DNA from: Gammaproteobacteria bacterium
Lineage (GTDB): Bacteria > Pseudomonadota > Gammaproteobacteria > Ga0077536
Direction of reading: 5' to 3'
DNA length: 64,000 nucleotides
NCBI GenBank assembly: GCA_016191285.1
Contig: JACPPA010000022.1
Location: 62,001-126,000, forward strand
A program made the position numbers and the translations under genes. Under the pieces are notes generated by a model. The model was not told the origin of the DNA. It saw nothing but the letters and a program-made list of their open reading frames with translations, and made no database searches. Positions 1 through 64,000 of this stretch are shown in pieces. Position 1 is the first letter of the stretch, and each line of letters starts with the position of its first letter.

Positions 1-422
1 CGGAATTCAGTTTGCCGGCGTATCAACGGTTTCTCGCGGACGAGCGCGGCAGCCTTGCTGAATTCAAAGCGCGACAACAGGCTGCGTTCGATGCAGAGCG
101 CCGACGCTGGCGCGTCGCGGGCCAGGACTTGGTCGCCGAGGGTGCCCGTCCCCCGGCAACCGACACGCGACGCGCCTTGGCCGTCCACGAACGCACGGTC
201 GCGACCCAGGTTCATGGCAGTGTCTGGCAACTCAAAGTAGTTCCCGGACAGCGCGTTAAAGCGGGCGAAACACTGGCGGTTATTGAATCGATGAAAATGG
301 AGATTGCGGTCATCGCCGAGGAGGCAGGCGCGGTGACGGAACTCCTTTGCGGTCCCGGCACCGAGGTCAGTCCTGGACAGCCGCTCATGGTGTTGACCAC
401 CTCATGCGCGCCCTTGAATTAA
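1..422 (+). CDS. Urea carboxylase, C-terminal end (partial)
   Basis: Only the last 140 or so residues are inside the window; the frame is open from base 3 and the gene starts upstream. The end of the protein is a biotin carboxyl carrier domain: IESMKMEI carries the lysine that is biotinylated, in the usual glycine-rich lipoyl-like fold (VVPGQRVKAG before it, GTEVSPGQPLM after it). The preceding helical stretch (LPAYQRFLADERGSLAEFKA) is typical of the C-terminal region of urea carboxylase rather than acetyl-CoA carboxylase. The enzyme carboxylates urea to allophanate using ATP and bicarbonate. The next gene, overlapping by 19 bases, is allophanate hydrolase, which fixes the pathway. The biotin site is certain; the urea assignment rests on the neighbour and this tail. 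Confidence 0.88.
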   Translation, partial: EFSLPAYQRFLADERGSLAEFKARQQAAFDAERRRWRVAGQDLVAEGARPPATDTRRALAVHERTVATQVHGSVWQLKVVPGQRVKAGETLAVIESMKMEIAVIAEEAGAVTELLCGPGTEVSPGQPLMVLTTSCAPLN

Positions 423-2167
423 GCCTGACAAGTTTGCGTGAACGTTATTGCGCGGGAACCTTAACGCCGGCGCGCCTGTGCGCGGAAATCGCCGAGCGCT
501 GCGACGCGACGGCCGCCGATAATATTTGGATCCACCGCCTGACCAATGACGAACTCGCGCCGTATTTGGCGCGACTTAAGACAACGGATCCGGCGACGCG
601 GCCACTCTACGGCATCCCATTCGCCATCAAGGACAATATCGATCTCGCGGGCATTCCAACGACGGCCGGATGCCCGGCGTTCGCGTATGTGCCGGCCAGT
701 TCCGCGTTCGTGGTCGAGCAGCTGATTGGGGCTGGCGCCATTCCGATCGGTAAAACTAATCTCGATCAATTCGCGACTGGCCTGGTTGGAACGCGGTCAC
801 CCTATGGCGCGACGCGGAATGCGTTTAATCCCGCTTACATTGCCGGTGGATCGAGCGCGGGCTCGGCGGTCGCGGTTGCAAAAAACTTAGTCAGCTTTGC
901 ACTCGGTACCGACACCGCGGGATCCGGGCGCGTCCCGGCGGCATTTAATAATTTGATCGGGGTCAAACCCACGCGCGGGCGGTTGAGCGCACGCGGTGTC
1001 GTGCCCGCCTGCCGCTCGCTCGACACGGTGTCGATTTTTGCGCGCTCGCTTCAGGATGCAGCGGCCGTGTTGCAGGAGGTGAGCACCTTTGATCCCGACG
1101 ATCCGTATGCGAGGCCGGTGGAAGTAGAGGGCTCGGTCCGCGAGAAATATTGCGTCGGCGTACCGCGTCAGCTCGAATTTCGTGGCGATCCCGACGCCGA
1201 ACGCCTGTTTCGACAAATGCTCGAACGGCTGCGGTCGCGGGGCGCAGAAATTATCGAAATTGATTTCGCGCCGTTCCTGGCCGCGGCACGCCTGCTCTAC
1301 GCGGGGCCGTGGGTCGCGGAGCGGTATGCGGCGATTAAATCCTTTATCGCTGGAGCGCCGCACGCGCTGCATCCGATTACGCGCGCGATCATCGAACCGG
1401 CGAAAAACCGGACGGCAGTCGAAGCCTTCGAAGCCCAGTACGAACTGCAACGGCTGAAGCGCACGACTGATGGGATCCTGGCGAGGCTCGATTACGTGCT
1501 GACGCCGACGACACCGACCATCTTTACGTTTGAGGAACTGGCGCGCGATCCAATCGGATTGAACAACGCGCTGGGTCATTACACAAATTTCATGAACTTA
1601 CTCGACTATGCGGCGGTCGCTGTGCCGAGTGGGTTTGGGGGCCACGGCGTGCCCTATGGCGCGACGTTGTTTGGTCCGGCGCACAGTGACGAGAGGCTAA
1701 TCGACTACGCCGCGCGGTTGCTTGATGAACCGCCGGTGAGAATCAGCGGCGGGCGTGCTGCTCAACAGGCGGTAACTACTGCATACCTCAAGCTAGTGGT
1801 ATGCGGCGCGCACATGTCTGGTTTGCCGCTCAACGCGCAATTACGCGATCGCGGCGGGCGCTTGGTGCATGCCGCGCAAACCGCGCCGGTCTATCGCTTG
1901 TATGCGCTCCCCGGCGGCCCGCCAGCGCGGCCGGGGTTGGTACGCGTCGCCGCGGGAGGGGCGGCGATCGCGGTCGAAGTATGGGAGCTACCCATCACCG
2001 TGTTCGGCGATTTCATTCGAACGATTCCGCCGCCGCTTGCCATCGGTTCGGTGGAACTCGCCGATGGCTCGGCGCCTAAGGGATTTGTGTGCGAGGTGCA
2101 TGCAACGACAGGCGCGCGTGACATCACGGAGTGCGGGGGCTGGCGCGACTATTTGGTCAGTATTTAG
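404..2167 (+). CDS. atzF: Allophanate hydrolase (amidase signature family)
   Basis: About 587 residues, normal for the family. Hydrolyses allophanate to CO2 and two ammonia in the cytoplasm, the second step of ATP-dependent urea breakdown. The N-terminal two thirds is an amidase-signature domain with the Ser-cisSer-Lys set: the lysine in IAIKDNID-type context (FAIKDNIDLAG, about residue 76), and GGSSAGSAVAV (about 148-158), followed by GTDTAGSGRVPAAFNNL. The C-terminal third is the small allophanate hydrolase C domain. The ATG at 404 was chosen because it begins the recognisable N-terminal helix (MRALELSLTSLRERY) and overlaps the urea carboxylase stop by 19 bases, a sign of translational coupling; an upstream in-frame ATG at 347 lies deep inside the carboxylase gene and adds unrelated residues. 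Confidence 0.93.
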   Translation: MRALELSLTSLRERYCAGTLTPARLCAEIAERCDATAADNIWIHRLTNDELAPYLARLKTTDPATRPLYGIPFAIKDNIDLAGIPTTAGCPAFAYVPASSAFVVEQLIGAGAIPIGKTNLDQFATGLVGTRSPYGATRNAFNPAYIAGGSSAGSAVAVAKNLVSFALGTDTAGSGRVPAAFNNLIGVKPTRGRLSARGVVPACRSLDTVSIFARSLQDAAAVLQEVSTFDPDDPYARPVEVEGSVREKYCVGVPRQLEFRGDPDAERLFRQMLERLRSRGAEIIEIDFAPFLAAARLLYAGPWVAERYAAIKSFIAGAPHALHPITRAIIEPAKNRTAVEAFEAQYELQRLKRTTDGILARLDYVLTPTTPTIFTFEELARDPIGLNNALGHYTNFMNLLDYAAVAVPSGFGGHGVPYGATLFGPAHSDERLIDYAARLLDEPPVRISGGRAAQQAVTTAYLKLVVCGAHMSGLPLNAQLRDRGGRLVHAAQTAPVYRLYALPGGPPARPGLVRVAAGGAAIAVEVWELPITVFGDFIRTIPPPLAIGSVELADGSAPKGFVCEVHATTGARDITECGGWRDYLVSI

Positions 2168-2241
2168 CGCGTAGTTCAACGCTTCGGCGACGGCGCCGTA
2201 AGTTCCGGGCGCAGCCGTCGTCATTCGGGCCGCCAACCACC

Positions 2242-2351
2242 ACCGTCATTCCGGGCGCAGCCGCAACGCGGCGGAGACCCGGAATCCAGGGGGGCTTCGG
2301 ATCACTCGCATGGATTCCGGATAGTCGCGGCGCGACTTCCGGAATGCCGGG
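2242..2351. repeat. Imperfect 'GTCATTCCGG' intergenic palindromes
   Basis: The 242-base gap between the convergent atzF and pseudouridine synthase genes holds two palindromic units: GTCATTCCGG (2245) facing CCGGAATCCAGG (to 2290), and TGGATTCCGG (2311) facing TTCCGGAATGCC (to about 2348). The same unit occurs six times at 17994-18413. Such units are common intergenic repeats in beta- and gammaproteobacteria and can act as bidirectional transcript ends. No gene is seen in the gap. Confidence 0.7.
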
Positions 2352-2409
2352 GATCCACGGATCCCCGGCGCGACTCAAGGCCATCGATCCACAATCGATG
2401 TGAAGGTGT

Positions 2410-3378
2410 TTAAAGTGGCTCGCACAGCGCCGGTATTGAATATTGAACGGCTTTGCCACTCCACGGATCGACCAATCCGATCATCACCGCCTGTAGTTGC
2501 AAGCCACGCGGGTCGGCGTTACCCGAACCATATTTCGGATCGCCCAACACTGGCGTACCCACCGCGGCGAAGTGCTGGCGGATTTGATGATAGCGACCGG
2601 TCGCCATCCGCACGCGTAGGCGCGAATGCCCGCGCTCACCATCCACCACCTCCACGACGTAATCGGTGCGGGCTGGTTTGCCGTCGAGTGCTAACTCGAT
2701 GCTGCCAGTGGTGCCGACGGTGCCGAGGTTACCCAACACTTCGACGAGATATTCTTTAATCACCAACCGCTCGCGAAATAAGGCCGAGAGTTTTGCGGTG
2801 GCGCCGCTGCTATGCGCGACGAGCACCACGCCAGCAGCTTCCATATCAAGCCGGTGCACCAGAAAGACTTCGCGGCGTCCGCCGTAATGCGCGTCGACCT
2901 GGTGCGCGAGCGTGGCGTGATCGCCGTAGCGCGAACCTTCCACCAGCAATCCAGCGGGCTTGAACCAGACGCTGTAGCGTTTTTGTTCGGCGACTAAGTT
3001 AGCTACGGGCGGCACCCGATCGATCACCGCTGAGTCGTAATAGAAATCGAGCACGTCTCCCGCGCTCAATTCAGCCGTGGCGCGGCGTAGGCGTAGAGGT
3101 TTGCGCGTGCCGCGCGTTAACCACACCGCGCCTTTCTGCATCGCTTCCTTGATGCGGAGCTTGGATAAGCCACTCTCACGCGCCAGCAGCTCTGGCGCGT
3201 GGGCGCAATTTCCGACGGGGACTTTGACTTGTAGCGTGAAGGCCCGACGCGCGGCGGCAGTGGTGTCTGCGCTAGTCTGGTGAGCCTGGTGTCGACTAAT
3301 GTGAGTAGCGTGGGTTAGGCCGCGCCGGCACGACCGATCGCCGGCTTCGGATTGCGATCCGAAAGTTGACGGCGCCAC
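2410..3378 (-). CDS. RluA-family RNA pseudouridine synthase
   Basis: Converts uridine to pseudouridine in ribosomal or transfer RNA. Order of parts: a weakly conserved N-terminus, an S4-like RNA-binding segment (LLARESGLSKLRIKEAMQKG, about residues 63-82), then the RluA catalytic domain. The catalytic aspartate is in VHRLDMEAAGVVLVA, and ATGRYHQIRQHFAAVGTPVLGD (split here: ATGRYHQIRQH then GTPVLGDPKYG) is the family's second conserved block. Which base it modifies cannot be told. The ATG at 3378 is the only ordinary start before the S4 region, and it makes the gene overlap the upstream minus-strand gene by 64 bases; the first 25 residues look unlike the rest of the protein, so a rarer start near 3300 is possible. 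Confidence 0.88.
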   Translation of the reverse strand: MAPSTFGSQSEAGDRSCRRGLTHATHISRHQAHQTSADTTAAARRAFTLQVKVPVGNCAHAPELLARESGLSKLRIKEAMQKGAVWLTRGTRKPLRLRRATAELSAGDVLDFYYDSAVIDRVPPVANLVAEQKRYSVWFKPAGLLVEGSRYGDHATLAHQVDAHYGGRREVFLVHRLDMEAAGVVLVAHSSGATAKLSALFRERLVIKEYLVEVLGNLGTVGTTGSIELALDGKPARTDYVVEVVDGERGHSRLRVRMATGRYHQIRQHFAAVGTPVLGDPKYGSGNADPRGLQLQAVMIGLVDPWSGKAVQYSIPALCEPL

Positions 3379-3725
3379 TGCTGCACGATCGTGCCGATGG
3401 TTTCGGGCGTGATTTGCAAGTCATTCAGTAGATGCCGTTGCAATTGGCGGAGTTCGTCTAGATCGAGATCTTCAAAAATACCTTCGGAGTAATACGTGAC
3501 CGACCACACATCGTCGAGCGGTTGCTCCTGCCACAGATACCAGCGACCTGCTTCCGGGTGACCGCCGTTACTCGACGACCGCGCTTTAGTCAGACGCGGA
3601 AACTGCGTGCGGGTTACCAACCCTGACTCGATTAATTGCGCGCGTGTCGCGGTATACGTTGTTGACCACACCACGCCGTCGCGCAGGGGGCCTAAGGTGA
3701 CTGCAAATCGCGCCTTGATCGTCAT
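3315..3725 (-). CDS. Hypothetical protein, 136 aa
   Basis: Not recognised. A soluble protein without signal peptide or membrane segment, starting with a beta-rich stretch (MTIKARFAVTLGPLRDGVVW), a central aromatic part (GRWYLWQEQPLDDVW) and an acidic helix (GIFEDLDLDELRQLQRHLL). The N-terminal 'VTxGPLRDGVVWSTTYTATRAQLIESGL' pattern looks like a compact regulatory or ligand-binding domain, but no family is claimed. Codon use matches neighbours. It is followed on the same strand by the pseudouridine synthase, whose start lies inside this gene, so they are probably co-transcribed. Confidence 0.65.
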   Translation of the reverse strand: MTIKARFAVTLGPLRDGVVWSTTYTATRAQLIESGLVTRTQFPRLTKARSSSNGGHPEAGRWYLWQEQPLDDVWSVTYYSEGIFEDLDLDELRQLQRHLLNDLQITPETIGTIVQQWRRQLSDRNPKPAIGRAGAA

Positions 3726-3927
3726 GACAATAGGGAATCAAAAATCTTTTGGTTAGTCCAGTCGATTCTACCGGCCTTGTTTAAGGTTAGCCAAGCGCGT
3801 CAGCGAAATCGGTTCGGCGTGTGACAAAATAAAACATCCTTACCCACGCTTGGCGCGCTTGACGATCGGCGCGCATAATGATTGTTAAACCATCACCCGC
3901 CTAGATCCTAAGCTTAAGGAAGCACGC

Positions 3928-5721
3928 ATGCCGAGTTATAAAGCGCCCGTTCGCGACACCTTGTTCGTGCTCAATGAGGTGCTTCGCTGCGCGCAATATC
4001 AGCGCCTGCCGGCATTCGCGGAAGCAACCCCCGATCTGCTTCAAGCGGTCCTGACCGAGGGTGCAAAATTTGCCGAAGAAGTTGTCCAACCCATCAACCT
4101 GTCTGGTGACGAGCTGGGTTGCACACGTCACGCGGATGGGCGTGTGACGACGCCGCCGGGCTTCAAAGAAGCGTATCGACAATTTGTCGAGGGTGGCTGG
4201 GGTGCGCTTGCCGCCGATCCGGCGTATGGCGGTCAGGGGCTGCCGCACATTGTGTCGACCGCTTTTGAAGAGTACATGATCGCGGCCAACATGGCGTTCA
4301 CGATGTATCCGGGGTTGACCTTGGGCGCGATTGCGGCGATCACCGCCGTCGGTTCGGAACAACAGAAGCAGCGCTATCTGCCGAACCTGATCTCAGGCCA
4401 TTGGACCGGCACGATGAACCTCACCGAACCGCATTGCGGTACTGATTTAGGGCTGCTCCGCACCAAGGCTGAACTCCAGGCTGATGGGACCTGCCGGATT
4501 ACCGGCACCAAGATTTTTATTTCGGCTGGCGAACATGATTTAAGCCATAACATCATTCATCTGGTGCTCGCTAAGATGTCGGATTCGCCAGATACCGTTA
4601 AAGGCATTTCGCTCTTCGTCGTGCCCAAATTCCTAGTCAATGACGATGGTTCGTTGGGTGCGCGTAACGCGGTCACCTGCGGTGCAATCGAAGAGAAGAT
4701 GGGCATTCACGGCAACGCCACCTGCGTGATGAATTACGACGGCGCCACTGGCTATTTGATCGGCGAGAAAGAGAAGGGCATGCGCGCGATGTTCATCATG
4801 ATGAACGCGGCGCGTTTGGGCGTGGGTTTGCAGGGCCTCGCGATCTCCGAAGTCGCGTATCAGAACGCCGTGATCTATGCCCGCGAGCGTTTGCAGGGGC
4901 GGGCGTTGACGGGGCCGAAGAACGCAGCGGGCAAGGCCGATCCCATCATCGTGCATCCCGATGTGCGCCGCATGCTGATGAATGCGCGCGCCTTCAACGA
5001 AGGCGGTCGTGCGCTGGCGCTGTGGGGCGCCTTGATGGTCGATTTGGCGCATGCGGCGGCGACCCCCGAGGAACGGCAAACAGCGGACGATTTAGTTGGC
5101 TTACTCACGCCCGTCATCAAAGGGTATTTCACCGATCAAGGCTACGTGAATGCAACCAATGCGCAGCAATGCTTCGGCGGTCACGGCTATGTGCGTGAAT
5201 GGGGCATGGAACAATTTGTCCGCGACGCGCGAATTGCGATGATCTATGAAGGTACGAACGGCGTGCAGGCGCTGGATTTAGTGGGGCGCAAACTCGCGGC
5301 GAATGGCGGGCGGGCCTTGCGATTATTTCTAAGCCAAGTCGGCGCCTTGATCGCGGAAACGGCGCTTGATCGGCAATTGGCGCCGCTGGCCGAAGGATTG
5401 AAACGCGCGCTCGATGATGTGCAAGGTGCGACGCAGTGGTTGATGCGCAATGCGTTGATGAAACCGGATAACGCTGGCGCGGGGTCAATCGCCTATTTGT
5501 ACCTAATGGGCTTATTGGCGCTCGGGTATATGTGGTTACAAATGGCCAAAGTGGCCACCGCGGCACTCGCCGCCAGCAGCGACGAGCCGGCGTTCTACGA
5601 TCACAAACTGACTACGGCACGGTATTTTTTTTCACACGTCATCGCGGAAACCGCCGTGCATCGCGCGCGGGTCGAGGCGGGCGCGGAGAATCTGATGGCG
5701 CTGGCCGCAGAAGCGTTTTGA
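3928..5721 (+). CDS. Acyl-CoA dehydrogenase, DmdC-like long form
   Basis: 597 residues, about 200 longer than ordinary acyl-CoA dehydrogenases, with the N-terminal extension (MPSYKAPVRDTLFVLNEVL) and C-terminal helical domain typical of the group that includes 3-methylthiopropanoyl-CoA dehydrogenase DmdC. FAD-dependent alpha,beta-dehydrogenation of an acyl-CoA in the cytoplasm. Seen: LTEPHCGTDLGLLRTKAE (FAD and substrate binding), YVREWGMEQFVRDARI and IYEGTNGVQALDLVGRKL, where the glutamate (about residue 441) is the catalytic base. A good ribosome-binding site, AAGGAAG, lies 7 bases before the ATG. It stands alone with no other DMSP gene nearby, so a general medium- or branched-chain acyl-CoA substrate is as likely as methylthiopropanoyl-CoA. 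Confidence 0.88.
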   Translation: MPSYKAPVRDTLFVLNEVLRCAQYQRLPAFAEATPDLLQAVLTEGAKFAEEVVQPINLSGDELGCTRHADGRVTTPPGFKEAYRQFVEGGWGALAADPAYGGQGLPHIVSTAFEEYMIAANMAFTMYPGLTLGAIAAITAVGSEQQKQRYLPNLISGHWTGTMNLTEPHCGTDLGLLRTKAELQADGTCRITGTKIFISAGEHDLSHNIIHLVLAKMSDSPDTVKGISLFVVPKFLVNDDGSLGARNAVTCGAIEEKMGIHGNATCVMNYDGATGYLIGEKEKGMRAMFIMMNAARLGVGLQGLAISEVAYQNAVIYARERLQGRALTGPKNAAGKADPIIVHPDVRRMLMNARAFNEGGRALALWGALMVDLAHAAATPEERQTADDLVGLLTPVIKGYFTDQGYVNATNAQQCFGGHGYVREWGMEQFVRDARIAMIYEGTNGVQALDLVGRKLAANGGRALRLFLSQVGALIAETALDRQLAPLAEGLKRALDDVQGATQWLMRNALMKPDNAGAGSIAYLYLMGLLALGYMWLQMAKVATAALAASSDEPAFYDHKLTTARYFFSHVIAETAVHRARVEAGAENLMALAAEAF

Positions 5722-5740
5722 GGCGGCAGCGTGTTGCGGT

Positions 5741-5913
5741 TTAAGGAAGCTCTGCAAAAGGCAGAGCTTCCCGCGGCACAGGGAGGTGCCGCCATTTTCG
5801 ATGGTTGCAAACCATTGAAAATGAAGGGAAGCAAAAATCATACTTTTTGCTTCCCGTACTCTGAATAAGTCCAGGATGGAAGTCCAGGATGGACTTATTC
5901 AGAGGTTCCTTAA
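5741..5913. mobile_element. IS5-type MITE, complete copy A
   Basis: A 165-base element (5745-5909) between direct repeats TTAA (5741-5744 and 5910-5913). Ends are inverted: GGAAGCTCTG on the left and CAGAGGTTCC on the right. TTAA fits the YTAR target duplication of IS5-family elements, and the right end read inward (GGAACCTCTGAATAAG) resembles the IS5 end GGAAGGTGCGAATAAG. There is no coding capacity. The interior is almost all hairpin: 5745-5771, 5773-5792, 5793-5823, 5826-5855 and 5859-5904. It lies 32 bases before the start of the next gene, so it probably forms part of that gene's leader. Confidence 0.8.
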
Positions 5914-5945
5914 TATTTGGAACTACTCTCCTCTGAGGAAATACT

Positions 5946-6962
5946 ATGAAGATCGATAGCCTGATGCCAGCCGCGATGCCGGACACAATCGCGGCGCGCG
6001 CGCGCGGCATGGAAGCACTGGGGTTTGATTGCGCGTGGACCTTCGAAGCCGCCAATGACGCGTTCTTTCCGCTAGCCTATGCCGCGGCGGCAACCACTAA
6101 GCTTGAGATCGGCACTAACATCGCGGTGGCGTTCGCCCGCACACCCTTCTCGACGGCACAGATTGCGTGGGACCTGCAGCGGTATTCGAACGGCCGCTTT
6201 CGATTAGGCCTGGGCACTCAGGTGCGTGCGCATGTCGAGCGTCGTTTTTCAGCGGCCTTCGAACACCCTGCCGCCCGCGTCACGGATTACATCCGTTGCG
6301 TGCGTGCCATCTGGGATACTTTTCAAAACCAGACGCGGCCGAACTATCAAGGTCAATTTTATCAATTCAAATTAATCAATCCGTTTTTTGATCCGGGTCC
6401 GGTCGAGAATCCTAAGATTCCGATTTATCTTGCCGGCGTAAATCCGCGCATGTGCCATGCCGCGGGTGAAGTTGCCGACGGTTTCCATGTGCATCCGATG
6501 CACTCGGCAGGTTATTTGCGCGATGTGGTGCGGCCGGCGCTCGACGCGGGAGCACGCACGCGTGGGCTTACGGTCGCGGATATGGAATTATATTCGCCGG
6601 TATTTGTCATTACCGGTGATACCGAAAGCGAGCGCAAGGCGATGACCGCGATGGTGCGTAAGCAGGTATCGTTCTACGGTTCGACGCCGAGTTACGCGGC
6701 AGTACTCGAATACCACGGTTATAACGAGCTGGGCAAGCAGCTGGGGGCGCTGATGCGCGAGGGGAAAATGGACGAAATGGCGCGCATCATTCCCGACGCC
6801 CTGTTGGAAGAGGTGGCCGTGATTGGCAAGCCCAGCGAAATTGGAACGTTGATGCGGCAGCGCTATACGGGCTTGCTCGATCGCGTGTCGCTGTATATGA
6901 CGATGGTGACGGAGGGGAGCTTTACGCGTTGGCCAGAGTTGATCGCAGCCATTCATCGTTAG
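5946..6962 (+). CDS. Luciferase-like (LLM class) flavin-dependent oxidoreductase
   Basis: 338 residues, a single bacterial-luciferase-like TIM barrel. It begins directly with MKIDSLMPAAMPDTIAARARG, continues GFDCAWTFEAANDAFFPLAYAA and KLEIGTNIAVAFARTPFSTA, and has GRFRLGLGTQVRAHVERRF, the conserved strand-loop around the flavin site. Such enzymes use reduced FMN or coenzyme F420; which one is used cannot be decided, but no F420 biosynthesis gene is in the window. Likely role: oxygenation or redox change of a small organic molecule. The start is supported by GAGGAAA shortly before the ATG. It is isolated from other catabolic genes and its leader is occupied by mobile element copy A. Confidence 0.85.
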   Translation: MKIDSLMPAAMPDTIAARARGMEALGFDCAWTFEAANDAFFPLAYAAAATTKLEIGTNIAVAFARTPFSTAQIAWDLQRYSNGRFRLGLGTQVRAHVERRFSAAFEHPAARVTDYIRCVRAIWDTFQNQTRPNYQGQFYQFKLINPFFDPGPVENPKIPIYLAGVNPRMCHAAGEVADGFHVHPMHSAGYLRDVVRPALDAGARTRGLTVADMELYSPVFVITGDTESERKAMTAMVRKQVSFYGSTPSYAAVLEYHGYNELGKQLGALMREGKMDEMARIIPDALLEEVAVIGKPSEIGTLMRQRYTGLLDRVSLYMTMVTEGSFTRWPELIAAIHR

Positions 6963-7028
6963 CGTGCTCCCATGTCGAATCTGGATAACTCGCGTGCTGC
7001 CGGGGCGCTGGGTAACAAGGGCCGCATT

Positions 7029-7044
7029 GTGGGAGCCGCTTTAG
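7029..7044 (+). repeat. REP half-site interrupted by MITE copy B
   Basis: GTGGGAGCCGCTTTAG is identical to the first 16 bases of the REP at 52485. The rest of the REP (CGGCGAAT) is missing because MITE copy B begins immediately after TTAG, which is a valid YTAR target. This suggests insertion into an existing REP. Confidence 0.55.
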
Positions 7045-7167
7045 GGAAGCTCTGCAAAAGGCAGAGCTTCCCGCGGCACAGGGAGGTGCCGCCATTTTCG
7101 ATGGTTGCAAACCATTGAAAATGAAGGGAAGCAAAAATCATACTTTTTGCTTCCCGTACTCTGAATA
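7041..7167. mobile_element. IS5-type MITE, truncated copy B
   Basis: Starts with target TTAG (7041-7044). Bases 7045-7167 are identical over 123 bases to the left part of copy A (5745-5867), stopping inside the first arm of the last hairpin (CTCTGAATA). The right terminal repeat and right target copy are missing. The perfect identity with copy A points to recent spread or gene conversion. Between the element and the next gene (7168-7308) nothing is recognised. Confidence 0.75.
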
Positions 7168-7308
7168 TCATCGAGCGCGGCTTGGTGGAGCGCCAAATGC
7201 GCGAAAAGGTAATGGCCGTCACAGTCTGGGCGCGTGGTTGACGCGATGATAACCGCCGTGGGTCCGTAACCGGATCAAGGCTTACGAGAAAATCGAGGAG
7301 AAGTCGCC

Positions 7309-7755
7309 ATGCCGAGCCCACCGTCCAATTCCTTTCTCAAGCGTCTAACGACCGTCGAAGCGCTGCAATCCCCGGGCGAGCGCCGGTCGCACGCGCGCCA
7401 TGCGCGGCAGGAAACCTTGTTTGTTCAAGTCGCGATTAAACATGAGGGCGACGAGCTGCGTCAGACGCTGCGTTGTCAATCCGCCGATCTGTCGCGCGGC
7501 GGCTTACGCCTGAATCTGGAGGTCGCTTTAGAGACTGGGACAATGCTCGAACTGTGGCTCAAGGTTCCTGAGGCGGGGCATAATTTTTATCTAGTCGGCA
7601 ACGTGCGTTGGTGCGATCTCATTAAGGGCGGCGCGCAACTCGGGGTGGCGGTGCGCGACGCGCCGGGCACGGACTATAAGCTCTGGCGGCGCATGAATTT
7701 TGGGATCGCCCCATTTAGCAAACCGCGCCAGGTGGATTCATCAAATCCGGACTAG
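7309..7755 (+). CDS. PilZ-domain protein
   Basis: 148 residues with one PilZ domain, the cyclic di-GMP receptor fold. The two binding motifs are visible: the RxxxR motif in ERRSHARHARQE (about residues 23-34) and D/NxSxxG in SADLSRGGLRLNL (about residues 60-72). It then follows the usual beta-barrel (TMLELWLKVPE, YLVGNVRWC). No other domain is attached, so it should act by binding another protein. AGGAGAAG lies 7 bases before the ATG. It stands alone between mobile and repeat sequences; target process (motility, surface polysaccharide or other) is unknown. Confidence 0.85.
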   Translation: MPSPPSNSFLKRLTTVEALQSPGERRSHARHARQETLFVQVAIKHEGDELRQTLRCQSADLSRGGLRLNLEVALETGTMLELWLKVPEAGHNFYLVGNVRWCDLIKGGAQLGVAVRDAPGTDYKLWRRMNFGIAPFSKPRQVDSSNPD

Positions 7756-7756
7756 A

Positions 7757-7812
7757 CAGCAGCTCCGAGCCAGCCAGGGATGGCTGGCGAGGTTGAAGCG
7801 CAGCACGCACCT
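7757..7812 (+). repeat. AGGGA-loop hairpin repeat, partial copy R3
   Basis: Right half of the repeat seen at 36171-36296 and 45072-45187. It keeps the hairpin GCCAGCCA-GGGA-TGGCTGGC (7769-7788). Against the other copies (GCCGGCCA/TGGCCGGC) one base pair has changed on both sides (G-C to A-T), so pairing is conserved. It lies just after the PilZ stop codon, with the AGGGA strand in sense. Confidence 0.6.
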
Positions 7813-7869
7813 GATAATCGCCGCCGCCGGTCGATAGGAACCCACTGCGCCAATTTCGGATTAACTTCC

Positions 7870-8943
7870 TTAATACTTATCGATAACCTCGCGGCCGAAT
7901 TCGCGAATCATTTCGCGCGCATCAGTACCACACACATTGAGCGCGATGTTAGTCACGCCAGCGGCCTCAAGTTCGCGAATGCGGTCGACGATTTCCGGTC
8001 CGGTGCCGGTCAATGTTCCCATCTTGATCAGATCCGGCGTGATGTATTCCTCTTCCCCCGGCCGTATGAAGACCAAATGCCCGAGGTGTATTTCCTGATA
8101 GCGGCGATCGAGCGGCGTTTTCATTTTCATGATGTGCTGATCGAAGTAGCGCTTCGCGGCTTCTGCCACTGCGGGCGGCGCGAAGGGGCCCGCCTTCATT
8201 TCGACCGGGTCCCAATTGGTATGCAGTAACAAGATCGCCATCGGTCCGATTTGTCGGATCACCCGTTTCGAGGTAATCGATTCGCCCGGCCGGAGTACGC
8301 AGGCCGAGGTTAAATTACTGCAATAGAGATTACTCAAATCGCGGCCGGCGGATTTAGCATTGGCCTGAATTTGCTTCACACTGGTCGCGATCATTTTCGG
8401 ATCAAGCCCAATGGAGATCCAGCCATCCGCCATTTCGCCGACCATTTGCAGCGCCTTCGGTCCATTCGACGCCATATGGATAGGGATTTGATCTTTAATG
8501 TTGATATAGCCGTGATCGGGATGCAGAAATTTGATGTAGCGCTCGCGATCCGCCTCGCGATACAGCGCCTCACGGCCCGCCAGCAGGTCGCGAATAACGG
8601 TCACGTGCTCGCGCATGGTTTTTAGCGGAATCGGTGGCATGCCCATGACATTGCGCCCGGTGAAGCCGGTGCCAACGCCGAGAATGACGCGGCCGGGTGC
8701 AAGCTCGTTAATGGTGGCAATCGAATGCGCGGTTACCGGCGCGATGCGATTGCCGAGAATCGATACGAAGGTCCCGAGCTTCAGTGTTTTGGTGTGATGC
8801 GCACACAGCGCCATCGCGGCATAGATATCGCTGTAACACATCTGCGAGTCGTAGAACCATGCATGTGAAAAACCGTAGTCCTCGGCCATCTTGGCATCTT
8901 CATAGGCCCGGATATAGGTTGGAAAACTAACGCCAAACTCCAT
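7870..8943 (-). CDS. LLM class flavin-dependent oxidoreductase
   Basis: 357 residues, luciferase-like TIM barrel. N-terminus MEFGVSFPTYIRAYEDAKMAE, then GFSHAWFYDSQM, KTLKLGTFVSILGNRIAPVTA and GRVILGVGTGFTGRNVMG, the flavin-site loop. This arrangement is closest in style to the methylene-H4MPT-reductase/F420-type group, but FMN use is equally possible. GAGGAGGAGATC before the ATG is a strong ribosome-binding site. The gene follows an outer-membrane barrel gene by only 14 bases on the same strand, so the pair is probably an operon for import and oxidation of one hydrophobic or aromatic compound. Substrate unknown. Confidence 0.85.
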   Translation of the reverse strand: MEFGVSFPTYIRAYEDAKMAEDYGFSHAWFYDSQMCYSDIYAAMALCAHHTKTLKLGTFVSILGNRIAPVTAHSIATINELAPGRVILGVGTGFTGRNVMGMPPIPLKTMREHVTVIRDLLAGREALYREADRERYIKFLHPDHGYINIKDQIPIHMASNGPKALQMVGEMADGWISIGLDPKMIATSVKQIQANAKSAGRDLSNLYCSNLTSACVLRPGESITSKRVIRQIGPMAILLLHTNWDPVEMKAGPFAPPAVAEAAKRYFDQHIMKMKTPLDRRYQEIHLGHLVFIRPGEEEYITPDLIKMGTLTGTGPEIVDRIRELEAAGVTNIALNVCGTDAREMIREFGREVIDKY

Positions 8944-8957
8944 CGCGATCTCCTCCT

Positions 8958-10307
8958 CTAAAAGGTGTACGAGAGCCAGGTCTGTATCACGGTGAAATCG
9001 TCAGCGTGACCAAAGATTTGTTGCGCGCCGGTGTCCGGCGTCGACCACGCGAGCCCGACATAGCCGTAGAAAGCATGGCCGATAAAGCGTTCGACGCCCA
9101 GATTAACTTCATCGGCCCAGGCGGTGTCCGTGACCGGCGTGCCCAGGTACTGTAGCGAATCCAGGTCGTGGCGGTAGTAGTGCAAACTGACCACCCAGCC
9201 GGGGCGCGGCACGAGTTTCAGTTTGACCATTTTAGTGATCTGATTGCGGTTGAACAGGTGATACTCGCTCGCAATCTCACCTTGATACCAGGTATCCCAT
9301 TCGCGCTTATAAAACGTATAGAAGAGCGTGCGATACTCTTCGTTTTCCGGCGTGGTCAAATCATCGCCGCTAAAACGCGAATAGCGAATAGCGAACGTCG
9401 GCGTCCATGGCAGTGTTTGGAATCGATACTGCCCTTCGAGATACCAGCCGTAGGCGTCGTTGTCGCGCGCGGCTTCCTTGTCGCGTCCCCCCTGGCGTAC
9501 AAACTCGCCGAAGAGATAAATATTCTCGACACCCGGAACGCGCACGTCGCTCATACGGACATCCCACACTTCGAGGCCATTGAGATTGAATTGCTTGGCA
9601 TCAAAGATTTCAAAATACATTGCGCCCAGCGTGCCCAGTTCCTTATGCGTGTTGGTCTCGACATTGATCCCCGCGATTCGGGAGTCGCCGAAATCGCGGT
9701 CGCTGCGCAACCAAAACGCTTCGCCACGCAGTGCTCCGGTGGTCACGCGCAGAATCGCGGAATTCCGCCATGCGCTGAACGGCACTACCCAATAGTTGCC
9801 GTCGTTGGCGCCGGTATCGAAATTGCCATCCGCGATCAGGAGCCCATCGCCAACTGTGAAATCCTGCGCGCCGACTGAGAAATCCAGCGTTTGATTCCGC
9901 CATCCCATAAAGGCTTCATCGGTGTTGAAGGCCGCGTCGCCGCTGCGCGCAAAAGCGCCGGAAATCTCGCCATCAAGCGTGGTCGCCGCCGCTGCCACCG
10001 ACGCCCCGCCATACATTTCCGATCCTTCCAGCGCGAACTTAACCCCTAGTCGCGGTTCGATCGAACCCGACAACGAGGCACGCTTCCGTTCGCCGGGTGT
10101 ATCGAGGGCCCCGAACCCAAAGTTGATGCCAGTGCCGTATTGCAGCCCGAGACGCACTGTCGCCGAGGGCTCGAAGGTGATGGGACCGCGCGTCACCGGA
10201 TCGAAAGCGAGAACCGGCGCGCTCGCCATGAGGAGGCATAAAAATGCGCGGTGATTACGACCACACCGAGTTGGAGAGAATCCCGCGAGCGAATTTATTT
10301 CGTGCAA
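8958..10307 (-). CDS. Outer-membrane beta-barrel, alginate-export-like (copy 1)
   Basis: About 449 residues with an N-terminal signal peptide (RAFLCLLMASAPVLAF) and a C-terminal beta-signal ending in phenylalanine (VIQTWLSYTF), as in outer-membrane barrels. The body is a series of amphipathic strands; TVRLGLQYGTGINFGFGAL and the acidic strands around YWVVPFSAWRNSAILRV resemble the alginate-export (AlgE-like) channel group. The protein is closely similar along its length to the product of 16466-17797. Start is a TTG at 10307; a later ATG would cut into the signal peptide. It probably lets a small organic molecule cross the outer membrane for the LLM oxidoreductase encoded next to it. Confidence 0.75.
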   Translation of the reverse strand: MHEINSLAGFSPTRCGRNHRAFLCLLMASAPVLAFDPVTRGPITFEPSATVRLGLQYGTGINFGFGALDTPGERKRASLSGSIEPRLGVKFALEGSEMYGGASVAAAATTLDGEISGAFARSGDAAFNTDEAFMGWRNQTLDFSVGAQDFTVGDGLLIADGNFDTGANDGNYWVVPFSAWRNSAILRVTTGALRGEAFWLRSDRDFGDSRIAGINVETNTHKELGTLGAMYFEIFDAKQFNLNGLEVWDVRMSDVRVPGVENIYLFGEFVRQGGRDKEAARDNDAYGWYLEGQYRFQTLPWTPTFAIRYSRFSGDDLTTPENEEYRTLFYTFYKREWDTWYQGEIASEYHLFNRNQITKMVKLKLVPRPGWVVSLHYYRHDLDSLQYLGTPVTDTAWADEVNLGVERFIGHAFYGYVGLAWSTPDTGAQQIFGHADDFTVIQTWLSYTF

Positions 10308-10448
10308 CGAGTTTTGTCCGGGTTAGCGGGCCCGCCGAACCATAGCCTGCGCAGCCGTGTCAATTCAAGTCGGAATAGCCCTAGGCCTTGGCGCGTCTGT
10401 GCTCGCGCTCGCGATGCTAATCGCCGACCTTCTCGGTACAATCGCGTG

Positions 10449-11618
10449 GTGCACTCGGTTATTCGTCTCCTCGGCTTGGCTGGTTTTGTCGCGATTGCGA
10501 GCATGCGCGTAATCGATCCGCTGTTGCCAGTGATCGCGCGCGAGTTTGGCGTAACGCTCGGCGCCATCGGCTTGGTCGTCACCGCCTACGCGCTGCCCTA
10601 TGGCATCTGCATACTGGGTTATGGGCCGCTGGGGGATCGCTACGGCAAACTGCGCGTGATCGCGGTCACCTTAAGTCTGGCCGCGGTGTGTATCGTGGCC
10701 AGCGGCTTCGCAAATTCGGTCACCACACTCGCCTTGGGACGCTTCTTCACTGGCATGACTTGCGCGGCAACCGTCCCGCTAACGCTCGCCTATATCGCCG
10801 ATCACGTCGAATTCGAGCAGCGGCAGGGCGTGATCGGGCGCTATATGAGCGGCGTCATTTTGGGCCAAATCTGCGGTAGCGGTCTCGGTGGCGTGCTCGC
10901 CGATGCGATCGGTTGGCATGCGATATTTTGGGTGTTTGGCGCGACGACCGGCGTGGTAGCCGCCGCGGTATGGTGGGGGACGGCGCAGCCGCCGCGAGCG
11001 CCGCAGGTGGGCGTTGGCTTGCGCACCGCGCTTACTCGTTATCGCGCGCTATTCGACGATGCCAAAGCTCGCGAACTCTTCACCGCCATCTTCGTGGAAG
11101 GTTTTTGCATGCTGGGCGGCGTTGCCTTCATCGGTGCACTGCTGCATCAACGCCATGGGTTGAGCATGACTTGGGTCGGTTTATTTCTGATTGGCCTCGG
11201 CCTTGGCGGACTACTCTATAGCGCGTTGGTCCATTGGCTGTTACGGATGATCGGGCAACGGGTGATGATGATCATCGGCGGCGTGCTGATGGCGCAAAGC
11301 TTTATTGTGCTTGCGATCGCGCCGGTGGCGTGGGTGTGCGCGCCCGCACTCGTCGTCTTGGGCTTTGGGTTTTACTTAATGCACAACACCTTTCAAACTC
11401 TGGCAACCGAACTCGCCCCCGAGGCACGTGGAACTGCAGTCTCATTATTCGTCTTTATGTTATTCAGCGGACAGGGCGTCGGCGCCGCCGCGTGGGGATA
11501 TGTGATCGATGTCCATGGTTTCACCATCGCCTTCGGCATGGCCGGCATCCTGCTGGGGTCGCTCGCGATGTGGATGCAGGGTGGGCGGAGTCTTGCTCGC
11601 TACCGATATGTAGAGTAG
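10449..11618 (+). CDS. MFS transporter
   Basis: About 389 residues with twelve predicted membrane segments, inner membrane. The first helix is VIRLLGLAGFVAIASMRVIDP, followed by a typical drug-exporter start (LLPVIAREFGVTLGAIGLVV) and the loop GPLGDRYGKLRVI, the family's GxLaDrxGrkxx motif between helices 2 and 3. This pattern fits the DHA1-type sugar-efflux or drug-efflux groups. GTG at 10449 is taken as start because the first helix begins directly after it; the frame is open further upstream but that part is basic, low-quality sequence overlapping the divergent barrel gene. Substrate unknown; placement opposite an outer-membrane protein may mean shared regulation. Confidence 0.85.
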   Translation: MHSVIRLLGLAGFVAIASMRVIDPLLPVIAREFGVTLGAIGLVVTAYALPYGICILGYGPLGDRYGKLRVIAVTLSLAAVCIVASGFANSVTTLALGRFFTGMTCAATVPLTLAYIADHVEFEQRQGVIGRYMSGVILGQICGSGLGGVLADAIGWHAIFWVFGATTGVVAAAVWWGTAQPPRAPQVGVGLRTALTRYRALFDDAKARELFTAIFVEGFCMLGGVAFIGALLHQRHGLSMTWVGLFLIGLGLGGLLYSALVHWLLRMIGQRVMMIIGGVLMAQSFIVLAIAPVAWVCAPALVVLGFGFYLMHNTFQTLATELAPEARGTAVSLFVFMLFSGQGVGAAAWGYVIDVHGFTIAFGMAGILLGSLAMWMQGGRSLARYRYVE

Positions 11619-11672
11619 CCACTGTGCTGCCCCGCGATGAGCCTGCATAAGCCCGCGCCGGCATCGCGCTTT

Positions 11673-11722
11673 GTGGGAGCCGTCTTAGCGGCGAATCAAT
11701 TCGCGGCTAAAGCCGCTCCCAC
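11673..11722. repeat. Inverted pair of REP sequences
   Basis: GTGGGAGCCGTCTTAGCGGCGAAT (split: GTGGGAGCCG at 11673, GGCGAAT to 11696) faces its inverse (ends GCCGCTCCCAC at 11722). Together they form one long hairpin in the 255-base gap between convergent genes, where it could end transcripts from both sides. The rest of the gap shows nothing else. Confidence 0.75.
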
Positions 11723-11873
11723 AAAAAACCTAAGCGGCGATTTATCACATTTTACTGCGGGACAGTGCGCGTACTGATGTCGATCCACTATTTCTTCGAT
11801 CTACTCGACGTTGGCCTTTTCGCGGAGCGCGGCGCACTTTGCCGCCGGGCGCAATCATCTCGCGCTGCTGGCG

Positions 11874-13100
11874 TTACAGTTTGAGCCATCGATAAGGATC
11901 GCTCGGCGCGGTGGCGGCCATGAAGATGTCCGGTCGCTGGTGATAGGCGGCCTTGGCGTGTTGCTCGGCGGTCACCGGGGCGGGGCCAATGTAACTGCCG
12001 AGATCGCGGCTGAAGTCCAACACTGCATGGCCGTATCGCAGGCGGACCTGCTCCCATTCCACTAACGTTGCCGCCTGCGCGGGTGCGCTGAGCGCAGCCG
12101 CCAAACTCATCGCGTCTTCCGCCGCTTTCGACACCCCGAGCCCGATGTGCGGGCGCGCGGTGAACGCTGCGTCACCGATCACGCAAACTCGGTCGTAGAC
12201 CAGGCGCGAGCTGCCAAGGTCGAGCATCCCTTGGATAAACGGTCGTTCGGTGACGGCAATAATCGCTTGGATTTGTGGTGCGAGCTGGGCGGCTGCTTCG
12301 GCGCGCAGCGCGGTCACTAATTCCGGACGAATTAAATGGTGCGGAATACCTTGAGCATAGTGCGTACCATCGGCCGCCGTCAGATGATCCTGCAAACGCG
12401 CGGCGTCCGCCGTGCGATACCAGCCCCAGTTATACCAGCGCTCGCCCGGCGTCAAATCATCATTCGGTCCCGCGACGAGATAGCCTAGCCAATGGCCACC
12501 GGGCGCTAAACATAAGGCCATCCGATAGGCGATCGTTTCGAGCACCGCAGGCGGCACCAAGGCTTCAGCGACGAGGCCGCGCCACCCAAAGTAGCCGCAA
12601 TAATTGACCGGGATCTCCGGCGCGACGCGTTGCCGGACCGTCGAGCGCGTGCCATCGGCGCCGATTAGCCAGTCGCCTTCGGCGCGACGTCCATCCTCAA
12701 ACACCGCGGTCACCGTATTCGCGCGCTGCACTAGGTCGCTAAGCGTGTAGCCATTGTGATAGCAGTCGTCCGGGAGCTGCGCACGCAGGAAGCGATACAT
12801 GAGGCCCCATGAGGTCATGATCTGCGGCATCGTGATCTGGCCCACCACGGCGCCATCGGCGGCGAGCAGCAGGCGGCCAAGCGAGCGTACGCCCATTTCG
12901 TCGCGCAACGTCACGCCGGCCTGGCGCAGTACCGTATACAGTTCGTCATGGGTCGCGATGCCGGCGCCGCGACCGGCCAATTCTTCACTCGCGCGCTCAT
13001 AGATCGCGACATCCCACCCGCAGTTGCGTAAGGCAATGCCGGCGAATAAGCCCGCCATCGAACCACCAATAATCAGGACGCGGCCGTGTGATTTCTGCAT
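11874..13100 (-). CDS. FAD-dependent aromatic-type monooxygenase
   Basis: About 408 residues, group A flavoprotein monooxygenase. N-terminal FAD-binding GxGxxG variant VLIIGGSMAGLFAGIAL, the glutamate end of the second strand (VAIYERASEELAGRGAGI), the DG motif region GDWLIGADGTRSTVR and the GD motif VCVIGDAAFTARPHIGLGV, which binds FAD ribityl. The AGRGAGI block is like 2,6-dihydroxypyridine hydroxylase and related N-heterocycle hydroxylases, but substrate cannot be fixed. ATG at 13100 is preferred because the FAD motif starts eight residues later; an ATG at 13118 would add six residues. Single gene, facing REP sequences downstream and mobile element copy C upstream. Confidence 0.87.
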   Translation of the reverse strand: MQKSHGRVLIIGGSMAGLFAGIALRNCGWDVAIYERASEELAGRGAGIATHDELYTVLRQAGVTLRDEMGVRSLGRLLLAADGAVVGQITMPQIMTSWGLMYRFLRAQLPDDCYHNGYTLSDLVQRANTVTAVFEDGRRAEGDWLIGADGTRSTVRQRVAPEIPVNYCGYFGWRGLVAEALVPPAVLETIAYRMALCLAPGGHWLGYLVAGPNDDLTPGERWYNWGWYRTADAARLQDHLTAADGTHYAQGIPHHLIRPELVTALRAEAAAQLAPQIQAIIAVTERPFIQGMLDLGSSRLVYDRVCVIGDAAFTARPHIGLGVSKAAEDAMSLAAALSAPAQAATLVEWEQVRLRYGHAVLDFSRDLGSYIGPAPVTAEQHAKAAYHQRPDIFMAATAPSDPYRWLKL

Positions 13101-13133
13101 GCGGTCGATTGTAGGCAATCGGTAGCAGCCCCA

Positions 13134-13221
13134 CTAGGGCAACTCTGAATAAGTCCATCCTGGACTTTTCAGAGTACGAGAAGCAAAAAGTATGATTTTT
13201 GCTTTTGCAGAGCCTCCCTAG
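13134..13221. mobile_element. IS5-type MITE, short copy C
   Basis: An 80-base element (13138-13217) flanked by CTAG (13134-13137 and 13218-13221), a YTAR duplication. Inverted relative to copy A. Read on the minus strand, it has the same left end (GGAGGCTCTGCAAAAG), then jumps to the CAAAAATCATACTTTTTG hairpin and the right hairpin, so about 70 bases containing the hairpins at 5773-5823 of copy A are missing. It sits between the divergent FAD monooxygenase and the 13280 gene. Confidence 0.75.
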
Positions 13222-13279
13222 CTTCGCCGGTAAACGATTCCACCCTTGAAGTTGTAGGAGAACTGGCGAGAATCGAGTG

Positions 13280-13600
13280 ATGAATTATCGACGTCTGACC
13301 TCAATCGCGATGGCGCTGGGGATAGTTGTCGCGGCATTGTGGTTTGTAGTCGAACCCGGCCGCAAGGTGCAGAACACACGCGAGTTAGAGGCTGTGGTGC
13401 TAGCGGTGGCGCACCCGAGAAATCCGAGCGGCGAGGACTGGCTGGCCGTGGCGACCGTGGAACTCGCGGGCGAGGGGCGCGCCAAGCTGTTGGTGCGGCC
13501 GCCTTATCCCAAGGTCGGTACTCGTTTGGCGGTAACGGTTGCCGACTACGACAACGGTGAACGCGTGATCACGGCGCGCGCTACGCGGCCTTCGCGGTGA
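13280..13600 (+). CDS. Small membrane-anchored hypothetical protein
   Basis: 106 residues: one N-terminal membrane segment (SIAMALGIVVAALWFVVEP) followed by a soluble domain of about 75 residues rich in beta strands (WLAVATVELAGEGRAKLLVR, TRLAVTVADYDNGERVITA), probably in the periplasm as a small OB- or SH3-like barrel. Family not recognised. ATG at 13280 follows GTAGGAGAAC at 13254; a GTG one codon earlier is the other option. Its last 20 bases overlap the end of the convergent FHA-cyclase gene. Confidence 0.65.
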   Translation: MNYRRLTSIAMALGIVVAALWFVVEPGRKVQNTRELEAVVLAVAHPRNPSGEDWLAVATVELAGEGRAKLLVRPPYPKVGTRLAVTVADYDNGERVITARATRPSR

Positions 13601-14501
13601 TCAGATGGAGTGTCACGGGATCATGGATCCCTTTTAACGTGGCGGCGCCGATTTCTTGGGTGGCGGCAAGGAGCGGGTCACCAGGCGTTTGCTCGATTTC
13701 GGTTAAGAGGGCTTTCGAGCACAGGATGCGATCCATGCGCGGTAGATTGACCGTCGGCGTTTGGAACGCGTCGCCCTGGACCCCTTCGATCCGAAACGCG
13801 ATGTTAACGTCGTTGCCGTGAATGTCTTGACCCCCGGTCGAGATCCCCCACGTCTCGCCTTGATGAAGCGAAATTCGATAATGGATTGGCGCGTTGGCCG
13901 TGCGGCTGTTGCGCTGCTTGATTCGGCTCTCAAGTTCGAGCGCGGCGGTGACCGCCTTGCGCGGCGAGGTGAAGGTCGCGAGGAAGCCATCGCCGGTGCC
14001 TTTGAAGAATCGCATGCCGTATTCCTTGAGCACGGGATCGGCGAGCTGCTGCAGGCGCTGCTTCATGTGATACGCCATGTGATCGTTTTCGCTGGCAATG
14101 CGCGAGGATTCGCATAAATCGAAGACCATGATCGATTCGGTACGCTTGACCAGGTGACCGGCGGGAATTATGACCGATTTATCCCATTCGTCATCCGACT
14201 GGTATTCGATCCTGATCGCCCAATCCGCGAGCCGGATAGTGGCCGGCAGCGTGAGCTCGATTCGTCCCGAGAGCCGCGACCAGGCTTCGTTACCTTGGAG
14301 ATAGCAGCCATTGCGGCTCGAGTCCTCGGCAAAGAAGCGTTCGCCGTCCTTACTCAGCGTGAGGTGAACGCGCGAGACCTGGTTATGCTTCAGGACCAGT
14401 TCATTTTCGGAATGACGGCCAATGCGCACCGTCGCCTGGGTAAACGAGCGATTGGTTTGACCTCCGCGTTCGAGATCAGTAAGACGTAATTCCCAGCCCA
14501 T
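13581..14501 (-). CDS. FHA domain plus class III adenylate/guanylate cyclase
   Basis: 306 residues. N-terminal forkhead-associated domain (about 20-100) with VRIGRHSENELVLKH, VSRVHLTLS and SSRNGCYLQG, the phosphothreonine-binding residues. C-terminal class III cyclase homology domain (about 125-300): SIMVFDLCESSRIA has the first metal aspartate, FKGTGDGFLATF the second, and GNDVNIAFRIEGV keeps the Asn and Arg that stabilise the transition state, so catalysis is plausible. The expected product is cAMP or cGMP; specificity cannot be read. The FHA domain should couple cyclase position or activity to a Ser/Thr kinase; a kinase-HDOD gene is at 36395. No membrane segment. Confidence 0.85.
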   Translation of the reverse strand: MGWELRLTDLERGGQTNRSFTQATVRIGRHSENELVLKHNQVSRVHLTLSKDGERFFAEDSSRNGCYLQGNEAWSRLSGRIELTLPATIRLADWAIRIEYQSDDEWDKSVIIPAGHLVKRTESIMVFDLCESSRIASENDHMAYHMKQRLQQLADPVLKEYGMRFFKGTGDGFLATFTSPRKAVTAALELESRIKQRNSRTANAPIHYRISLHQGETWGISTGGQDIHGNDVNIAFRIEGVQGDAFQTPTVNLPRMDRILCSKALLTEIEQTPGDPLLAATQEIGAATLKGIHDPVTLHLITAKAA

Positions 14502-14638
14502 GGCGTGTAACGAGATTCAGCCTGACGGCAGCCTTAAAGGTGACACCCTACTATAGGATGCGGGGTTCGGAATGTGAATCGCTGGGACACAGGAAATCAC
14601 AGTCACCGTCGACGACTGTGATCTGCATCACTGGCGCG

Positions 14639-15721
14639 TTAGTGGACGATGACGCCACGCGCGTTCTTTCCACTCTCCATGTCGGCAAAGGCCTGCGGTA
14701 CGTCGTCGAGCGAATAGGTTTTGGTGATCAAGCGATCCAAGTCGAGCTTGCCTGCCTTGTACAGGCTCAAGTAGAGCGGAAAATCGACTTTGAAATTCGC
14801 GCTGCCATACATGCAGCCTTTGATGGTCTTGGCGGTGAACGGCAGAATCGCCGCATTCACGGAGAAGCGGTCGTCCAGCCGACCGACGCCGACCAATACC
14901 GCGGTGCCGTTCTTGCGGGTGGCTTTGATGCATTGCTCGATGACCTTGCTATTTCCCACCACGTCGAACGCATAGTCCACCCCGATGCCATTGGTCAAGG
15001 CAGTGATTTGTTTGACCATGTCGGCGCCTGGATCAATGGTATGCGTGGCGCCGAATTCGATCGCCATTTGCATTTTTTCTAGCGACAGATCGCAGGCGAT
15101 GATCTGAGCGGCGCCCGCGATACGGGCGCCTTGAATGACGTTCAGGCCAACCCCGCCGCAGCCAAAGACGGCGACGGTCGAACCCGGGTGAACATCCGCC
15201 GTGCGGATGGCCGCACCGACGCCGGTGGTAACCCCGCAACCCACGAGGGCCGCGACCTTAAAATCGTAAGACTTGTCGATGGTGACCACGCACGCGGCGG
15301 GAACCACCGCGTATTCCGCCATGATGCCGACAAAGGACATCACGAAGATCCGCTGACCGTTCTTGTGCACGCGAGTGGTGCCATCGAATAGATTGCCATC
15401 CTGTTTCGCGCCCGAACACAGGTAGGGTTCATGATGCAGGCAGTAGAAGCAGTGGCCGCAATTGGGGATGAACGAAATGACGACATGATCACCGGACTTC
15501 ACGTTGGTGACGCCTTCACCAACCTGCTCGATAATGCCGGCGCCCTCGTGACCGAGGACTACTGGTAATGGGCTTGGGATCGTGCCATTGATGACCGACA
15601 GGTCCGAATGGCACACACCGGTGGCCTTCATCTTGACCAGCACTTCACCCATTTTAGGTGGGTCAAGTTCGACACTCGTGACCGAATATTCATTTTGTTT
15701 TTGCACGACAACAGCCTTCAT
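14639..15721 (-). CDS. Zinc-dependent alcohol dehydrogenase (class III-like)
   Basis: 360 residues, medium-chain dehydrogenase. Catalytic zinc ligands are visible in ATGVCHSDLSVINGT (Cys) and LGHEGAGIIEQVGEGV (His-Glu); structural zinc cysteines in CGHCFYCLHHEPYLC. The cofactor fold shows VAVFGCGGVGLNVIQGARIAGA, split GCGGVG then GARIAGA, followed by an acidic strand end (ACDLSLEK), which favours NAD(H). Overall nearest to the NDMA-dependent or S-hydroxymethyl-type long-chain alcohol dehydrogenases. Function: oxidation of a primary alcohol or aldehyde adduct. It stands alone on the minus strand. Confidence 0.88.
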   Translation of the reverse strand: MKAVVVQKQNEYSVTSVELDPPKMGEVLVKMKATGVCHSDLSVINGTIPSPLPVVLGHEGAGIIEQVGEGVTNVKSGDHVVISFIPNCGHCFYCLHHEPYLCSGAKQDGNLFDGTTRVHKNGQRIFVMSFVGIMAEYAVVPAACVVTIDKSYDFKVAALVGCGVTTGVGAAIRTADVHPGSTVAVFGCGGVGLNVIQGARIAGAAQIIACDLSLEKMQMAIEFGATHTIDPGADMVKQITALTNGIGVDYAFDVVGNSKVIEQCIKATRKNGTAVLVGVGRLDDRFSVNAAILPFTAKTIKGCMYGSANFKVDFPLYLSLYKAGKLDLDRLITKTYSLDDVPQAFADMESGKNARGVIVH

Positions 15722-15887
15722 GCGGCATTTCCTCCGGGGTAGCGGGTTAAATTGAGTGCACGGACGAGCGAGCGGCCGCAGGAACAGGCGCTAGATTAAC
15801 ACGATGAATCGAGGACTTCGTCACTTCAGGTGCATTTTCTTAAGTCTCGCGTGCACACTAGGACGCCGATAACTACCAAGCAAATCA

Positions 15888-16301
15888 ATGCTGAAGATTT
15901 CCGAGCGAATCACCATCCCCGACGCCGAGCTTGAGATCCAGGCGGTGCGCGCCCAAGGCGCGGGTGGTCAGAACGTGAACAAGGTCTCGAACGCAGTACA
16001 TCTGCGCTTTGCGATTAAATCCTCATCCTTGCCACCGGCCTACAAAGCGCGTTTGCTCGCGTTACCCGATCGCCGCATCACCAGCGGTGGCGTACTCATC
16101 ATCAAGGCGCAGCAGCATCGTAGCCTCGAACAGAATCATGCCGATGCGTTGACGCGCCTGCGAGATCTGATTCTGTCGATTGCGGTACCACCTAAAATCC
16201 GTAAGGCCACGCGACCGACCAAAGGGTCGCAGGAGCGACGGTTAGACGCCAAAGCGAAACGCGCGCGGATCAAAGTCTGGCGTGGTCAACCGGTGGAGTA
16301 G
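15888..16301 (+). CDS. arfB: Alternative ribosome-rescue factor ArfB
   Basis: 137 residues, the length of ArfB (YaeJ). The catalytic loop GAGGQNVNKVSNAVHLRF contains the GGQ that hydrolyses peptidyl-tRNA on stalled ribosomes, and the C-terminal tail is strongly basic (RKATRPTKGSQERRLDAKAK), the part that enters the empty mRNA channel. It lacks the codon-recognition domains of RF1 and RF2. Single gene between the alcohol dehydrogenase (divergent) and the outer-membrane barrel (convergent). Confidence 0.93.
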   Translation: MLKISERITIPDAELEIQAVRAQGAGGQNVNKVSNAVHLRFAIKSSSLPPAYKARLLALPDRRITSGGVLIIKAQQHRSLEQNHADALTRLRDLILSIAVPPKIRKATRPTKGSQERRLDAKAKRARIKVWRGQPVE

Positions 16302-16465
16302 AGGACGTGTAGGTCCAACCGAGTCAAGGACGAGGCCGTGCCGCGCCAGCATGACCTGGCTTGTGGCTGAGATCGATCAGGGTAATTAGCGGATCGGTCA
16401 ACGTGATCAAAGTCGTTGATGGCGGATTCAGCGCCTAGAATCGGTCTCGAAATCGCTGCGCGCGG

Positions 16466-17797
16466 CTATTTGAACGTGTAGGACAGAAAGAGCTCGAATA
16501 CCAGTTGATTCCTGTCCCCGAAGATCTGCTTGGCGGCGGCTTTGGGTGTGGCCCAGGCTATGCCCGCTAGACCATATAAACGCTCCGTCGGATAAAACTC
16601 GAATTCGAGATTGAGTTCATCGGACCAAGCAGTGGAACGGGTTGGTACCCCGAAATACTGCGGCTGTTCAAGTTCGTGATGATAGTACATCGCCATCACC
16701 GCGCAGCGCTGATTGGGATAGGTCTTGACCTTCAGCATGTGCGTGCGCTGGTTTTCGTTGAACAGAAAGAACTCGCCGTTAATTTCCCCTTGATACCACG
16801 TGTCCCAATCGCGTTTACCCAGCGTGAAAAATAATCCGCGATATTCTTCGTTCTCCGCGGTAGCAGGGTTATCGCCGGAGTACCGTGCATAGCGGTAGTA
16901 GAAGCGCGGAGTCCATGGCCAGCTCTGGACTTGGTAGGTCGGTTCTATGTACCACGCGTCGGCATCGTTAGAGATGCCGGTGAGGCGCGCGCGACCACCC
17001 TCGCGAACGTATTCACCATAGAGCTTAAACGCCGGTAGCGAAGGCCAATGGAGATCGCCGCCGCGAAAACCCCATACCTGCATTCCGTCGCGACCAGCCC
17101 GATCGTCTTGCACGATTTCAAAATACATCGCGCTCAATTTGCCCCAGACTTCGCTACTCGGGTTTTCGAAATTAAACCCAGCAACCCGCGTGCCGCCCAA
17201 ATCCTTGTCGGTACGCAACCAAAATAGATCCGCGCGGATCGGCGAGGTATTTATCTTAACCACCGCGGTATTGCGCCAGGATTCGAATGCGCCAATCCAG
17301 TACTGACCGTTATCGTGGCCTTGATTAAAATTGCCATCGCCAACCACAAAGCCATCGCCGAGAGTAAAGGGTTGTGCGCCGTAAGAAACGTCAAGGACGC
17401 CGCTGCGCCAGCCCACGTACGCCGCGTCCGAGTTGAGTACGCGATCACCACTGCGCGCGAATTGTCCGGACAGTTCGCCGTCCAAGGTGGTGGCCGCGGC
17501 TACTGCGGTGACGCCACCGTAAATCTCCGAATCTGAGAGCTCGTAGGCGGCCGTTAGTCCAGGGCGGATCGCGGTCTCGAGATCGGTGCGCGATGTCTCG
17601 CCGGTGGTTCGTCCTAAAGTGCCAAAGCCCCGTAGCGCGCCTACTCCAAAATTAATATTCTCGCCCTGCCGCAGACCCAACCGCAGATTGACCGTACCGT
17701 CCGCATGCAGACCATTAGCGTTGTACAGTTCGTAGGCCGCCATTGGCGCGATGTTGGAAACCATCAAAACGACGGCAAGTGTCCGATTAAAATTCAT
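16466..17797 (-). CDS. Outer-membrane beta-barrel, alginate-export-like (copy 2)
   Basis: 443 residues. Signal peptide MNFNRTLAVVLMVSNIAPMAA with a clean cleavage site, then a strand-rich body ending LVFELFLSYTFK. It shares many blocks with copy 1 at 8958: YGG..AVAAATTLDGELSGQFARSGD, GWRSGVLDVSYGAQPFTLGDGF, ENEEYRGLFFTLGKRDWDTW (about half the residues agree by eye). The last residue is lysine after phenylalanine, slightly unusual for the beta-signal. No enzyme gene is attached; the pair arose by duplication and may differ in cargo. A repeat block follows upstream. Confidence 0.75.
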   Translation of the reverse strand: MNFNRTLAVVLMVSNIAPMAAYELYNANGLHADGTVNLRLGLRQGENINFGVGALRGFGTLGRTTGETSRTDLETAIRPGLTAAYELSDSEIYGGVTAVAAATTLDGELSGQFARSGDRVLNSDAAYVGWRSGVLDVSYGAQPFTLGDGFVVGDGNFNQGHDNGQYWIGAFESWRNTAVVKINTSPIRADLFWLRTDKDLGGTRVAGFNFENPSSEVWGKLSAMYFEIVQDDRAGRDGMQVWGFRGGDLHWPSLPAFKLYGEYVREGGRARLTGISNDADAWYIEPTYQVQSWPWTPRFYYRYARYSGDNPATAENEEYRGLFFTLGKRDWDTWYQGEINGEFFLFNENQRTHMLKVKTYPNQRCAVMAMYYHHELEQPQYFGVPTRSTAWSDELNLEFEFYPTERLYGLAGIAWATPKAAAKQIFGDRNQLVFELFLSYTFK

Positions 17798-17808
17798 TGC
17801 GATCTTTA

Positions 17809-18495
17809 CCCCTCACCCCAGCCCTCCCCGCAAGAGGAGAAGGAGGTATGACGTAACCCTCCTACGTGAGCGCTGATCTATAAGCACATCCCCGCGTCGG
17901 CTGGCGATGCAAGGAGGAACCTATTGCCTCCTCGCCCCCTGGCGGCTGACTCTTATTCACTTTTATCCATCGAAAGTACGCTGTGCAACCCCACCGTCAT
18001 TCCGGCGGCCACCGGAATCCAAGGGCCTTAGAGCACCCATCGTCGTCATTCCGGCGCACGCCGGAATCCAGTGAAGAAATGCTGTCCGCGCCGTGCGCGG
18101 ATGCCTATTCTGACTGGATCCCGGATATTCGCTGCGCGAATTCCGGGATGACGGCGTAAGACCGGAGTTGTCGCCGTCGCGTCCGACTCCGCACACGTCA
18201 TTCCGGCGACTGCCGGAATCCAGAGGGCCTTAGAGCACCCCCGAATACCGGGCTTCCCAACGCGGGTTCGTGCGCTCAATCAGGTCCAGCTTCCACTGAC
18301 GTTGCCAATTCTTGAGAGATTTTTTCACGCGCAATGGCGCCGCGAAACTGTACTGGATTCCGGCGTGCGCCGGCATGACGGCGGTTGGATTCCGGCGTGC
18401 ACCGGCATGACGGTAGTTGGCATGCGGCCGCTGTCGCTGCTGCAAAAATGTAAACACGAGACAGCCCTGCAGCAGAGGGCTGGGGTCAGAGGGGA
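17809..18495. repeat. Repeat-rich intergenic block
   Basis: No gene is seen in the 717 bases between 17798 and 18514. Near the ends lie CCCCTCACCCCAGCCCT (17809) and its near inverse AGGGCTGGGGTCAGAGGGG (from 18474). Inside are six palindromic units of the type GTCATTCCGGC...GCCGGAATCCAG: 17994-18020, 18044-18071, 18115-18153, 18196-18223, 18353-18380 and 18386-18413. A 16-base direct repeat GGGCCTTAGAGCACCC follows the first (18023) and the fourth (18226) unit, so a larger unit was duplicated. Confidence 0.7.
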
Positions 18496-18514
18496 GAAAT
18501 AACGAACTAACTGG

Positions 18515-18886
18515 TTAGATATCGCGTGTGTAACGTCCATCGAAAAACTGCTGCCATTCGAGCCAGCGCGCCGCGTCGGACGGAAACTTTGCGTGGTCGA
18601 AGCGCGCGATCAGAAATTCACCACCGGCACTGCGATAACGAATCACTTCGATCAAGTTAAGCTGTTCACGATACGCGGCGCGATGCGCATCCGGGACCTG
18701 CTTGTCGGGTTCGGTCGACCACACGCCTGCCGCCCGCAATTCGCCGAGCGTGCTGGGAAGGTGCAAACCCGAGTCGACGCGCAACGGCTCGCCGATATAC
18801 AGACTCGCGTTACGTTTATCTCCAGCATCGAACGTGAGTACATGGTCGTCGATGATGATGTCTTTCGTCAGTTCCGCAGTCGCCAT
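18515..18886 (-). CDS. Hypothetical protein, 123 aa
   Basis: Not recognised. Soluble, no signal or membrane segment. Begins MATAELTKDIIIDDHVLTFDAGD and ends with an aromatic part (ARWLEWQQFFDGRYTRDI); the middle has a helix with LRAAGVWSTEPDKQV. It is the last gene of a tight minus-strand run after the HerA-like ATPase (33 bases away), so it may be an accessory to that ATPase or simply co-transcribed. Codon use is like neighbours, which supports a real gene. Confidence 0.6.
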   Translation of the reverse strand: MATAELTKDIIIDDHVLTFDAGDKRNASLYIGEPLRVDSGLHLPSTLGELRAAGVWSTEPDKQVPDAHRAAYREQLNLIEVIRYRSAGGEFLIARFDHAKFPSDAARWLEWQQFFDGRYTRDI

Positions 18887-18919
18887 GGCTGTCGTCCTAA
18901 AATGATTGTGAAGGATTGC

Positions 18920-20443
18920 TCAACGCCGTCCACCGAACAGCGAACCCAAGATGCCACGCACAACTTGGCGACCGAGCTGACTGCCGATCTGGCTCGCGAC
19001 CGAGCGCGCGACGCTCTTGATCACTGCTTCGCCGACGCCTTGACGTTGATAGCCGCCGCCGGTGGTACTTCGCGAGCGCGATATCGAGGGCGATTCAGAT
19101 TCGTACGGTCCCGTCGAATCATCAGCGGGCGCGGTCTGTGCTTGTTTAGTCCCCGCGCGTACGGTCAGTTTCTCGTACGCCGATTCGCGATCGATAGTTT
19201 TCTGATAGCGGTCGCGGAGCGGCGAGGCCTCGATAAGTTCGCGCCGGCGTTCCTCGGTGATCGGTCCAATCTGGCCCTGCGGCGGGCGGATTAACGTGCG
19301 CTCGACTGGCGTCGGTTGGCCTTTTATATCCAGCGTTGACACCAAGGCTTCGCCGGTCTGCAGCTCGGTGATCACGGCCGCGGTATCGAGCTTGGGGTTC
19401 GCGCGAAAGGATTCGGCGACCAGCTTGACGGTTTTTTGATCCTTCGGCGTGAAGGCGCGGAGCGCATGCTGAATTTTCAAACCCATTTGCGCGAGGATGG
19501 CGTCCGGAATATCGAGCGGACTTTGCGTGACAAAGAACACGCCGACGCCTTTCGAGCGGATCAAGCGCACCACCTGTTCGATTTTATCGATCAGCGCCTT
19601 CGGCGCTTCTTTGAATAACAGATGCGCTTCATCGAAGAACAACACGAACAATGGCTTCGGCTGATCGCCACGTTCGGGTAATTCTTCGAATAATTCGGAT
19701 AACAACCAAAATAGAAAGCAGGCATAGAGGTTTGGCGCGGTGGTAATGAGCGTGGTGGCGTCGAGAATATTGATCACTCCACGGCCATCCGCGGCGGTTT
19801 GCATCAAGTCTTTGATCGCGAGCGCGGGTTCGCCGAAGACTTTGTCGGCGCCTTGTTCCTCAAGCACCAACAACGCGCGTTGAATCGCGGCAACACTGGT
19901 CGGCGACAAGTTGCCGTATTTAAGTTTCAGCTCAGCCGCATGCTCACCAACCCATAGCAACATCGAACGGAGATCGGGTAAGTCGAGCAGCAACAGGCCA
20001 TCGTCGTCAGCGATTTTGAACACCGCGTAGAGCACGCCGGTTTGGGTGTCGTTGAGGCCGAGCAGACGCGACCACAGTAGCGGACCCATTTCAGACACCG
20101 TCATGCGGACCGGCACGCCGCTCGCCCCGAATAAATCCCACAAGGCGACCGGACTGCGGTCGAATTGAAAATCCTTGAGGTCTAACACTTCGATCCGTTC
20201 ATCAACCTTGGCTTGCGACTTGCCGGGGTTGGCAACGCCTGAGAGATCTCCTTTAACGTCGGCGGTGAAAACCGGCACGCCGAGCGTCGACAGTCCCTCG
20301 GCCAACACTTGCAAAGTCACTGTTTTACCGGTGCCGGTGGCGCCCGTGATGAGGCCGTGGCGGTTTAACGTGCTCGCCACTTGGCTGACCAAGGCGCCGT
20401 CGTGACCGCCGAGAATGAGCGTTGGGGTATCAAACGTGGCCAC
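18920..20443 (-). CDS. HerA/DUF853-type P-loop ATPase (YjgR-like)
   Basis: 507 residues. Walker A GLITGATGTGKTVTLQVLAE (about 31-50), Walker B LFVLFFDEAHLLFKEAP, and a finger GVGVFFVTQSPLDIPDAIL typical of HerA/FtsK-like ATPases of the DUF853 (YjgR) group. The C-terminus has a flexible Ser/Gly-rich part (ESESPSISRSRSTTGGGY) and a glycine-containing tail (VASQIGSQLGRQVVRGILG) that could lie on a membrane. The biochemical role of the family is unknown; helicase or translocase activity is inferred from fold only. Probably one transcription unit with the SLC13 and EttA genes upstream on the same strand. Confidence 0.88.
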   Translation of the reverse strand: MATFDTPTLILGGHDGALVSQVASTLNRHGLITGATGTGKTVTLQVLAEGLSTLGVPVFTADVKGDLSGVANPGKSQAKVDERIEVLDLKDFQFDRSPVALWDLFGASGVPVRMTVSEMGPLLWSRLLGLNDTQTGVLYAVFKIADDDGLLLLDLPDLRSMLLWVGEHAAELKLKYGNLSPTSVAAIQRALLVLEEQGADKVFGEPALAIKDLMQTAADGRGVINILDATTLITTAPNLYACFLFWLLSELFEELPERGDQPKPLFVLFFDEAHLLFKEAPKALIDKIEQVVRLIRSKGVGVFFVTQSPLDIPDAILAQMGLKIQHALRAFTPKDQKTVKLVAESFRANPKLDTAAVITELQTGEALVSTLDIKGQPTPVERTLIRPPQGQIGPITEERRRELIEASPLRDRYQKTIDRESAYEKLTVRAGTKQAQTAPADDSTGPYESESPSISRSRSTTGGGYQRQGVGEAVIKSVARSVASQIGSQLGRQVVRGILGSLFGGRR

Positions 20444-20510
20444 TCATGTCCTCCTTCATAGTAGGAATCACTAGCCTACTTTAACCCTCGAGTTGGCGTA
20501 AGCCGCCCAG

Positions 20511-22331
20511 CTATTGAAAAGGAAAGACGATCGGGGCGACGATCAACGTGACCGTTGCGACCAACAGATTAAGCGGCACGCCAAACCGCACGAAATCCCC
20601 GAAGCGATAGCCGCCCGGGCCATAGACCATCAAATTCGTTTGATACCCAATCGGCGTCGCAAAGCCGCACGAGGCGGCGATGGTAATCGCGATAATGAAC
20701 GGCATGTAGTTAACGCCGAGCGCGTGCGCACTCGCGAGCGCAATCGGAAACATCAAGACGGCGGCAGTGCTGTTACTCAATAATTCCGTCAACAACATGG
20801 TCACCAGATAGATCGCGGCAAGTTGCGAATACGGTGTTGTACCGACTATCGAATTCAATCCATTCGCGACGGCGGTCGCGAGCCCGGTGCTCTCGAGAGC
20901 TTTACCGATCCCGAGCGTCGCGGCGATCACCACCAGCACACTCCAATCGATCGCGCGCCGGGCCGAGGCGGTGGTGCAGCACCGCGTGATCAACATCAAG
21001 GCGGCGGCCAGCAGCGCGGCTTGCAAGGTGCCGAAGTTCTTGTTGATGAAATACGGGGTTTGCTCGAACAGCGTCGCCAGCGCGACCATGCCGACCAAGA
21101 TCGCTAACGCGACCAGTGCCTTGTCGTGACGCACCGGACTGGAATCTTCGAGACTACTAATCAAGTAGAAATCGCGCGAGTTGCGTTGCTGCTGAGCGAA
21201 GGCGGGGCGCGCTTCAAGGAGCAAGGTATCGCCCGGTTGCAGCACGATATCGCCGATTTTCTGATGCAGACGCTCACCGCTCCGCGCGACGGCAATGACC
21301 GCGGCGTTGTACTGCGTGCGAAATTTTCCATCGCGAATGGATTTACCGACCAACGGGCAGCGATCGGAGACCACGGCTTCGATCAGGCTGCGACCCGCAC
21401 GCGGGCCGTCGAGCTTGAACACCTGATCGGTAGCTGGGATTAGGCCGCGCAGCCGTTGCAGCTCGACCACCGAATCCACCACACCGACAAAAATCAGCCG
21501 ATCGTTGTCTTGCAATCGTAGTTGTGGCCCGACGGCCGCGATTATCTCGCCCTGCCGCTCCACGTCGGCCAGGTACATGCCGGGCAAATTACGCAGACCT
21601 GCCTGTTCAATGGTTTTGCCGCCAACGCCACCATTCGGCGCGACCATCATCTCGATGGTATACGCACGCGGATCGTCGAGCTGACGCAATGCCGCTTGGC
21701 GCACGGGCAGTAGCCATCGACTCGCACACACCATATACAGCATGCCGGCCAATGCGCACGGCACGCCGACACTGGTCAAAGTGAAGAAGCCCATGGTCTG
21801 ATCGATGTGGCCGGCTTTGACCGCGTCCTTCATCAGACCGGCGACGATGACATTCGTACTCGTGCCGATGAGTGTGCAGAGCCCGCCGAGGATCGTCGCG
21901 AAGCTCAGCGGCATCAGCAGTTTTGACACGGGGATTTGGTATTTCTTGCCCCACTCGGTGACCGCGGGGAGCATCGCCGCGACCAATGGCGTGTTATTCA
22001 TAAAGGCCGAGATAGTCGCGACAGGAATCATCATTCGCCATTGCGCCGCGGCGACTGAGCGCGGACGGCCAAAGAGTTGTTCTGCAATCCACGCCATGAC
22101 GCCGGTATCGCGCAAACCGGCGACTACCACATACAGCACGCCAACCGTCGCCATGCCTTCGTTGGCGAAACCGCTCAAGGCTTGCACTGGCGCGAGTACC
22201 CCACACAGCATCAGTAGAGTCAGGCACGCCATCATGACCAGATCAGGCGCAATCGAGGTGAGGATCAGGAGTCCGAGCATGAGCCCCAACACGCCGAGCG
22301 TGATCCAAGCATTGAGTCCGAGCTCGGCCAT
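20511..22331 (-). CDS. SLC13/DASS-type permease with two TrkA-C domains
   Basis: 606 residues. N-terminal membrane domain with about five segments (WITLGVLGLMLGLLILTSIA, split here as LGVLGLMLGLLILT), the motif FMNNTPLVAAMLPAV and GTSTNVIVAGLM, marks of the DASS/ArsB ion transporter superfamily. Two soluble TrkA-C (RCK-C) domains follow (about residues 210-290 and 300-385), then the second membrane half (LLTELLSNSTAAVLMFPIAL; ATPIGYQTNLMVYGPGGY). Inner-membrane uptake of a di- or tricarboxylate, sulfate or related anion, gated through the soluble domains. Starts 3 bases after the ettA stop, so coupled to it. Confidence 0.87.
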   Translation of the reverse strand: MAELGLNAWITLGVLGLMLGLLILTSIAPDLVMMACLTLLMLCGVLAPVQALSGFANEGMATVGVLYVVVAGLRDTGVMAWIAEQLFGRPRSVAAAQWRMMIPVATISAFMNNTPLVAAMLPAVTEWGKKYQIPVSKLLMPLSFATILGGLCTLIGTSTNVIVAGLMKDAVKAGHIDQTMGFFTLTSVGVPCALAGMLYMVCASRWLLPVRQAALRQLDDPRAYTIEMMVAPNGGVGGKTIEQAGLRNLPGMYLADVERQGEIIAAVGPQLRLQDNDRLIFVGVVDSVVELQRLRGLIPATDQVFKLDGPRAGRSLIEAVVSDRCPLVGKSIRDGKFRTQYNAAVIAVARSGERLHQKIGDIVLQPGDTLLLEARPAFAQQQRNSRDFYLISSLEDSSPVRHDKALVALAILVGMVALATLFEQTPYFINKNFGTLQAALLAAALMLITRCCTTASARRAIDWSVLVVIAATLGIGKALESTGLATAVANGLNSIVGTTPYSQLAAIYLVTMLLTELLSNSTAAVLMFPIALASAHALGVNYMPFIIAITIAASCGFATPIGYQTNLMVYGPGGYRFGDFVRFGVPLNLLVATVTLIVAPIVFPFQ

Positions 22332-22334
22332 CGA

Positions 22335-24008
<1,674 letters not shown>

Positions 24009-24090
24009 GAGGAATAACGGTCCCGGAATAAGGACCGGCATTATCGCGAATTAGGCTGACGGCACAACGGGACAGGGCGCGGCCAGTCCT

Positions 24091-24114
24091 GTGGGAGCGG
24101 CTTTAGCGGCGAAT
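24091..24114 (+). repeat. Single REP
   Basis: GTGGGAGCGGCTTTAGCGGC followed by GAAT. Same unit as at 11673 and 52485, here without an inverted partner. It lies in the 172-base gap upstream of ettA and downstream of the porin; nothing else is seen there. Confidence 0.7.
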
Positions 24115-24180
24115 GTGCCTCAACTAAGATTCGAGCGCAAAAAGTGAGCGGGGAACGACCATCTGCGTCGGAACTCGACC

Positions 24181-25737
24181 TTAGTACACGAACTGGGCGC
24201 GGAACTGTACGGCGTTGAGATCTTCGCCGTTATGCGCCCCGCCGTCGAGTCCGAGGACATTGATGTAGTTTGCCGACAGCCGTACGAAACGATTTAGATA
24301 CCAATTCAGACCTGCTGTTAGGTCCTGCAATTTGCCGCCATGGATATCGCGATCATTTAGGTCGAGGCTGCTGAATCGTAGGCCCAATTCCACGGCCCCC
24401 CATCCGGCGGCGCCGAGTTTGAATGGGTTTCGTGGCTGTACCGCATCGAAGATCCCGCGGTCGCCCTTATAAACACGGCTGTCCGGTGTTAGAAAAACAC
24501 TCCCGTATACGTAATAGGAGTCGAAATCGAGGCTACCGCCAGTATCGCGGTCGATAGCGGTGCGCACGAACTCGCCTTGCATTGAAAATGGTCCATATAG
24601 CGCCGCCATTTCGAGATTGCCGAGCAGCGCATAGTTGACGCCACCGCTGATATTACCCGTGTCGACCAGACGCCCACTACTGCGCCCCAACCCAGTCTGA
24701 TTTCCGAACTTGCCGCGCGCGCAATCCCCAGTAGTCACGGCCGTTACCGTGGCGCACGCGGTCAGTGCGTCACTAATAATGTTGGTTTCAGGCTTGGCGC
24801 TAAAACGCAGGGTGTCCGGACCGTTCGCGTTGGTGTCCGGCTGACGGATTTGCATTGATGCCCCGAAGTGAACCAATTGATCGGCAGCTAGCACGGGGTC
24901 GTACGTGAACCGCGCCGAGCCGGTCAGTCCCTCGTTAGCCGAATTCTGAGCCGCGACCGGTGCGCCGAACACGCCCGCCGCTGCGGTCCAGTTCGCGCCA
25001 TTCGCCATCGCCATGCCGCCCAAGAGGCGATCGTTAATCATCTGGAACGGCACGCTGCGCTCGATGAACGTCGTGTTGGTGTCGGACATCAGCGCCTCGA
25101 GACTGTACGGCGGTTTGAAATTTCCGGCGGTGATACTGACTGGTCCAAGTCCCCTATAGCGCACCAAGGCATCCGTGACCTTGACCGTGTTAGTCGATCC
25201 GCCTTGGGTCGTCCCGGCGAAATCGGCTTCAAATTTATAATCCCACGCATCGAGAACAGTACCGGCAAGCGACAGGCGCCCGCGCCGGAGCTCGGTTCCA
25301 TTCGAGAAATTGGAACGGCTGTCGGTCCAGTAGGCGGCAGTATCGGCTTGGAAAAACGCGCCTATTTGGGCGGAAAAATTGCCATCCATTGTCTTAAACT
25401 TCAAGCCCTCGTTGAGAGTAACTTTGACTTCGGACGGATCACTAATCGGCGCTACGGCCGCGGCGCTTTTCGGCTGTTCGGCGATGCGCGGCGTGCCGTT
25501 AGCTTTGACTGTCGCTGGTTGCTTTTCGGTTTGTATTAGCGCGACGTTATGCTCTTCATCGGCTTGGGCCGCGACGTTGAGCGCGTGAAACGTCTCATCG
25601 TCAATAGTGCCTTTGTTGCGCAACACTGTGAGAAGCTGGAGCATTGCGTCGTTGGCGGCGAATGCATGACCTGCCGGAGCGGCGAGGGATAGAGCTAGAA
25701 TAAAACGCGAGAACGCAGGAAATTGACGATTACTCAC
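24181..25737 (-). CDS. Phosphate-selective porin O/P family
   Basis: 518 residues. Signal peptide (SRFILALSLAAPAGHAFA), then a short helical N-terminal part (NDAMLQLLTVLRNKGTIDDE) characteristic of OprO/OprP porins, then the barrel (GNFSAQIGAFFQADTAAYW; ELRRGRLSLAGTVLDAWDYK; AGNFKPPYSLEALMSD). It ends VQFRAQFVY, an outer-membrane sorting signal. Homologues form anion-selective trimeric channels for phosphate or polyphosphate. Start is GTG at 25737. A probable Pho box is upstream (25803-25824), consistent with induction by phosphate shortage. Transcribed divergently from the acyl-CoA operon. Confidence 0.88.
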   Translation of the reverse strand: MSNRQFPAFSRFILALSLAAPAGHAFAANDAMLQLLTVLRNKGTIDDETFHALNVAAQADEEHNVALIQTEKQPATVKANGTPRIAEQPKSAAAVAPISDPSEVKVTLNEGLKFKTMDGNFSAQIGAFFQADTAAYWTDSRSNFSNGTELRRGRLSLAGTVLDAWDYKFEADFAGTTQGGSTNTVKVTDALVRYRGLGPVSITAGNFKPPYSLEALMSDTNTTFIERSVPFQMINDRLLGGMAMANGANWTAAAGVFGAPVAAQNSANEGLTGSARFTYDPVLAADQLVHFGASMQIRQPDTNANGPDTLRFSAKPETNIISDALTACATVTAVTTGDCARGKFGNQTGLGRSSGRLVDTGNISGGVNYALLGNLEMAALYGPFSMQGEFVRTAIDRDTGGSLDFDSYYVYGSVFLTPDSRVYKGDRGIFDAVQPRNPFKLGAAGWGAVELGLRFSSLDLNDRDIHGGKLQDLTAGLNWYLNRFVRLSANYINVLGLDGGAHNGEDLNAVQFRAQFVY

Positions 25738-25802
25738 AGTGGATCCTCTGTTCAGGGTTCGGAATAGGTGCCAGCGGTAACCCGAGCAGGGTATGAGCTA
25801 AA

Positions 25803-25824
25803 AATGACAAGAATGTGACAAGAT
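25803..25824 (-). promoter_or_regulatory. Candidate Pho box for the porin
   Basis: On the minus strand two TGTCA motifs (25820-25816 and 25809-25805) start 11 bases apart in CTTGTCACATTCTTGTCAT, matching the two 11-base repeats of the PhoB site (CTGTCATA-W-rich twice). It is 68 to 87 bases before the porin GTG, with a weak -10 (CATACC) about 10 bases downstream. Visible match; PhoB binding is inferred. Confidence 0.6.
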
Positions 25825-25890
25825 TATTTCTATTCGGGATAGTCCTTGTCATATTCCCAAAGATGCCAACCTCAATTACACGAGCAAGTT

Positions 25891-27333
25891 ATGCGTTACG
25901 GAATTCTTTCCTACGGGGCCTATGTGCCGAGCTTCAGACTGGCCCGCAGTATCATCGCGGACGCCGTGAGCTGGGCAGTCCCTGGCGTTAAAGGTCTCGC
26001 CAAGGGCGAACGCGCGGTCGCCAATTGGGACGAAGACAGCATCACGCTCGCGGTTGAAGCGGGTCGCAATTGTTTAGCGGGGTTCACCCAGCGGCTCGAT
26101 CATTTGCAACTCGCCTCCACCACGCTACCGTTCGCGGATCGCAGCAACAGCGGGGTGGTTGGCGATGCCTTACTGTGTCCTGCCGAGCTGACTACTGAAG
26201 ATCTTGGGGGCAGCCGGCGCGCGGGGAGCAGCGCCTTGGTGCGGTTAGGCCTGTCTGCGAGCGCCCGGACGACCTTACTGCTCGCCGCCGATTGTCGCGA
26301 AACCAAGCCCGGTAGTACGCAGGAAATGAATTACGGTCACGGGGCCGCAGGTTTCGTGTTCGGTACCGGCGAGCCGATTGCCGTCGTCAAGGGCGCGGCG
26401 TCGATCCACGAAGACCTGATCGATCAATATCGCGCAACCGACAGCGACTACGACTATGCGCTCGAAGAGCGCTGGATCCGCGAAGAGGGCTATAACAAAT
26501 TGGTGCCGCGCGCGGTGCATGCCGCCGCCAAAAACGCCGGGATCGAATTGAGCGAGATCCACCGCTTTGTCATGCCCGCCGCAGCGGCTATCGCCAAAGG
26601 GGTGGCCAAAATCCTGAAAGTCGATGCGGCGTTATTCGCCGATCCGCTAACCGCACAAGTGGGAGACTGCGGCGCCGCGCATCCCTTATTGATGCTCGCG
26701 CAGGCGCTTGAAACGGCGGTGCCTGGGGAGAAAATACTGGTCATCGGGTTTGGTCAGGGGGCTGATGCGATTATCCTTGAGACCACCGCGCGACTCGCTG
26801 ATCTGCAGCCGACCCACGGTCCCGGACGTTACCTTAAAGCACGCCGTGTGCTCGACAACTACACCAAGTTTCTCGCCCTGCGCAATCAACTCGATCTGGA
26901 TTTCGGTTTGCGCGCCGAACGCGACAATCGCACGGCGCAATCCGTGTTTTATCGCCGCCGCAAGGACATCACCGGCATGGTCGGCGGGCGGTGCAAGTCC
27001 TGCAATACCTTGCAATACCCGCGTGCTCAACTATGCGTGAAGTGCGGAGAAATCGACACGCAGGCGGGCGAGAGTCTGTCGGGCCTTCTCGGGCGCGTGA
27101 AGTCCTATACTGAGGATTGGCTGGCTTATACCCCGTTACCGCCTTATATCTACGGCAATGTGGAATTCGCCGATGGCGCCAACTGCATGCTCGAGTTCAC
27201 CGATTTTGAACCCGGCCAGGTCAAGATCGGCAACGCGGTGCGCATGGTGTTTCGGATTAAAGACTTTGACGGGCGCCGGCACTTTCGACGATATTTCTGG
27301 AAGCCGGCGCCGATCCCCACGGCGGCCGATTAA
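25891..27333 (+). CDS. HMG-CoA-synthase-like protein fused to zinc-ribbon/OB-fold (DUF35)
   Basis: 480 residues in two parts. Residues 1 to about 350 have the thiolase/KAS III fold as in HMG-CoA synthase (MRYGILSYGAYVPSFRL; EMNYGHGAAGFVFGTG; GFGQGADAIILETTARL). Where HMG-CoA synthases have ACYGGT this protein has SRRAGS (about residues 108-113), so the acyl-accepting cysteine seems absent. The C-terminus (about 360-470) is a DUF35 unit: zinc ribbon C368-x2-C371 and C382-x2-C385, then an OB fold. It may be a scaffold or partner for the thiolase encoded 14 bases downstream, as DUF35 is in archaeal thiolase/HMG-CoA synthase complexes. ATG at 25891 starts the conserved sequence; a TTG at 25846 is unlikely. 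Confidence 0.82.
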   Translation: MRYGILSYGAYVPSFRLARSIIADAVSWAVPGVKGLAKGERAVANWDEDSITLAVEAGRNCLAGFTQRLDHLQLASTTLPFADRSNSGVVGDALLCPAELTTEDLGGSRRAGSSALVRLGLSASARTTLLLAADCRETKPGSTQEMNYGHGAAGFVFGTGEPIAVVKGAASIHEDLIDQYRATDSDYDYALEERWIREEGYNKLVPRAVHAAAKNAGIELSEIHRFVMPAAAAIAKGVAKILKVDAALFADPLTAQVGDCGAAHPLLMLAQALETAVPGEKILVIGFGQGADAIILETTARLADLQPTHGPGRYLKARRVLDNYTKFLALRNQLDLDFGLRAERDNRTAQSVFYRRRKDITGMVGGRCKSCNTLQYPRAQLCVKCGEIDTQAGESLSGLLGRVKSYTEDWLAYTPLPPYIYGNVEFADGANCMLEFTDFEPGQVKIGNAVRMVFRIKDFDGRRHFRRYFWKPAPIPTAAD

Positions 27334-27347
27334 CGAGGAGCACTCCG

Positions 27348-28550
27348 ATGGCTAAAGGCATCAAAGACAAAGTCGCGATCATCGGTATGGGCTGCAGCCG
27401 GTTTGGCGAGCGCTGGGATTGCGGTCCGGAAGAATTAATTCTGGAGGCGTTTAAGGAGGCGCTGGCCGACGCCAAGATCGCACGCGAGGAAATTGAAATG
27501 GGGTGGCTCGGGTTGTTCTATCAAGAACAAAGCGCCGGTAAATCGGCGCTGCCGCTCAGTCTGACCCTGCGCCTGCCAAACATTCCCGTGACCCGCGTCG
27601 AGAATCTGTGTGCGACGGGTACCGAAGCCCTGCGCGGAGCGGTGTATGCCGTGGCGGCCGGCGCTTGCGACATCGCGCTCGCGATGGGTGTCGAGAAATT
27701 GAAGGACACCGGCTACGGAGGGCTTCCCGAGCGCACCAAAGGCACGTTTGATGATCTGTGGTTGCCGAACGCGACCGCGCCCGGCGCCTTTGCGCAATTG
27801 GCCGGCGCCTACGCCGCCAAGCATCACGTGGACATGCAGGACCTGAAACGGGCGATGGCGCATATTTCGGTCAAAAGCCACGCCAATGGGGTGTTGAATC
27901 CCAAAGCCCATCTGCGCAAAGAAATTACCGAAGACGACGCGCTGAACGCGGGCATGGTGGCCTATCCACTGGGATTGATGGATTGTTGCGGAGTCAGCGA
28001 CGGCGCGGCATGCGCCATCGTCACCAGCGTGGAGAAGGCGCGCGCGATGGGCTACACGGAGGTGGTGACCGTGAAGGCCATGCAGCTTGCGCCGAGCAAC
28101 GGCTTCGAGATGTCGAGCACCGGTTGGGATGGTAGTTATCTGCATACGACACGCATTGCCGCGCAACGCGCGTATGCCGAAGCCGGGATCAAAGATCCGC
28201 GTAAGGAAATTAACCTAATGGAAGTGCATGACTGTTTCTCCGTCACCGAGTTGGTCGTGATGGAAGACTTAGGCATGTCGGCGGAAGGCGGCGCGATCAA
28301 GGACGTCATGGATGGCGTGTTCGATCGCGATGGCGCGGTGCCGTGCCAAATCGATGGTGGGTTGAAATGTTTTGGCCACCCCATTGGAGCGACTGGACTG
28401 CGCATGGCCTATGAATTGTATCTCCAGCTTTTAGGGCGCGCCGGCCAGCGCCAACTACCGAGTCCCTCGATCGGCCTCACGCACAATCTCGGCGGACATC
28501 CGTTCCGCAATGTCGCCAGTGTGTCGGTGCTCGGTTTACATTCAGCCTAA
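27348..28550 (+). CDS. SCP2-type thiolase
   Basis: 400 residues, the thiolase group without the second active-site cysteine. Catalytic cysteine C88 in VENLCATGTEALRGAV; EVHDCFSVTELVVMEDLG has the histidine, and CFGHPIGATGLRMAYELYLQ, split FGHPIGATG then LRMAYE, the C-terminal catalytic block; GLTHNLGGHP follows. It should cleave 3-ketoacyl-CoA or condense acyl-CoAs, in the cytoplasm. GAGGAGCAC lies before the ATG. Linked to a DUF35 partner upstream and acyl-CoA dehydrogenase downstream, 9 bases on. Not an aldolase of the Ltp2 type since the cysteine is kept. Confidence 0.88.
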   Translation: MAKGIKDKVAIIGMGCSRFGERWDCGPEELILEAFKEALADAKIAREEIEMGWLGLFYQEQSAGKSALPLSLTLRLPNIPVTRVENLCATGTEALRGAVYAVAAGACDIALAMGVEKLKDTGYGGLPERTKGTFDDLWLPNATAPGAFAQLAGAYAAKHHVDMQDLKRAMAHISVKSHANGVLNPKAHLRKEITEDDALNAGMVAYPLGLMDCCGVSDGAACAIVTSVEKARAMGYTEVVTVKAMQLAPSNGFEMSSTGWDGSYLHTTRIAAQRAYAEAGIKDPRKEINLMEVHDCFSVTELVVMEDLGMSAEGGAIKDVMDGVFDRDGAVPCQIDGGLKCFGHPIGATGLRMAYELYLQLLGRAGQRQLPSPSIGLTHNLGGHPFRNVASVSVLGLHSA

Positions 28551-28559
28551 GGAATTCCA

Positions 28560-29705
28560 ATGGAATCACAGCGCGCGCCGTGGGCGACCGCCGAGCACGA
28601 ACTCTATCGCGACACTGTGCGGCGATTTGTCGAGACCGAGTTCGTGCCGCATCGCGAACGTTGGATCGCGCAGGGCTACTGTGACCCCGAGTATTGGCGT
28701 AAGGCCGGCGAAGTGGGGCTGCTGAATCCGGATATTCCGAGCGAGTATGGCGGCGGCGGTTCGGATTTCGGCTTCGATGCAATCGTCTACGAAGAACTGA
28801 TGCGCGGCGGGATCACGAGTTTTGGCAGTGGCATTCAAAGCATCGTTGGCCATTACTTGATGGTCTACGGCACCGAAACGCAAAAGCAGCGGTATCTGCC
28901 GCGCATGGCGGCCGGTGAGATCATCACCTCGATCGCGATGACCGAGCCCGGCACCGGCTCGGATCTGCAAGCAGTAAAAACGCGCGCGACTCGCGTTGGC
29001 GATCACTATGTGCTGAATGGTTCTAAAACCTTCATCACCAATGGCTACAACGCTAATTTGATCGTCGTGGTCTGCAAGACTGATCCCAAAGAACGCGCCA
29101 AGGGCATTTCTCTTCTATGTGTCGAAACCGAAGGATTGGAAGGTTTCAGGCGCGGCAAGCCGTTGAAGAAGATCGGCCAGAAAGGTCAAGACACCTGCGA
29201 ATTGTTTTTTACCGACGTCCGCGTGCCGGTTGCTAATTTACTCGGCGGGCACGAAGGCCAGGGCTTCTTTCAATTAATGAACCAGCTCAGCCGCGAACGC
29301 TTGATCATTGCCGTATCGTCGGTTGCGAGCATGGAAAACTGCCTGCGCGTGACCACCGAATACGTTAAGCAACGCGAAGCCTTCGGCAAAAAAATCATCG
29401 ATTTTCAAGCGGCTAAATTCACGCTAGTGGAATGCAAGACGGAGACGCGGATCGCGCGAGTGTTCCTCGATGATTGCATCGCCCGCCTCATTCGGGGCGA
29501 GCTCGACGCCGAGACCGCGTCGATGGCGAAGTATTGGTGCTCGGAGAAGGCCTTTGATATCGCCAATCGATGCCTGCAATTGCACGGCGGCTACGGCTAC
29601 ATCATGGATTATCCGATTGCGCATTACTTTACCGACAGTCGAGTGGCGATGATCTACGGCGGCAGCAACGAGATCATGAAGGAATTGATTTCGCGCACGC
29701 TGTAG
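28560..29705 (+). CDS. Acyl-CoA dehydrogenase
   Basis: 381 residues, normal length. FAD/substrate block MTEPGTGSDLQAVKTRATR, FVVCKTD-type strands, and the C-terminal MIYGGSNEIMKELISRTL. At the position of the usual catalytic glutamate the sequence reads IYGGSNE, so the base may be the glutamate at another site, as in isovaleryl- or long-chain types, or the downstream Glu of SNE may not act; this is worth noting. Rest of the fold (LHGGYGYIMDYPIAHYFTD) is intact. Oxidises an acyl-CoA for the thiolase cluster. Confidence 0.86.
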   Translation: MESQRAPWATAEHELYRDTVRRFVETEFVPHRERWIAQGYCDPEYWRKAGEVGLLNPDIPSEYGGGGSDFGFDAIVYEELMRGGITSFGSGIQSIVGHYLMVYGTETQKQRYLPRMAAGEIITSIAMTEPGTGSDLQAVKTRATRVGDHYVLNGSKTFITNGYNANLIVVVCKTDPKERAKGISLLCVETEGLEGFRRGKPLKKIGQKGQDTCELFFTDVRVPVANLLGGHEGQGFFQLMNQLSRERLIIAVSSVASMENCLRVTTEYVKQREAFGKKIIDFQAAKFTLVECKTETRIARVFLDDCIARLIRGELDAETASMAKYWCSEKAFDIANRCLQLHGGYGYIMDYPIAHYFTDSRVAMIYGGSNEIMKELISRTL

Positions 29706-29760
29706 TCGAGTGTCATTTTAACGAGCGAGGCACGAGAGCGAATCTTTGTAGGGACGTGTC

Positions 29761-31278
29761 GTGGACAACGCCAATCTTTATCACGCGTTCGCGCGAAATT
29801 TTCCGGCCACGCGCGCGTCCGAGTTCCTCTGCACTAACGATGGCTTATCGTTCAGCTACACCACCCTCGACCAGGAATCCGCACGGCTAGCGCGATTCTT
29901 GATGCAACTCGGGCTGAAACCCGGCGATCGCGTCACGGTGCAAGCCGAGAAAAGCCCGAATTTCATCTGGCTCTACCTCGCGTGCCTGCGCGGCGGGTTG
30001 GTCTTCCATCCCTTGAACCCGGCGTATACCAGCACTGAAGTGCGGTATTTTCTCGAAGATGCCGAACCCGCGTTGCTGGTGCACGATGCCGCTTTCGCGA
30101 GCTCCCTGACCCCGCTCGCCGACACGTTGAAAATTAAGCTGCGCTATACGCTCGATGCGGAGGGTGGCGGCACCTTACTCGACGCCGCGGCACACACCGA
30201 TGCTGATTTCGACAGCGTGACCAGCGCGCCCGACGCGCTTGCGGCGTTGCTGTACTCCTCGGGCACCACCGGCAAACCCAAAGGCATCGTGCTGTCGCAC
30301 GCGAATCTGGCCTGCAATGCGCGCGCGTTGGCCGAGGCCTGGGGCTTTAGTGCGCAGGATGTGCTGCTCCACGTCTTACCGCTGTTCCACGTGCACGGCC
30401 TCTTTATTGCCCTGGGTTGCAGTCTCATGTCGGGTTCGCGACTGCTGTTTTGTCCGCGCTTCGAAGTCGCCGAAACACTACGGTTATTGCCCGCGGCCAC
30501 CGTGATGATGGGGGTGCCGACTTATTACACGCGGCTCCTCGCGAGTGCCGAATTGGCGTATGAGACCTGTCGTAACGTGCGCCTCTTTATCTCCGGCTCG
30601 GCGCCGTTGGCGAGTGACACCTGGCATGCGTTCGCCACGCGTACCGGACATCAGATCCTCGAGCGTTATGGCATGACCGAGACCAGCATTATCACGACCA
30701 ATCCGCTCCAAGGCGCCCGCAAACCGGCGGCGGTTGGGGTGCCGTTGTCTGGCGTCGAAGTCCGTATCGTTAACGATGACGGGCAAGAGGCCGCGACGGG
30801 TGAAACGGGGCATGTGCAAGTCCGTGGCCCCAGTGTATTCAAAAGCTACTGGCGTCTGCCGGAGAAGACCCGCGAGGATTTCACCGCCGATGGATTTTTT
30901 CGGACCGGAGACGATGGGCGCTTTGATGATGGCTATTTATTTCTGGTCGGGCGCGCGAAAGATCTGATTATCACGGGCGGGCTCAATGTGTATCCGAGTG
31001 AAGTTGAAAACGTGCTCGACGATCTGCCGGGAGTCGGGGAATCGGCCGTCATTGGGCTGCCGCATGCGGATTTTGGTGAGCAGGTCGTCGCCGTAATCGT
31101 CACTGACCCAGAAATACCCTGGGACGAACACGCGGTGCGGAGCGCAGCGCGCGCGCAACTCGCAGCGTACAAGTGCCCCAAGCGCTATGTGGTTTGCGCT
31201 GCGTTGCCGAGGAATGCCATGGGCAAGGTTCAGAAAAATGTCTTACGGGCGACTTATGCGACTGACGGCGGGGCTTGA
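29761..31278 (+). CDS. Acyl-CoA synthetase, malonyl-CoA synthetase (MatB)-like
   Basis: 505 residues, AMP-forming ligase. P-loop LLYSSGTTGKPKGIVLSH, adenylation core ILERYGMTETSII, hinge region with GRAKDLIITGGLNVYPSEVE, and C-terminal lysine in NAMGKVQKNVLR. The N-terminal part (LARFLMQLGLKPGDRVTVQA; KSPNFIWLYLACLRGGLVF) is most like malonyl-/methylmalonyl-CoA synthetases. GTG start at 29761 after a 55-base gap; the length fits MatB. It probably activates a small dicarboxylic acid feeding the MaoC and lyase genes. Its last 25 bases overlap the convergent gene. Confidence 0.8.
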   Translation: MDNANLYHAFARNFPATRASEFLCTNDGLSFSYTTLDQESARLARFLMQLGLKPGDRVTVQAEKSPNFIWLYLACLRGGLVFHPLNPAYTSTEVRYFLEDAEPALLVHDAAFASSLTPLADTLKIKLRYTLDAEGGGTLLDAAAHTDADFDSVTSAPDALAALLYSSGTTGKPKGIVLSHANLACNARALAEAWGFSAQDVLLHVLPLFHVHGLFIALGCSLMSGSRLLFCPRFEVAETLRLLPAATVMMGVPTYYTRLLASAELAYETCRNVRLFISGSAPLASDTWHAFATRTGHQILERYGMTETSIITTNPLQGARKPAAVGVPLSGVEVRIVNDDGQEAATGETGHVQVRGPSVFKSYWRLPEKTREDFTADGFFRTGDDGRFDDGYLFLVGRAKDLIITGGLNVYPSEVENVLDDLPGVGESAVIGLPHADFGEQVVAVIVTDPEIPWDEHAVRSAARAQLAAYKCPKRYVVCAALPRNAMGKVQKNVLRATYATDGGA

Positions 31279-31889
31279 ATATCGATCAGCGCCTTTTGCG
31301 TGAGATAGATCACCAATCCATTGCCGAGATGCCATAGCCAGTGCAGTCCTAACGAAAAATGCGGGCAAGCCACCAAGTCGCCGGTACGGGCGGCCAGGGC
31401 GCACAGAAAAATTAGCGCGGCGAGCTTAAGTGTGCGCCCTAGCGCAACCGAGCCCACGAGGTTGGCAACGAGAAGCAAACCCCCTAACACCGGCAAGTAA
31501 GCAGCCGAACCGTTGAGCGCGGTCCGGGCGGTCATGCTAATTCCCAGGATGGCAAGCATCATCAAGGCGCAGGCCAAGAGCGCCGCCGCGCGCGAGTAAT
31601 CAAGCGCTAAACGCAGGGCCAAGTAGAGAAACGCGAGCACAAAGCACAAAATTGGGACGACATCGGCGAGTTGCGCCCACGGTGCATGCGTCGCATGCCA
31701 GGCGAAACTGCCGACGCCGATGGTCGTGGCGAGCACTGCAAGTAAGAGCACCGAGCCGGGCAGCGCGGCCCAGTGTATGCGCGCACGTCGCACGGCGACG
31801 GCTGCCGCTACAATGAAGGCGACATTGCTAAACGCATTCCACGGTTCGAAGCCATCGACGGCCACCAGCTGTTCGCAGTACTGAATCAT
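31254..31889 (-). CDS. Ceramidase-family (CREST) membrane protein
   Basis: 211 residues with about seven membrane helices. The family's catalytic motifs are recognisable: [15 protein letters not shown] near the N-terminus, [20 protein letters not shown] with His and Asp, and [17 protein letters not shown] with two His near the C-terminus. These residues form a metal site in alkaline ceramidases and related CREST hydrolases. Bacterial members act on unknown amide or ester lipids. Convergent with the acyl-CoA synthetase gene, overlapping it by 25 bases, and divergent from the MaoC gene. Confidence 0.8.
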
Positions 31890-31931
31890 CCTCGCTCTCC
31901 TAAACTGGCACGACGCCTGCGCGTTTCCTCG

Positions 31932-31937
31932 TATAAT
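31932..31937 (+). promoter_or_regulatory. Candidate -10 box
   Basis: TATAAT occurs 47 bases before the MaoC ATG at 31984, in the divergent gap with the ceramidase-like gene. No good -35 was seen at the usual distance (CACGAC there), so it is tentative. It would give the MaoC-lyase-dehalogenase genes their own start of transcription. Confidence 0.4.
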
Positions 31938-31983
31938 GCGTCGGCCAATTCAAATCAATCACGATCCCGAAAGGAGCGCTGGC

Positions 31984-32439
31984 ATGGCCGGATTATATTT
32001 CGAGGAGTTCAAGGTCGGTCAGATCTTTAATCATCCCATTCATCGTACCGTCACCGAGATGGACAATGTCTTGTTCTCGGGCCTCACGCATAATCCCGCG
32101 CGGCTGCATTTGGACGAAGAATATTGCCGCAAACATACCGAGTTTGGGCAACGCATCATGAATAGCACGTTTACCCTGGCGTTGATGGTGGGGGTATCGG
32201 TGTATGAGACCACGCTCGGCACCGCGGTCGGCAATTTGGGTTGGGACGAAGTGCGGTTCCCGCGTCCCGTTTTCCATGGCGATACGCTGCACTTCGAATC
32301 CGAAGTGCTTGAACTCCGTGAATCCAAATCGCGCCCACACAATGGCATCGTCATTTTCGCGCATCGCGCCTATAACCAACGCGACGAGTTGGTCGCGGTG
32401 TGTAAACGTTCCGGGCTCATGCTGAGGAAGCCGGCATGA
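31984..32439 (+). CDS. MaoC-family hydratase (mesaconyl/itaconyl-CoA type)
   Basis: 151 residues, one hot-dog fold. [21 protein letters not shown] is followed by [20 protein letters not shown], with the catalytic Asn/His-Asp equivalents, and [21 protein letters not shown]. Adds water to an unsaturated CoA ester. AAGGAGCG lies 9 bases before the ATG. The stop overlaps the start of a CitE-like lyase by 4 bases (ATGA), so translation is coupled; this pairing is known from mesaconyl-CoA/beta-methylmalyl-CoA and itaconyl-CoA/citramalyl-CoA pathways. Confidence 0.86.
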
Positions 32440-33311
32440 GTGTTATTCGCTCGATGCTATTCGTCCCCGGCGACAGCGAAAAGAAAATGGCCAAATCAGG
32501 GTCGATCGGCGCGGATGCGCTGATCCTCGATCTGGAAGATTCAGTCGCCGCGCAGCGCCGGCCACTGGCGCGTGAGATGACGCATGCCTATCTCTGCCAA
32601 GCGGATCGCACCCGCGCCGAATATTGGGTGCGTATGAATCCGCTCGATTCGTCCGACGCCTTGCTCGATTTGGTGGCGGTGGTCGGCGCCCGTCCGAACG
32701 GGATCGCGCTGCCCAAGTGCGAGGGTCCGCATCACATTCTGCAATTGGCGCATTATCTCGATGTGCTCGAGGTGCAGCACGGCATTCCCCTGGGCAGTAT
32801 CGGGATCACGGCCATCGCCACCGAAACCGCCGCCGCACCTTTCGCGCTCGGGCAATATAAGGGCGCGCCGCGGCTCAGAGTTCTTACCTGGGGTGCGGAA
32901 GATCTAGGCGCGGCCCTCGGCGCTAGTTCCAATAAAGATGACGCAGGCGAATACACGCCGCCCTATGTGCTGGCTCGTTCGCTGTGTTTGTATGGCGCGT
33001 ACGCCGCGGGGGTTCAAGCGCTCGATACCGTGCAACCGGATTTTCGCGCCGAGGATAAATTGCGTCGCGAATGTAACGAAGCGCGGCGCGATGGATTCCT
33101 CGGCAAAATCGCCATCCATCCGGCTCAAGTCGCGGTCATCAACGAAGCTTTCACGCCGTCGGTGGCGGAAGTCGCCCAGGCCCAAGCGGTGATCGATATT
33201 TTTGCCGCGAATCCCGAAGCAGGCACTTTGAGCTTGAATGGCAAAATGCTCGACAAGCCACACCTCAAACAGGCGGAGCGGATCATGCAAATTGCCGGCC
33301 GCGCGCGGTAA
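32436..33311 (+). CDS. CitE-like CoA-ester lyase (malyl/citramalyl-CoA type)
   Basis: 291 residues, HpcH/HpaI-type TIM barrel. Active-site blocks: [21 protein letters not shown], split [50 protein letters not shown] (glutamate) and [18 protein letters not shown] (Mg-binding Glu-Asp). The TWGAEDLGA block is common to citramalyl-CoA and L-malyl-CoA lyases; citrate lyase proper also needs acyl-carrier subunits, which are absent. It should cleave a 3-hydroxyacyl-CoA dicarboxylate into acetyl-/propionyl-CoA plus pyruvate or glyoxylate. Overlaps the MaoC gene. Confidence 0.87.
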
Positions 33312-33346
33312 CAAGAACCTATCGAATTGAACGTGGGGGATCTGCA

Positions 33347-34225
33347 ATGAATGATTGGGTGGCGAGCAAACGAACCATCGAAGTTCACGGCCAGCGCATG
33401 GCCTATGTCGAACAAGGCCAGGGTCACCCCATCATCTTTCAGCATGGGAACCCGACCTCCTCGTATCTGTGGCGAAACATCCTGCCTAAGCTCGCGACCT
33501 GCGGACGCTGCATCGCGCTCGATCTGATTGGCATGGGCGACTCGGATAAATTGCCGAATTCCGGGCCTGAACGCTACACATTGGCCGAACATCAGCGCTT
33601 TTTCGATGGCGCGCTCGCGGCGTTAAACGTAGGCGAGAAAACGGTCTTGGTGCTGCACGATTGGGGCACGGCACTGGGCTTCGACTGGGCACGTCGCCAT
33701 TCAACGCAGATCGCTGGCCTTTGTCACATGGAAGGTTTGGTCATGGAATTGACGTGGGCCGATTGGCCCGAATCCGCACGCGGCATCTTTCAGATTTTTC
33801 GTTCGGCCGCGGGCGAGGAAGTCGTCCTCCAAAAAAATGTATTTGTCGAACGCGTCTTGCCGAAGTCAGTATTGCGCGAGCTGACCGCAGCCGAGATGGA
33901 GGTCTATCGCGCGCCGTATTTAACGCCCGGAGAAAGCCGCCGGCCAACGCTGACCTGGCCCAATCAATTACCTATCGAAGGGACCCCAGCGGCGACCTGC
34001 GCGATGGTTGCGCAGTATTCGAAATGGCTGGGTGAAACCGAGATCCCCAAACTCTTCATCAATGCCGATCCGGGCATGATCATGACGGGGCGGCCGCGTG
34101 AATTGGCGCGAACCTGGAAGAATCAGCGTGAAGTGACGGTCAAGGGGCTGCATTTTATTCAAGAGGATTCACCGGCCGAGATCGCCGCCGCGCTCGCCGA
34201 TTGGTTAGGCTCGATCGCCCGCTAG
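33347..34225 (+). CDS. dhaA: Haloalkane dehalogenase (alpha/beta hydrolase)
   Basis: 292 residues. All five functional residues of haloalkane dehalogenases of the HLD-II group are found: Asn35 in HGNPTSSYLWR, nucleophile Asp105 with Trp106 in VLHDWGTALGF, Glu129 in CHMEGLVM, and His269 in LHFIQEDSP. Asn35 and Trp106 form the halide site. It hydrolyses a carbon-halogen bond to an alcohol and halide in the cytoplasm. It follows the lyase by 35 bases on the same strand with CGTGGGGGATC before the ATG, so it could share the transcript. Native substrate unknown. Confidence 0.9.
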   Translation: MNDWVASKRTIEVHGQRMAYVEQGQGHPIIFQHGNPTSSYLWRNILPKLATCGRCIALDLIGMGDSDKLPNSGPERYTLAEHQRFFDGALAALNVGEKTVLVLHDWGTALGFDWARRHSTQIAGLCHMEGLVMELTWADWPESARGIFQIFRSAAGEEVVLQKNVFVERVLPKSVLRELTAAEMEVYRAPYLTPGESRRPTLTWPNQLPIEGTPAATCAMVAQYSKWLGETEIPKLFINADPGMIMTGRPRELARTWKNQREVTVKGLHFIQEDSPAEIAAALADWLGSIAR

Positions 34226-34263
34226 CGCCACTGAAGCCCTTACTCGGTTTCGGAAAATATTTT

Positions 34264-34458
34264 ATGAATCTGCAAGAGATCCTCTCACCCGGCATGACCC
34301 ATCGCGCGACAGTGGTCGCGACCCCGGACTTAACCGTCCAAGCGCGCGTGCCGGAGTTGCCACCGGTATATTCCACGCCGAATATGATTCTGTTCATCAT
34401 CGAGATGACGCGGTTCATGCAAGGCGTCGCTAAAAAACAAGCCGCACCGCGCGTTTGA
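34264..34458 (+). pseudogene. Truncated thioesterase (FlK-like) fragment
   Basis: 64 residues beginning MNLQEILSPGMTHRATVVAT and PVYSTPNMILFIIEMT, which matches the N-terminal half of thioesterases of the fluoroacetyl-CoA thioesterase (FlK-like) hot-dog family (usual length 130-140). The second half, with the conserved H and core strands, is missing: the reading frame ends after RFMQGVAKKQAAPRV, and the next gene starts 13 bases later. Probably a deletion remnant; a functional short protein is less likely. Confidence 0.6.
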
Positions 34459-34471
34459 GATTGGACCCGTC

Positions 34472-35290
34472 ATGAGCGTACACGCGGCCAATGTAAAAAA
34501 GGTCACCACCCAAACGCTGCGGCAACTCAAACGTGAGGGTGAAAAGATTGCCTCGCTAACCGCCTACGACGCGGCGTTTGCGCGGGTGCTCGATCGCGCA
34601 GGCTGCGATTTTATTCTGGTCGGCGATTCAGTCGGCATGGTCGTGCAGGGTCAAGCCACGACGATCCCGGTGACGGTAGATGACATTATTTATCACACCC
34701 AGCTCGTGGCGCGCGGCGTTGAGCGTGCGCTCATCATGGCCGACATGCCTTTCATGAGCTATCACTCGCCAGCCGAATGTCTGCACAACGCCGCGCGGCT
34801 GATGAAGGAGGGCGGCGCCGAAGTCGTCAAGCTCGAATGGGGCGCGCTCCAGCTCGATATGGTGTCGCGTCTAACCGAGTGCGGCATTCCAGTCTGCGCG
34901 CATCTTGGTCTTACGCCGCAAGCCATCCATAAGATCGGCGCGTATCGCGTGCAGGGTCGCGAACACGATACCGCGTTAAAAATGATCGACGATGCGCGCG
35001 CCCTGGAAGCCGCGGGCGCCGATTTGCTGCTGCTCGAATGCGTCCCCATGGAACTGGCGGCGACCATCACGCGCAATGCCACCGTGCCCGTGATCGGAAT
35101 CGGCGCCGGACCCAGCGTCGATGGTCAAATTCTCGTGCTCTATGACATCCTGGACATCGCGCCCGGCAAGCGCACCCGGTTTTCGAAGAACTACATGGCC
35201 GGTGCGAACTCCATTCACGAGGCCATCGAGGCTTTCGTGCAAGAGGTAAAAGCTTCGCGCTTTCCGACCGCCGAATTTGGCTTTGCGTAA
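34472..35290 (+). CDS. panB: 3-methyl-2-oxobutanoate hydroxymethyltransferase
   Basis: 272 residues, normal PanB length. Transfers a one-carbon unit from methylene-tetrahydrofolate to alpha-ketoisovalerate, making ketopantoate for CoA synthesis. Seen: IASLTAYDAAFARVLDRAG, LVGDSVGMVVQGQATTIPV (Mg and substrate), ALIMADMPFMSY, VKLEWGA, CAHLGLTPQAIHKIGAYRVQG, and VIGIGAGPSVDGQILVLYD. panC is not next to it, unlike many genomes; it lies in an acyl-CoA gene run and its stop overlaps the following thioesterase start (TAATG). Confidence 0.95.
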   Translation: MSVHAANVKKVTTQTLRQLKREGEKIASLTAYDAAFARVLDRAGCDFILVGDSVGMVVQGQATTIPVTVDDIIYHTQLVARGVERALIMADMPFMSYHSPAECLHNAARLMKEGGAEVVKLEWGALQLDMVSRLTECGIPVCAHLGLTPQAIHKIGAYRVQGREHDTALKMIDDARALEAAGADLLLLECVPMELAATITRNATVPVIGIGAGPSVDGQILVLYDILDIAPGKRTRFSKNYMAGANSIHEAIEAFVQEVKASRFPTAEFGFA

Positions 35291-36141
35291 TGAATAAGTC
35301 GTTGCAGACCTTGGTGACCGGGCTTGCGCTCGAGCGCTTGGAAGAGAATCTATTTCGTGGCGCGGTTAGCGACACGTTGGTCAAACGGGTCTACGGCGGC
35401 AAGGTATTAGGCGAGGCGATGAACGCGGCCCAGCAAACCGTCGCCGACCGTCCGATCCATTCGCTCCATGCCTATTTTTTGCGCGAAGCCGATTCCTATT
35501 CGCCGGTGGTTTACTCGGTGGACCGCAGTCGCGACGGCAAAAGTTTTTCCGCGCGGCGAGTCACCGCGATTCAGCACGGTCAGCCGATCTTCACGCTTGA
35601 AGCTTCGTTTCAGAAAGTCGAGAGCGGGATTGAATTTCAACGCTCGATGCCCGAAGTCCCGGCCATCGAGAGCCTCCAGCCGGTGCAGTGGAACTGGGAT
35701 AAATTTGATTCGATGACGGCGCGTTATCAACGCATGATGACGATCGTGGCACCGTTTGAGATCCGCGCGATCGATGGGCCGAATGGCTCGCATGATGCCG
35801 CCGGTAACCCCATTCGGCGGGCGTGGGTGAAGACCACCGAACAATTGCCTGATGATCCCGATATTCATCGCGCGATTCTGGCCTATCTGTCGGACTATGG
35901 CCTCATCTGGACCTTGCTCGCGCATCATGGGTTTCAACTCGGCGCTGACAATTTAGTCGTCGCGAGCCTCGACCATGCCATGTGGTTTCATCGCCCCTTT
36001 CGGATGGACGAATATCTCTTGTACCACTGCGAGGGGGTGTCGTCCGCCGCCGCGCGCGGCTTGGCCCGCGGTAGTTTCTATTCGCGCAGCGGGGAATTAG
36101 TCGCGTCTGTCACCCAAGAGGGCTTGATGCGGGTGGTCTAG
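35290..36141 (+). CDS. tesB: Acyl-CoA thioesterase II
   Basis: 283 residues, a double hot-dog thioesterase of TesB type. N-terminal RLEENLFRGAVSDTLVKRVYGG, split for length, the FxG...RVYGG pattern of the family; SLHAYFLREADSYSPVVYSV, KSFSARRVTAIQHG; and the C-terminal hot dog with SLDHAMWFHRPFRMDEYLLY containing the catalytic Asp. Releases free CoA from acyl-CoA in the cytoplasm. The start codon overlaps the panB stop by one base, so translation is coupled. After the stop is a weak hairpin CGTCTG/CAGACG and TTTGTT (36142-36166), a poor terminator. Confidence 0.92.
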   Translation: MNKSLQTLVTGLALERLEENLFRGAVSDTLVKRVYGGKVLGEAMNAAQQTVADRPIHSLHAYFLREADSYSPVVYSVDRSRDGKSFSARRVTAIQHGQPIFTLEASFQKVESGIEFQRSMPEVPAIESLQPVQWNWDKFDSMTARYQRMMTIVAPFEIRAIDGPNGSHDAAGNPIRRAWVKTTEQLPDDPDIHRAILAYLSDYGLIWTLLAHHGFQLGADNLVVASLDHAMWFHRPFRMDEYLLYHCEGVSSAAARGLARGSFYSRSGELVASVTQEGLMRVV

Positions 36142-36170
36142 CGTCTGGGCGAAACAGACGTTTGTTGCGG

Positions 36171-36296
36171 CGGTTGTCGGGTGTGCGCGTAGCGACTTGT
36201 GGAGCCTGCGGCGCAGGGACAGCGCCGCAGGCGGAACAGCGACGAGCCGGCCAGGGATGGCCGGCGAGGAAGAGCGGAGCGCGCACCCGACGACCG
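36171..36296 (+). repeat. AGGGA-loop hairpin repeat, full copy R1
   Basis: An outer stem (CGGTTGTCGGGTG at 36171, matched by CACCCGACGACCG to 36296) encloses two perfect hairpins: GCCTGCGGCGC-AGGGACA-GCGCCGCAGGC (36204-36232) and GCCGGCCA-GGGA-TGGCCGGC (36246-36265). Both show AGGGA in or beside the loop. Related copies are at 45072-45187 and, partly, 7757-7812. Fills most of the gap between tesB and the kinase gene. Confidence 0.7.
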
Positions 36297-36394
36297 TCGC
36301 TCACGACAGGAGTCTTTACGGAGCGCACAGGCCTTGGCCAAATCATTAAAGATCTGCCGAAATTCTCCGCTATGCGGGATATGAGTTAACCCGC

Positions 36395-38197
36395 ATGACC
36401 AGTACTACCACTAGACCTAAGTTTACTCGCTTTGAACTCCTGTCGCGGCTCGGCAGCGGCATGCATGGCCGTGTCTATCTGGCGTGGGACCCGCAACTCG
36501 AACGCAAGGTCGCATTGAAGGTGTTGACGGTCGACCGCGACTCCAGCGCGTCACTCGATCAATTCATGAGCGAGGCGCGCGCGGTGGCCAAAGTGGCGCA
36601 TCCCCACGTGATTCCGTTATTTGAAGCCGGCACCGAGCGCGGTGTGCCGTATCTGGTCTTTGAATATGTGCCCGGCCAGGTGCTGAAGGAACAAATCCGC
36701 GGCAAGGCGTTCGACGTGCCGGCCGCGCTTGGCATGATGACGCAAATTCTGGACGGAGTCGGGGCCGCGCACGCTCTGCAAATCGCGCATCTCGATCTCT
36801 CGCCGAACAATATTCTGGCTGACCGGCAGGGTCGCCTACGGGTGATGGATTTTGGTCTGGCGCGGTGGGTGCGCCGCGAGCGCGCCGAGAATGTCGACGA
36901 CATCCAGGGCACGCCGCGTTATATGAGTCCTGAACATTTCTTGGGCGGACGTTTGAGTCTACGTACCGATGTGTTCGCGCTAGGCCTCATCTTCTACGAA
37001 TTGCTGACGGGTAGTCCTGCGTTTGAAGCGCAAAAGTTCTCGCTCCTGCGCCAGTACATCGAAGACGCGCAATTAGACTGGAGCAAATTGCACGATCGAA
37101 AAGTGCCGCCGGAAATTATTGCCGTGATTCGTGACGCCGTGGCGCGCGATCCCAAAACACGCTTTAGCAACGCTTGTGAAATGCTCGCCATGTTGCGCGA
37201 AGCCCAACTTGCACAGAGCGCGCGTGAAAATCAGGACGTGGCGGTGCAGTTTTTATTGCGGCGATTGCACCGCCGACCGGAATTTCCCGCGTTCTCGAAC
37301 AGCATCGCCGAAATCAATCGTCTGACCAGTGACGACAGCACCGCCGGGTTGCAGCAACTGAGTGTGGTGGTGATGCGTGATTTCAGTCTGGCGAATCGCT
37401 TGATGAAGGTCGCAAATTCGGCGTTTTTCGATCGCGGAGCCGGCGGCGCGACCACGGTGATGCAAGCAATTCAGCGCGTGGGGACCAAAACGCTGCGTAT
37501 GCTCTGCAATGGTCTGTTGATGTTCGAGCATTTGAAATCGGACAACCCCGCACTGCAAGACGCCTTGGTCAGCTCCTTTATTGCCGGATTGTTGGGGCGC
37601 GGTCTCGCCGCCAAATTGCGCAAGGAACTCACCGACGAGGTATTCGTCTCGGCCATGTTCAATCGGCTCGGGCGCAATCTCGTCATTTACTATCTACGCG
37701 AAGAGCACGAGGAAATCGCACGATTGGTGGCCGCTGGCACGCCGGAGAACGAAGCCGAACGTCGCGTGCTAGCCACCACTAGCGCGGCCGTCGGCGCGGC
37801 CATCGCCGCAGCCTGGAAGTTTCCTCCGGAACTGATCGCGACGATACAACCGCTACCCAACGGCGAACTCCCGCTCGCCCATCACGCGCAAGAGTTTCAC
37901 CGATATTTCGCGCATTTCCCGAATGAATTATGCGCGCTAGCGGCGGCGCCAGTGGGGGGCGATCCCACGCTCGCCTTGAGCGCCATCAGCCAGCGCTATC
38001 AAAATGTATTGCAGGCGCCACCGGCGGTACTCGCCGGGCTGCTGCAACAGGCACTGGATAAATTCTCGGAACTCGCACCGACGCTGGGTATTGCGCGCGC
38101 GACCAGCGGATTCTGTCAACGCCTGGAACACTTCCTTGCGACAGTCGCCGAATCCATCTTGGAGTCGACGACCGAAGCGGTGCTAACGCCTGCGTAG
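36395..38197 (+). CDS. Serine/threonine kinase-HDOD fusion
   Basis: 600 residues. Residues about 10-275 are a Hanks-type protein kinase: glycine loop LLSRLGSGMHGRVYLAW, ATP lysine in KVALKVLTV, the catalytic loop HLDLSPNNIL (132-141; HRDLKPEN is usual) and DFGLARWVRR, then GTPRYMSPEHFL. Asp of HxD and DFG is kept, but the loop Arg is Leu and the Lys is Ser, so activity may be low. From about 285 an HDOD domain (RRLHRRPEFPAFSNSIAEIN; VVMRDFSLANRLMKVANSAF), a metal-free HD-like signalling fold often tied to chemotaxis, cyclic-di-GMP or DNA-damage responses. No membrane segment, unlike many bacterial kinases. It stands alone. Confidence 0.87.
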   Translation: MTSTTTRPKFTRFELLSRLGSGMHGRVYLAWDPQLERKVALKVLTVDRDSSASLDQFMSEARAVAKVAHPHVIPLFEAGTERGVPYLVFEYVPGQVLKEQIRGKAFDVPAALGMMTQILDGVGAAHALQIAHLDLSPNNILADRQGRLRVMDFGLARWVRRERAENVDDIQGTPRYMSPEHFLGGRLSLRTDVFALGLIFYELLTGSPAFEAQKFSLLRQYIEDAQLDWSKLHDRKVPPEIIAVIRDAVARDPKTRFSNACEMLAMLREAQLAQSARENQDVAVQFLLRRLHRRPEFPAFSNSIAEINRLTSDDSTAGLQQLSVVVMRDFSLANRLMKVANSAFFDRGAGGATTVMQAIQRVGTKTLRMLCNGLLMFEHLKSDNPALQDALVSSFIAGLLGRGLAAKLRKELTDEVFVSAMFNRLGRNLVIYYLREEHEEIARLVAAGTPENEAERRVLATTSAAVGAAIAAAWKFPPELIATIQPLPNGELPLAHHAQEFHRYFAHFPNELCALAAAPVGGDPTLALSAISQRYQNVLQAPPAVLAGLLQQALDKFSELAPTLGIARATSGFCQRLEHFLATVAESILESTTEAVLTPA

Positions 38198-38200
38198 TCC

Positions 38201-38728
38201 TTATTTTTTCTTTTTAACCATGTTCGTTCCCGACGATTTTGTCAGCGCGGCCTTCTTTTTCGATTTGGCCGGCGCCGCGCCAGCGATCTGAGTCTCCCAT
38301 AACCCTTGCGCTTGCTCCCAGCCCACCACCGCGACCGTCGCGCCACCTTCCGTGATGAATTCAAGCGGACCTAGGAAGGTCATATAGAACTCACTTGCCT
38401 GCGGAAAGTAGGTTCGATCGTGCCGGGCGTTGCAGGATTCGTAGCCGTAGCCGGGTGCGGTCGCGGTCGCACCCCCTTCGCCTGCGCCGCCACGAACTTC
38501 CATCTTGCCCTTGGTTAGCAAATATTCGCCGGGGCCGATGTGGCGATGACGGGCGAAGGAAGAGCCCTTGGGGCAATCAAAGATTGCGGTCCAGGCGCCC
38601 ATTTCGGGCGACACATGCAGAAGTTTCCAGCGGATCCCGCCCTCCGATAAATTTACCGGGAACGGCATCCACGGTTGGCTATCGATATGAACGTATTCCT
38701 GGGCAATTTTCGGCTTGAGCATACTCAT
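38201..38728 (-). CDS. Cupin-domain protein, lysine-rich tail
   Basis: 175 residues. A cupin fold with the metal ligands of motif 1 in FARHRHIGPGEYLLTKGKM (HxHx4E) and a second strand set in FYMTFLGPLEFITEGG. This arrangement is like acetylacetone-cleaving and related dioxygenases and anti-sigma ChrR cupins; the product cannot be named. Lysine-rich tail (AKSKKKAALTKSSGTNMVKKKK, over 20 residues so only described: about 20 residues with 9 lysines) is unusual for an enzyme and may bind nucleic acid or be a loose extension. Convergent with the kinase gene, ending 4 bases from it. Confidence 0.72.
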   Translation of the reverse strand: MSMLKPKIAQEYVHIDSQPWMPFPVNLSEGGIRWKLLHVSPEMGAWTAIFDCPKGSSFARHRHIGPGEYLLTKGKMEVRGGAGEGGATATAPGYGYESCNARHDRTYFPQASEFYMTFLGPLEFITEGGATVAVVGWEQAQGLWETQIAGAAPAKSKKKAALTKSSGTNMVKKKK

Positions 38729-38764
38729 TCCTCTCGCTTGGTTGGTCGATGATACACAGCTTTT

Positions 38765-39880
38765 TTAGACGGCGGCACGCGTTCGGTCGCGCAATTTCCG
38801 CCGCTCCAGCCGCGGCAGAATTTCCGCCTCCAACGTCGTCAGCCCCTCGCCATAATCGGGCCAGGATAGCGTGGCGCCCGCGAGCCCGCAGGCCGCCATG
38901 TCGGCGAGGAAAGTCGTCACTTCATCCGGCGTTCCGATCACGGGGAAACCAGAATAGCCCGCCATCATATTGCGCAGATATTGTGCGCGTAGTTCAGGGT
39001 CGGGCGATTGGCTGCCGGATTCTCGCGTAAAGGTATCGAGCAGGTTTCCCGCGGCGACCAAATCACCGTGGACTTCGATGACATGATGATAATAGTCAAT
39101 GGCCTCCGCGTGGCTTGGTCGACAGAAAATCGCGGCATTTCCCCACACCTCGACTTCACGCGCGAATTCCTCGCGCGCAATGCGCTTCACGTCCGACACA
39201 GTCTCACGCGCGGCATCCAGATTGGGGGCGAGGATGAAATTCATATCGGCGTGCTTGGCGGCAAAGCGGCGGCCGGCGAGACTCACGCCAGCACTCATGA
39301 TCGGCGGGCGCGGGCGTTGTCGCGGTTTCGGTTCGGCATAGCAGCGTGGCGCTTGAAAATACTTGCCATTAAAATCGAACTCGCCCGGCGTGGTCCACAA
39401 TTGTTCGATTAGTTTCATCCACTCGTCGGCGAGCGCATAACGTTCGGCATGCGGCAGCTGGGTTTTGCCAAACATCTCGACCTCGTGGCTGTTCCAGCCA
39501 GCGACCACGTTCAGACCGAACCGTCCGTGCGAAATATGATCGATCGTGACGCCTTGCTTGGCGGCTAAGACCGGGTGAATGGACGGCACTGCGCTGGTAG
39601 CGAAGAGGTGAATCCGTTCCGTCGCCTGCGCGAGTCCAGCGGCCCAGGTGTAGGTTTCGAACGTGCGGTGATTGAATTCGCTCGCGCCTCCAAATCCTTT
39701 CCAACGGCACACCGGAATAAGCGCTTCGAGCCCCATGCGATCGGCGGTTTGCGCTAGACGCACCGATTCAGCCCAATTCACTTCAAGGCCGTGCTCGGCG
39801 GTCGAGATCGTGCAGCCATGGCTCACATTCAGGCCAAAGACGGCGAGTTGAAAGGCGTTGTGGCTGAGCGGCATCGTCAA
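38765..39880 (-). CDS. LLM flavin monooxygenase (RutA/SsuD-like)
   Basis: 371 residues. FNVSHG-type N-terminus (VFGLNVSHGCTISTAEHG), then GLEALIPVCRWKGFGGASEF and GRFGLNVVAGWNSHEVEMFG, the flavin and substrate loop of the FMNH2-dependent group that includes pyrimidine monooxygenase RutA and alkanesulfonate monooxygenase SsuD. Needs a separate flavin reductase, not seen nearby. A rut operon is not present, so substrate may differ. ATG at 39880. Divergent from a second LLM gene at 40186. Confidence 0.82.
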   Translation of the reverse strand: MTMPLSHNAFQLAVFGLNVSHGCTISTAEHGLEVNWAESVRLAQTADRMGLEALIPVCRWKGFGGASEFNHRTFETYTWAAGLAQATERIHLFATSAVPSIHPVLAAKQGVTIDHISHGRFGLNVVAGWNSHEVEMFGKTQLPHAERYALADEWMKLIEQLWTTPGEFDFNGKYFQAPRCYAEPKPRQRPRPPIMSAGVSLAGRRFAAKHADMNFILAPNLDAARETVSDVKRIAREEFAREVEVWGNAAIFCRPSHAEAIDYYHHVIEVHGDLVAAGNLLDTFTRESGSQSPDPELRAQYLRNMMAGYSGFPVIGTPDEVTTFLADMAACGLAGATLSWPDYGEGLTTLEAEILPRLERRKLRDRTRAAV

Positions 39881-40185
39881 TGGCTACCCGGGTTCTGTTC
39901 GAGCGCGCAGCGATGTTCCGTCATCACCGCCACAACGGCGAGGGTGGTCGCTAGATCGAGCCAATTCCACCGCAAATCGGCGATCGTTGTCCGGTCGATG
40001 AACAGGCGAGTATGCGTGCATGGCGCTAGGGAGCGTAGCGCACCCCAGCGGAACTGGATAGCCAGGTCTCGAGGTCTTGTAGGCGCATCACCCACCGCGC
40101 CACGTCACGTCCGATTCCGCTTGCGCGATGGGCCAGGTGTCCGGGCATAATCAAGACCATCCACGGCAACCCAGTGAGGATGGGA
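39881..40185. other. Intergenic gap between divergent LLM genes
   Basis: 305 bases without a convincing gene. Short minus-strand frames (40026-40208 and 39877-40095) could together be a broken reading frame, with a hydrophobic end (LATTLAVVAVM), but no family is recognised. It must hold the two outward promoters; no clear -10 or operator was seen. Confidence 0.5.
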
Positions 40186-41211
40186 ATGGCGAAGATTAAG
40201 TTCGGCATGTTCGATTGGATCGATCAGGCCACGACCTCGATTCAAACCCTTTACGCGAACCGGCTCGCACTCGCAGAAGTCGCGGACAAGGCCGGCTTCT
40301 TTGCCTACCATTTGGCCGAGCATCACGGCACTCCCTTGGGGATGGCGCCTTCGCCGGCGTTGTTTCTGACCGCCGTGGCGCAGGGGACGCAGCGGATCCG
40401 TCTCGGCCCGTTGGCGTATTTATTACCCCTGTATAACCCCCTGCGCCTAATCGAAGAAGTCTGCATGCTCGATCAGTTATCAGGCGGACGCCTGGAGCTC
40501 GGGATCAGCCGGGGCGTGTCTCCGTACGAAATCGGTTGTTTCGATATCGATGCCAATGACACGCGCGAAATTTTCACCGAGACAGTCGAGATTTTTCGCG
40601 CCGGGATGCTGAATGACAGTTTGAATCACGCTGGCAAGCACTACCGTTATCGTGATGTGCCGATGGCGATCAAACCGCTACAGCGACCGTATCCGCCGTT
40701 GTGGTATCCCACGCATAACCCGGCCAGCGTCGAATACGCGGCACGCCATGGCTATCATTTCGTGAGTCTTGGGCCCATCAGCCTGCTCCGTGAACTAACC
40801 GATCACTATCGCGCGGTGTGGAACACCCATCGCCACGATCCGGATCGCATCAACGGTCATGTGACCGAGCCGATGCTAGGGACCATGCGCCAGGTCTTTA
40901 TCGCCGACACCGATGACGAAGCGATGACGACGGCCCGCGCCGCGTACCGCGACTGGAATCGCTCAATTACCTGGCTCTGGCATCGCCACCAGGACCACGC
41001 CGTCGATGCATTGTTTGATTGGGACACCGGTATTCTTGGCGAGACGATCCTCATTGGTTCGCCGCGCACAGTGCGCGAGAAAATTGAACGCCTGGTTGCC
41101 GAGAGCGGTTGCAACTATGTGATCGGCGCGTTTGCGTGGGGTACGCTGACGCAGGCGCAGAGTCTGCGTTCGTTGGAATTGTTCGCGACTCAAGTGATGC
41201 CCGGTTTTTGA
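40186..41211 (+). CDS. LLM class flavin-dependent oxidoreductase
   Basis: 341 residues, luciferase-like. MAKIKFGMFDWIDQATTSIQ, GFFAYHLAEHHGTPLGMAPS, IRLGPLAYLLPLYNPLRLIE and GRLELGISRGVSPYEIGCF are the characteristic barrel elements of bacterial luciferase alpha/beta-like monooxygenases. ATG at 40186 is chosen over 40174 because GAGGATGGGA lies just before it and the conserved sequence starts there. It is followed after 29 bases by pcaH on the same strand, so it may belong to the aromatic operon; a decarboxylating or ring-activating step is possible but not shown. Confidence 0.85.
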   Translation: MAKIKFGMFDWIDQATTSIQTLYANRLALAEVADKAGFFAYHLAEHHGTPLGMAPSPALFLTAVAQGTQRIRLGPLAYLLPLYNPLRLIEEVCMLDQLSGGRLELGISRGVSPYEIGCFDIDANDTREIFTETVEIFRAGMLNDSLNHAGKHYRYRDVPMAIKPLQRPYPPLWYPTHNPASVEYAARHGYHFVSLGPISLLRELTDHYRAVWNTHRHDPDRINGHVTEPMLGTMRQVFIADTDDEAMTTARAAYRDWNRSITWLWHRHQDHAVDALFDWDTGILGETILIGSPRTVREKIERLVAESGCNYVIGAFAWGTLTQAQSLRSLELFATQVMPGF

Positions 41212-41240
41212 CCTTGCACACGCTATCGTAGAGTGCGGCA

Positions 41241-41948
41241 TTGTTAACTCGCGAGCGCTATCGCAAGGCCACCCCGGACACGCAGCCGGCTTATAACTAC
41301 CCGCCGTACACGTCAACCCGCGCCCGCGCGCCGCGCGAAAGGTTGATTGAGATCCCGCAAGGGATCACGGAGACCACCGGCCCGCAGTTTCGCCAGGTGC
41401 AATTAGGTCCGAACGACAGCGATCTCACGACGCAGGCGGGCGGCGCGGCGCACGGTGAGCGGATCATCGTGACCGGACGGGTGCTCGATGAAACGGGGCG
41501 CCCGATTCCGCACACGCTGATTGAATTGTGGCAGGCCAATGCGGCGGGCCGCTACCGACATCCCGCTGATCAACATGCGGCGCCGCTCGATCCTAATTTT
41601 ACTGGCGCCGGACGCGTACGGACGGATGCTGCGGGTTACTATCGATTCCTGACGATTAGACCCGGGGCCTATCCGTGGCGGAATCATCCCAATGCCTGGC
41701 GTCCCGCGCATCTGCATTTTTCGATCTTTGGGCCCTGCTGCCTAACGCGTCTGGTAACCCAGATGTATTTCCCGGGCGATCCGCTGCTGCCCTTTGACCC
41801 CATCTTCAACAGCACGGCGGACGCCAACGCGCGGCAGCGCCTGGTGGCTGAGTTGGCGTGGGAGGTCACGCAACCGGAGTTTGCGCTTGGGTTTCGCTTC
41901 GATCTCGTGTTGCGCGGGCCGCACGAAACGCCGTCTACGCCAGGCTGA
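41241..41948 (+). CDS. pcaH: Protocatechuate 3,4-dioxygenase beta subunit
   Basis: 235 residues. The iron site is complete: Tyr105 in GRYRHPAD, Tyr144 in PGAYPWRN, His157 and His159 in PAHLHFSIFG, with the same spacing (39, 13 and 2) as in known PcaH; also LVTQMYFPGDPL. Cleaves protocatechuate between its hydroxyls to 3-carboxy-cis,cis-muconate. Start is a TTG at 41241; no ATG is suitable. Stop overlaps the pcaG start (TGATG). The N-terminus (YNYPPYTSTRARAPRERLI) is as in family members. Confidence 0.94.
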   Translation: MLTRERYRKATPDTQPAYNYPPYTSTRARAPRERLIEIPQGITETTGPQFRQVQLGPNDSDLTTQAGGAAHGERIIVTGRVLDETGRPIPHTLIELWQANAAGRYRHPADQHAAPLDPNFTGAGRVRTDAAGYYRFLTIRPGAYPWRNHPNAWRPAHLHFSIFGPCCLTRLVTQMYFPGDPLLPFDPIFNSTADANARQRLVAELAWEVTQPEFALGFRFDLVLRGPHETPSTPG

Positions 41949-42475
41949 TGACCCTGCTGCGCACCCCGTCGCAAACTATTGGCCCGTTTTCATCCATCGG
42001 ATTTGATTGGTTGAATGGGTCAGCGACCGTTGTCGCGGACGGTTCCATGGAATTCCTTACCATTGAGGGACGCATCCATGACGGTGACAGCCGGCCCGTC
42101 ACCGACGCGGTGCTCGAATTTTGGCAGGCCGATTCCGACGGCCAGTATCGCGAAGGCTTTACGCGAATCGTCGCCAATGCCGAGGGCCGCTTTCAGTTTC
42201 TGACGCCGAAACCGGGCTCAATCGTTGCGGTCGACGGCACTCATCACGCGCCACATTTGCTGGCGATGATCTTCATGCGCGGCTTACTCAAGCAGCTGTA
42301 TACGCGGCTGTACTTCAGCGATGAAGCGCTGAACGCGCGCGATCCCATTCTTAACTTAGTACCCTCCGCGCGACGTGCAACGCTCATCGCACGCCGCTCG
42401 ACATCGGAGCCGCCGACCTATGGCTGGGATCTGGTGTTGCAGGGCGCGCACGAGACGGTTTTTTTTGACTGTTAG
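41948..42475 (+). CDS. pcaG: Protocatechuate 3,4-dioxygenase alpha subunit
   Basis: 175 residues, slightly shorter than typical (about 190-200). Same fold as PcaH but without iron ligands: LLRTPSQTIGPFSSIGFDWL, DAVLEFWQADSDGQYREGF and HLLAMIFMRGLLKQLYTRLYF. It forms the heteromer with PcaH and shapes the substrate pocket. ATG at 41948 overlaps the pcaH stop by one base, so coupled translation. The C-terminal GWDLVLQGAHETVFFD is the usual end. Confidence 0.93.
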   Translation: MTLLRTPSQTIGPFSSIGFDWLNGSATVVADGSMEFLTIEGRIHDGDSRPVTDAVLEFWQADSDGQYREGFTRIVANAEGRFQFLTPKPGSIVAVDGTHHAPHLLAMIFMRGLLKQLYTRLYFSDEALNARDPILNLVPSARRATLIARRSTSEPPTYGWDLVLQGAHETVFFDC

Positions 42476-42494
42476 CAGCGCGGCGATCTGAGCC

Positions 42495-43820
42495 ATGGAA
42501 TTATTCGAGCCATTATTTGGATCCCCTGCCCTCAACGAACTCTTTGCGCCCCGCACGCAGGTGCAATTTCTGCTCAATTACGAAGCGGCACTCGCGAGCG
42601 CCGAAGCAGCGGCAGGCTTGATCCCAATCGCCGCCGCGCAGTCGATCGCGGCACATTGCCGCGTCGAACTTTTCGATCTCGAGGCGCTCGCGAAGGCGAC
42701 TCGCCTGGCGGGTAATCCGGTCATTCCGCTCGTCAAAGCGCTGGCCTTGCTGGTCAGCGCCGACGACACCAGCGCTGCACGCCATGTTCATTGGGGGGCG
42801 ACGAGCCAGGACGTGCTCGACACGGCGCTCGTGTTACAGCTCCGCCAGGTCCTCGATCTCGCGACTGATGGGCTAGGGCGTCTCGCACAGTCGCTGACCG
42901 CGCTGGTCGAGCAGCATCGCGGCACCGTGATGATCGCGCGGACCTTGTTGCAACATGCCCAGCCCACCAGCTTCGGTTTGAAAGCTGCCGGTTGGCTCAC
43001 TGCCGTACGGCGCGCCGCGGCCCGGATCGCGGCGGTGAGGCAGCGCGCGCTGGTACTGCAATTCGGCGGGGCGAGCGGCACCTTGAGCGGCTTGGGTGAC
43101 GCCGGCCTTCGCGTTAGTGAATATCTCGCTTCCCGTCTTGGCCTTTTGCTTCCCGATCTACCGTGGCATACCGAGCGCGATCAGCTTGTGGAAATCGGCA
43201 CGACCCTCGGAATGCTCGCCGGTACCCTCGGCAAAATCGCCAAAGATTTATCACTCCTGATGCAAACCGAAGTAGCGGAAGCCGTCGAATCTAGGCGGCC
43301 CGGGCAGGGTGGCTCGTCGGCCATGCCGCACAAACAGAATTCCGTGGGTTGCGCGGTCGTCATCGCCGCTTCGCTGCGCGCGCCAGGGCTGGTGGCAACC
43401 CTGTTGAGTGCCATGGGGCACGAGCACGAACGGGCCCTGGGCGCCTGGCATGTCGAATGGGAAACCCTGCCCGAACTCTGTCGTCTCGTCGTGGGTGCGC
43501 TGGGTCATTTAAATGAAATCTGCGCCAGCTTGAGCATTAACACCGCGCGCATGGCGGCGAATCTGGAACTAACGTCGGGCCTCGTGTACGCCGCTGATCT
43601 TGCCGGCGCCTTGGCACCAACCTTGGGTGCCGGTTCGCATGCGGTGGTCGAGGAACTGTGCCACAAGGCACGCGTGCGTGGCGAATCTCTACAGAACATG
43701 GCAGCACAGGATCCGCGCATCGTGGCGGCGCTAACGCGCGAACAACTACGCGAGGTGTTTACCACCGCGCATCATCTCGCCGCTGCCAATCGGTTAATCG
43801 ACCGCGCACTACAGAAGTAA
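42495..43820 (+). CDS. pcaB: 3-carboxy-cis,cis-muconate cycloisomerase
   Basis: 441 residues, fumarase/aspartase superfamily. Signature GGSSAMPHKQNSVGCAVVIA (SSxMPxKxNxxxxE-like loop) plus HWGATSQDVLDTALVLQL and HAQPTSFGLKAAGW. Converts carboxymuconate to 4-carboxymuconolactone, after PcaHG. The remaining beta-ketoadipate genes (pcaC, D, IJ, F) are not in the window. 19 bases after pcaG; GCGGCGATCTGAGCC before the start is a weak ribosome site. Confidence 0.93.
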   Translation: MELFEPLFGSPALNELFAPRTQVQFLLNYEAALASAEAAAGLIPIAAAQSIAAHCRVELFDLEALAKATRLAGNPVIPLVKALALLVSADDTSAARHVHWGATSQDVLDTALVLQLRQVLDLATDGLGRLAQSLTALVEQHRGTVMIARTLLQHAQPTSFGLKAAGWLTAVRRAAARIAAVRQRALVLQFGGASGTLSGLGDAGLRVSEYLASRLGLLLPDLPWHTERDQLVEIGTTLGMLAGTLGKIAKDLSLLMQTEVAEAVESRRPGQGGSSAMPHKQNSVGCAVVIAASLRAPGLVATLLSAMGHEHERALGAWHVEWETLPELCRLVVGALGHLNEICASLSINTARMAANLELTSGLVYAADLAGALAPTLGAGSHAVVEELCHKARVRGESLQNMAAQDPRIVAALTREQLREVFTTAHHLAAANRLIDRALQK

Positions 43821-43829
43821 ACGCCCGCA

Positions 43830-45011
43830 ATGCGCACCCAGGTCGGGATCATTGGCGCGGGCCCGGCCGGCTTACTGCTCTCGCATTTACTGCATTTGGA
43901 AGGCATCGAGTCCGTGGTGATCGAGCAACGTTCCCGCGCGACCGTCGAATCGACTATCCGCGCCGGCGTCCTAGAGCAAGGCACGGTCGACATCTTGTGC
44001 GAAGCCGGTGTCGGAGAGCGTCTGCGCCGCGAAGGGGTTGTGCATCATGGCTTCGAAATACGCTTTAACGGCGAGCGCCATCGCGTGCCGCTTAGCGAAC
44101 TCACGGGCGGTCCCGCCATCACCCTCTATGCGCAACACGAAGTGCTAAAGGATTTAATTGCCGCGCGCACCGCAGCCGCCAACGGCCAAATCTGCTTCGA
44201 GGCCAAAGGCAGTCGGGTGTTCGCGCCGGAGACCGCGCGACCGGGTATCGAGTTTCAAACGACGGCCGGTTCGCAACGTCTGGAGTGCGACTTTATCGCC
44301 GGCTGTGACGGCTATCATGGCGTGTCGCGGGCAGCGATTCCGGCTACGTCATGCCGCGAGTTCCATCGTGATTACCCCTACGCATGGTTTGGCCTATTGA
44401 CTGCCACGCCACGGGTTGCCGAAGAACTGATTTATTGCCACCACGAACACGGCTTTGCGCTCGTGAGTACGCGATCGCCCGGCATCCAACGGCTGTATTT
44501 TCAATGCAGCCCCAACACCCGCATCGAGGATTGGTCGGATGACCGAGTGTGGGACGAACTGCATTCGCGCCTGGCGATCGACGGCGGCGCCGCGCCGGCG
44601 ATCGGACCCATTTTGCAGCGCGACGTGGTGGGACTACGAAGTTTTGTCTGTGAACCGATGCAGTATGGACGGCTTTACTTAGCCGGCGATGCGGCGCACA
44701 TCGTACCGCCCACGGGCGCCAAGGGGATGAACCTCGCCATCGCGGATGTGCGAATCCTAGCGCGGGCGCTGACTGAATTCTATCGGAGCGGCGATCAGCG
44801 CTGGCTCGACGCGTATTCCAGCGATTGTCTGCGCCGGGTCTGGCGCGCGCAGCGCTTCTCGGCGTGGATGACCGCGCTGCTACACCGCCCTGATCCCTTC
44901 GATGCCTTTCAAGCGCGGCTTCAACACGCGGAATTCAACGCACTGAAGGCATCGGTCGAGGCCGCAAGGGTATTAGCGCAAAACTATGTCGGATGGTCGT
45001 GGGAGCAATGA
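43830..45011 (+). CDS. pobA: 4-hydroxybenzoate 3-monooxygenase
   Basis: 393 residues, as in Pseudomonas PobA. FAD motif GIIGAGPAGLLLSHLLHLEG, RAGVLEQGTVDILCEAGVG, the DG motif FIAGCDGYHGVSRAAIP and GD motif LYLAGDAAHIVPPTGAKGMN. Hydroxylates 4-hydroxybenzoate to protocatechuate with NADPH and O2, feeding PcaHG. 9 bases after pcaB, so one operon in the order pcaH, pcaG, pcaB, pobA. No pobR or pcaQ-type activator is next to it; the regulator is elsewhere or the downstream TetR. Confidence 0.95.
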   Translation: MRTQVGIIGAGPAGLLLSHLLHLEGIESVVIEQRSRATVESTIRAGVLEQGTVDILCEAGVGERLRREGVVHHGFEIRFNGERHRVPLSELTGGPAITLYAQHEVLKDLIAARTAAANGQICFEAKGSRVFAPETARPGIEFQTTAGSQRLECDFIAGCDGYHGVSRAAIPATSCREFHRDYPYAWFGLLTATPRVAEELIYCHHEHGFALVSTRSPGIQRLYFQCSPNTRIEDWSDDRVWDELHSRLAIDGGAAPAIGPILQRDVVGLRSFVCEPMQYGRLYLAGDAAHIVPPTGAKGMNLAIADVRILARALTEFYRSGDQRWLDAYSSDCLRRVWRAQRFSAWMTALLHRPDPFDAFQARLQHAEFNALKASVEAARVLAQNYVGWSWEQ

Positions 45012-45071
45012 CGAGCAGTCAATCGACGGACAAGAAAGACTCCTCGGAAGTATCGATTACGGTGGGCGGCC

Positions 45072-45187
45072 GCCAGGTGTGCGCGCAGCGGCTTGTGGAG
45101 CGTGCGGCGCAGGGACAGCGCCACACGCGGAGCAGCTCTGAGCCGGCCAGGGATGGCCGGCGAAGAAAAGCTGCGCGCACACTTGGC
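45072..45187 (+). repeat. AGGGA-loop hairpin repeat, full copy R2
   Basis: Outer stem GCCAGGTGTGCGCGCAGC (45072-45089) with GCTGCGCGCACACTTGGC (45170-45187), one mismatch. Inside: GCGTGCGGCGC-AGGGACA-GCGCCACACGC (45100-45128, one mismatch) and GCCGGCCA-GGGA-TGGCCGGC (45142-45161). Relative to copy R1 the first hairpin has a C-G to G-C swap on both arms. It lies between pobA and the TetR gene, in sense with both. Confidence 0.7.
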
Positions 45188-45293
45188 GAGACTGCCCGGG
45201 GCGTTAATAAGGCCCGCCTTGTTCTGCCTCTGGTGTCTCGCCATGCAGCAGATAGGCGTCGGGCAATAAAAATTCCGGCCGATTTCGAATTTT

Positions 45294-45308
45294 CTTGTTG
45301 CGAACAAG
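45294..45308. promoter_or_regulatory. Palindrome, probable TetR operator
   Basis: CTTGTTGCGAACAAG is a perfect 6-base inverted repeat with a 3-base centre, in AT-rich flanks, 25 bases before the TetR-family start codon. Its position and size suit autoregulation by the regulator it precedes, which would also control icmF downstream. Not confirmed. Confidence 0.55.
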
Positions 45309-45333
45309 TAAATTTTACGCCAATAATGCGGGC

Positions 45334-45999
45334 ATGGACGTCATCGTTCGCAAACCGTTAGCGCGCCGCTCGCATGCCGAGCGCACGGCGCAGGCCGAAA
45401 CCAAGCTGGTAGATGCCGCCGTGGCCCTCATTATTGAGCGAGGCATTGGCGGGATGACGTTGAAAGATGTCGGAGAACTCGCGGGCTATAGCCGCGCGAT
45501 GGCGGGCTGGCGTTACGGTTCGAAGGCCAGTCTGTGTGCCTACGTGGTTCGTGCCGTTGGCGATGAATGGATCCAGGCCTTGCAGCAGGCGGTGCAGGAC
45601 AAAGTTGGCCTGGCGGCGATCCACGCCGCGACCGATGCACACTATCGTTTCGTGCGCACCGATGCCGCGCGGATCCGAGCCTTCTATCTCTTGTGGTTCG
45701 ATTCGATCGGCCCCGATCTCGAACTAAAACAAGTCATCGTAAATATCCACGCGCGCCGTCAGCGCGATGTGGAGGCCTGGATTAAATCGGGGATCGCGCA
45801 CGGGTTGATCCGTGCCGATGCGGACGTAAGCGGTGTGGCGGCGCAGTTTTGCGCGACGATCATCGGCGTGGTCTATCAATGGCTAGTGACGCCCACTGCG
45901 CGCCACGCCATTAAGGCTTTACACGAAGGACTTAAACAGCAGATGACGCGGGCGCTGATCCCGCTCGCTAATGCCGTAAGCGCGCCGCGTTTACGTTAG
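45334..45999 (+). CDS. TetR-family regulator
   Basis: 221 residues. N-terminal helix-turn-helix: AERTAQAETKLVDAAVALII, split, followed by GGMTLKDVGELAGYSRAMAG and WRYGSKASLCAYVVRAVG, the TetR core. The C-terminal ligand part is helical (VHARRQRDVEAWIKSGIAHG region). ATG at 45334 gives the compact TetR; the frame is open upstream from a TTG at 45295. Ends 12 bases before icmF, so it probably senses a product of that pathway, such as an acyl-CoA. Confidence 0.88.
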   Translation: MDVIVRKPLARRSHAERTAQAETKLVDAAVALIIERGIGGMTLKDVGELAGYSRAMAGWRYGSKASLCAYVVRAVGDEWIQALQQAVQDKVGLAAIHAATDAHYRFVRTDAARIRAFYLLWFDSIGPDLELKQVIVNIHARRQRDVEAWIKSGIAHGLIRADADVSGVAAQFCATIIGVVYQWLVTPTARHAIKALHEGLKQQMTRALIPLANAVSAPRLR

Positions 46000-46011
46000 A
46001 GGAGATACTCA

Positions 46012-49000
46012 ATGAGCATACGCGCTGAAGATATTCGAGCGGTCGCTGAAACCGCGGCACCTGGTTCACCATTGCGGTTTGTCACCGCGGCCTCGCTCTT
46101 CGACGGCCACGACGCCGCGATCAATGTCATGCGACGTTTAATCCAAGGCGCGGGCGCCGAAGTCGTCCACCTCGGACACAACCGCAGCGTCGCGGATGTG
46201 GTGCACGCCGCGATTCAAGAAGACGCCGATGCCATTGCGATCAGCTCGTACCAAGGCGGTCACAACGAATACTTCAAATACATGGTCGACATGTTGCGCG
46301 AAGCAGGTGCTGGTCATGTGCGCGTCTTCGGCGGTGGCGGCGGCACCATTACCCCGGAAGAGATCACGGAATTACAGCATTACGGCGTCGAGCGCATCTA
46401 TCACCCGAACGACGGGATGACGATGGGCTTGCAGGGCATGATCGACGACTTGGTGGCGCGCGTGGTCGAGGCACGGCGTCCATCGCTCTACCCCAGCGTC
46501 GTGACGCGCGAAGATCCGCTGTCCATCGCGCAAGTGTTGTCGGCGCTGGAAGATTCGGTGCTCACCGACGCCCAGATCGATAAGCTGCGTAAGGAATGGC
46601 GAATCGCTGGCGCTAAAGTGCCGGTCATCGGCATTACCGGAACCGGTGGCGCTGGCAAGAGTTCAGTCACCGACGAATTGCTGTCGCGTTTCATGCAGTA
46701 TTTCCCGAGTATGCGCATCGCCGTGTTGGCGGTCGATCCCACGCGGCGGCGCACCGGTGGCGCGCTGCTTGGCGATCGCATCCGCATGAACAGTTTGCGC
46801 CACCCGCGAATTTATATGCGCTCGATGGCGACCCGTCGCCAGCATCTCTCGACCAGCGCGATGCTGGGGGATGCAGTGGCGTTTCTGAAATCCCTGCAAT
46901 TCGATCTCGTCATCGTCGAGACCGCCGGGATTGGGCAGAGCGATTCACAAATCGTCGACCTGGTTGATTTGCCCGTGTATGTTATGACCAGCGAGTATGG
47001 TGCGGCCAGTCAGCTGGAAAAAATCGACATGCTCGATTTTGCGTCCCTCATCGTGTTGAACAAATTCGATAAGCGCGGCGCCGACGATGCGTTGCGCGAC
47101 GTGCGCAAACAATGGAAGCGCAACCACCAGACGTTCCAGGCCGGCGACGAAGAGATCCCGGTGTTTCCGACCATCGCGAGTCAATTCAACGATCCGGGTC
47201 TAACCTGGATGTTCGTCAACCTCTGCCGGGAACTGACGAAGAAGACCGGCGCCGAGGCCAAGAAATGGGCGACCAGTGCTGACGTCACGACACGCGAACC
47301 GCGTGCAACGGTGTTGATCCCGGCCAGTAAGAATCGCTATCTGGCCGAGATCGCGGAGCAGGGGCGAGGCGTGAATGCCGCAGTCGAAGCGCACGCTGCG
47401 TGCGCGAACACTGCGCAACATTGCTATGAAGCCCTGCGCGCGCTGGGCGATGATCACCTGCCCATCGCAGGCGAGCCGTATCCAGAACCTGCCCTAAACG
47501 TCGGCGACGCAACATTCACCAAACTGCGGCAGCGCTACAACGCGGTGTTAGCTGAGTTGGGCCATGAGGCATTGCAAGTGTTGCGCGAATGGTCGGCGCG
47601 GATCGCGAGTGTCACGCAAGAAAAATACACGTATCAGGTACGGGACAAGTTGGTCGAAGGGGACAATTATCGCGAGACCCTGAGTCATCAAAAAATCCCG
47701 AAAATAGCGGCCCCCAAATTCGACAGCTGGGGCGATCGCGTGCGTTTCGGCCTGATGGAAAACCTGCCCGGTAGCTACCCGTATACGGCGGGTGTTTATC
47801 CCTACCGCCGGACTGGCGAAGATCCAACGCGCATGTTTGCGGGCGAGGGCACTGCCGAGCGCACCAATCGACGCTTTCATTACGTCTCCGCCGGGCAGCC
47901 GGCGCATCGGCTGTCCACCGCCTTTGATTCGGTGACGCTGTATGGAGAAGATCCACACGAGCGTCCGGACATCTACGGCAAGGTCGGGAATTCGGGCGTT
48001 TCGATCGCCACCGTCGACGATGCGAAGCGGCTGTATTCTGGATTTGATCTCTGCGCCCCGACCACCTCGGTGTCGATGACCATCAATGGTCCGGCGCCGA
48101 TGATTCTGGCGTTTTTCATGAATGCCGCCGTGGACCAGCAGGTCGAAAAGCATTTGCACGCCACTGGCCAGTGGCCGGCCGCCCACCAGCGCATCGACGC
48201 TTACTTCAAGGATCGCGCGCGGCCGCTGTATCGCGGCGACGTGCCCGAGACCAACACCGGACTCGGGCTCGGCTTGCTCGGCATCACGGGCGACAAGGTG
48301 ATCGACGCCACAACCTACGCGCGGATCAAGGCCGATACGTTGGCGACCGTTCGCGGTACCGTGCAAGCCGATATCTTGAAAGAAGACCAAGCGCAGAATA
48401 CCTGCATTTTCTCGACCGAATTCGCGCTCAAGATGATGGGCGATATGCAGGCGTTTTTTGTCGAGCAGAACGTGCGCAATTTCTACAGCATCTCGATTTC
48501 CGGCTACCACATTGCAGAAGCGGGCGCGAATCCGATCTCGCAGTTGGCGTTCACGCTGTCGAACGGCTTTACCATCGTCGAGTACTACCTCGCGCGCGGG
48601 ATGCAGATCGATGATTTCGCGCCGAATCTGTCGTTCTTTTTCAGCAATGGCATGGATCCCGAATACACCGTCATCGGCCGCGTCGCGCGACGAATTTGGG
48701 CGCGCGCCATGCGCGAACGCTATGGTGCGAGTTCGCGCAGTCAGATGCTGAAATATCACATTCAAACGTCTGGCCGCAGCTTGCACGCGCAGGAGATCAG
48801 CTTTAACGACATTCGTACGACCTTGCAGGCCCTGTATGCGATCTTCGACAACTGCAACAGCCTGCATACCAATGCGTATGATGAGGCGATCACGACCCCA
48901 ACCGAAGAATCGGTGCGGCGGGCGGTCGCGATTCAGTTGATCATCAATCGTGAGCTAGGGCTTAATTTCTGCGAGAACCCGTGGCAGGGTTCGTTCATCG

Positions 49001-49455
49001 TCAATGAACTAACCGATCTGGTGGAAGAGGCCGTCTACAAAGAGTTCGAGCGGATCTCGGAACGTGGTGGCGTGCTGGGCGCCATGGATACCATGTACCA
49101 GCGCGGCAAAATCCAAGATGAAAGCCTCTATTACGAGAGTTTGAAGCACGATGGCCGCCTGCCGTTGATTGGGGTTAACACCTACCTGCCGAAGAAAGGG
49201 CACGAGGACCAAGTCACGACTATCGAATTGATGCGCTCGTCCGACGATGAAAAGCGCGATCAGATCACCGCGGTCCGCGCCTTCCAAGCGCTGCACGAGA
49301 AGGAACGGCCCGCAGCACTCGCTGCGCTGCAAGCGACGGCGCGCGCGCGCGGCAATATGTTCGAGGCGTTGATGGAAACCGTGAAGGTCGCGTCGCTCGG
49401 TCAGATTTCAGCCGCGCTATATGACGTCGGTGGCGAATATCGGCGGAACATGTAG
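46012..49455 (+). CDS. icmF: Fused isobutyryl-CoA mutase
   Basis: 1147 residues joining B12-binding domain ([19 protein letters not shown], about 25-45; the DxH..G cobalamin set), a MeaI-type GTPase chaperone (P-loop [12 protein letters not shown], 207-218) and the mutase large domain. In the substrate site the residues are those of isobutyryl-CoA mutase, not methylmalonyl-CoA mutase: Phe609 in [10 protein letters not shown] (Tyr in the latter) and Gln795 in AQNTCIF (Arg in the latter). Interconverts isobutyryl- and n-butyryl-CoA, perhaps also pivalyl-CoA, with adenosylcobalamin. AGAGGAGATACT precedes the ATG. Cytoplasmic; valine or branched-chain degradation is the likely context. Confidence 0.95.
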
Positions 49456-49487
49456 GCCGTAGCCACAGCCGGTTGCACACCAAGCCG

Positions 49488-50306
49488 ATGACAGCGCAGC
49501 ACGGTCAATGGCTGGATGCGGTCGGCACGGCGCATGCGCGCGCCGCCAACGCGCGTATCGCGTGCCTGGTGCCGAGCATCACCGAACTATTGTGCGCGCT
49601 CGGGCTTGCGCCGCAACTGGTGGCGCGCACGGGGTTTTGCGTTCATCCACGTGAAGCCCTGCGCCCGGTGCCGAAAGTCGGTGGTACCAAAGACGTTGAG
49701 ATGGAGAAATTGCGGGCGCAAAAGCCCACGCATGTCATCGTCAATGTCGACGAAAATCGCCGCGAAACCGCCCTTGAGTTGGCGACTTTTATTCCGCATG
49801 TCATTGTCACACATCCGCTTGGGCCACTGGATAATCTCGCCTTGTATCGATTGCTCGGCGGAATTTTCGGGCGAGAGGTCGCCGCCGAGGATTTATGCAC
49901 CGATTTCAATGCTGCACTCGACGCCACGCGCGCCCACCAACGGCTAGCAGCGCGTCAAGTGCTCTATTTGATCTGGCGCGATCCGTGGATGGCCGTAAGC
50001 CGGGATACGTATATTTCGCGCACACTCGCATTGTTTAACTGGTGGACCGCGCCGCTTGTCACGGCCGAACGCTACCCAGTGATTAAGCTCGAAGATTACG
50101 CAGGGAATGTCGAATTAGTGCTTTTGAGCAGTGAACCCTACAGCTTCCGCGAGCGACACGTGGACGAAGTCAGGGCAAAAATCCCCGGCGCCGACGTCCG
50201 CCTAATCAACGGCGAGATGACCTCGTGGTACGGCAGCCGTGCAATTGAAGGGCTGCGCTACCTCGCCGATTTCACCGCAGCGTCGACCACGCCGGCAGCA
50301 GCATGA
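49488..50306 (+). CDS. BtuF-like helical-backbone metal/corrinoid receptor, no signal peptide
   Basis: 272 residues, the fold of periplasmic cobalamin/siderophore-binding proteins: ARIACLVPSITELLCALGL, the family start (VxLxPSxTEllxaLG), then RPVPKVGGTKDVEMEKL and HVIVNVDENRRETALELA. It has no signal peptide or lipobox with either the ATG at 49488 or a TTG at 49473, so it should be cytoplasmic. Situated 32 bases after the B12-dependent icmF, it may hold or deliver corrinoid to it; this is inference. Ends with an ATGA overlap with the next gene. Confidence 0.78.
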   Translation: MTAQHGQWLDAVGTAHARAANARIACLVPSITELLCALGLAPQLVARTGFCVHPREALRPVPKVGGTKDVEMEKLRAQKPTHVIVNVDENRRETALELATFIPHVIVTHPLGPLDNLALYRLLGGIFGREVAAEDLCTDFNAALDATRAHQRLAARQVLYLIWRDPWMAVSRDTYISRTLALFNWWTAPLVTAERYPVIKLEDYAGNVELVLLSSEPYSFRERHVDEVRAKIPGADVRLINGEMTSWYGSRAIEGLRYLADFTAASTTPAAA

Positions 50307-50503
50307 GCTTAGCCAGCGGGATTGAATCGCCGTGTGTGGCCGTTTGTCAGGTGGATCGGGCAGCGGGGATCTGTCGCGGTTGTCGGCGCACCCTGCAAGA
50401 GATCGGGAATTGGCTGCACTTCACGCCCGAAGAACGGCGTATCGTGATGGCCGATTTACCCCATCGCATCAGGAAACAGGCACGGTCAATGCGCACAAAG
50501 TGA
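50303..50503 (+). CDS. DUF1289 small cysteine protein
   Basis: 66 residues with ESPCVAVCQVDRAAGICRGC, the Cx3C...Cx2C signature of DUF1289, followed by RRTLQEIGNWLHFTPEERRI and a basic tail. Thought to bind a metal or iron-sulfur centre, function unknown. Overlaps the receptor-like gene by 4 bases, so icmF, receptor and this gene form one operon. A GTGGGAGC REP follows. Confidence 0.85.
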   Translation: MSLASGIESPCVAVCQVDRAAGICRGCRRTLQEIGNWLHFTPEERRIVMADLPHRIRKQARSMRTK

Positions 50504-50525
50504 TCGTGCGTCCGGTTACACCATT

Positions 50526-50549
50526 GTGGGAGCAGATTTATCTGCGAAT
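50526..50549 (+). repeat. REP variant
   Basis: GTGGGAGCAGATTTATCTGC then GAAT: the arms AGCAGAT/ATCTGC differ from the common REP in the stem but keep pairing. Between the DUF1289 gene and the enoyl-CoA hydratase, where it probably marks the end of the icmF operon. Confidence 0.6.
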
Positions 50550-50592
50550 CTTGGCCAAGCATTCGTCATTCAACTCGCAACGGGAGGATCCC

Positions 50593-51384
50593 ATGGATCT
50601 GCAACACTTGACGTTCAACGTCGCCAATCAAATCGCGACCATCACGCTTAATCGACCGAATGACGCCAACGCACTCAGCCTGCGCATGGCGCAAGATCTC
50701 CATGTCGTCGCCAATCACTGCGACGCCAGCGCCGATATCCGCGCCGTCATCTTAACGGCCACCGGCAAAATGTTTTGCGCGGGCGGCGACGTGCTAAGTT
50801 TTGCCGCGGCCGGCGACGGCGTGAATGAAATGATGCGCAACATGACCACCTATCTGCACGGTGCCATTGCGCGCTTTCAGCGTATGAATCCGCCGCTTAT
50901 CATCGCTTGCAATGGCACGGCCGCCGGCGCGGGGTTAAGCATCATGCTGATGGGCGATATTGTCGTCGCCGCCAGTTCCGCCAAGTTCACGATGGCGTAT
51001 ACCGGCATCGGTGTGTCGCCGGATGGCAGCAGCAGTTTTTTCTTACCGCGCATCGTTGGCACGTTGAAAGCCAAGGAGATGATGTTGCTGAATCCGCGTT
51101 ACTCGGCGGACGAGGCGAAAAGCTTAGGTCTGGTTACCGAAGTCGTGGTCGACGACCAAGTGCTACCGCGAGCGCAAGCCATCGCCGCTCAATTGGCCGC
51201 CGGTCCCACGCTCGCGTATGGCGAGGTCAAGCGCCTCTTAGCCGATACCTTCAGTAATGGGCTTGAGACGCAGATGGAGCTCGAAACACGCGCCATCGCC
51301 GGACTCACACGCTACACACGCGATGCGCGCGAGGGGATTCAGGCCTTCAGCGAAAAACGCAAACCGCAATTTGAAGGACGCTAA
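50593..51384 (+). CDS. Enoyl-CoA hydratase/isomerase (PaaG-like)
   Basis: 263 residues, crotonase fold. ITLNRPNDANALSLRMAQDL, VILTATGKMFCAGGDVLSFA (oxyanion hole), IIACNGTAAGAGLSIMLMGD and YTGIGVSPDGSSSFFLPRIV. The position of the first catalytic Glu is Ala (GTAAGAG) but the second acid (Asp in SPDGS) is retained, a pattern of isomerase types such as PaaG rather than simple hydratases. ATG at 50593, after GGGAGGATCCC; an open frame upstream is not used. Operon with the MDR gene 3 bases later. Confidence 0.87.
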   Translation: MDLQHLTFNVANQIATITLNRPNDANALSLRMAQDLHVVANHCDASADIRAVILTATGKMFCAGGDVLSFAAAGDGVNEMMRNMTTYLHGAIARFQRMNPPLIIACNGTAAGAGLSIMLMGDIVVAASSAKFTMAYTGIGVSPDGSSSFFLPRIVGTLKAKEMMLLNPRYSADEAKSLGLVTEVVVDDQVLPRAQAIAAQLAAGPTLAYGEVKRLLADTFSNGLETQMELETRAIAGLTRYTRDAREGIQAFSEKRKPQFEGR

Positions 51385-51387
51385 GTC

Positions 51388-52413
51388 ATGCGCGCCGTCG
51401 TCTTACGCGAGATCGGAAAGCCCGCCAATGTGCGGATCGAAGAGGTACCGACTCCCACGCCGCAGACGGGTGAAGTCCGCGTGGCGCTCGAAGCCTCGGC
51501 GCTCAACCGGCGTGATGTGTGGATCACGCTCGGCGCGTATCCCAAAATAAAATTGCCTTCGATCAGTGGCTCCGACGGTGCCGGCGTAATCGATGCGGTC
51601 GGCGCGGGAGTCGAACCCAGCATGCTCGGACGCGAAGTGGTGATCTATCCGGCGCGTGATTGGGGTTCGGATCCCCGTTGTGGGGGCGCGCAGTTTCGCG
51701 TGCTTGGCATGCCCGACCAAGGCACGCTGGCCGAATACATTTGTGTACCGGCCACCGACGTGGTGATCAAGCCCGCACATTTGTCGTGGATTCAAGCAGC
51801 GGCGGTGCCCCTCGCCGGGCTAACGGCGTGGCGTGCGGTAGTCACGCACGGGGAAATCCAACGCGGTCAGAAAGTCTTGGTCACGGGCATCGGCGGCGGG
51901 GTCGCGACATTTGCGCTGCTGTGGGCCAACTATGCGGGCGCCGAGGTTTATGTCACCAGCGGCAGCGACGAGAAATTGGCCGCGGCGCGCGGCTTGGGCG
52001 CGAAGGGCGGCGTGAATTATCGGACTGCCGGTTGGGATAAGGCGCTACGCGAACAGTCTGGGGGAATTGACTTGGTCATCGACAGTGCAGGTGGGGCGGC
52101 AGTGAATTCGGCCTTGAACACGTTGAACGCTGGCGGGCGCTTCATTTTCTTCGGCGCGACGCTCGGCAATCCGACCGAGGGTTTGGAAATGGCGAAACTG
52201 TTCTTTCGTCAGATCCGGATCCAGGGCACTACCATGGGACGACCGGAAGAATTTGCCGCGATGATCGAGTTCATCAATCGGCATCGCATTGAACCGGTAG
52301 TTGATCAGATATTCAAATTCGACGACGCGGCCATCGCCTATCAACGCATGTTCGATTGCGAGCAGATGGGCAAGTTGGTGCTGTTAAATCGCGCGCTAAA
52401 TGAGGGTGATTAG
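51388..52413 (+). CDS. MDR-family NAD(P)H oxidoreductase
   Basis: 341 residues, medium-chain dehydrogenase fold. N-terminal VVLREIGKPANVRIEEVPTP, catalytic-domain GSDGAGVIDAVGAGV, and cofactor motif KVLVTGIGGGVATFALLWAN; RIQGTTMGRPEEFAAM near the end. The zinc-binding His-Glu pair is missing (GSDGAG instead of GHExxG) and only one cysteine (RCGG) is near the structural-zinc site, so it is likely a quinone- or enoyl-type reductase rather than an alcohol dehydrogenase. Starts 3 bases after the hydratase. Confidence 0.85.
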   Translation: MRAVVLREIGKPANVRIEEVPTPTPQTGEVRVALEASALNRRDVWITLGAYPKIKLPSISGSDGAGVIDAVGAGVEPSMLGREVVIYPARDWGSDPRCGGAQFRVLGMPDQGTLAEYICVPATDVVIKPAHLSWIQAAAVPLAGLTAWRAVVTHGEIQRGQKVLVTGIGGGVATFALLWANYAGAEVYVTSGSDEKLAAARGLGAKGGVNYRTAGWDKALREQSGGIDLVIDSAGGAAVNSALNTLNAGGRFIFFGATLGNPTEGLEMAKLFFRQIRIQGTTMGRPEEFAAMIEFINRHRIEPVVDQIFKFDDAAIAYQRMFDCEQMGKLVLLNRALNEGD

Positions 52414-52484
52414 GGGCCGACCGCTTCGCCTGGGGTGTTGCCGCGGAATGAATTTTTATAATTAGCCGCTCCTTGCACCTATTT

Positions 52485-52547
52485 GTGGGAGCCGCTTTAG
52501 CGGCGAATCTTTAACAACGCCAAATTCGCAGCTAAAGCCGCTCCCAC
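52485..52547. repeat. Inverted pair of REP sequences
   Basis: GTGGGAGCCGCTTTAGCGGC (52485) then GAAT faces its inverse ATTCGCAGCTAAAGCCGCTC then CCAC (to 52547). Between convergent genes, with the hairpin likely ending transcription both ways. Confidence 0.75.
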
Positions 52548-52573
52548 ATTTATGAACCGTGCGGGACAGTACA

Positions 52574-53707
52574 TTAGATCTGCCCCAACTCCCGAACCAA
52601 TACGTGCAACGATTTGGCATCGAATGCCGGGAGAAAATGATCGATATACGGTAGCGCCGCCTTCATGCCCGCGGCGCGCACCTGAAAAGTCGTGGCGCCA
52701 AACATCGGATTGATCCAGACCACGCTGGCAACGCGTCGCCGCAGCGCTACCATCTCCTGCGTGATGAATTGTGTGTCGCCATTATCGTAGCCATCGCTGA
52801 TGACGATAACCACCGTCGTTCCACCGGCGCCCTCGCGAATGACGCCGCGATTCAAGGTCGCTAAAGCTCCCCCAATGTTGGTTCCGCCGGACCAATCGCG
52901 CACGGTATCGCCGACTTCGCGCAGCGTTTCGCTGATGCTGCGACGGCGTAAGCAGGCGGTGATCTCGGTGACGTGCGTGCTGAAAACCAAGGTGCGCGAA
53001 TTTTTCAGCGCCTGCTGTAAACCAAACATTAACTGCAGTAAAAACGGATTAAACGCATCCATCGAACCGCTGACATCGCAGAGCATCACAAGCCGAGTCT
53101 TACGCGTGCGGCGCTCGACGCGGGCCAGCTCGACCAAGTCCATGCCGTATCGCGTATTACGCCGTATGCTGCGGCGTAGGTCGAGCGTACGGCCGTGTGC
53201 TGCGGCGCGTAGGCGGCGCGAGGGCCGCGTGGCGAGTTGCTTGGCGAGCGTCCGAATAACTTGTTCGAGCGGTGGCGCGGTGGGATCCCAGCGTGCGGTG
53301 AGATCGAGGGGGCGTGTGACGGGATCCGTGCTAAAGCTCTCGGCGGGTGTCGCGATTTCCTGATTGAGCTCGCGATAATGATGGCCCATGCGGCCTTGCA
53401 TCGATTCGCCGCGCAGGCGGCTGTGCCACGGCCGCTTGCCTTCAACTGGATAGAAGTAGTCGCCAAATAGCCGGTCGAAGCGCACTTCTTCATCGCGACT
53501 ACTGGCAAGATTGCTGCGTAGTGTCAGGCGGTATTCGGTTTCATCCAAGGGATCGATGCGGGGCAGGGCGCGCATCACATCGAGGACGCGCGCCGGGGTT
53601 ACCGCCAGATGCTCCGCTTTCGCTAACCGGCATAGTTCGAGCGTGCGCGTGATGAGTTGCTCGCGCCTCAAGTCAACTACGGTTTCGGAGTCCAACACTG
53701 TACTCAA
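52574..53707 (-). CDS. VWA-domain protein (CoxE-like)
   Basis: 377 residues. N-terminal part uncharacterised, central basic region (RPSRRLRAAAHGRTLDLRRS), then a von Willebrand A domain with the metal motif LVMLCDVSGSMDAFNPFLL (DxSxS) and a second site VIVISDGYDNGDT. Such proteins pair with MoxR ATPases to mature metal enzymes or complexes. Stop of the MoxR gene overlaps its start by 4 bases. No CO dehydrogenase or methanol dehydrogenase gene is adjacent, so client unknown. Confidence 0.87.
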   Translation of the reverse strand: MSTVLDSETVVDLRREQLITRTLELCRLAKAEHLAVTPARVLDVMRALPRIDPLDETEYRLTLRSNLASSRDEEVRFDRLFGDYFYPVEGKRPWHSRLRGESMQGRMGHHYRELNQEIATPAESFSTDPVTRPLDLTARWDPTAPPLEQVIRTLAKQLATRPSRRLRAAAHGRTLDLRRSIRRNTRYGMDLVELARVERRTRKTRLVMLCDVSGSMDAFNPFLLQLMFGLQQALKNSRTLVFSTHVTEITACLRRRSISETLREVGDTVRDWSGGTNIGGALATLNRGVIREGAGGTTVVIVISDGYDNGDTQFITQEMVALRRRVASVVWINPMFGATTFQVRAAGMKAALPYIDHFLPAFDAKSLHVLVRELGQI

Positions 53708-54630
53708 ACGATGGTGCTGGAACGTGCAGAGCCCACTTCGCCGGCCAACACCTGCGTCGGGCCAATCGCCTTTAAGCGTTCAATATCATCGCGGTACTTG
53801 AGTAATACCCCGGCGGTATCCGCCAGGGTCTCTGGCGTCAACACATCGACCTCAAGGCCACATAAGGCGCGCGCCCAATCGAGCGTTTCGGCAACGCCGG
53901 GGCGTTTATAAAAATCGACACTGCGCAAGGTCTGCATGGTTTTCACAATAGCGTTCGCCAGTTGTTCTTCAATCCCGGGCACGCGCCGACGAATAATTTC
54001 GCGTTCTTTTTCAGCGTCGGGATAATCGATCCACAAATACAGACAGCGGCGTTTCAAGGCATCGTTTAATTCGCGCGTGCGATTGGAAGTTAACACCACC
54101 AATGGCGGATGCTGGGCTTTGAAGGTGCCGAGTTCAGGGACGGTGATTTGAAAATCCGACAAGACTTCGAGCAAAAAGGCTTCGAATTCTTCGTCCGCGC
54201 GATCGATTTCGTCGAGCAGCAGCACGGCGGGGCGAGGGCCCGGATGTCGAATCGCCGAGAGCAAGGGCCGGTTGAGGAGAAATTCGTCGCTGAAGATAGT
54301 TTTTTCCAAGGCCGCGCGCGATTGATGATCTTGCTCGGCGATGCGGATGTGCAGGATCTGCCGCGCGTAATTCCATTCGTATAGTGCCGTATTGGCGTCC
54401 AGACCTTCGTAGCACTGCAGGCGAATTAACGGCGTATCCAAAATCGTGGCAAGCACCTTGGCGACTTCGGTCTTGCCGACACCGGCTTCGCCTTCGAGCA
54501 GGATGGGTTTTTGTAGATCCACTGCAAGTTTTACGCTTAAGGCCAGCGCGCGATCGGCAATATAGTTCTCCGCCGCGAAGGCTTGTTGGACGGCGGCCGC
54601 GGACACGAAAATGGAGGTGGAGGGGGGCAT
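53704..54630 (-). CDS. MoxR-family AAA+ ATPase (CoxD-like)
   Basis: 308 residues. Walker A LLEGEAGVGKTEVAKVLA, Walker B AVLLLDEIDRADEEFEAFLL, sensor 1 LVVLTSNRTRELNDALKRRC, and the small helical lid. The ATPase should drive remodelling of a metalloenzyme together with the VWA protein encoded next (overlap ATGA). First gene of the operon; divergent from the TetR gene at 54816. Confidence 0.9.
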   Translation of the reverse strand: MPPSTSIFVSAAAVQQAFAAENYIADRALALSVKLAVDLQKPILLEGEAGVGKTEVAKVLATILDTPLIRLQCYEGLDANTALYEWNYARQILHIRIAEQDHQSRAALEKTIFSDEFLLNRPLLSAIRHPGPRPAVLLLDEIDRADEEFEAFLLEVLSDFQITVPELGTFKAQHPPLVVLTSNRTRELNDALKRRCLYLWIDYPDAEKEREIIRRRVPGIEEQLANAIVKTMQTLRSVDFYKRPGVAETLDWARALCGLEVDVLTPETLADTAGVLLKYRDDIERLKAIGPTQVLAGEVGSARSSTIV

Positions 54631-54778
54631 AACGAACGCTATTTTGTGGAATTGAGACGCGTGATTTTACACGTCGACTAGTACCACTCCAGCTACCAAA
54701 CCACCGCCATTGCGAGTGAAACGACGATGCAATCCATAAGTCGGTACAAGAAGGATTGCTTCGCTTCTAAAACTTTAT

Positions 54779-54800
54779 CGTTGTTTTAATTTTAACAACG
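54779..54800. promoter_or_regulatory. Palindrome, probable TetR operator
   Basis: CGTTGTT-TTAATTTT-AACAACG, a 7-base inverted repeat with an 8-base AT centre, ends 15 bases before the TetR ATG at 54816 in an AT-rich leader. It would suit autorepression and control of the overlapping Rieske gene. Confidence 0.55.
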
Positions 54801-54815
54801 TGCAATTATCGCGCT

Positions 54816-55529
54816 ATGGAATCGCTGCCAGATTCACGCCGCACGCAAAACATGCAGAAACGCCGCACGCGCATTCTGGCTGAAGCGCGTTCGCTCCTTA
54901 GTCAAGGCGGCCTCGAAGCGATCAATTTGCGCGAGCTAGCGCGCCTTGCCGAAGTCACCGTCCCCACTATCTATAATCTGGTCGGGAACAAAGAAGAACT
55001 CCTGGTCACGCTGTTTTCCGAAGTGCTGGCCGAAATCGAATCACGCATCCGCACCGGTCATATTACCGAGCCACTCGCCATGGCCGAGGCGGTGGTGCTC
55101 GAATCAACCGCGATATTCGCCGCGGACGAAGACTATTATCGTTCTGCATTTCTAGCGGTCGAATACCTAAATCAGAGCGGCCCACATCGCGCCACGGTCG
55201 CGCGACTCTACGACTGGGGCGAGCGCTTGCTGACGGCCGGGTTCATCGCCTGCAAGGACGCCCGGTGGCTGCACGGTCGAATTGCGCCGACGCTGCTCGG
55301 CGAACTCATCATGCGCACCTATCGCACGAGCTGCCGGGCTTGGGCCTTCGGCCAAATTTCGATTGGTGAATTTCGCGACGCCGCGTTAACCGATGTGTAC
55401 ATCACGCTGGCGGCCGACGCCGTCGACACATTCCATGCTCGCTTAGTAAAGAAAATCGTCGCGTTCAGCGCGGCGCCACGGTCCCCGCGTTCACAACGTC
55501 CCCCTCGTTCCCTGGAGCACACGCGATGA
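54816..55529 (+). CDS. TetR-family regulator
   Basis: 237 residues. HTH: RRTRILAEARSLLSQGGLEA then INLRELARLAEVTVPTIYNL and VGNKEELLVTLFSEVLAEIE, standard TetR. The ligand domain starts near residue 75. The last 4 bases overlap the Rieske oxygenase start (ATGA), so regulator and enzyme are translated together, an unusual and tight link. It should sense a substrate of the oxygenase. Confidence 0.88.
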   Translation: MESLPDSRRTQNMQKRRTRILAEARSLLSQGGLEAINLRELARLAEVTVPTIYNLVGNKEELLVTLFSEVLAEIESRIRTGHITEPLAMAEAVVLESTAIFAADEDYYRSAFLAVEYLNQSGPHRATVARLYDWGERLLTAGFIACKDARWLHGRIAPTLLGELIMRTYRTSCRAWAFGQISIGEFRDAALTDVYITLAADAVDTFHARLVKKIVAFSAAPRSPRSQRPPRSLEHTR

Positions 55530-56767
55530 AACAAACGCTGCAAATTGAAGTCATCAAAGAACTGCTCGATTACATCGACCACCAGCGCACCGTTGATGCG
55601 GGCTCGGTCGTCGCCAATCCAGCCTCAAGTTATACCTGCGAAAAGCTCGCGGCGCGCGAATGGGATGCATTCTTTCAGAATCATCCGCAGGTGTTGGGGT
55701 GTTCCGGCGATTTGCCGAAACCGGGAAGCTATATGACGACCGACGATTTCGGTGTGCCGATCCTGGCGACACGCGATCAGAACGGAAAATTTCATGCCTT
55801 CGTCAACGCCTGCCGCCATCGCGGCGCGCAACTGACGTCATCCCCGCGCGGCGAGCAGAATCGCTTTTCCTGCCCGTTTCACGCCTGGACCTATGCCGCC
55901 GACGGCCGTCTGCTCGGGGTGCGTGCGGTTGAACAATTCGGCGCTATCGACAAATCCTGCAACGGCCTTATCGAGCTACCCTCTGCTGAGCAATACGGAC
56001 TCTTGTTCGTGCATCCGCAGCGCGATGGTGTGCTAGATGTCGATGGGTTACTTGGGGCAGAATTCGCCAGCGAACTCAGCACCTGGGATTTCGGTCGCTG
56101 CGAATACCAGGGCGAATCGGTACTCGATATGCCACTCAACTGGAAGATCGCGAACGACACCTTTGGCGAGGTGTACCACTTCACCTCGCTGCACAAGAAC
56201 ACCCTCGCCAACCTCCTGCATGGCGACGTCGCGACCTATAAGGAATATGGGCAGCATCACCGTCTTTGCCTCGCGAGCAAGTACATCGACGTCATGCGCG
56301 AGCAACCCGAGCCAACGTGGAGCCTGCCGATGGCGGGCGCGATTGCCTATTATCTGTTTCCCAACACGCAGATTGTGATCCTGAATCAAATGATGGTGTT
56401 GGTGCGTATCTACCCCAACCGCAAGAACATCGGCCAATCGTTAAGCCGCGTATCGCATTATTCGGCCGCGCACATGGTGCCGCAGCTCACGGAGGTTGAG
56501 CGCGTGAGTAAATTGTCGAGCGACAATCTTTATCAGCCCGATACCAGCGCGCCAATGGCTTTCAGCCTGTCGGCGATGACGGAATTGTTCGTCAGCACGG
56601 TCGAGCACGAAGATTATTTGATGGGCACCAAGACCCAAATCGCCGCCAACAGCGGCAAGATCGATCATTTTCTGTTCGGGCGTAATGAGCCCGCGCTACA
56701 TCATTTCCACAATAACTACCGTAGCGCGTTGGGGATGCCGCCGCTTGAGGAGTATCGGGCGGGTTGA
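55526..56767 (+). CDS. Rieske aromatic-ring hydroxylating dioxygenase, alpha subunit
   Basis: 413 residues. Rieske centre CRHRGAQLTSSPRGEQNRFS then CPFHAWTY (CxH...CxxH); mononuclear iron ligands in FGEVYHFTSLHKNTL (two His) with a later Asp. This alpha subunit alone is seen: no beta subunit, ferredoxin or reductase is near, so it belongs to the homo-oligomeric types (such as carbazole- or choline/carnitine-type) or borrows partners. Substrate unknown. Coupled to the TetR gene. Confidence 0.87.
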   Translation: MKQTLQIEVIKELLDYIDHQRTVDAGSVVANPASSYTCEKLAAREWDAFFQNHPQVLGCSGDLPKPGSYMTTDDFGVPILATRDQNGKFHAFVNACRHRGAQLTSSPRGEQNRFSCPFHAWTYAADGRLLGVRAVEQFGAIDKSCNGLIELPSAEQYGLLFVHPQRDGVLDVDGLLGAEFASELSTWDFGRCEYQGESVLDMPLNWKIANDTFGEVYHFTSLHKNTLANLLHGDVATYKEYGQHHRLCLASKYIDVMREQPEPTWSLPMAGAIAYYLFPNTQIVILNQMMVLVRIYPNRKNIGQSLSRVSHYSAAHMVPQLTEVERVSKLSSDNLYQPDTSAPMAFSLSAMTELFVSTVEHEDYLMGTKTQIAANSGKIDHFLFGRNEPALHHFHNNYRSALGMPPLEEYRAG

Positions 56768-56936
56768 GGGGAGAAAATTGAATAATCGATGGTCGAGTAG
56801 GTAGTGGAATCCGGGACACCGAAGGGGGAAAGTGAGTGTCCCAAATTCGTTACCGAGTACCGAGTGACGGATACAGGGCTGGATCGGAGGCCCGCCTGCA
56901 AATGTCGAGGCTGTCCCGGATTTCGGGATTTCGCGT

Positions 56937-57350
56937 TTAACTGCCGCGAAGGGTGACCCCCAATACCCCGCTCGCAGTCCGCAGTGCTTGATCAAGTGTC
57001 GCCAGCGGCAGGTTGCGCCGCTGCGCTAATTCGAGGTAGGCGGCGTCATCAAGCGTAAGACTAAAGCGTTCCGCCAGATGTAGCGTCGTCGCCCACGCTT
57101 GCTGGTCGGTTTCGGGATCGATTTCCACCGCAAGTGCGCGCAAGTCGGCAAGCGAAGCATCGCGGAAAGTCGTGTTGATCCTTTGCCGACGCACAGCCAT
57201 GTGGAACGCATTGGCAACCTCCATCCGCCACAGTGAAGGCACCACCGCCCCCGACTCTGCAACGTCATGAAGTACGGTGTCCGCGGCCAGCGAGCGCTCA
57301 TCGTCAAAAAACCAAGCCAATGTGATCGAACTATCGATCACCACACTCAT
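56937..57350 (-). CDS. VapC-type PIN-domain toxin
   Basis: 137 residues. Acidic PIN residues are visible: first Asp in VVIDSSITLAW, Glu in WRMEVANAFHM, Asp-Asp in LTLDDAAYLELAQ, and last Asp in LATLDQALRTA. An RNase of type II toxin-antitoxin systems. It overlaps the antitoxin gene by 4 bases (ATGA), with the antitoxin first as usual. Confidence 0.9.
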   Translation of the reverse strand: MSVVIDSSITLAWFFDDERSLAADTVLHDVAESGAVVPSLWRMEVANAFHMAVRRQRINTTFRDASLADLRALAVEIDPETDQQAWATTLHLAERFSLTLDDAAYLELAQRRNLPLATLDQALRTASGVLGVTLRGS

Positions 57351-57589
57351 TGGCGCCCCGTATTCACCAAGTCCTTGATTTTCAGCCCCCCGAGAGTGAC
57401 GCCGGCACTCCGGGCCCGAATGTTGGCAGCGGCTTGCCGGGCTTTGGCGCGGTCAACACCCGCGACCGCCGGTACCAGTCGCGCGGCGGCTTTGCCGTGT
57501 CTTGTGATAATGACTTCCTCACCATTCGCAACCCAGTCCAACAAAGTACCTAGCTTGTTCTTAGCGTCGAAGGCGCCGACTTCACGCAT
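57347..57589 (-). CDS. Phd/YefM-type antitoxin
   Basis: 80 residues. Begins MREVGAFDAKNKLGTLLDWV, the Phd/YefM DNA-binding fold (VGxxEAKxxLxxLLdxV), with GEEVIITRHGKAAARLVPAV. The C-terminal part (KARQAAANIRARSAGVTLGG) should wrap the toxin. It blocks the VapC-like toxin and represses its own promoter. ATG at 57589. Confidence 0.88.
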   Translation of the reverse strand: MREVGAFDAKNKLGTLLDWVANGEEVIITRHGKAAARLVPAVAGVDRAKARQAAANIRARSAGVTLGGLKIKDLVNTGRQ

Positions 57590-58115
57590 GTTAATGTTCC
57601 TTAGTTAAGCTAGATTTCGGGCTAGCTTATAAACCCGCCCCCGGCAACCGCGAGCGCCTCCTCTGGACGCAGGAATATTGGGCGGTGGCTGGTCACGTCG
57701 TCCCGCTTCGCTGTTACTGCAAGTTAATAAGTAGGCGTCCTCGATTTCTTCCCTTCCCAAATTCGTTACGTTCGTCCCCGTCCAACCGGCCAAGATGATT
57801 GTCGTTAGACCGGCCATCCTGATTGACGCCGTCCGTGGCCGGTTACCGCTGAGCAATTGATGAAAATCGAGGACAGCTATCCTTTGGTAGTTGATTTCAA
57901 AAGTTATATTTGTGAGTGTCCTGTAATAATTGCGCACTCAACAATTAAGCCTGTAGCGCCGATATCATAAAGGCGGTCGGCTCGTGCGGCGCAAGATAGT
58001 CTTTGGAAATGGCTGGCTCTATCCGTTTTCGATTTCTAAACCAAGATAAGAAACGGCAACACCGCGACGACTCTATGTTGGCGATTGGTCTGGTTCCCGG
58101 GGTAATTTTATTTTC
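57590..58115. other. Gap before the acyltransferase, with inverted repeat
   Basis: 526 bases with lower G+C than the flanks. Contains an 11-base inverted repeat GTCCTCGATTT (57737-57747) and AAATCGAGGAC (57864-57874) enclosing 138 bases, in which CCGGCCAAGATGATTG and CCGGCCATCCTGATTG lie as near direct copies. No transposase or other gene; a relic mobile end is possible. A minus-strand frame at 57605-57937 has no recognisable content. Confidence 0.45.
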
Positions 58116-59304
58116 ATGAAAAGTGGCGAAAACAGAGTCTTCGGTCTCGACGTGTTACGAGCTTTTGCCGTGCTTTTTGTTGTCTGGGGCCACGGGGTAT
58201 ACCTTATCGGGCACTCCGTCTCAAAAAGCCTTTATATGCTGCCGGTGTTCGACGGCGTGACAATCTTTTTCGTGTTGAGCGGGTTTCTGATCGGCCGAAT
58301 CTTGTTGAGAACGGTCACAAAAGATGAATTCGACGGGCGACTGCTTGTTGAGTTCTGGGTGCGCCGATGGTTTCGAACGCTGCCGAATTACTTTGCGGTC
58401 CTGATATTTCTCATAATCTCATTCGATTTTCTTGGGCTACCTAAAACCGCTAATCCGGCTCCGTATTTCTTTTTTTTGCAGAACATCGTATCGCCGCATC
58501 CTGATTTTTTTTCCGAGGCGTGGAGTCTCGCGGTTGAGGAATGGTTTTATCTCGTTATTCCAATTCCGTTATATCTGTCGACCAGGTTGCGCAACATCAA
58601 CCGGCACCGCCTGATATTATTTTTAATAGTCGCGGTAATCGTTTTGGTCACTGCGTTTCGACTCTACCGCGCCCATCATTTTAACTATACAACCTTGGAG
58701 GCCTGGGACGGGGCGCAGAGAAAAACTGTTCTAACCCGGTTAGATAGCCTGATGTTTGGCGTATTTGGCGCGTATTTAAGCCTATACCGCGAGCGATTTT
58801 GGCGTGATTTCGCGGGGAAAGGTTTGGTTTTGGGCATTGCGCTCCTATTGATCGATAAGTTTTATCTGACTCATAGCATGTTCTACGTTAACTACGTGAA
58901 CCGCCGTCGGCACCTTGCTAATGCTCCCCGTGCTTTCATCGTGGCGGCGCACTTCAGGGTTTGCAGTTCGCATATTCACGTTCATTAGCGTTACGTCCTA
59001 TTCAATGTATCTACTTAACTTCACGCCAGTTCAGGACGTTATTCTTCCGCTCGTCATGCGTACCTTTTCTCATTTCTGTTGGCGCTGCGATCAAAGTTTG
59101 ACGCTTGCGACAAAATACATGTCTTATTGGTTTATTACTGTTACCGGATCATATCTGCTGTACCACTATTTCGAACGACCAATGACCTCATTGCGCGAAA
59201 AATGGCATCGTCCAGGGAAGGGCGCTGTTACGGCTTTTGCCGACCCGTATTCGAAAGCGTCCAATCACGCGGCTAACGGTGCCGGGGTTTCGTTTATTCA
59301 GTAA
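58116..59304 (+). pseudogene. Acyltransferase 3 family, frameshifted
   Basis: One acyltransferase gene split by a frameshift. First part 58116 to about 58899: ENRVFGLDVLRAFAVLFVVWGHG, split NRVFGLDVLRAFAVLFVVW, with GVTIFFVLSGFLIGRILL and many membrane helices. The rest continues in the next frame (LPVLSSWRRTSGF, ISVTSYSMYLLNFTPVQDVI, YHYFERP) to 59304. The switch is near 58897-58905, compatible with one inserted base. Lower G+C than neighbours suggests transfer. It may be a true pseudogene or a sequencing error. Family role: O-acetylation of polysaccharides or lipids at the inner membrane. Confidence 0.75.
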
Positions 59305-59483
59305 ACGTACCGATCGGCATGCCGCATCAGTAAAGCATGCGTGGTTGATGGAGTTCGCCTAAACAAACGAAAGTCGGGACAGCCACCGAATTGACCGAAA
59401 AATTAAATCGTCACCGCTCGCTGGACGTTCGCCGGATACGCCGGCGTCAATATCCATCGCTGTCGCGTTCGATGGCCGCGCTC

Positions 59484-60053
59484 CTAATCGGCAAAAATGT
59501 CGCGAAGGGAGAGTCGGAGTTCTCGCAACCGGGCGCACGTCATTACCTCGCCGTCGCGATACCGGATTGGCGCCAGATATTCCGCCGGTCCGGCGCTATA
59601 GATATCGATCGTGCACGTGTCCGGATCGACGATCCAGTATTCGGGGACGTTATGACGCGCATACATCTTCAGTTTGTAGCCGCGGTCGCGTTCTTCGGTA
59701 CCGGGGGAAAGGATTTCGACGACCAAGTCTGGCGGCCCGACTATGCCTTGCAATTTAACCAGGTCGCGACGATCGGCGGCGACAAACATCAAATCGGGCT
59801 GCACGACTTCGCGCGCGTCGCCTTGCCCCAAGATCACGTCGACCGGGGCGAATAACACCGTCCCCAGTTGGTGACTGTTCACCTGGAGTCGCACCAGGGA
59901 ATACAGGGTGCTCAATATTTGTTGATGTCGAGTAGTCGGCGCCGGAACCCTGTAGAGATCTCCATGCAAGAGTTCATACCGCCGCGACATGTCCTCCGGC
60001 AAGGTGCGATAATCATCGTAGGTATAAGGCAGGCGAGGTTTGGTCGCAGTCAT
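59484..60053 (-). CDS. Uma2-family (DUF820) endonuclease-like protein
   Basis: 189 residues. PD-(D/E)xK-type core: VVQPDLMFVAADRRD, PPDLVVEILSPGTEERDRGY and KMYARHNVPEYWIVDPDTCT, the Uma2 pattern. N-terminal RRYELLHGDLYRVPAPTTRH is also typical. Often multi-copy, mobile-linked, with unknown substrate. It lies in the same accessory stretch as the VapBC pair and acyltransferase. Confidence 0.87.
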   Translation of the reverse strand: MTATKPRLPYTYDDYRTLPEDMSRRYELLHGDLYRVPAPTTRHQQILSTLYSLVRLQVNSHQLGTVLFAPVDVILGQGDAREVVQPDLMFVAADRRDLVKLQGIVGPPDLVVEILSPGTEERDRGYKLKMYARHNVPEYWIVDPDTCTIDIYSAGPAEYLAPIRYRDGEVMTCARLRELRLSLRDIFAD

Positions 60054-60165
60054 GGCGCCGATTACCGCTGTAGATCTCGAATCAAGTGTAACAACGCTCT
60101 GTGGCCGGCGCTACGCGCCGCCAAAACGCGCGAACCGTCTGCGCGAAAAAAATTAATCCCCTTTA

Positions 60166-60321
60166 TTAGGCGTCGGCCTTCACCTCGTCAGGCGGCGCGG
60201 ACGGGGGCGTTTCGGATTGCGTATCGGCGGTTCCCGTTTTCCGCTGTTTCTTTTCTTCCTTCTTCTGTTTTTTTGCTAGGTCGCGCTGACGCTTGGCGAA
60301 TGCATAGTTCGGCTTTGCCAT
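60166..60321 (-). CDS. Small basic conserved protein, 51 aa
   Basis: Begins MAKPNYAFAKRQRDLAKKQK and continues with KEEKKQRKTGTADTQSETPP. Charged helix of the kind found in a widespread proteobacterial family of small 'MAKPNYxFxKRQKE' proteins of unknown role; a ribosome or nucleic-acid partner is likely from the charge. GAGAAGGACT lies before the ATG on that strand. Too short for a default length cut-off but well formed. Confidence 0.75.
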   Translation of the reverse strand: MAKPNYAFAKRQRDLAKKQKKEEKKQRKTGTADTQSETPPSAPPDEVKADA

Positions 60322-60505
60322 AGTCCTTCTCTTCCAACGGGATTAGGAATGAAGTGCACAGAGTAAGGCATTTCGGCCTCTCCGCGTTAGGGGAAAGAGT
60401 AAGATGATTTCGATTTTCGCGAACTTCGCTGAAGATCGCGACGCCACCATGGCCGCGTGGTATGAATTCAGCGTCGGTTAGGGTACCGAAGCATAAGGTA
60501 CGAGG

Positions 60506-61054
60506 ATGGACCGTGTGAGCGAAACGACGTGGTGCAACTTGCCCCGGTTGGTGGTGAATATCGGCCTGGCGCTCGCCGTGTTGCTGGTCGGATGCGCGAC
60601 GCCGCTGCAGACGCCTTATCAACCGCTGCAACCCAACGGCGGGTTTAGCGAACAGCGCATCGAAGCCAATCGTTATCGGGTGACTTTTGCCGGCAACAGC
60701 ATCACGCCGCGCGAAGAAGTCGAAAACTATCTGTTGTTTCGTAGTGCCGAGCTCACCATAAGCCAAGGCTTCGATTATTTCGTACTCTCGGGCAACGACA
60801 CGGAAGCTAATACCTATTATCTTCAAACTTTAACGGATTACGACAGTTTCGATCCGTTCTTGCCGCATTTCTGGCCGTATCGCGGTTTCGCCTCCGGCAC
60901 GTCAACGCCGATCACGAACTACAAAGCCCAAGCCTACGTACTGATGTTCAAGGGCGCCAAGCCGGCGGCGAATATCAACGCTTACGACGCGCGTGAAGTA
61001 CAAACGAGTCTTGCGTCAACCGTGCGGCGAATAGCGCCGCTACCGCCGCAATAG
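60506..61054 (+). CDS. CC0125/CC1285-type lipoprotein
   Basis: 182 residues. Lipobox LLVGC (Cys about residue 30) after a hydrophobic stretch (VNIGLALAVLLVG), then TPYQPLQPNGGFSEQRIEAN, RYRVTFAGNSITPREEVENY and LLFRSAELTISQGFDYFVLS, the blocks of a family of proteobacterial lipoproteins of unknown function. Membrane-anchored, probably periplasmic side. The long N-terminus before the hydrophobic part is a bit unusual; an internal GTG (60515) would shorten it. Confidence 0.82.
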   Translation: MDRVSETTWCNLPRLVVNIGLALAVLLVGCATPLQTPYQPLQPNGGFSEQRIEANRYRVTFAGNSITPREEVENYLLFRSAELTISQGFDYFVLSGNDTEANTYYLQTLTDYDSFDPFLPHFWPYRGFASGTSTPITNYKAQAYVLMFKGAKPAANINAYDAREVQTSLASTVRRIAPLPPQ

Positions 61055-61220
61055 TTCCTTCACTCCGGTCGCGCCGTAGCACGCGTGACTCGCAGCCGAG
61101 CGGCAGGCATTATTCGCGAAGCGGCGCTTACGTCGGCGAGTTCAAGCGCCGCCAGCGTAGTCCCATGGCGGAGGCCGATTCCGGTTAACCGCTTCATCCC
61201 GGTCTGTGCAAGAGGACGAA

Positions 61221-61871
61221 ATGACATTACTCGACATCATGCGGACGAACGGCACATGCCGCTTCTACAAACCCGATCCGGTATCCGACGCCATGCTCGC
61301 ACAAGTGCTGGACGCCGCACGCTGGGGACCAACCGGGGGGAATCGCCAACCCGTGAGTTTCATTGCCGTCCGCGATCGCCGCAAGAAAGAAGCACTGCAG
61401 GCTCTTTATCTACCGATTTGGAATACCTATTTCGAAGGGTACCGCTCGGGTAGCGTACGGATCGGCGCCACGCCCAGTTTGCTCGGCAATGCCGATTACT
61501 TCGCGCACCACATGGCAGGCATTCCGGTCATGCTGGTGGTGTGCATGCGATTGGCGGACGTTCATCCCACCGATCACCAGCTCGGGCGCCTCAGCATCGT
61601 CGGTGGCGCCTCGGTTTATCCGGCCGTGCAAAATGTTCTACTTGCCGCGCGCGAAGCGGGGCTTGGAACGGCTTTAACCACTTTGCTGTGCGCGGAAGAA
61701 CCGAAGGTAAAAGCGCTACTGAAAATCCCGGAAGATATTTCCACGGCAGCGATGGTCACCCTCGGTTGGCCAGTAAAGCCCTTCCCGAAAAAACTCAAGC
61801 GCCGGCCGCTTGGGGATATGGCGTTCGTGGATGAATACGGCGCTGTGTTGCCTGGGGCGCCGACTGAGTAG
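61221..61871 (+). CDS. Nitroreductase-family protein
   Basis: 216 residues. FMN-binding start CRFYKPDPVSDAMLAQVLDA, ARWGPTGGNRQPVSFIAV, and the C-terminal AAREAGLGTALTTLLCAEEP then LGWPVKPFPKKLKRRPL, the family pattern. Flavin-dependent reduction of nitro compounds, quinones or unsaturated substrates. ATG at 61221 is preferred, after AAGAGGACG; an earlier GTG at 61206 adds five residues. Single gene, convergent with the GFA gene. Confidence 0.86.
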   Translation: MTLLDIMRTNGTCRFYKPDPVSDAMLAQVLDAARWGPTGGNRQPVSFIAVRDRRKKEALQALYLPIWNTYFEGYRSGSVRIGATPSLLGNADYFAHHMAGIPVMLVVCMRLADVHPTDHQLGRLSIVGGASVYPAVQNVLLAAREAGLGTALTTLLCAEEPKVKALLKIPEDISTAAMVTLGWPVKPFPKKLKRRPLGDMAFVDEYGAVLPGAPTE

Positions 61872-61874
61872 TAC

Positions 61875-62282
61875 CTAATCGCGGCCTGGCTCGCGCGCGG
61901 CATACTGCGGCGCCGGATCGTTAATGGTGTACCACGACGCTTTATCCGCGGTGTAAATATGTGCTTTAAGCTGTAATGACGGTCGATTGTCGAGCGTGCC
62001 GGCGCGGATCCGAACGGTATTATTCCCATCGACCTGACTGTAGATCGGCGATCCACAATGGCCACAGAAGTAGCGCGCTTTTGACGGTGTCGCCCGGAAT
62101 CCTTTGAGCGCATCCGCGCCTTGCATCAGGCGAAAGTCGGTCACGGCCACGGGCACACTGGCGACGAAGGGTGTGCCCTGGGCTTTGCGGCATTGCCCGC
62201 AATAACAAAAGAACACCTCCCGCGCCTCACCGGTGACTTCATAGCGCACCGCGCCACAGAGGCAGCCGCCGGTTAGGGGCAT
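61875..62282 (-). CDS. GFA-family (glutathione-dependent formaldehyde-activating) protein
   Basis: 135 residues, Mss4-like beta fold. Zinc cysteines: GGCLCGAVRYEV, FFCYCGQCRKAQGTPF, and YFCGHCGSPIY. Family named after Gfa but most members have unknown activity. ATG at 62282 overlaps the methyltransferase stop (TGATG), so the two genes are coupled; an open frame extends upstream but gives no conserved sequence. Confidence 0.87.
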   Translation of the reverse strand: MPLTGGCLCGAVRYEVTGEAREVFFCYCGQCRKAQGTPFVASVPVAVTDFRLMQGADALKGFRATPSKARYFCGHCGSPIYSQVDGNNTVRIRAGTLDNRPSLQLKAHIYTADKASWYTINDPAPQYAAREPGRD

Positions 62283-63043
62283 CACGCGACGTCCGCAATC
62301 AATCGCGCGTGGACGCGCAGGCGTACGTAATCCAGTTCCCACACACCGTCTTGGCGTAGAGCCGTGGGCTCTAATCGATGGCGCACGCGCGCGATCAATT
62401 CCGGTTGGTCGGCTTTCGGAACCGCAGCGGTGAATGTTTGCGCCATCAACTGCAACCAATCGACGACGTCACCTGGCAGCGGCGTGGGGCGTTGAAACAA
62501 GTCGATCGCCAAGACCTCGAATCCAGCTGCTTCGAGTAGCGCGCTATACGCGGCCGGCGTTGGAAAATACCAAGGGTTATGTTTCGTCGCGTCGATGCCA
62601 GCGCGTGCCAGTTCGTGTTCGAACGCGGTGACGACGCTCGCCACATTGCCATAGCCACCCATTTCCGCGACGAAGCGGCCGCCTAGCTTAAGCGCGCGTG
62701 CAATACCGGCAACGACCGCGGTCGGCTTGAGCATCCAATGCAGGGCGGCATTGCTGAATACCGCGTCGAATTCGCGTTGAAAGGGCAGGGCATGCCCATC
62801 GACGACCTGCGCATCAAGCCCCAGCGCCCGCGCCGCGGCTATTTGTTCAGCGCTGGCATCAACGGCGACGACCGTCGCGCCACTGGCGACCAATTGTTGG
62901 GTCAGTGTCCCATCGCCACAACCCAGATCCAGGATACGCTCGTCGGCGCCGGGCGCTAAAAGGGTTAACAACGGCGCGCCGAGCGCCGCGACAAATCCCG
63001 CATCGCGACGATAGCGTGCGGGGTCCCAGATTTGCGTGTTCAT
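62282..63043 (-). CDS. Class I SAM-dependent methyltransferase
   Basis: 253 residues. SAM motif I RILDLGCGDGTLTQQLVASG, motif II/III FDAVFSNAALHWMLKPTAV, and LKLGGRFVAEMGGYGNVASV; pattern near trans-aconitate methyltransferase Tam and UbiE-like small-molecule enzymes. Starts MNTQIWDPARYRRDAGFV. First gene of a two-gene operon with the GFA gene. Confidence 0.86.
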   Translation of the reverse strand: MNTQIWDPARYRRDAGFVAALGAPLLTLLAPGADERILDLGCGDGTLTQQLVASGATVVAVDASAEQIAAARALGLDAQVVDGHALPFQREFDAVFSNAALHWMLKPTAVVAGIARALKLGGRFVAEMGGYGNVASVVTAFEHELARAGIDATKHNPWYFPTPAAYSALLEAAGFEVLAIDLFQRPTPLPGDVVDWLQLMAQTFTAAVPKADQPELIARVRHRLEPTALRQDGVWELDYVRLRVHARLIADVA

Positions 63044-63125
63044 GCGGGGATTATACGGCGCTGTCTTTAGGTACTATAGGGGTCAATACCGGTGTATCCC
63101 GATTAATTTATAGAAGGAATTCGAA

Positions 63126-64000
63126 GTGACTGATTCCATCCGTGCCATCGTGGCTGAAGATCGTGGCGGCAAAACCAAAGGCGAGCTCAAAATCCTATCG
63201 CGCGCCGACCTGCCGGCTGAAGAGGTCCTAATCGATGTGGCTTACTCAACCGTTAACTATAAGGATGGTTTGGCAGTCACCGGCAAGGGCCGCATCTGTC
63301 GTCGCACGCCGCTGGTGTGTGGGATCGATCTCGCGGGCACCGTCCGCGAATCGCGTGCTGCGCAATGGGCCGTGGGCGATCGAGTCCTCGTGAATGGGTA
63401 CGGCCTTTCCGAAGACCACAACGGCGGCTACGCGCAGCAACAACGTGTGAAGCCTGAGTTTTTGGTGCGAGTGCCTGCGCCGTTGAGCTTATTCGATGCG
63501 ATGGCCATCGGCACCGCTGGCTACACCGCCATGTTGAGCGTGCATGCGTTGATCGATCACGGCGTAAAACCTGCTGACGGAACCATTGTAATTTCCGGCG
63601 CGGCGGGCGGCGTGGGCTCGGTGTCCATCATGCTGCTGGCAAAGCTCGGTTACCGTGTCGCCGCGGTAACCGGACGACCGGAACTCGCCGACTATCTAAA
63701 AGGAATAGGCGCGAGCGAAATTGTCGGACGCGATGAACTCGCGCGCGAGAGCAAACCATTGGAAAAAGAACGTTGGGCTGGTGGTATCGATAGCGTAGGC
63801 GCTACGACCCTCGCCACCATGCTGGCGCAATCCAAATCGGAAGGTGTGATCGCCGCGTGTGGATTGGCCGGTGGCGTCGGTCTGCCCTCGACAGTCATGC
63901 CGTTTATTCTCCGCGGCGTGACCTTGCGCGGCATCGATTCGGTGCAGTGCGCGATGCCACGGCGCGTGCGCGCCTGGACCGCATTGGCCGAACTAATCGA
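63126..64000 (+). CDS. acuI: Acrylyl-CoA reductase AcuI/YhdH (partial)
   Basis: 291 residues inside the window; the C-terminal end is cut off at base 64000. MDR fold without zinc: VNYKDGLAVTGKGRICRRTP, GIDLAGTVRESRAAQWAVGD, IGTAGYTAMLSVHALIDHGV, and VISGAAGGVGSVSIMLLAKL (NADPH), then CGLAGGVGLPSTVMPFILRG. Reduces acryloyl-CoA to propionyl-CoA. GTG start at 63126 after AGAAGGAATTC. Similar to AcuI along its length. No acryloyl-CoA-forming genes are adjacent. Confidence 0.93.
   Translation, partial: MTDSIRAIVAEDRGGKTKGELKILSRADLPAEEVLIDVAYSTVNYKDGLAVTGKGRICRRTPLVCGIDLAGTVRESRAAQWAVGDRVLVNGYGLSEDHNGGYAQQQRVKPEFLVRVPAPLSLFDAMAIGTAGYTAMLSVHALIDHGVKPADGTIVISGAAGGVGSVSIMLLAKLGYRVAAVTGRPELADYLKGIGASEIVGRDELARESKPLEKERWAGGIDSVGATTLATMLAQSKSEGVIAACGLAGGVGLPSTVMPFILRGVTLRGIDSVQCAMPRRVRAWTALAELI

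Follow-up and report, generated by a model that had tools for sequence, protein, structure and literature searches.

MITE-like repeats with paired GGA-loop hairpins as predicted CsrA docking modules in a gammaproteobacterial genome

Relation of F1 to described systems

MITEs and the REP/BIME palindromes are short, dispersed, palindromic and intergenic sequences, often found between convergent genes, where REP sequences are said to block exonucleases or to help end transcription. The TwoAYGGAY RNA is an Rfam family with two hairpins that contain a GGA-containing loop, and repeated hairpins with loop GGA are present in CsrB/CsrC and RsmX/Y/Z. The SELEX consensus of CsrA was given as RUACARGGAUGU; most SELEX hairpins contained at most four contiguous pairs, a very stable structure was thought to be possibly disadvantageous, and CsrA dimers can bind two sites on one RNA (PMC7652899). 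RsmU of Xanthomonas campestris, which binds RsmA, is derived from a 3′ UTR by processing and contains several GGA motifs; neither binding nor function was abolished when all four GGA were changed (PMC7694677). The TAACTGA repeats of the Beggiatoaceae are likewise dispersed and intergenic, and a Csr-type regulator was considered for them; canonical CsrA was found unlikely by the authors (PMC4679880).

In our study, a repeat of about 126 nt, named F1, was analysed; its copies in the window, which is the whole stretch of 64,000 nucleotides under study, are members of the family (Table 1). F1 contains an 18-bp outer stem around two hairpins. It was found to be multi-copy and non-coding with terminal inverted repeats, as MITEs are, and it shares with MITEs and REP/BIME the short, dispersed, palindromic and intergenic form and the convergent-gene sites. 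It differs from them in keeping GGA tips on changing stems, with no REP-type signature or target duplication established; inspection of the flanks by eye showed no target duplication, and degenerate outer inverted repeats were present in place of a direct duplication. Compared with CsrB/CsrC and RsmX/Y/Z, F1 has only two sites, occurs in many copies after genes, showed no bounding promoter-like or terminator-like site in the two loci scanned for them, and falls below the threshold of the Rfam CsrB model (7.6 bits, cut-off 71); no match to a described sponge-RNA family was found. No Rfam family matched the F1 elements at the gathering score in the window and 18 related loci (17 sources from the wider set described below and the F1 loci themselves); two tRNAs were found elsewhere in the scanned loci. 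TwoAYGGAY resembles F1 in its two GGA-loop hairpins but, assuming that the library includes this family, gave no gathering-score match in that scan. RsmU resembles F1 in its GGA motifs and in the 3′-UTR location predicted for F1, whereas it comes from a single locus, reportedly found in Xanthomonas only, and is no dispersed repeat (PMC7694677). The TAACTGA repeats differ from F1 in being unstructured direct repeats, mostly before start codons, with no GGA in the repeats as that article presents them (PMC4679880). Among the best-ranked open-licence PMC articles, no literature tying CsrA/RsmA sites to dispersed hairpin repeats was found; the article on the TAACTGA repeats comes nearest.

Table 1. 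Coordinates of F1 and F2 features in the window
Feature	Position	Strand	Description
F1 copy A, full	36171..36296	+	outer stem formed by 36171-36188 and 36279-36296, enclosing two hairpins
Copy A, first hairpin	36204..36232	+	11-bp stem, loop AGGGACA
Copy A, second hairpin	36246..36265	+	tip C-AGGGAT-G, equal to the CsrA SELEX core
F1 copy B, full	45071..45188	+	
Copy B, first hairpin	45100..45128	+	loop AGGGACA; stem with one C-A mismatch
Copy B, second hairpin	45142..45161	+	tip C-AGGGAT-G
F1 copy C, partial	7757..7814 (BLAST 7760-7814)	+	only second hairpin and right part
Copy C, second hairpin	7769..7788	+	G-C to A-T compensated change; tip C-AGGGAT-G
F2, MITE-like repeat copy	5741..5913	+	ends TTAAGGAAGCTCTG / CAGAGGTTCCTTAA

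Copies, fold and loops of F1

The copies reported in the initial annotation at 36171-36296, 45072-45187 and, as a partial copy, 7757-7812 are all present. In BLAST, copy B matched copy A at 87% over 107 nt (E 2.5e-31) and copy C at 82% over 55 nt (E 1.8e-7); with the RNA model, copy C scored 21 bits (E 0.59). The family was found to contain 14 full copies, 13 of them typical and one diverged, together with partial copies and four mini copies, when matches below 23 nt and second-strand matches of the same palindromes were left out (L041 and L013 are one place). The mini copies, of 50–52 nt, kept the outer arms and contained neither hairpin; F1 can therefore persist without its hairpins. A further decayed F1 fragment of 24 nt (L019, E 5.9e-4) was also observed. 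The RNA model found no match in five congeners and 30 more genomes of the family, from which the turnover of F1 seems to be fast.

The full copies A and B folded better than all of 200 shuffles (z −9.0 and −8.0; 0/200), whereas copy C as a whole was no better than its shuffles (z 0.30) and only its second hairpin forms. The fold energies of F1 were about −88 kcal/mol. In the F1 alignment (A1, from which L013 and L015, both partial, and the later find L040 were excluded), 97.6% of 581 cells were paired. The covariation of the aligned copies bears out the proposed structure: 16 of the 45 pairs were changed on both sides, against a shuffled mean of 5.5, none of 500 shuffles was as good, and the slid controls gave 4 pairs at most. 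Both paired changes named in the initial annotation are real, namely the G-C to A-T change in the second hairpin of copy C and, at column pair 40/64 of the first hairpin, the C-G versus G-C change (GC 12, CG 1). On the AGGGA strand, 23 G.U cells were found against 6 A.C cells, or 15 against 5 column types. These alignments support, but do not prove, that the folded form of the AGGGA-strand RNA is under selection.

The first loops of F1 varied in length from 6 to 8 nt and occurred in ten forms. GGA was present in all 15 first loops and in 14 of the 17 second loops; without L020, a member of another family counted among these, the values were 14/14 and 13/16, and the second-loop GGA was lost in three F1 copies. 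The exact AGGGA was found in 7/15 first and 10/17 second loops, so GGA is nearly constant and the exact 5-mer, whose lack of conservation on alignment the initial annotation had named as a refutation, is not. A CsrA site is recognised by loop GGA, best as ACARGGAUGU in a 6-nt loop. F1 has GGA in its hairpin loops, and the second tip of the window copies, C-AGGGAU-G, equals the core of the SELEX consensus, as had been proposed.

Gene context, csrA and related loci

The genes before the window copies, on the same strand, were thioesterase (PF02551), FAD-binding (PF01494) and PilZ (PF07238) genes. AGGGA lies in the sense of the upstream gene in all three window copies, as first described, and 18 of 19 F1 copies are sense to their upstream gene. 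The distance from the upstream stop codon to the F1 start was within 64 nt in 13/19, and 12 of 18 fully resolved copies lay between convergent genes, compared with 109 of 531 gaps of at least 100 nt. At the two loci of copies A and B, a simple scan found no terminator-like site after the copies and a simple sigma-70 consensus scan no promoter-like site directly before them; the consensus scan marked a terminator-like site before copy A (36055-36070) and a promoter-like site after copy B (45298-45327), neither of which would bound an F1 copy.

The genome contained a canonical csrA (92.7 bits), and near identity was found between its product and CsrA/RsmA proteins of solved structure (E 7e-28); the homologue on which the initial proposal depended is thus present. 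Among 397 genomes, 15 had at least 30 SMCAGGGATGKS matches and 14 of these carry csrA; the remaining one, G048, had 30 pattern matches. The reversed-pattern control of this search includes TAG, which makes it a poor baseline. In 80-kb samples taken from ten csrA-bearing genomes, each of a different family, no enrichment was found and 1 of 116 CANGGATG octamers lay in a hairpin, where the density of this genome would give about six CAGGGATG hairpins per 800 kb. Therefore csrA alone does not bring such elements, and the idea that the hairpins are general to csrA-bearing genomes failed in this sample. The palindromic share of the pattern matches, counted on 12-mers among the matches listed from 26 genomes and five of 15 further genomes (without three rows of G252 and without G048), was 60/76 in the csrA-bearing G187 and G406 and 74/221 in 29 csrA-less genomes. 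Against the arm-composition expectation it was 30 versus 30.6 in G406, 30 versus 14.7 in G187, and 48 versus 42.4 for 150 of the 221 csrA-less matches listed. As the share in G406 is what arm composition predicts, it carries little weight. A csrA leader hairpin was also considered as proof of the link and rejected: the 11-mer tip in common with F1 was found on the csrA contig in 0/5 congeners, and the best fold of the csrA leader piece of this genome is without the F1-like hairpin.

In 1.6 Mb of sampled genome, CAGGGATG, which is the SELEX core of CsrA, was the top-ranked stem-closed octamer by enrichment; 12 of 33 were in hairpins with at least four further base pairs (baseline 0.78%), 10 of them in F1 and F2. 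F2 is a separate family related to F1, not part of it, and other copies exist; its window copy contains CCAGGATGG twice near the right end, and also the AGGGAG hairpin noted earlier at 5773-5792. The CAGGGATG tip sits on several different stems here; next to related elements elsewhere, 32 held-back loci included, it was again found on other stems. When all hairpin loops of the sampled genome were counted, ANGGA showed no enrichment (rank 139 of 256). Only two pairs of neighbouring hairpins had ANGGA as their common loop motif, both in F1, and other motifs had more. No GCGGCACAGGGATGTGCCGC was found in viral contigs.

The wider set contained 112 loci, 80 used for the first analyses and the other 32 held back. 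In the 80 loci, ANGGA loops were found in 20 of 127 distinct hairpins in sense and 9 in antisense within 300 nt of the GCGGCACAGGGATGTGCCGC hairpin, and in 3/494 in sense and 8 in antisense beyond 600 nt; identical hairpins were removed among the near ones only, and the far value with removal in both was 3/477. The held-back loci gave 8/55 near in sense and 0 in antisense, and 2/195 far in sense and 6 in antisense. Twelve near sense hairpins are located 54-72 nt downstream and have nine different stems between them; only 7 of 26 clusters had a second ANGGA hairpin in sense at a downstream distance of up to 110 nt. G.U against A.C near GCGGCACAGGGATGTGCCGC was 33 versus 8 in the 80 loci (far flanks 86 versus 104), 15 versus 7 in the other 32 (p 0.13) and 45 versus 15 in all 112; the wobble test was weak when each cluster was reduced to one representative (10 versus 3, p 0.09). 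A gene orientation bias was looked for in the wider set and none was found (co-directional 18 sense, 13 antisense).

Possible roles of F1

Our best explanation, which is plausible but unproven, is that the F1 copies are MITE-like elements which, once transcribed in 3′ UTRs, would act as predicted CsrA docking modules. F1 would be a dispersed palindromic element placed after gene stop codons and co-transcribed as 3′ UTR, and RNA of the AGGGA strand would form the long outer stem holding two hairpins with GGA in each loop. Such an adjacent loop pair is what one CsrA dimer could bind at once, so each copy would most likely be a local CsrA docking site. We infer that F1 is transcribed, bound by CsrA and of effect on the host gene: a copy could tether CsrA to the host mRNA and could shield or mark the mRNA 3′ end, and many copies summed could absorb a share of the CsrA pool. 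The long F1 stems count against docking, as the SELEX hairpins described were mostly short-stemmed (PMC7652899).

It is also quite possible that F1 and similar repeats belong to the ordinary MITE- or REP-like elements and have no CsrA role, their hairpins and tips being kept because a transposase reads one folded DNA strand, or because the copies are young. The multiple copies, the long terminal inverted arms, the mini copies with arms but no hairpins, the lack of RNA-model matches to F1 in the congeners and family genomes with its seemingly fast turnover, the lack of orientation bias in the wider set and of enrichment in the ten sampled genomes are all consistent with such elements, and folding of only one of the DNA strands would also give the wobble asymmetry. 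However, the loop GGA survives a complete change of stem between families and genomes, and the surviving loop is the CsrA consensus and not any loop; csrA is carried by nearly all genomes rich in the pattern, and the flanks are devoid of visible target duplication. It is unlikely that F1 copies are 3′-end structures which protect against exonucleases or assist transcription termination where genes converge, with incidental GGA tips: the position between convergent genes and close to stop codons and the fold energies would suit this, but it leaves the GGA conservation unexplained and no terminator-like site follows the stems at the two window loci. Still less probable are stand-alone small RNA genes of the CsrB/RsmZ type sequestering CsrA, as the initial annotation proposed. 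The pair of GGA hairpins in each copy, the multiplicity of copies and the presence of csrA favour them, and RsmU, a 3′-UTR-derived RsmA-sequestering RNA of Xanthomonas, is a precedent (PMC7694677), whereas a copy offers only two sites, the two scanned loci contain no promoter-like site directly before or terminator-like site after it, and the CsrB score is far below the cut-off. Of the proposed dispersed titration or regulatory RNA, the docking-type signs (GGA, csrA, SELEX core) stand, and the stand-alone titration RNA is not supported, with no terminator-like site after the two window copies and no Rfam match on them at the gathering score.

Beyond the docking reading of F1, we consider it conceivable, although doubtful, that several mobile palindromic families, mainly in Gammaproteobacteria, independently took up or keep paired CsrA/RsmA hairpins. 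Their insertions would put mRNAs under the influence of CsrA and the copies would jointly tune the free CsrA pool; such elements would form a mobile branch of the Csr network. As a global regulator, CsrA/RsmA has an activity that depends on the number of competing sites made. If dispersed repeats supply CsrA sites, a small insertion could rewire post-transcriptional control, and CsrA titration could differ between related strains.

Fold, loops and copies of the F1 repeat

The analysis establishes the F1 repeat together with its fold and the GGA tips. The initial annotation had claimed related copies at three places of the window, and these were found to be real and mutually related. The genome (5.1 Mb, 60 contigs) was searched with the first copy as query and then with a covariance model from 13 copies; it contained 13 full copies and one diverged full copy (L040). 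The partial copies were L013/L041, the one in the window, and a decayed 24-nt match (L019); the mini copies were L042, L043, L044, and L045 of 50–52 nucleotides, which contained both outer arms without either hairpin. Several copies (e.g., L014, L040, L044) were flanked, about 10–30 nucleotides beyond the arms, by a further inverted repeat of degenerate sequence (TAAATnAAGCGCTCG / CGAGCGCTTnATTTA); therefore the full element may exceed 126 nucleotides. The model, under the stricter filters of many-genome searches, gave no match at E 0.01 in five congeners and 30 more genomes of the family. Outside the family, locus L048 of genome G044 was a marginal match (30.5 bits, E 0.0029 per genome, 58 genomes searched) with two GGA loops within an outer stem, as in F1.

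The fold contained an 18-bp outer stem around two hairpins, and pairing was found in 97.6% of 581 alignment cells. Both sides had changed in 16 of the 45 pairs vs. 5.5 in shuffles, none of 500 shuffles being as good, and sliding the partners by 1–3 columns as a control gave at most four such changes; since the copies are related, these numbers count sequences, not events. In the second hairpin, the 13 aligned copies showed no pair with a change on each side; the compensated change ascribed to this hairpin in the partial window copy was present there. Loop 1, of the first hairpin, occurred in ten forms (AGGGACA, AGGGATA, AGGGAC, AGGGAT, AGGACA, AGGATA, ACGGACA, TTAGGAC, TTAGGAT, and TTAGGATA). 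Across the copies, the proposed AGGGA loops kept GGA (15/15 in loop 1 and 14/17 in loop 2, the exceptions being L010, L011, and L041), whereas exact AGGGA was found in only 7/15 and 10/17, respectively; both counts take in L020, a member of another family.

Positions of the repeats and related elements
Feature	Position	Observation
F1, full copy	window 36171-36296	
F1, full copy	window 45071-45188	
F1, partial copy	window 7757-7814	
F2 (MITE-like) copy	window 5741-5913	multiple hairpins, GGA tips of two kinds, CCAGGATGG twice
F2 hairpin with AGGGAG	window 5773-5792	
L020	C40:322772-322913	F1-like plan, both loops AGGGA, stems wholly different, own 26-bp outer stem
Third family, first copy	C11:53010	hairpins GC-AGGGAC-GC then CC-AGGGAT-GG, order as in F1
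Third family, second copy	C51:61035	same hairpins and order; the only copy with a predicted enclosing stem
Fourth element	adjoins L020, opposite strand	loops ATGGA and AGGGA
Adjacent pair	L106:2590-2913 (C40)	two different double-hairpin elements, opposite strands

The same tips on other stems

GCGGCACAGGGATGTGCCGC was present in copies of F2; the window copy has AGGGAG at that place, as the initial annotation had read it. F2 look-alikes were observed in many Gammaproteobacteria. Every octamer with both of its outer pairs closed was ranked across 80 sampled segments (20 kb each) of the genome. The highest enrichment was that of CAGGGATG, where 12 of 33 had at least four further pairs vs. 0.78% overall; by hairpin count two other octamers exceeded it (16 and 17), from far more occurrences. 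These twelve hairpins are non-independent (five F1, five F2, two others). With every hairpin loop of the sampled genome counted, whatever its closing pair, ANGGA was not enriched (rank 139/256), and therefore the signal is the specific tip. CAGGGATG is the core of the CsrA SELEX consensus RUACARGGAUGU; in most of the SELEX ligands, AC/GU closed a loop of six nucleotides (PMC7652899).

A scan for GCGGCACAGGGATGTGCCGC in one genome per species (84,980 species) gave at least 112 stretches, where about 0.5 were expected by chance from our own arithmetic. Among the 112 matches listed, of which many records share one MAG, 98 were labelled gammaproteobacterial (Xanthomonas, Luteimonas, Pseudoxanthomonas, Sedimenticola, Microbulbifer, Halomonas, and many MAGs); the other 14 were ten from one Deltaproteobacteria-labelled MAG, two from one labelled Proteobacteria, one Bacterium, and one Clostridia. 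The matches listed were split into 80 loci for analysis and 32 held back as replication, which went in the same direction with less force. The top octamers besides the query were CAGGGATG (13/27, two of which have a shortened version of the query stem) and CATGGATG (10/24) in the first 80 loci. In the held-back loci CAGGGATG was first (5/17), and the rest of the top four was CATGGATG (4/18) and CAAGGATG (3/8) with GTCCGGAC (4/10) between them.

In the first 80 loci, 127 distinct hairpins lay within 300 nucleotides of the match; 20 of them contained ANGGA loops in sense and 9 in antisense, and beyond 600 nucleotides there were 3 and 8 of 494, respectively. The held-back loci contained 8 sense and 0 antisense of 55 near the match, and 2 and 6 of 195 far from it. 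Twelve near sense hairpins of the first 80 loci were found 54–72 nucleotides downstream on nine different stems, with the loops AAGGAC, AGGGAC, ATGGAC, ATGGAG, AAGGAG, AGGGAG, AGGGAT, ATGGAT, and AGGGAA. After clustering of these loci, 7 of 26 clusters had a second sense ANGGA hairpin within 110 nucleotides. Outward-facing pairs of CANGGATG hairpins, about 130–640 nucleotides apart, were observed between convergent genes in L182, L168, L175, and L166 and between divergent genes in L232; judged by coordinates, genomes G406 and G187 also contained such pairs.

Folding strand and placement relative to genes

When one base of a stem changes, one strand is left with G.U and the opposite strand with A.C. 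The AGGGA strand contained 23 G.U vs. 6 A.C cells in F1, and 33 vs. 8 in the neighbourhoods of the 80 loci (far flanks, 86 vs. 104). The held-back loci gave 15 vs. 7 (p 0.13), all 112 matches listed 45 vs. 15 near and 114 vs. 140 far, and one element per cluster 10 vs. 3 (p 0.09). A C-to-T excess, which could mimic this asymmetry, was not found in the unpaired F1 columns (10 G>A types and 0 C>T, few columns being C). The asymmetry favours folding of the AGGGA strand as RNA; an intermediate in which this strand is single-stranded DNA would give the same pattern.

Genes were called with a simple, purpose-built coding-model finder. AGGGA in the sense of the upstream gene, noticed earlier for the window copies, was found in 18 of 19 F1 copies, minis included. 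The settings were 12 convergent, 5 co-directional sense, 0 co-directional antisense, 1 divergent, and 2 with one side unknown; convergent gaps were 109 of 531 among gaps of at least 100 nucleotides in the sampled genome. Convergent placement alone makes the upstream gene sense, therefore only the 5 vs. 0 bears on orientation, one or two of the five being minis or already known window copies. The 48 resolved intergenic matches of the wider set had no preferred orientation (18 sense, 13 antisense, 10 convergent, and 7 divergent).

csrA and the meaning of the tips

The csrA homologue looked for in the genome was found as a single gene, and its product hardly differs from CsrA/RsmA proteins of known structure. 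The csrA leader (L031, contig C14) contained GGCGCAGGGACAGCGC 66 nucleotides upstream of the start codon, 16 nucleotides identical to the first F1 hairpin. The tip was absent from the csrA contig in 5/5 congeners. GGCGCAGGGACAGCGC is possibly a site of autoregulation in this lineage, though the leader piece in its best fold does not form the hairpin.

The phylum was represented by 397 genomes, 199 of them carrying csrA; the gene was present in 14 of the 15 having at least 30 SMCAGGGATGKS matches, families being non-independent. The exception, G048, had no csrA match and 30 SMCAGGGATGKS pattern matches in 2.1 Mb. CANGGATG hairpins were unenriched in 80-kb samples of ten csrA-bearing genomes, one per family (1/116). 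A plain mobile element, in which CsrA is not involved, is a close rival that we consider possible. The best single reading, which we hold tentatively, is that the GGA tips are there for CsrA, because it explains the survival of the tip through changes of the stem.
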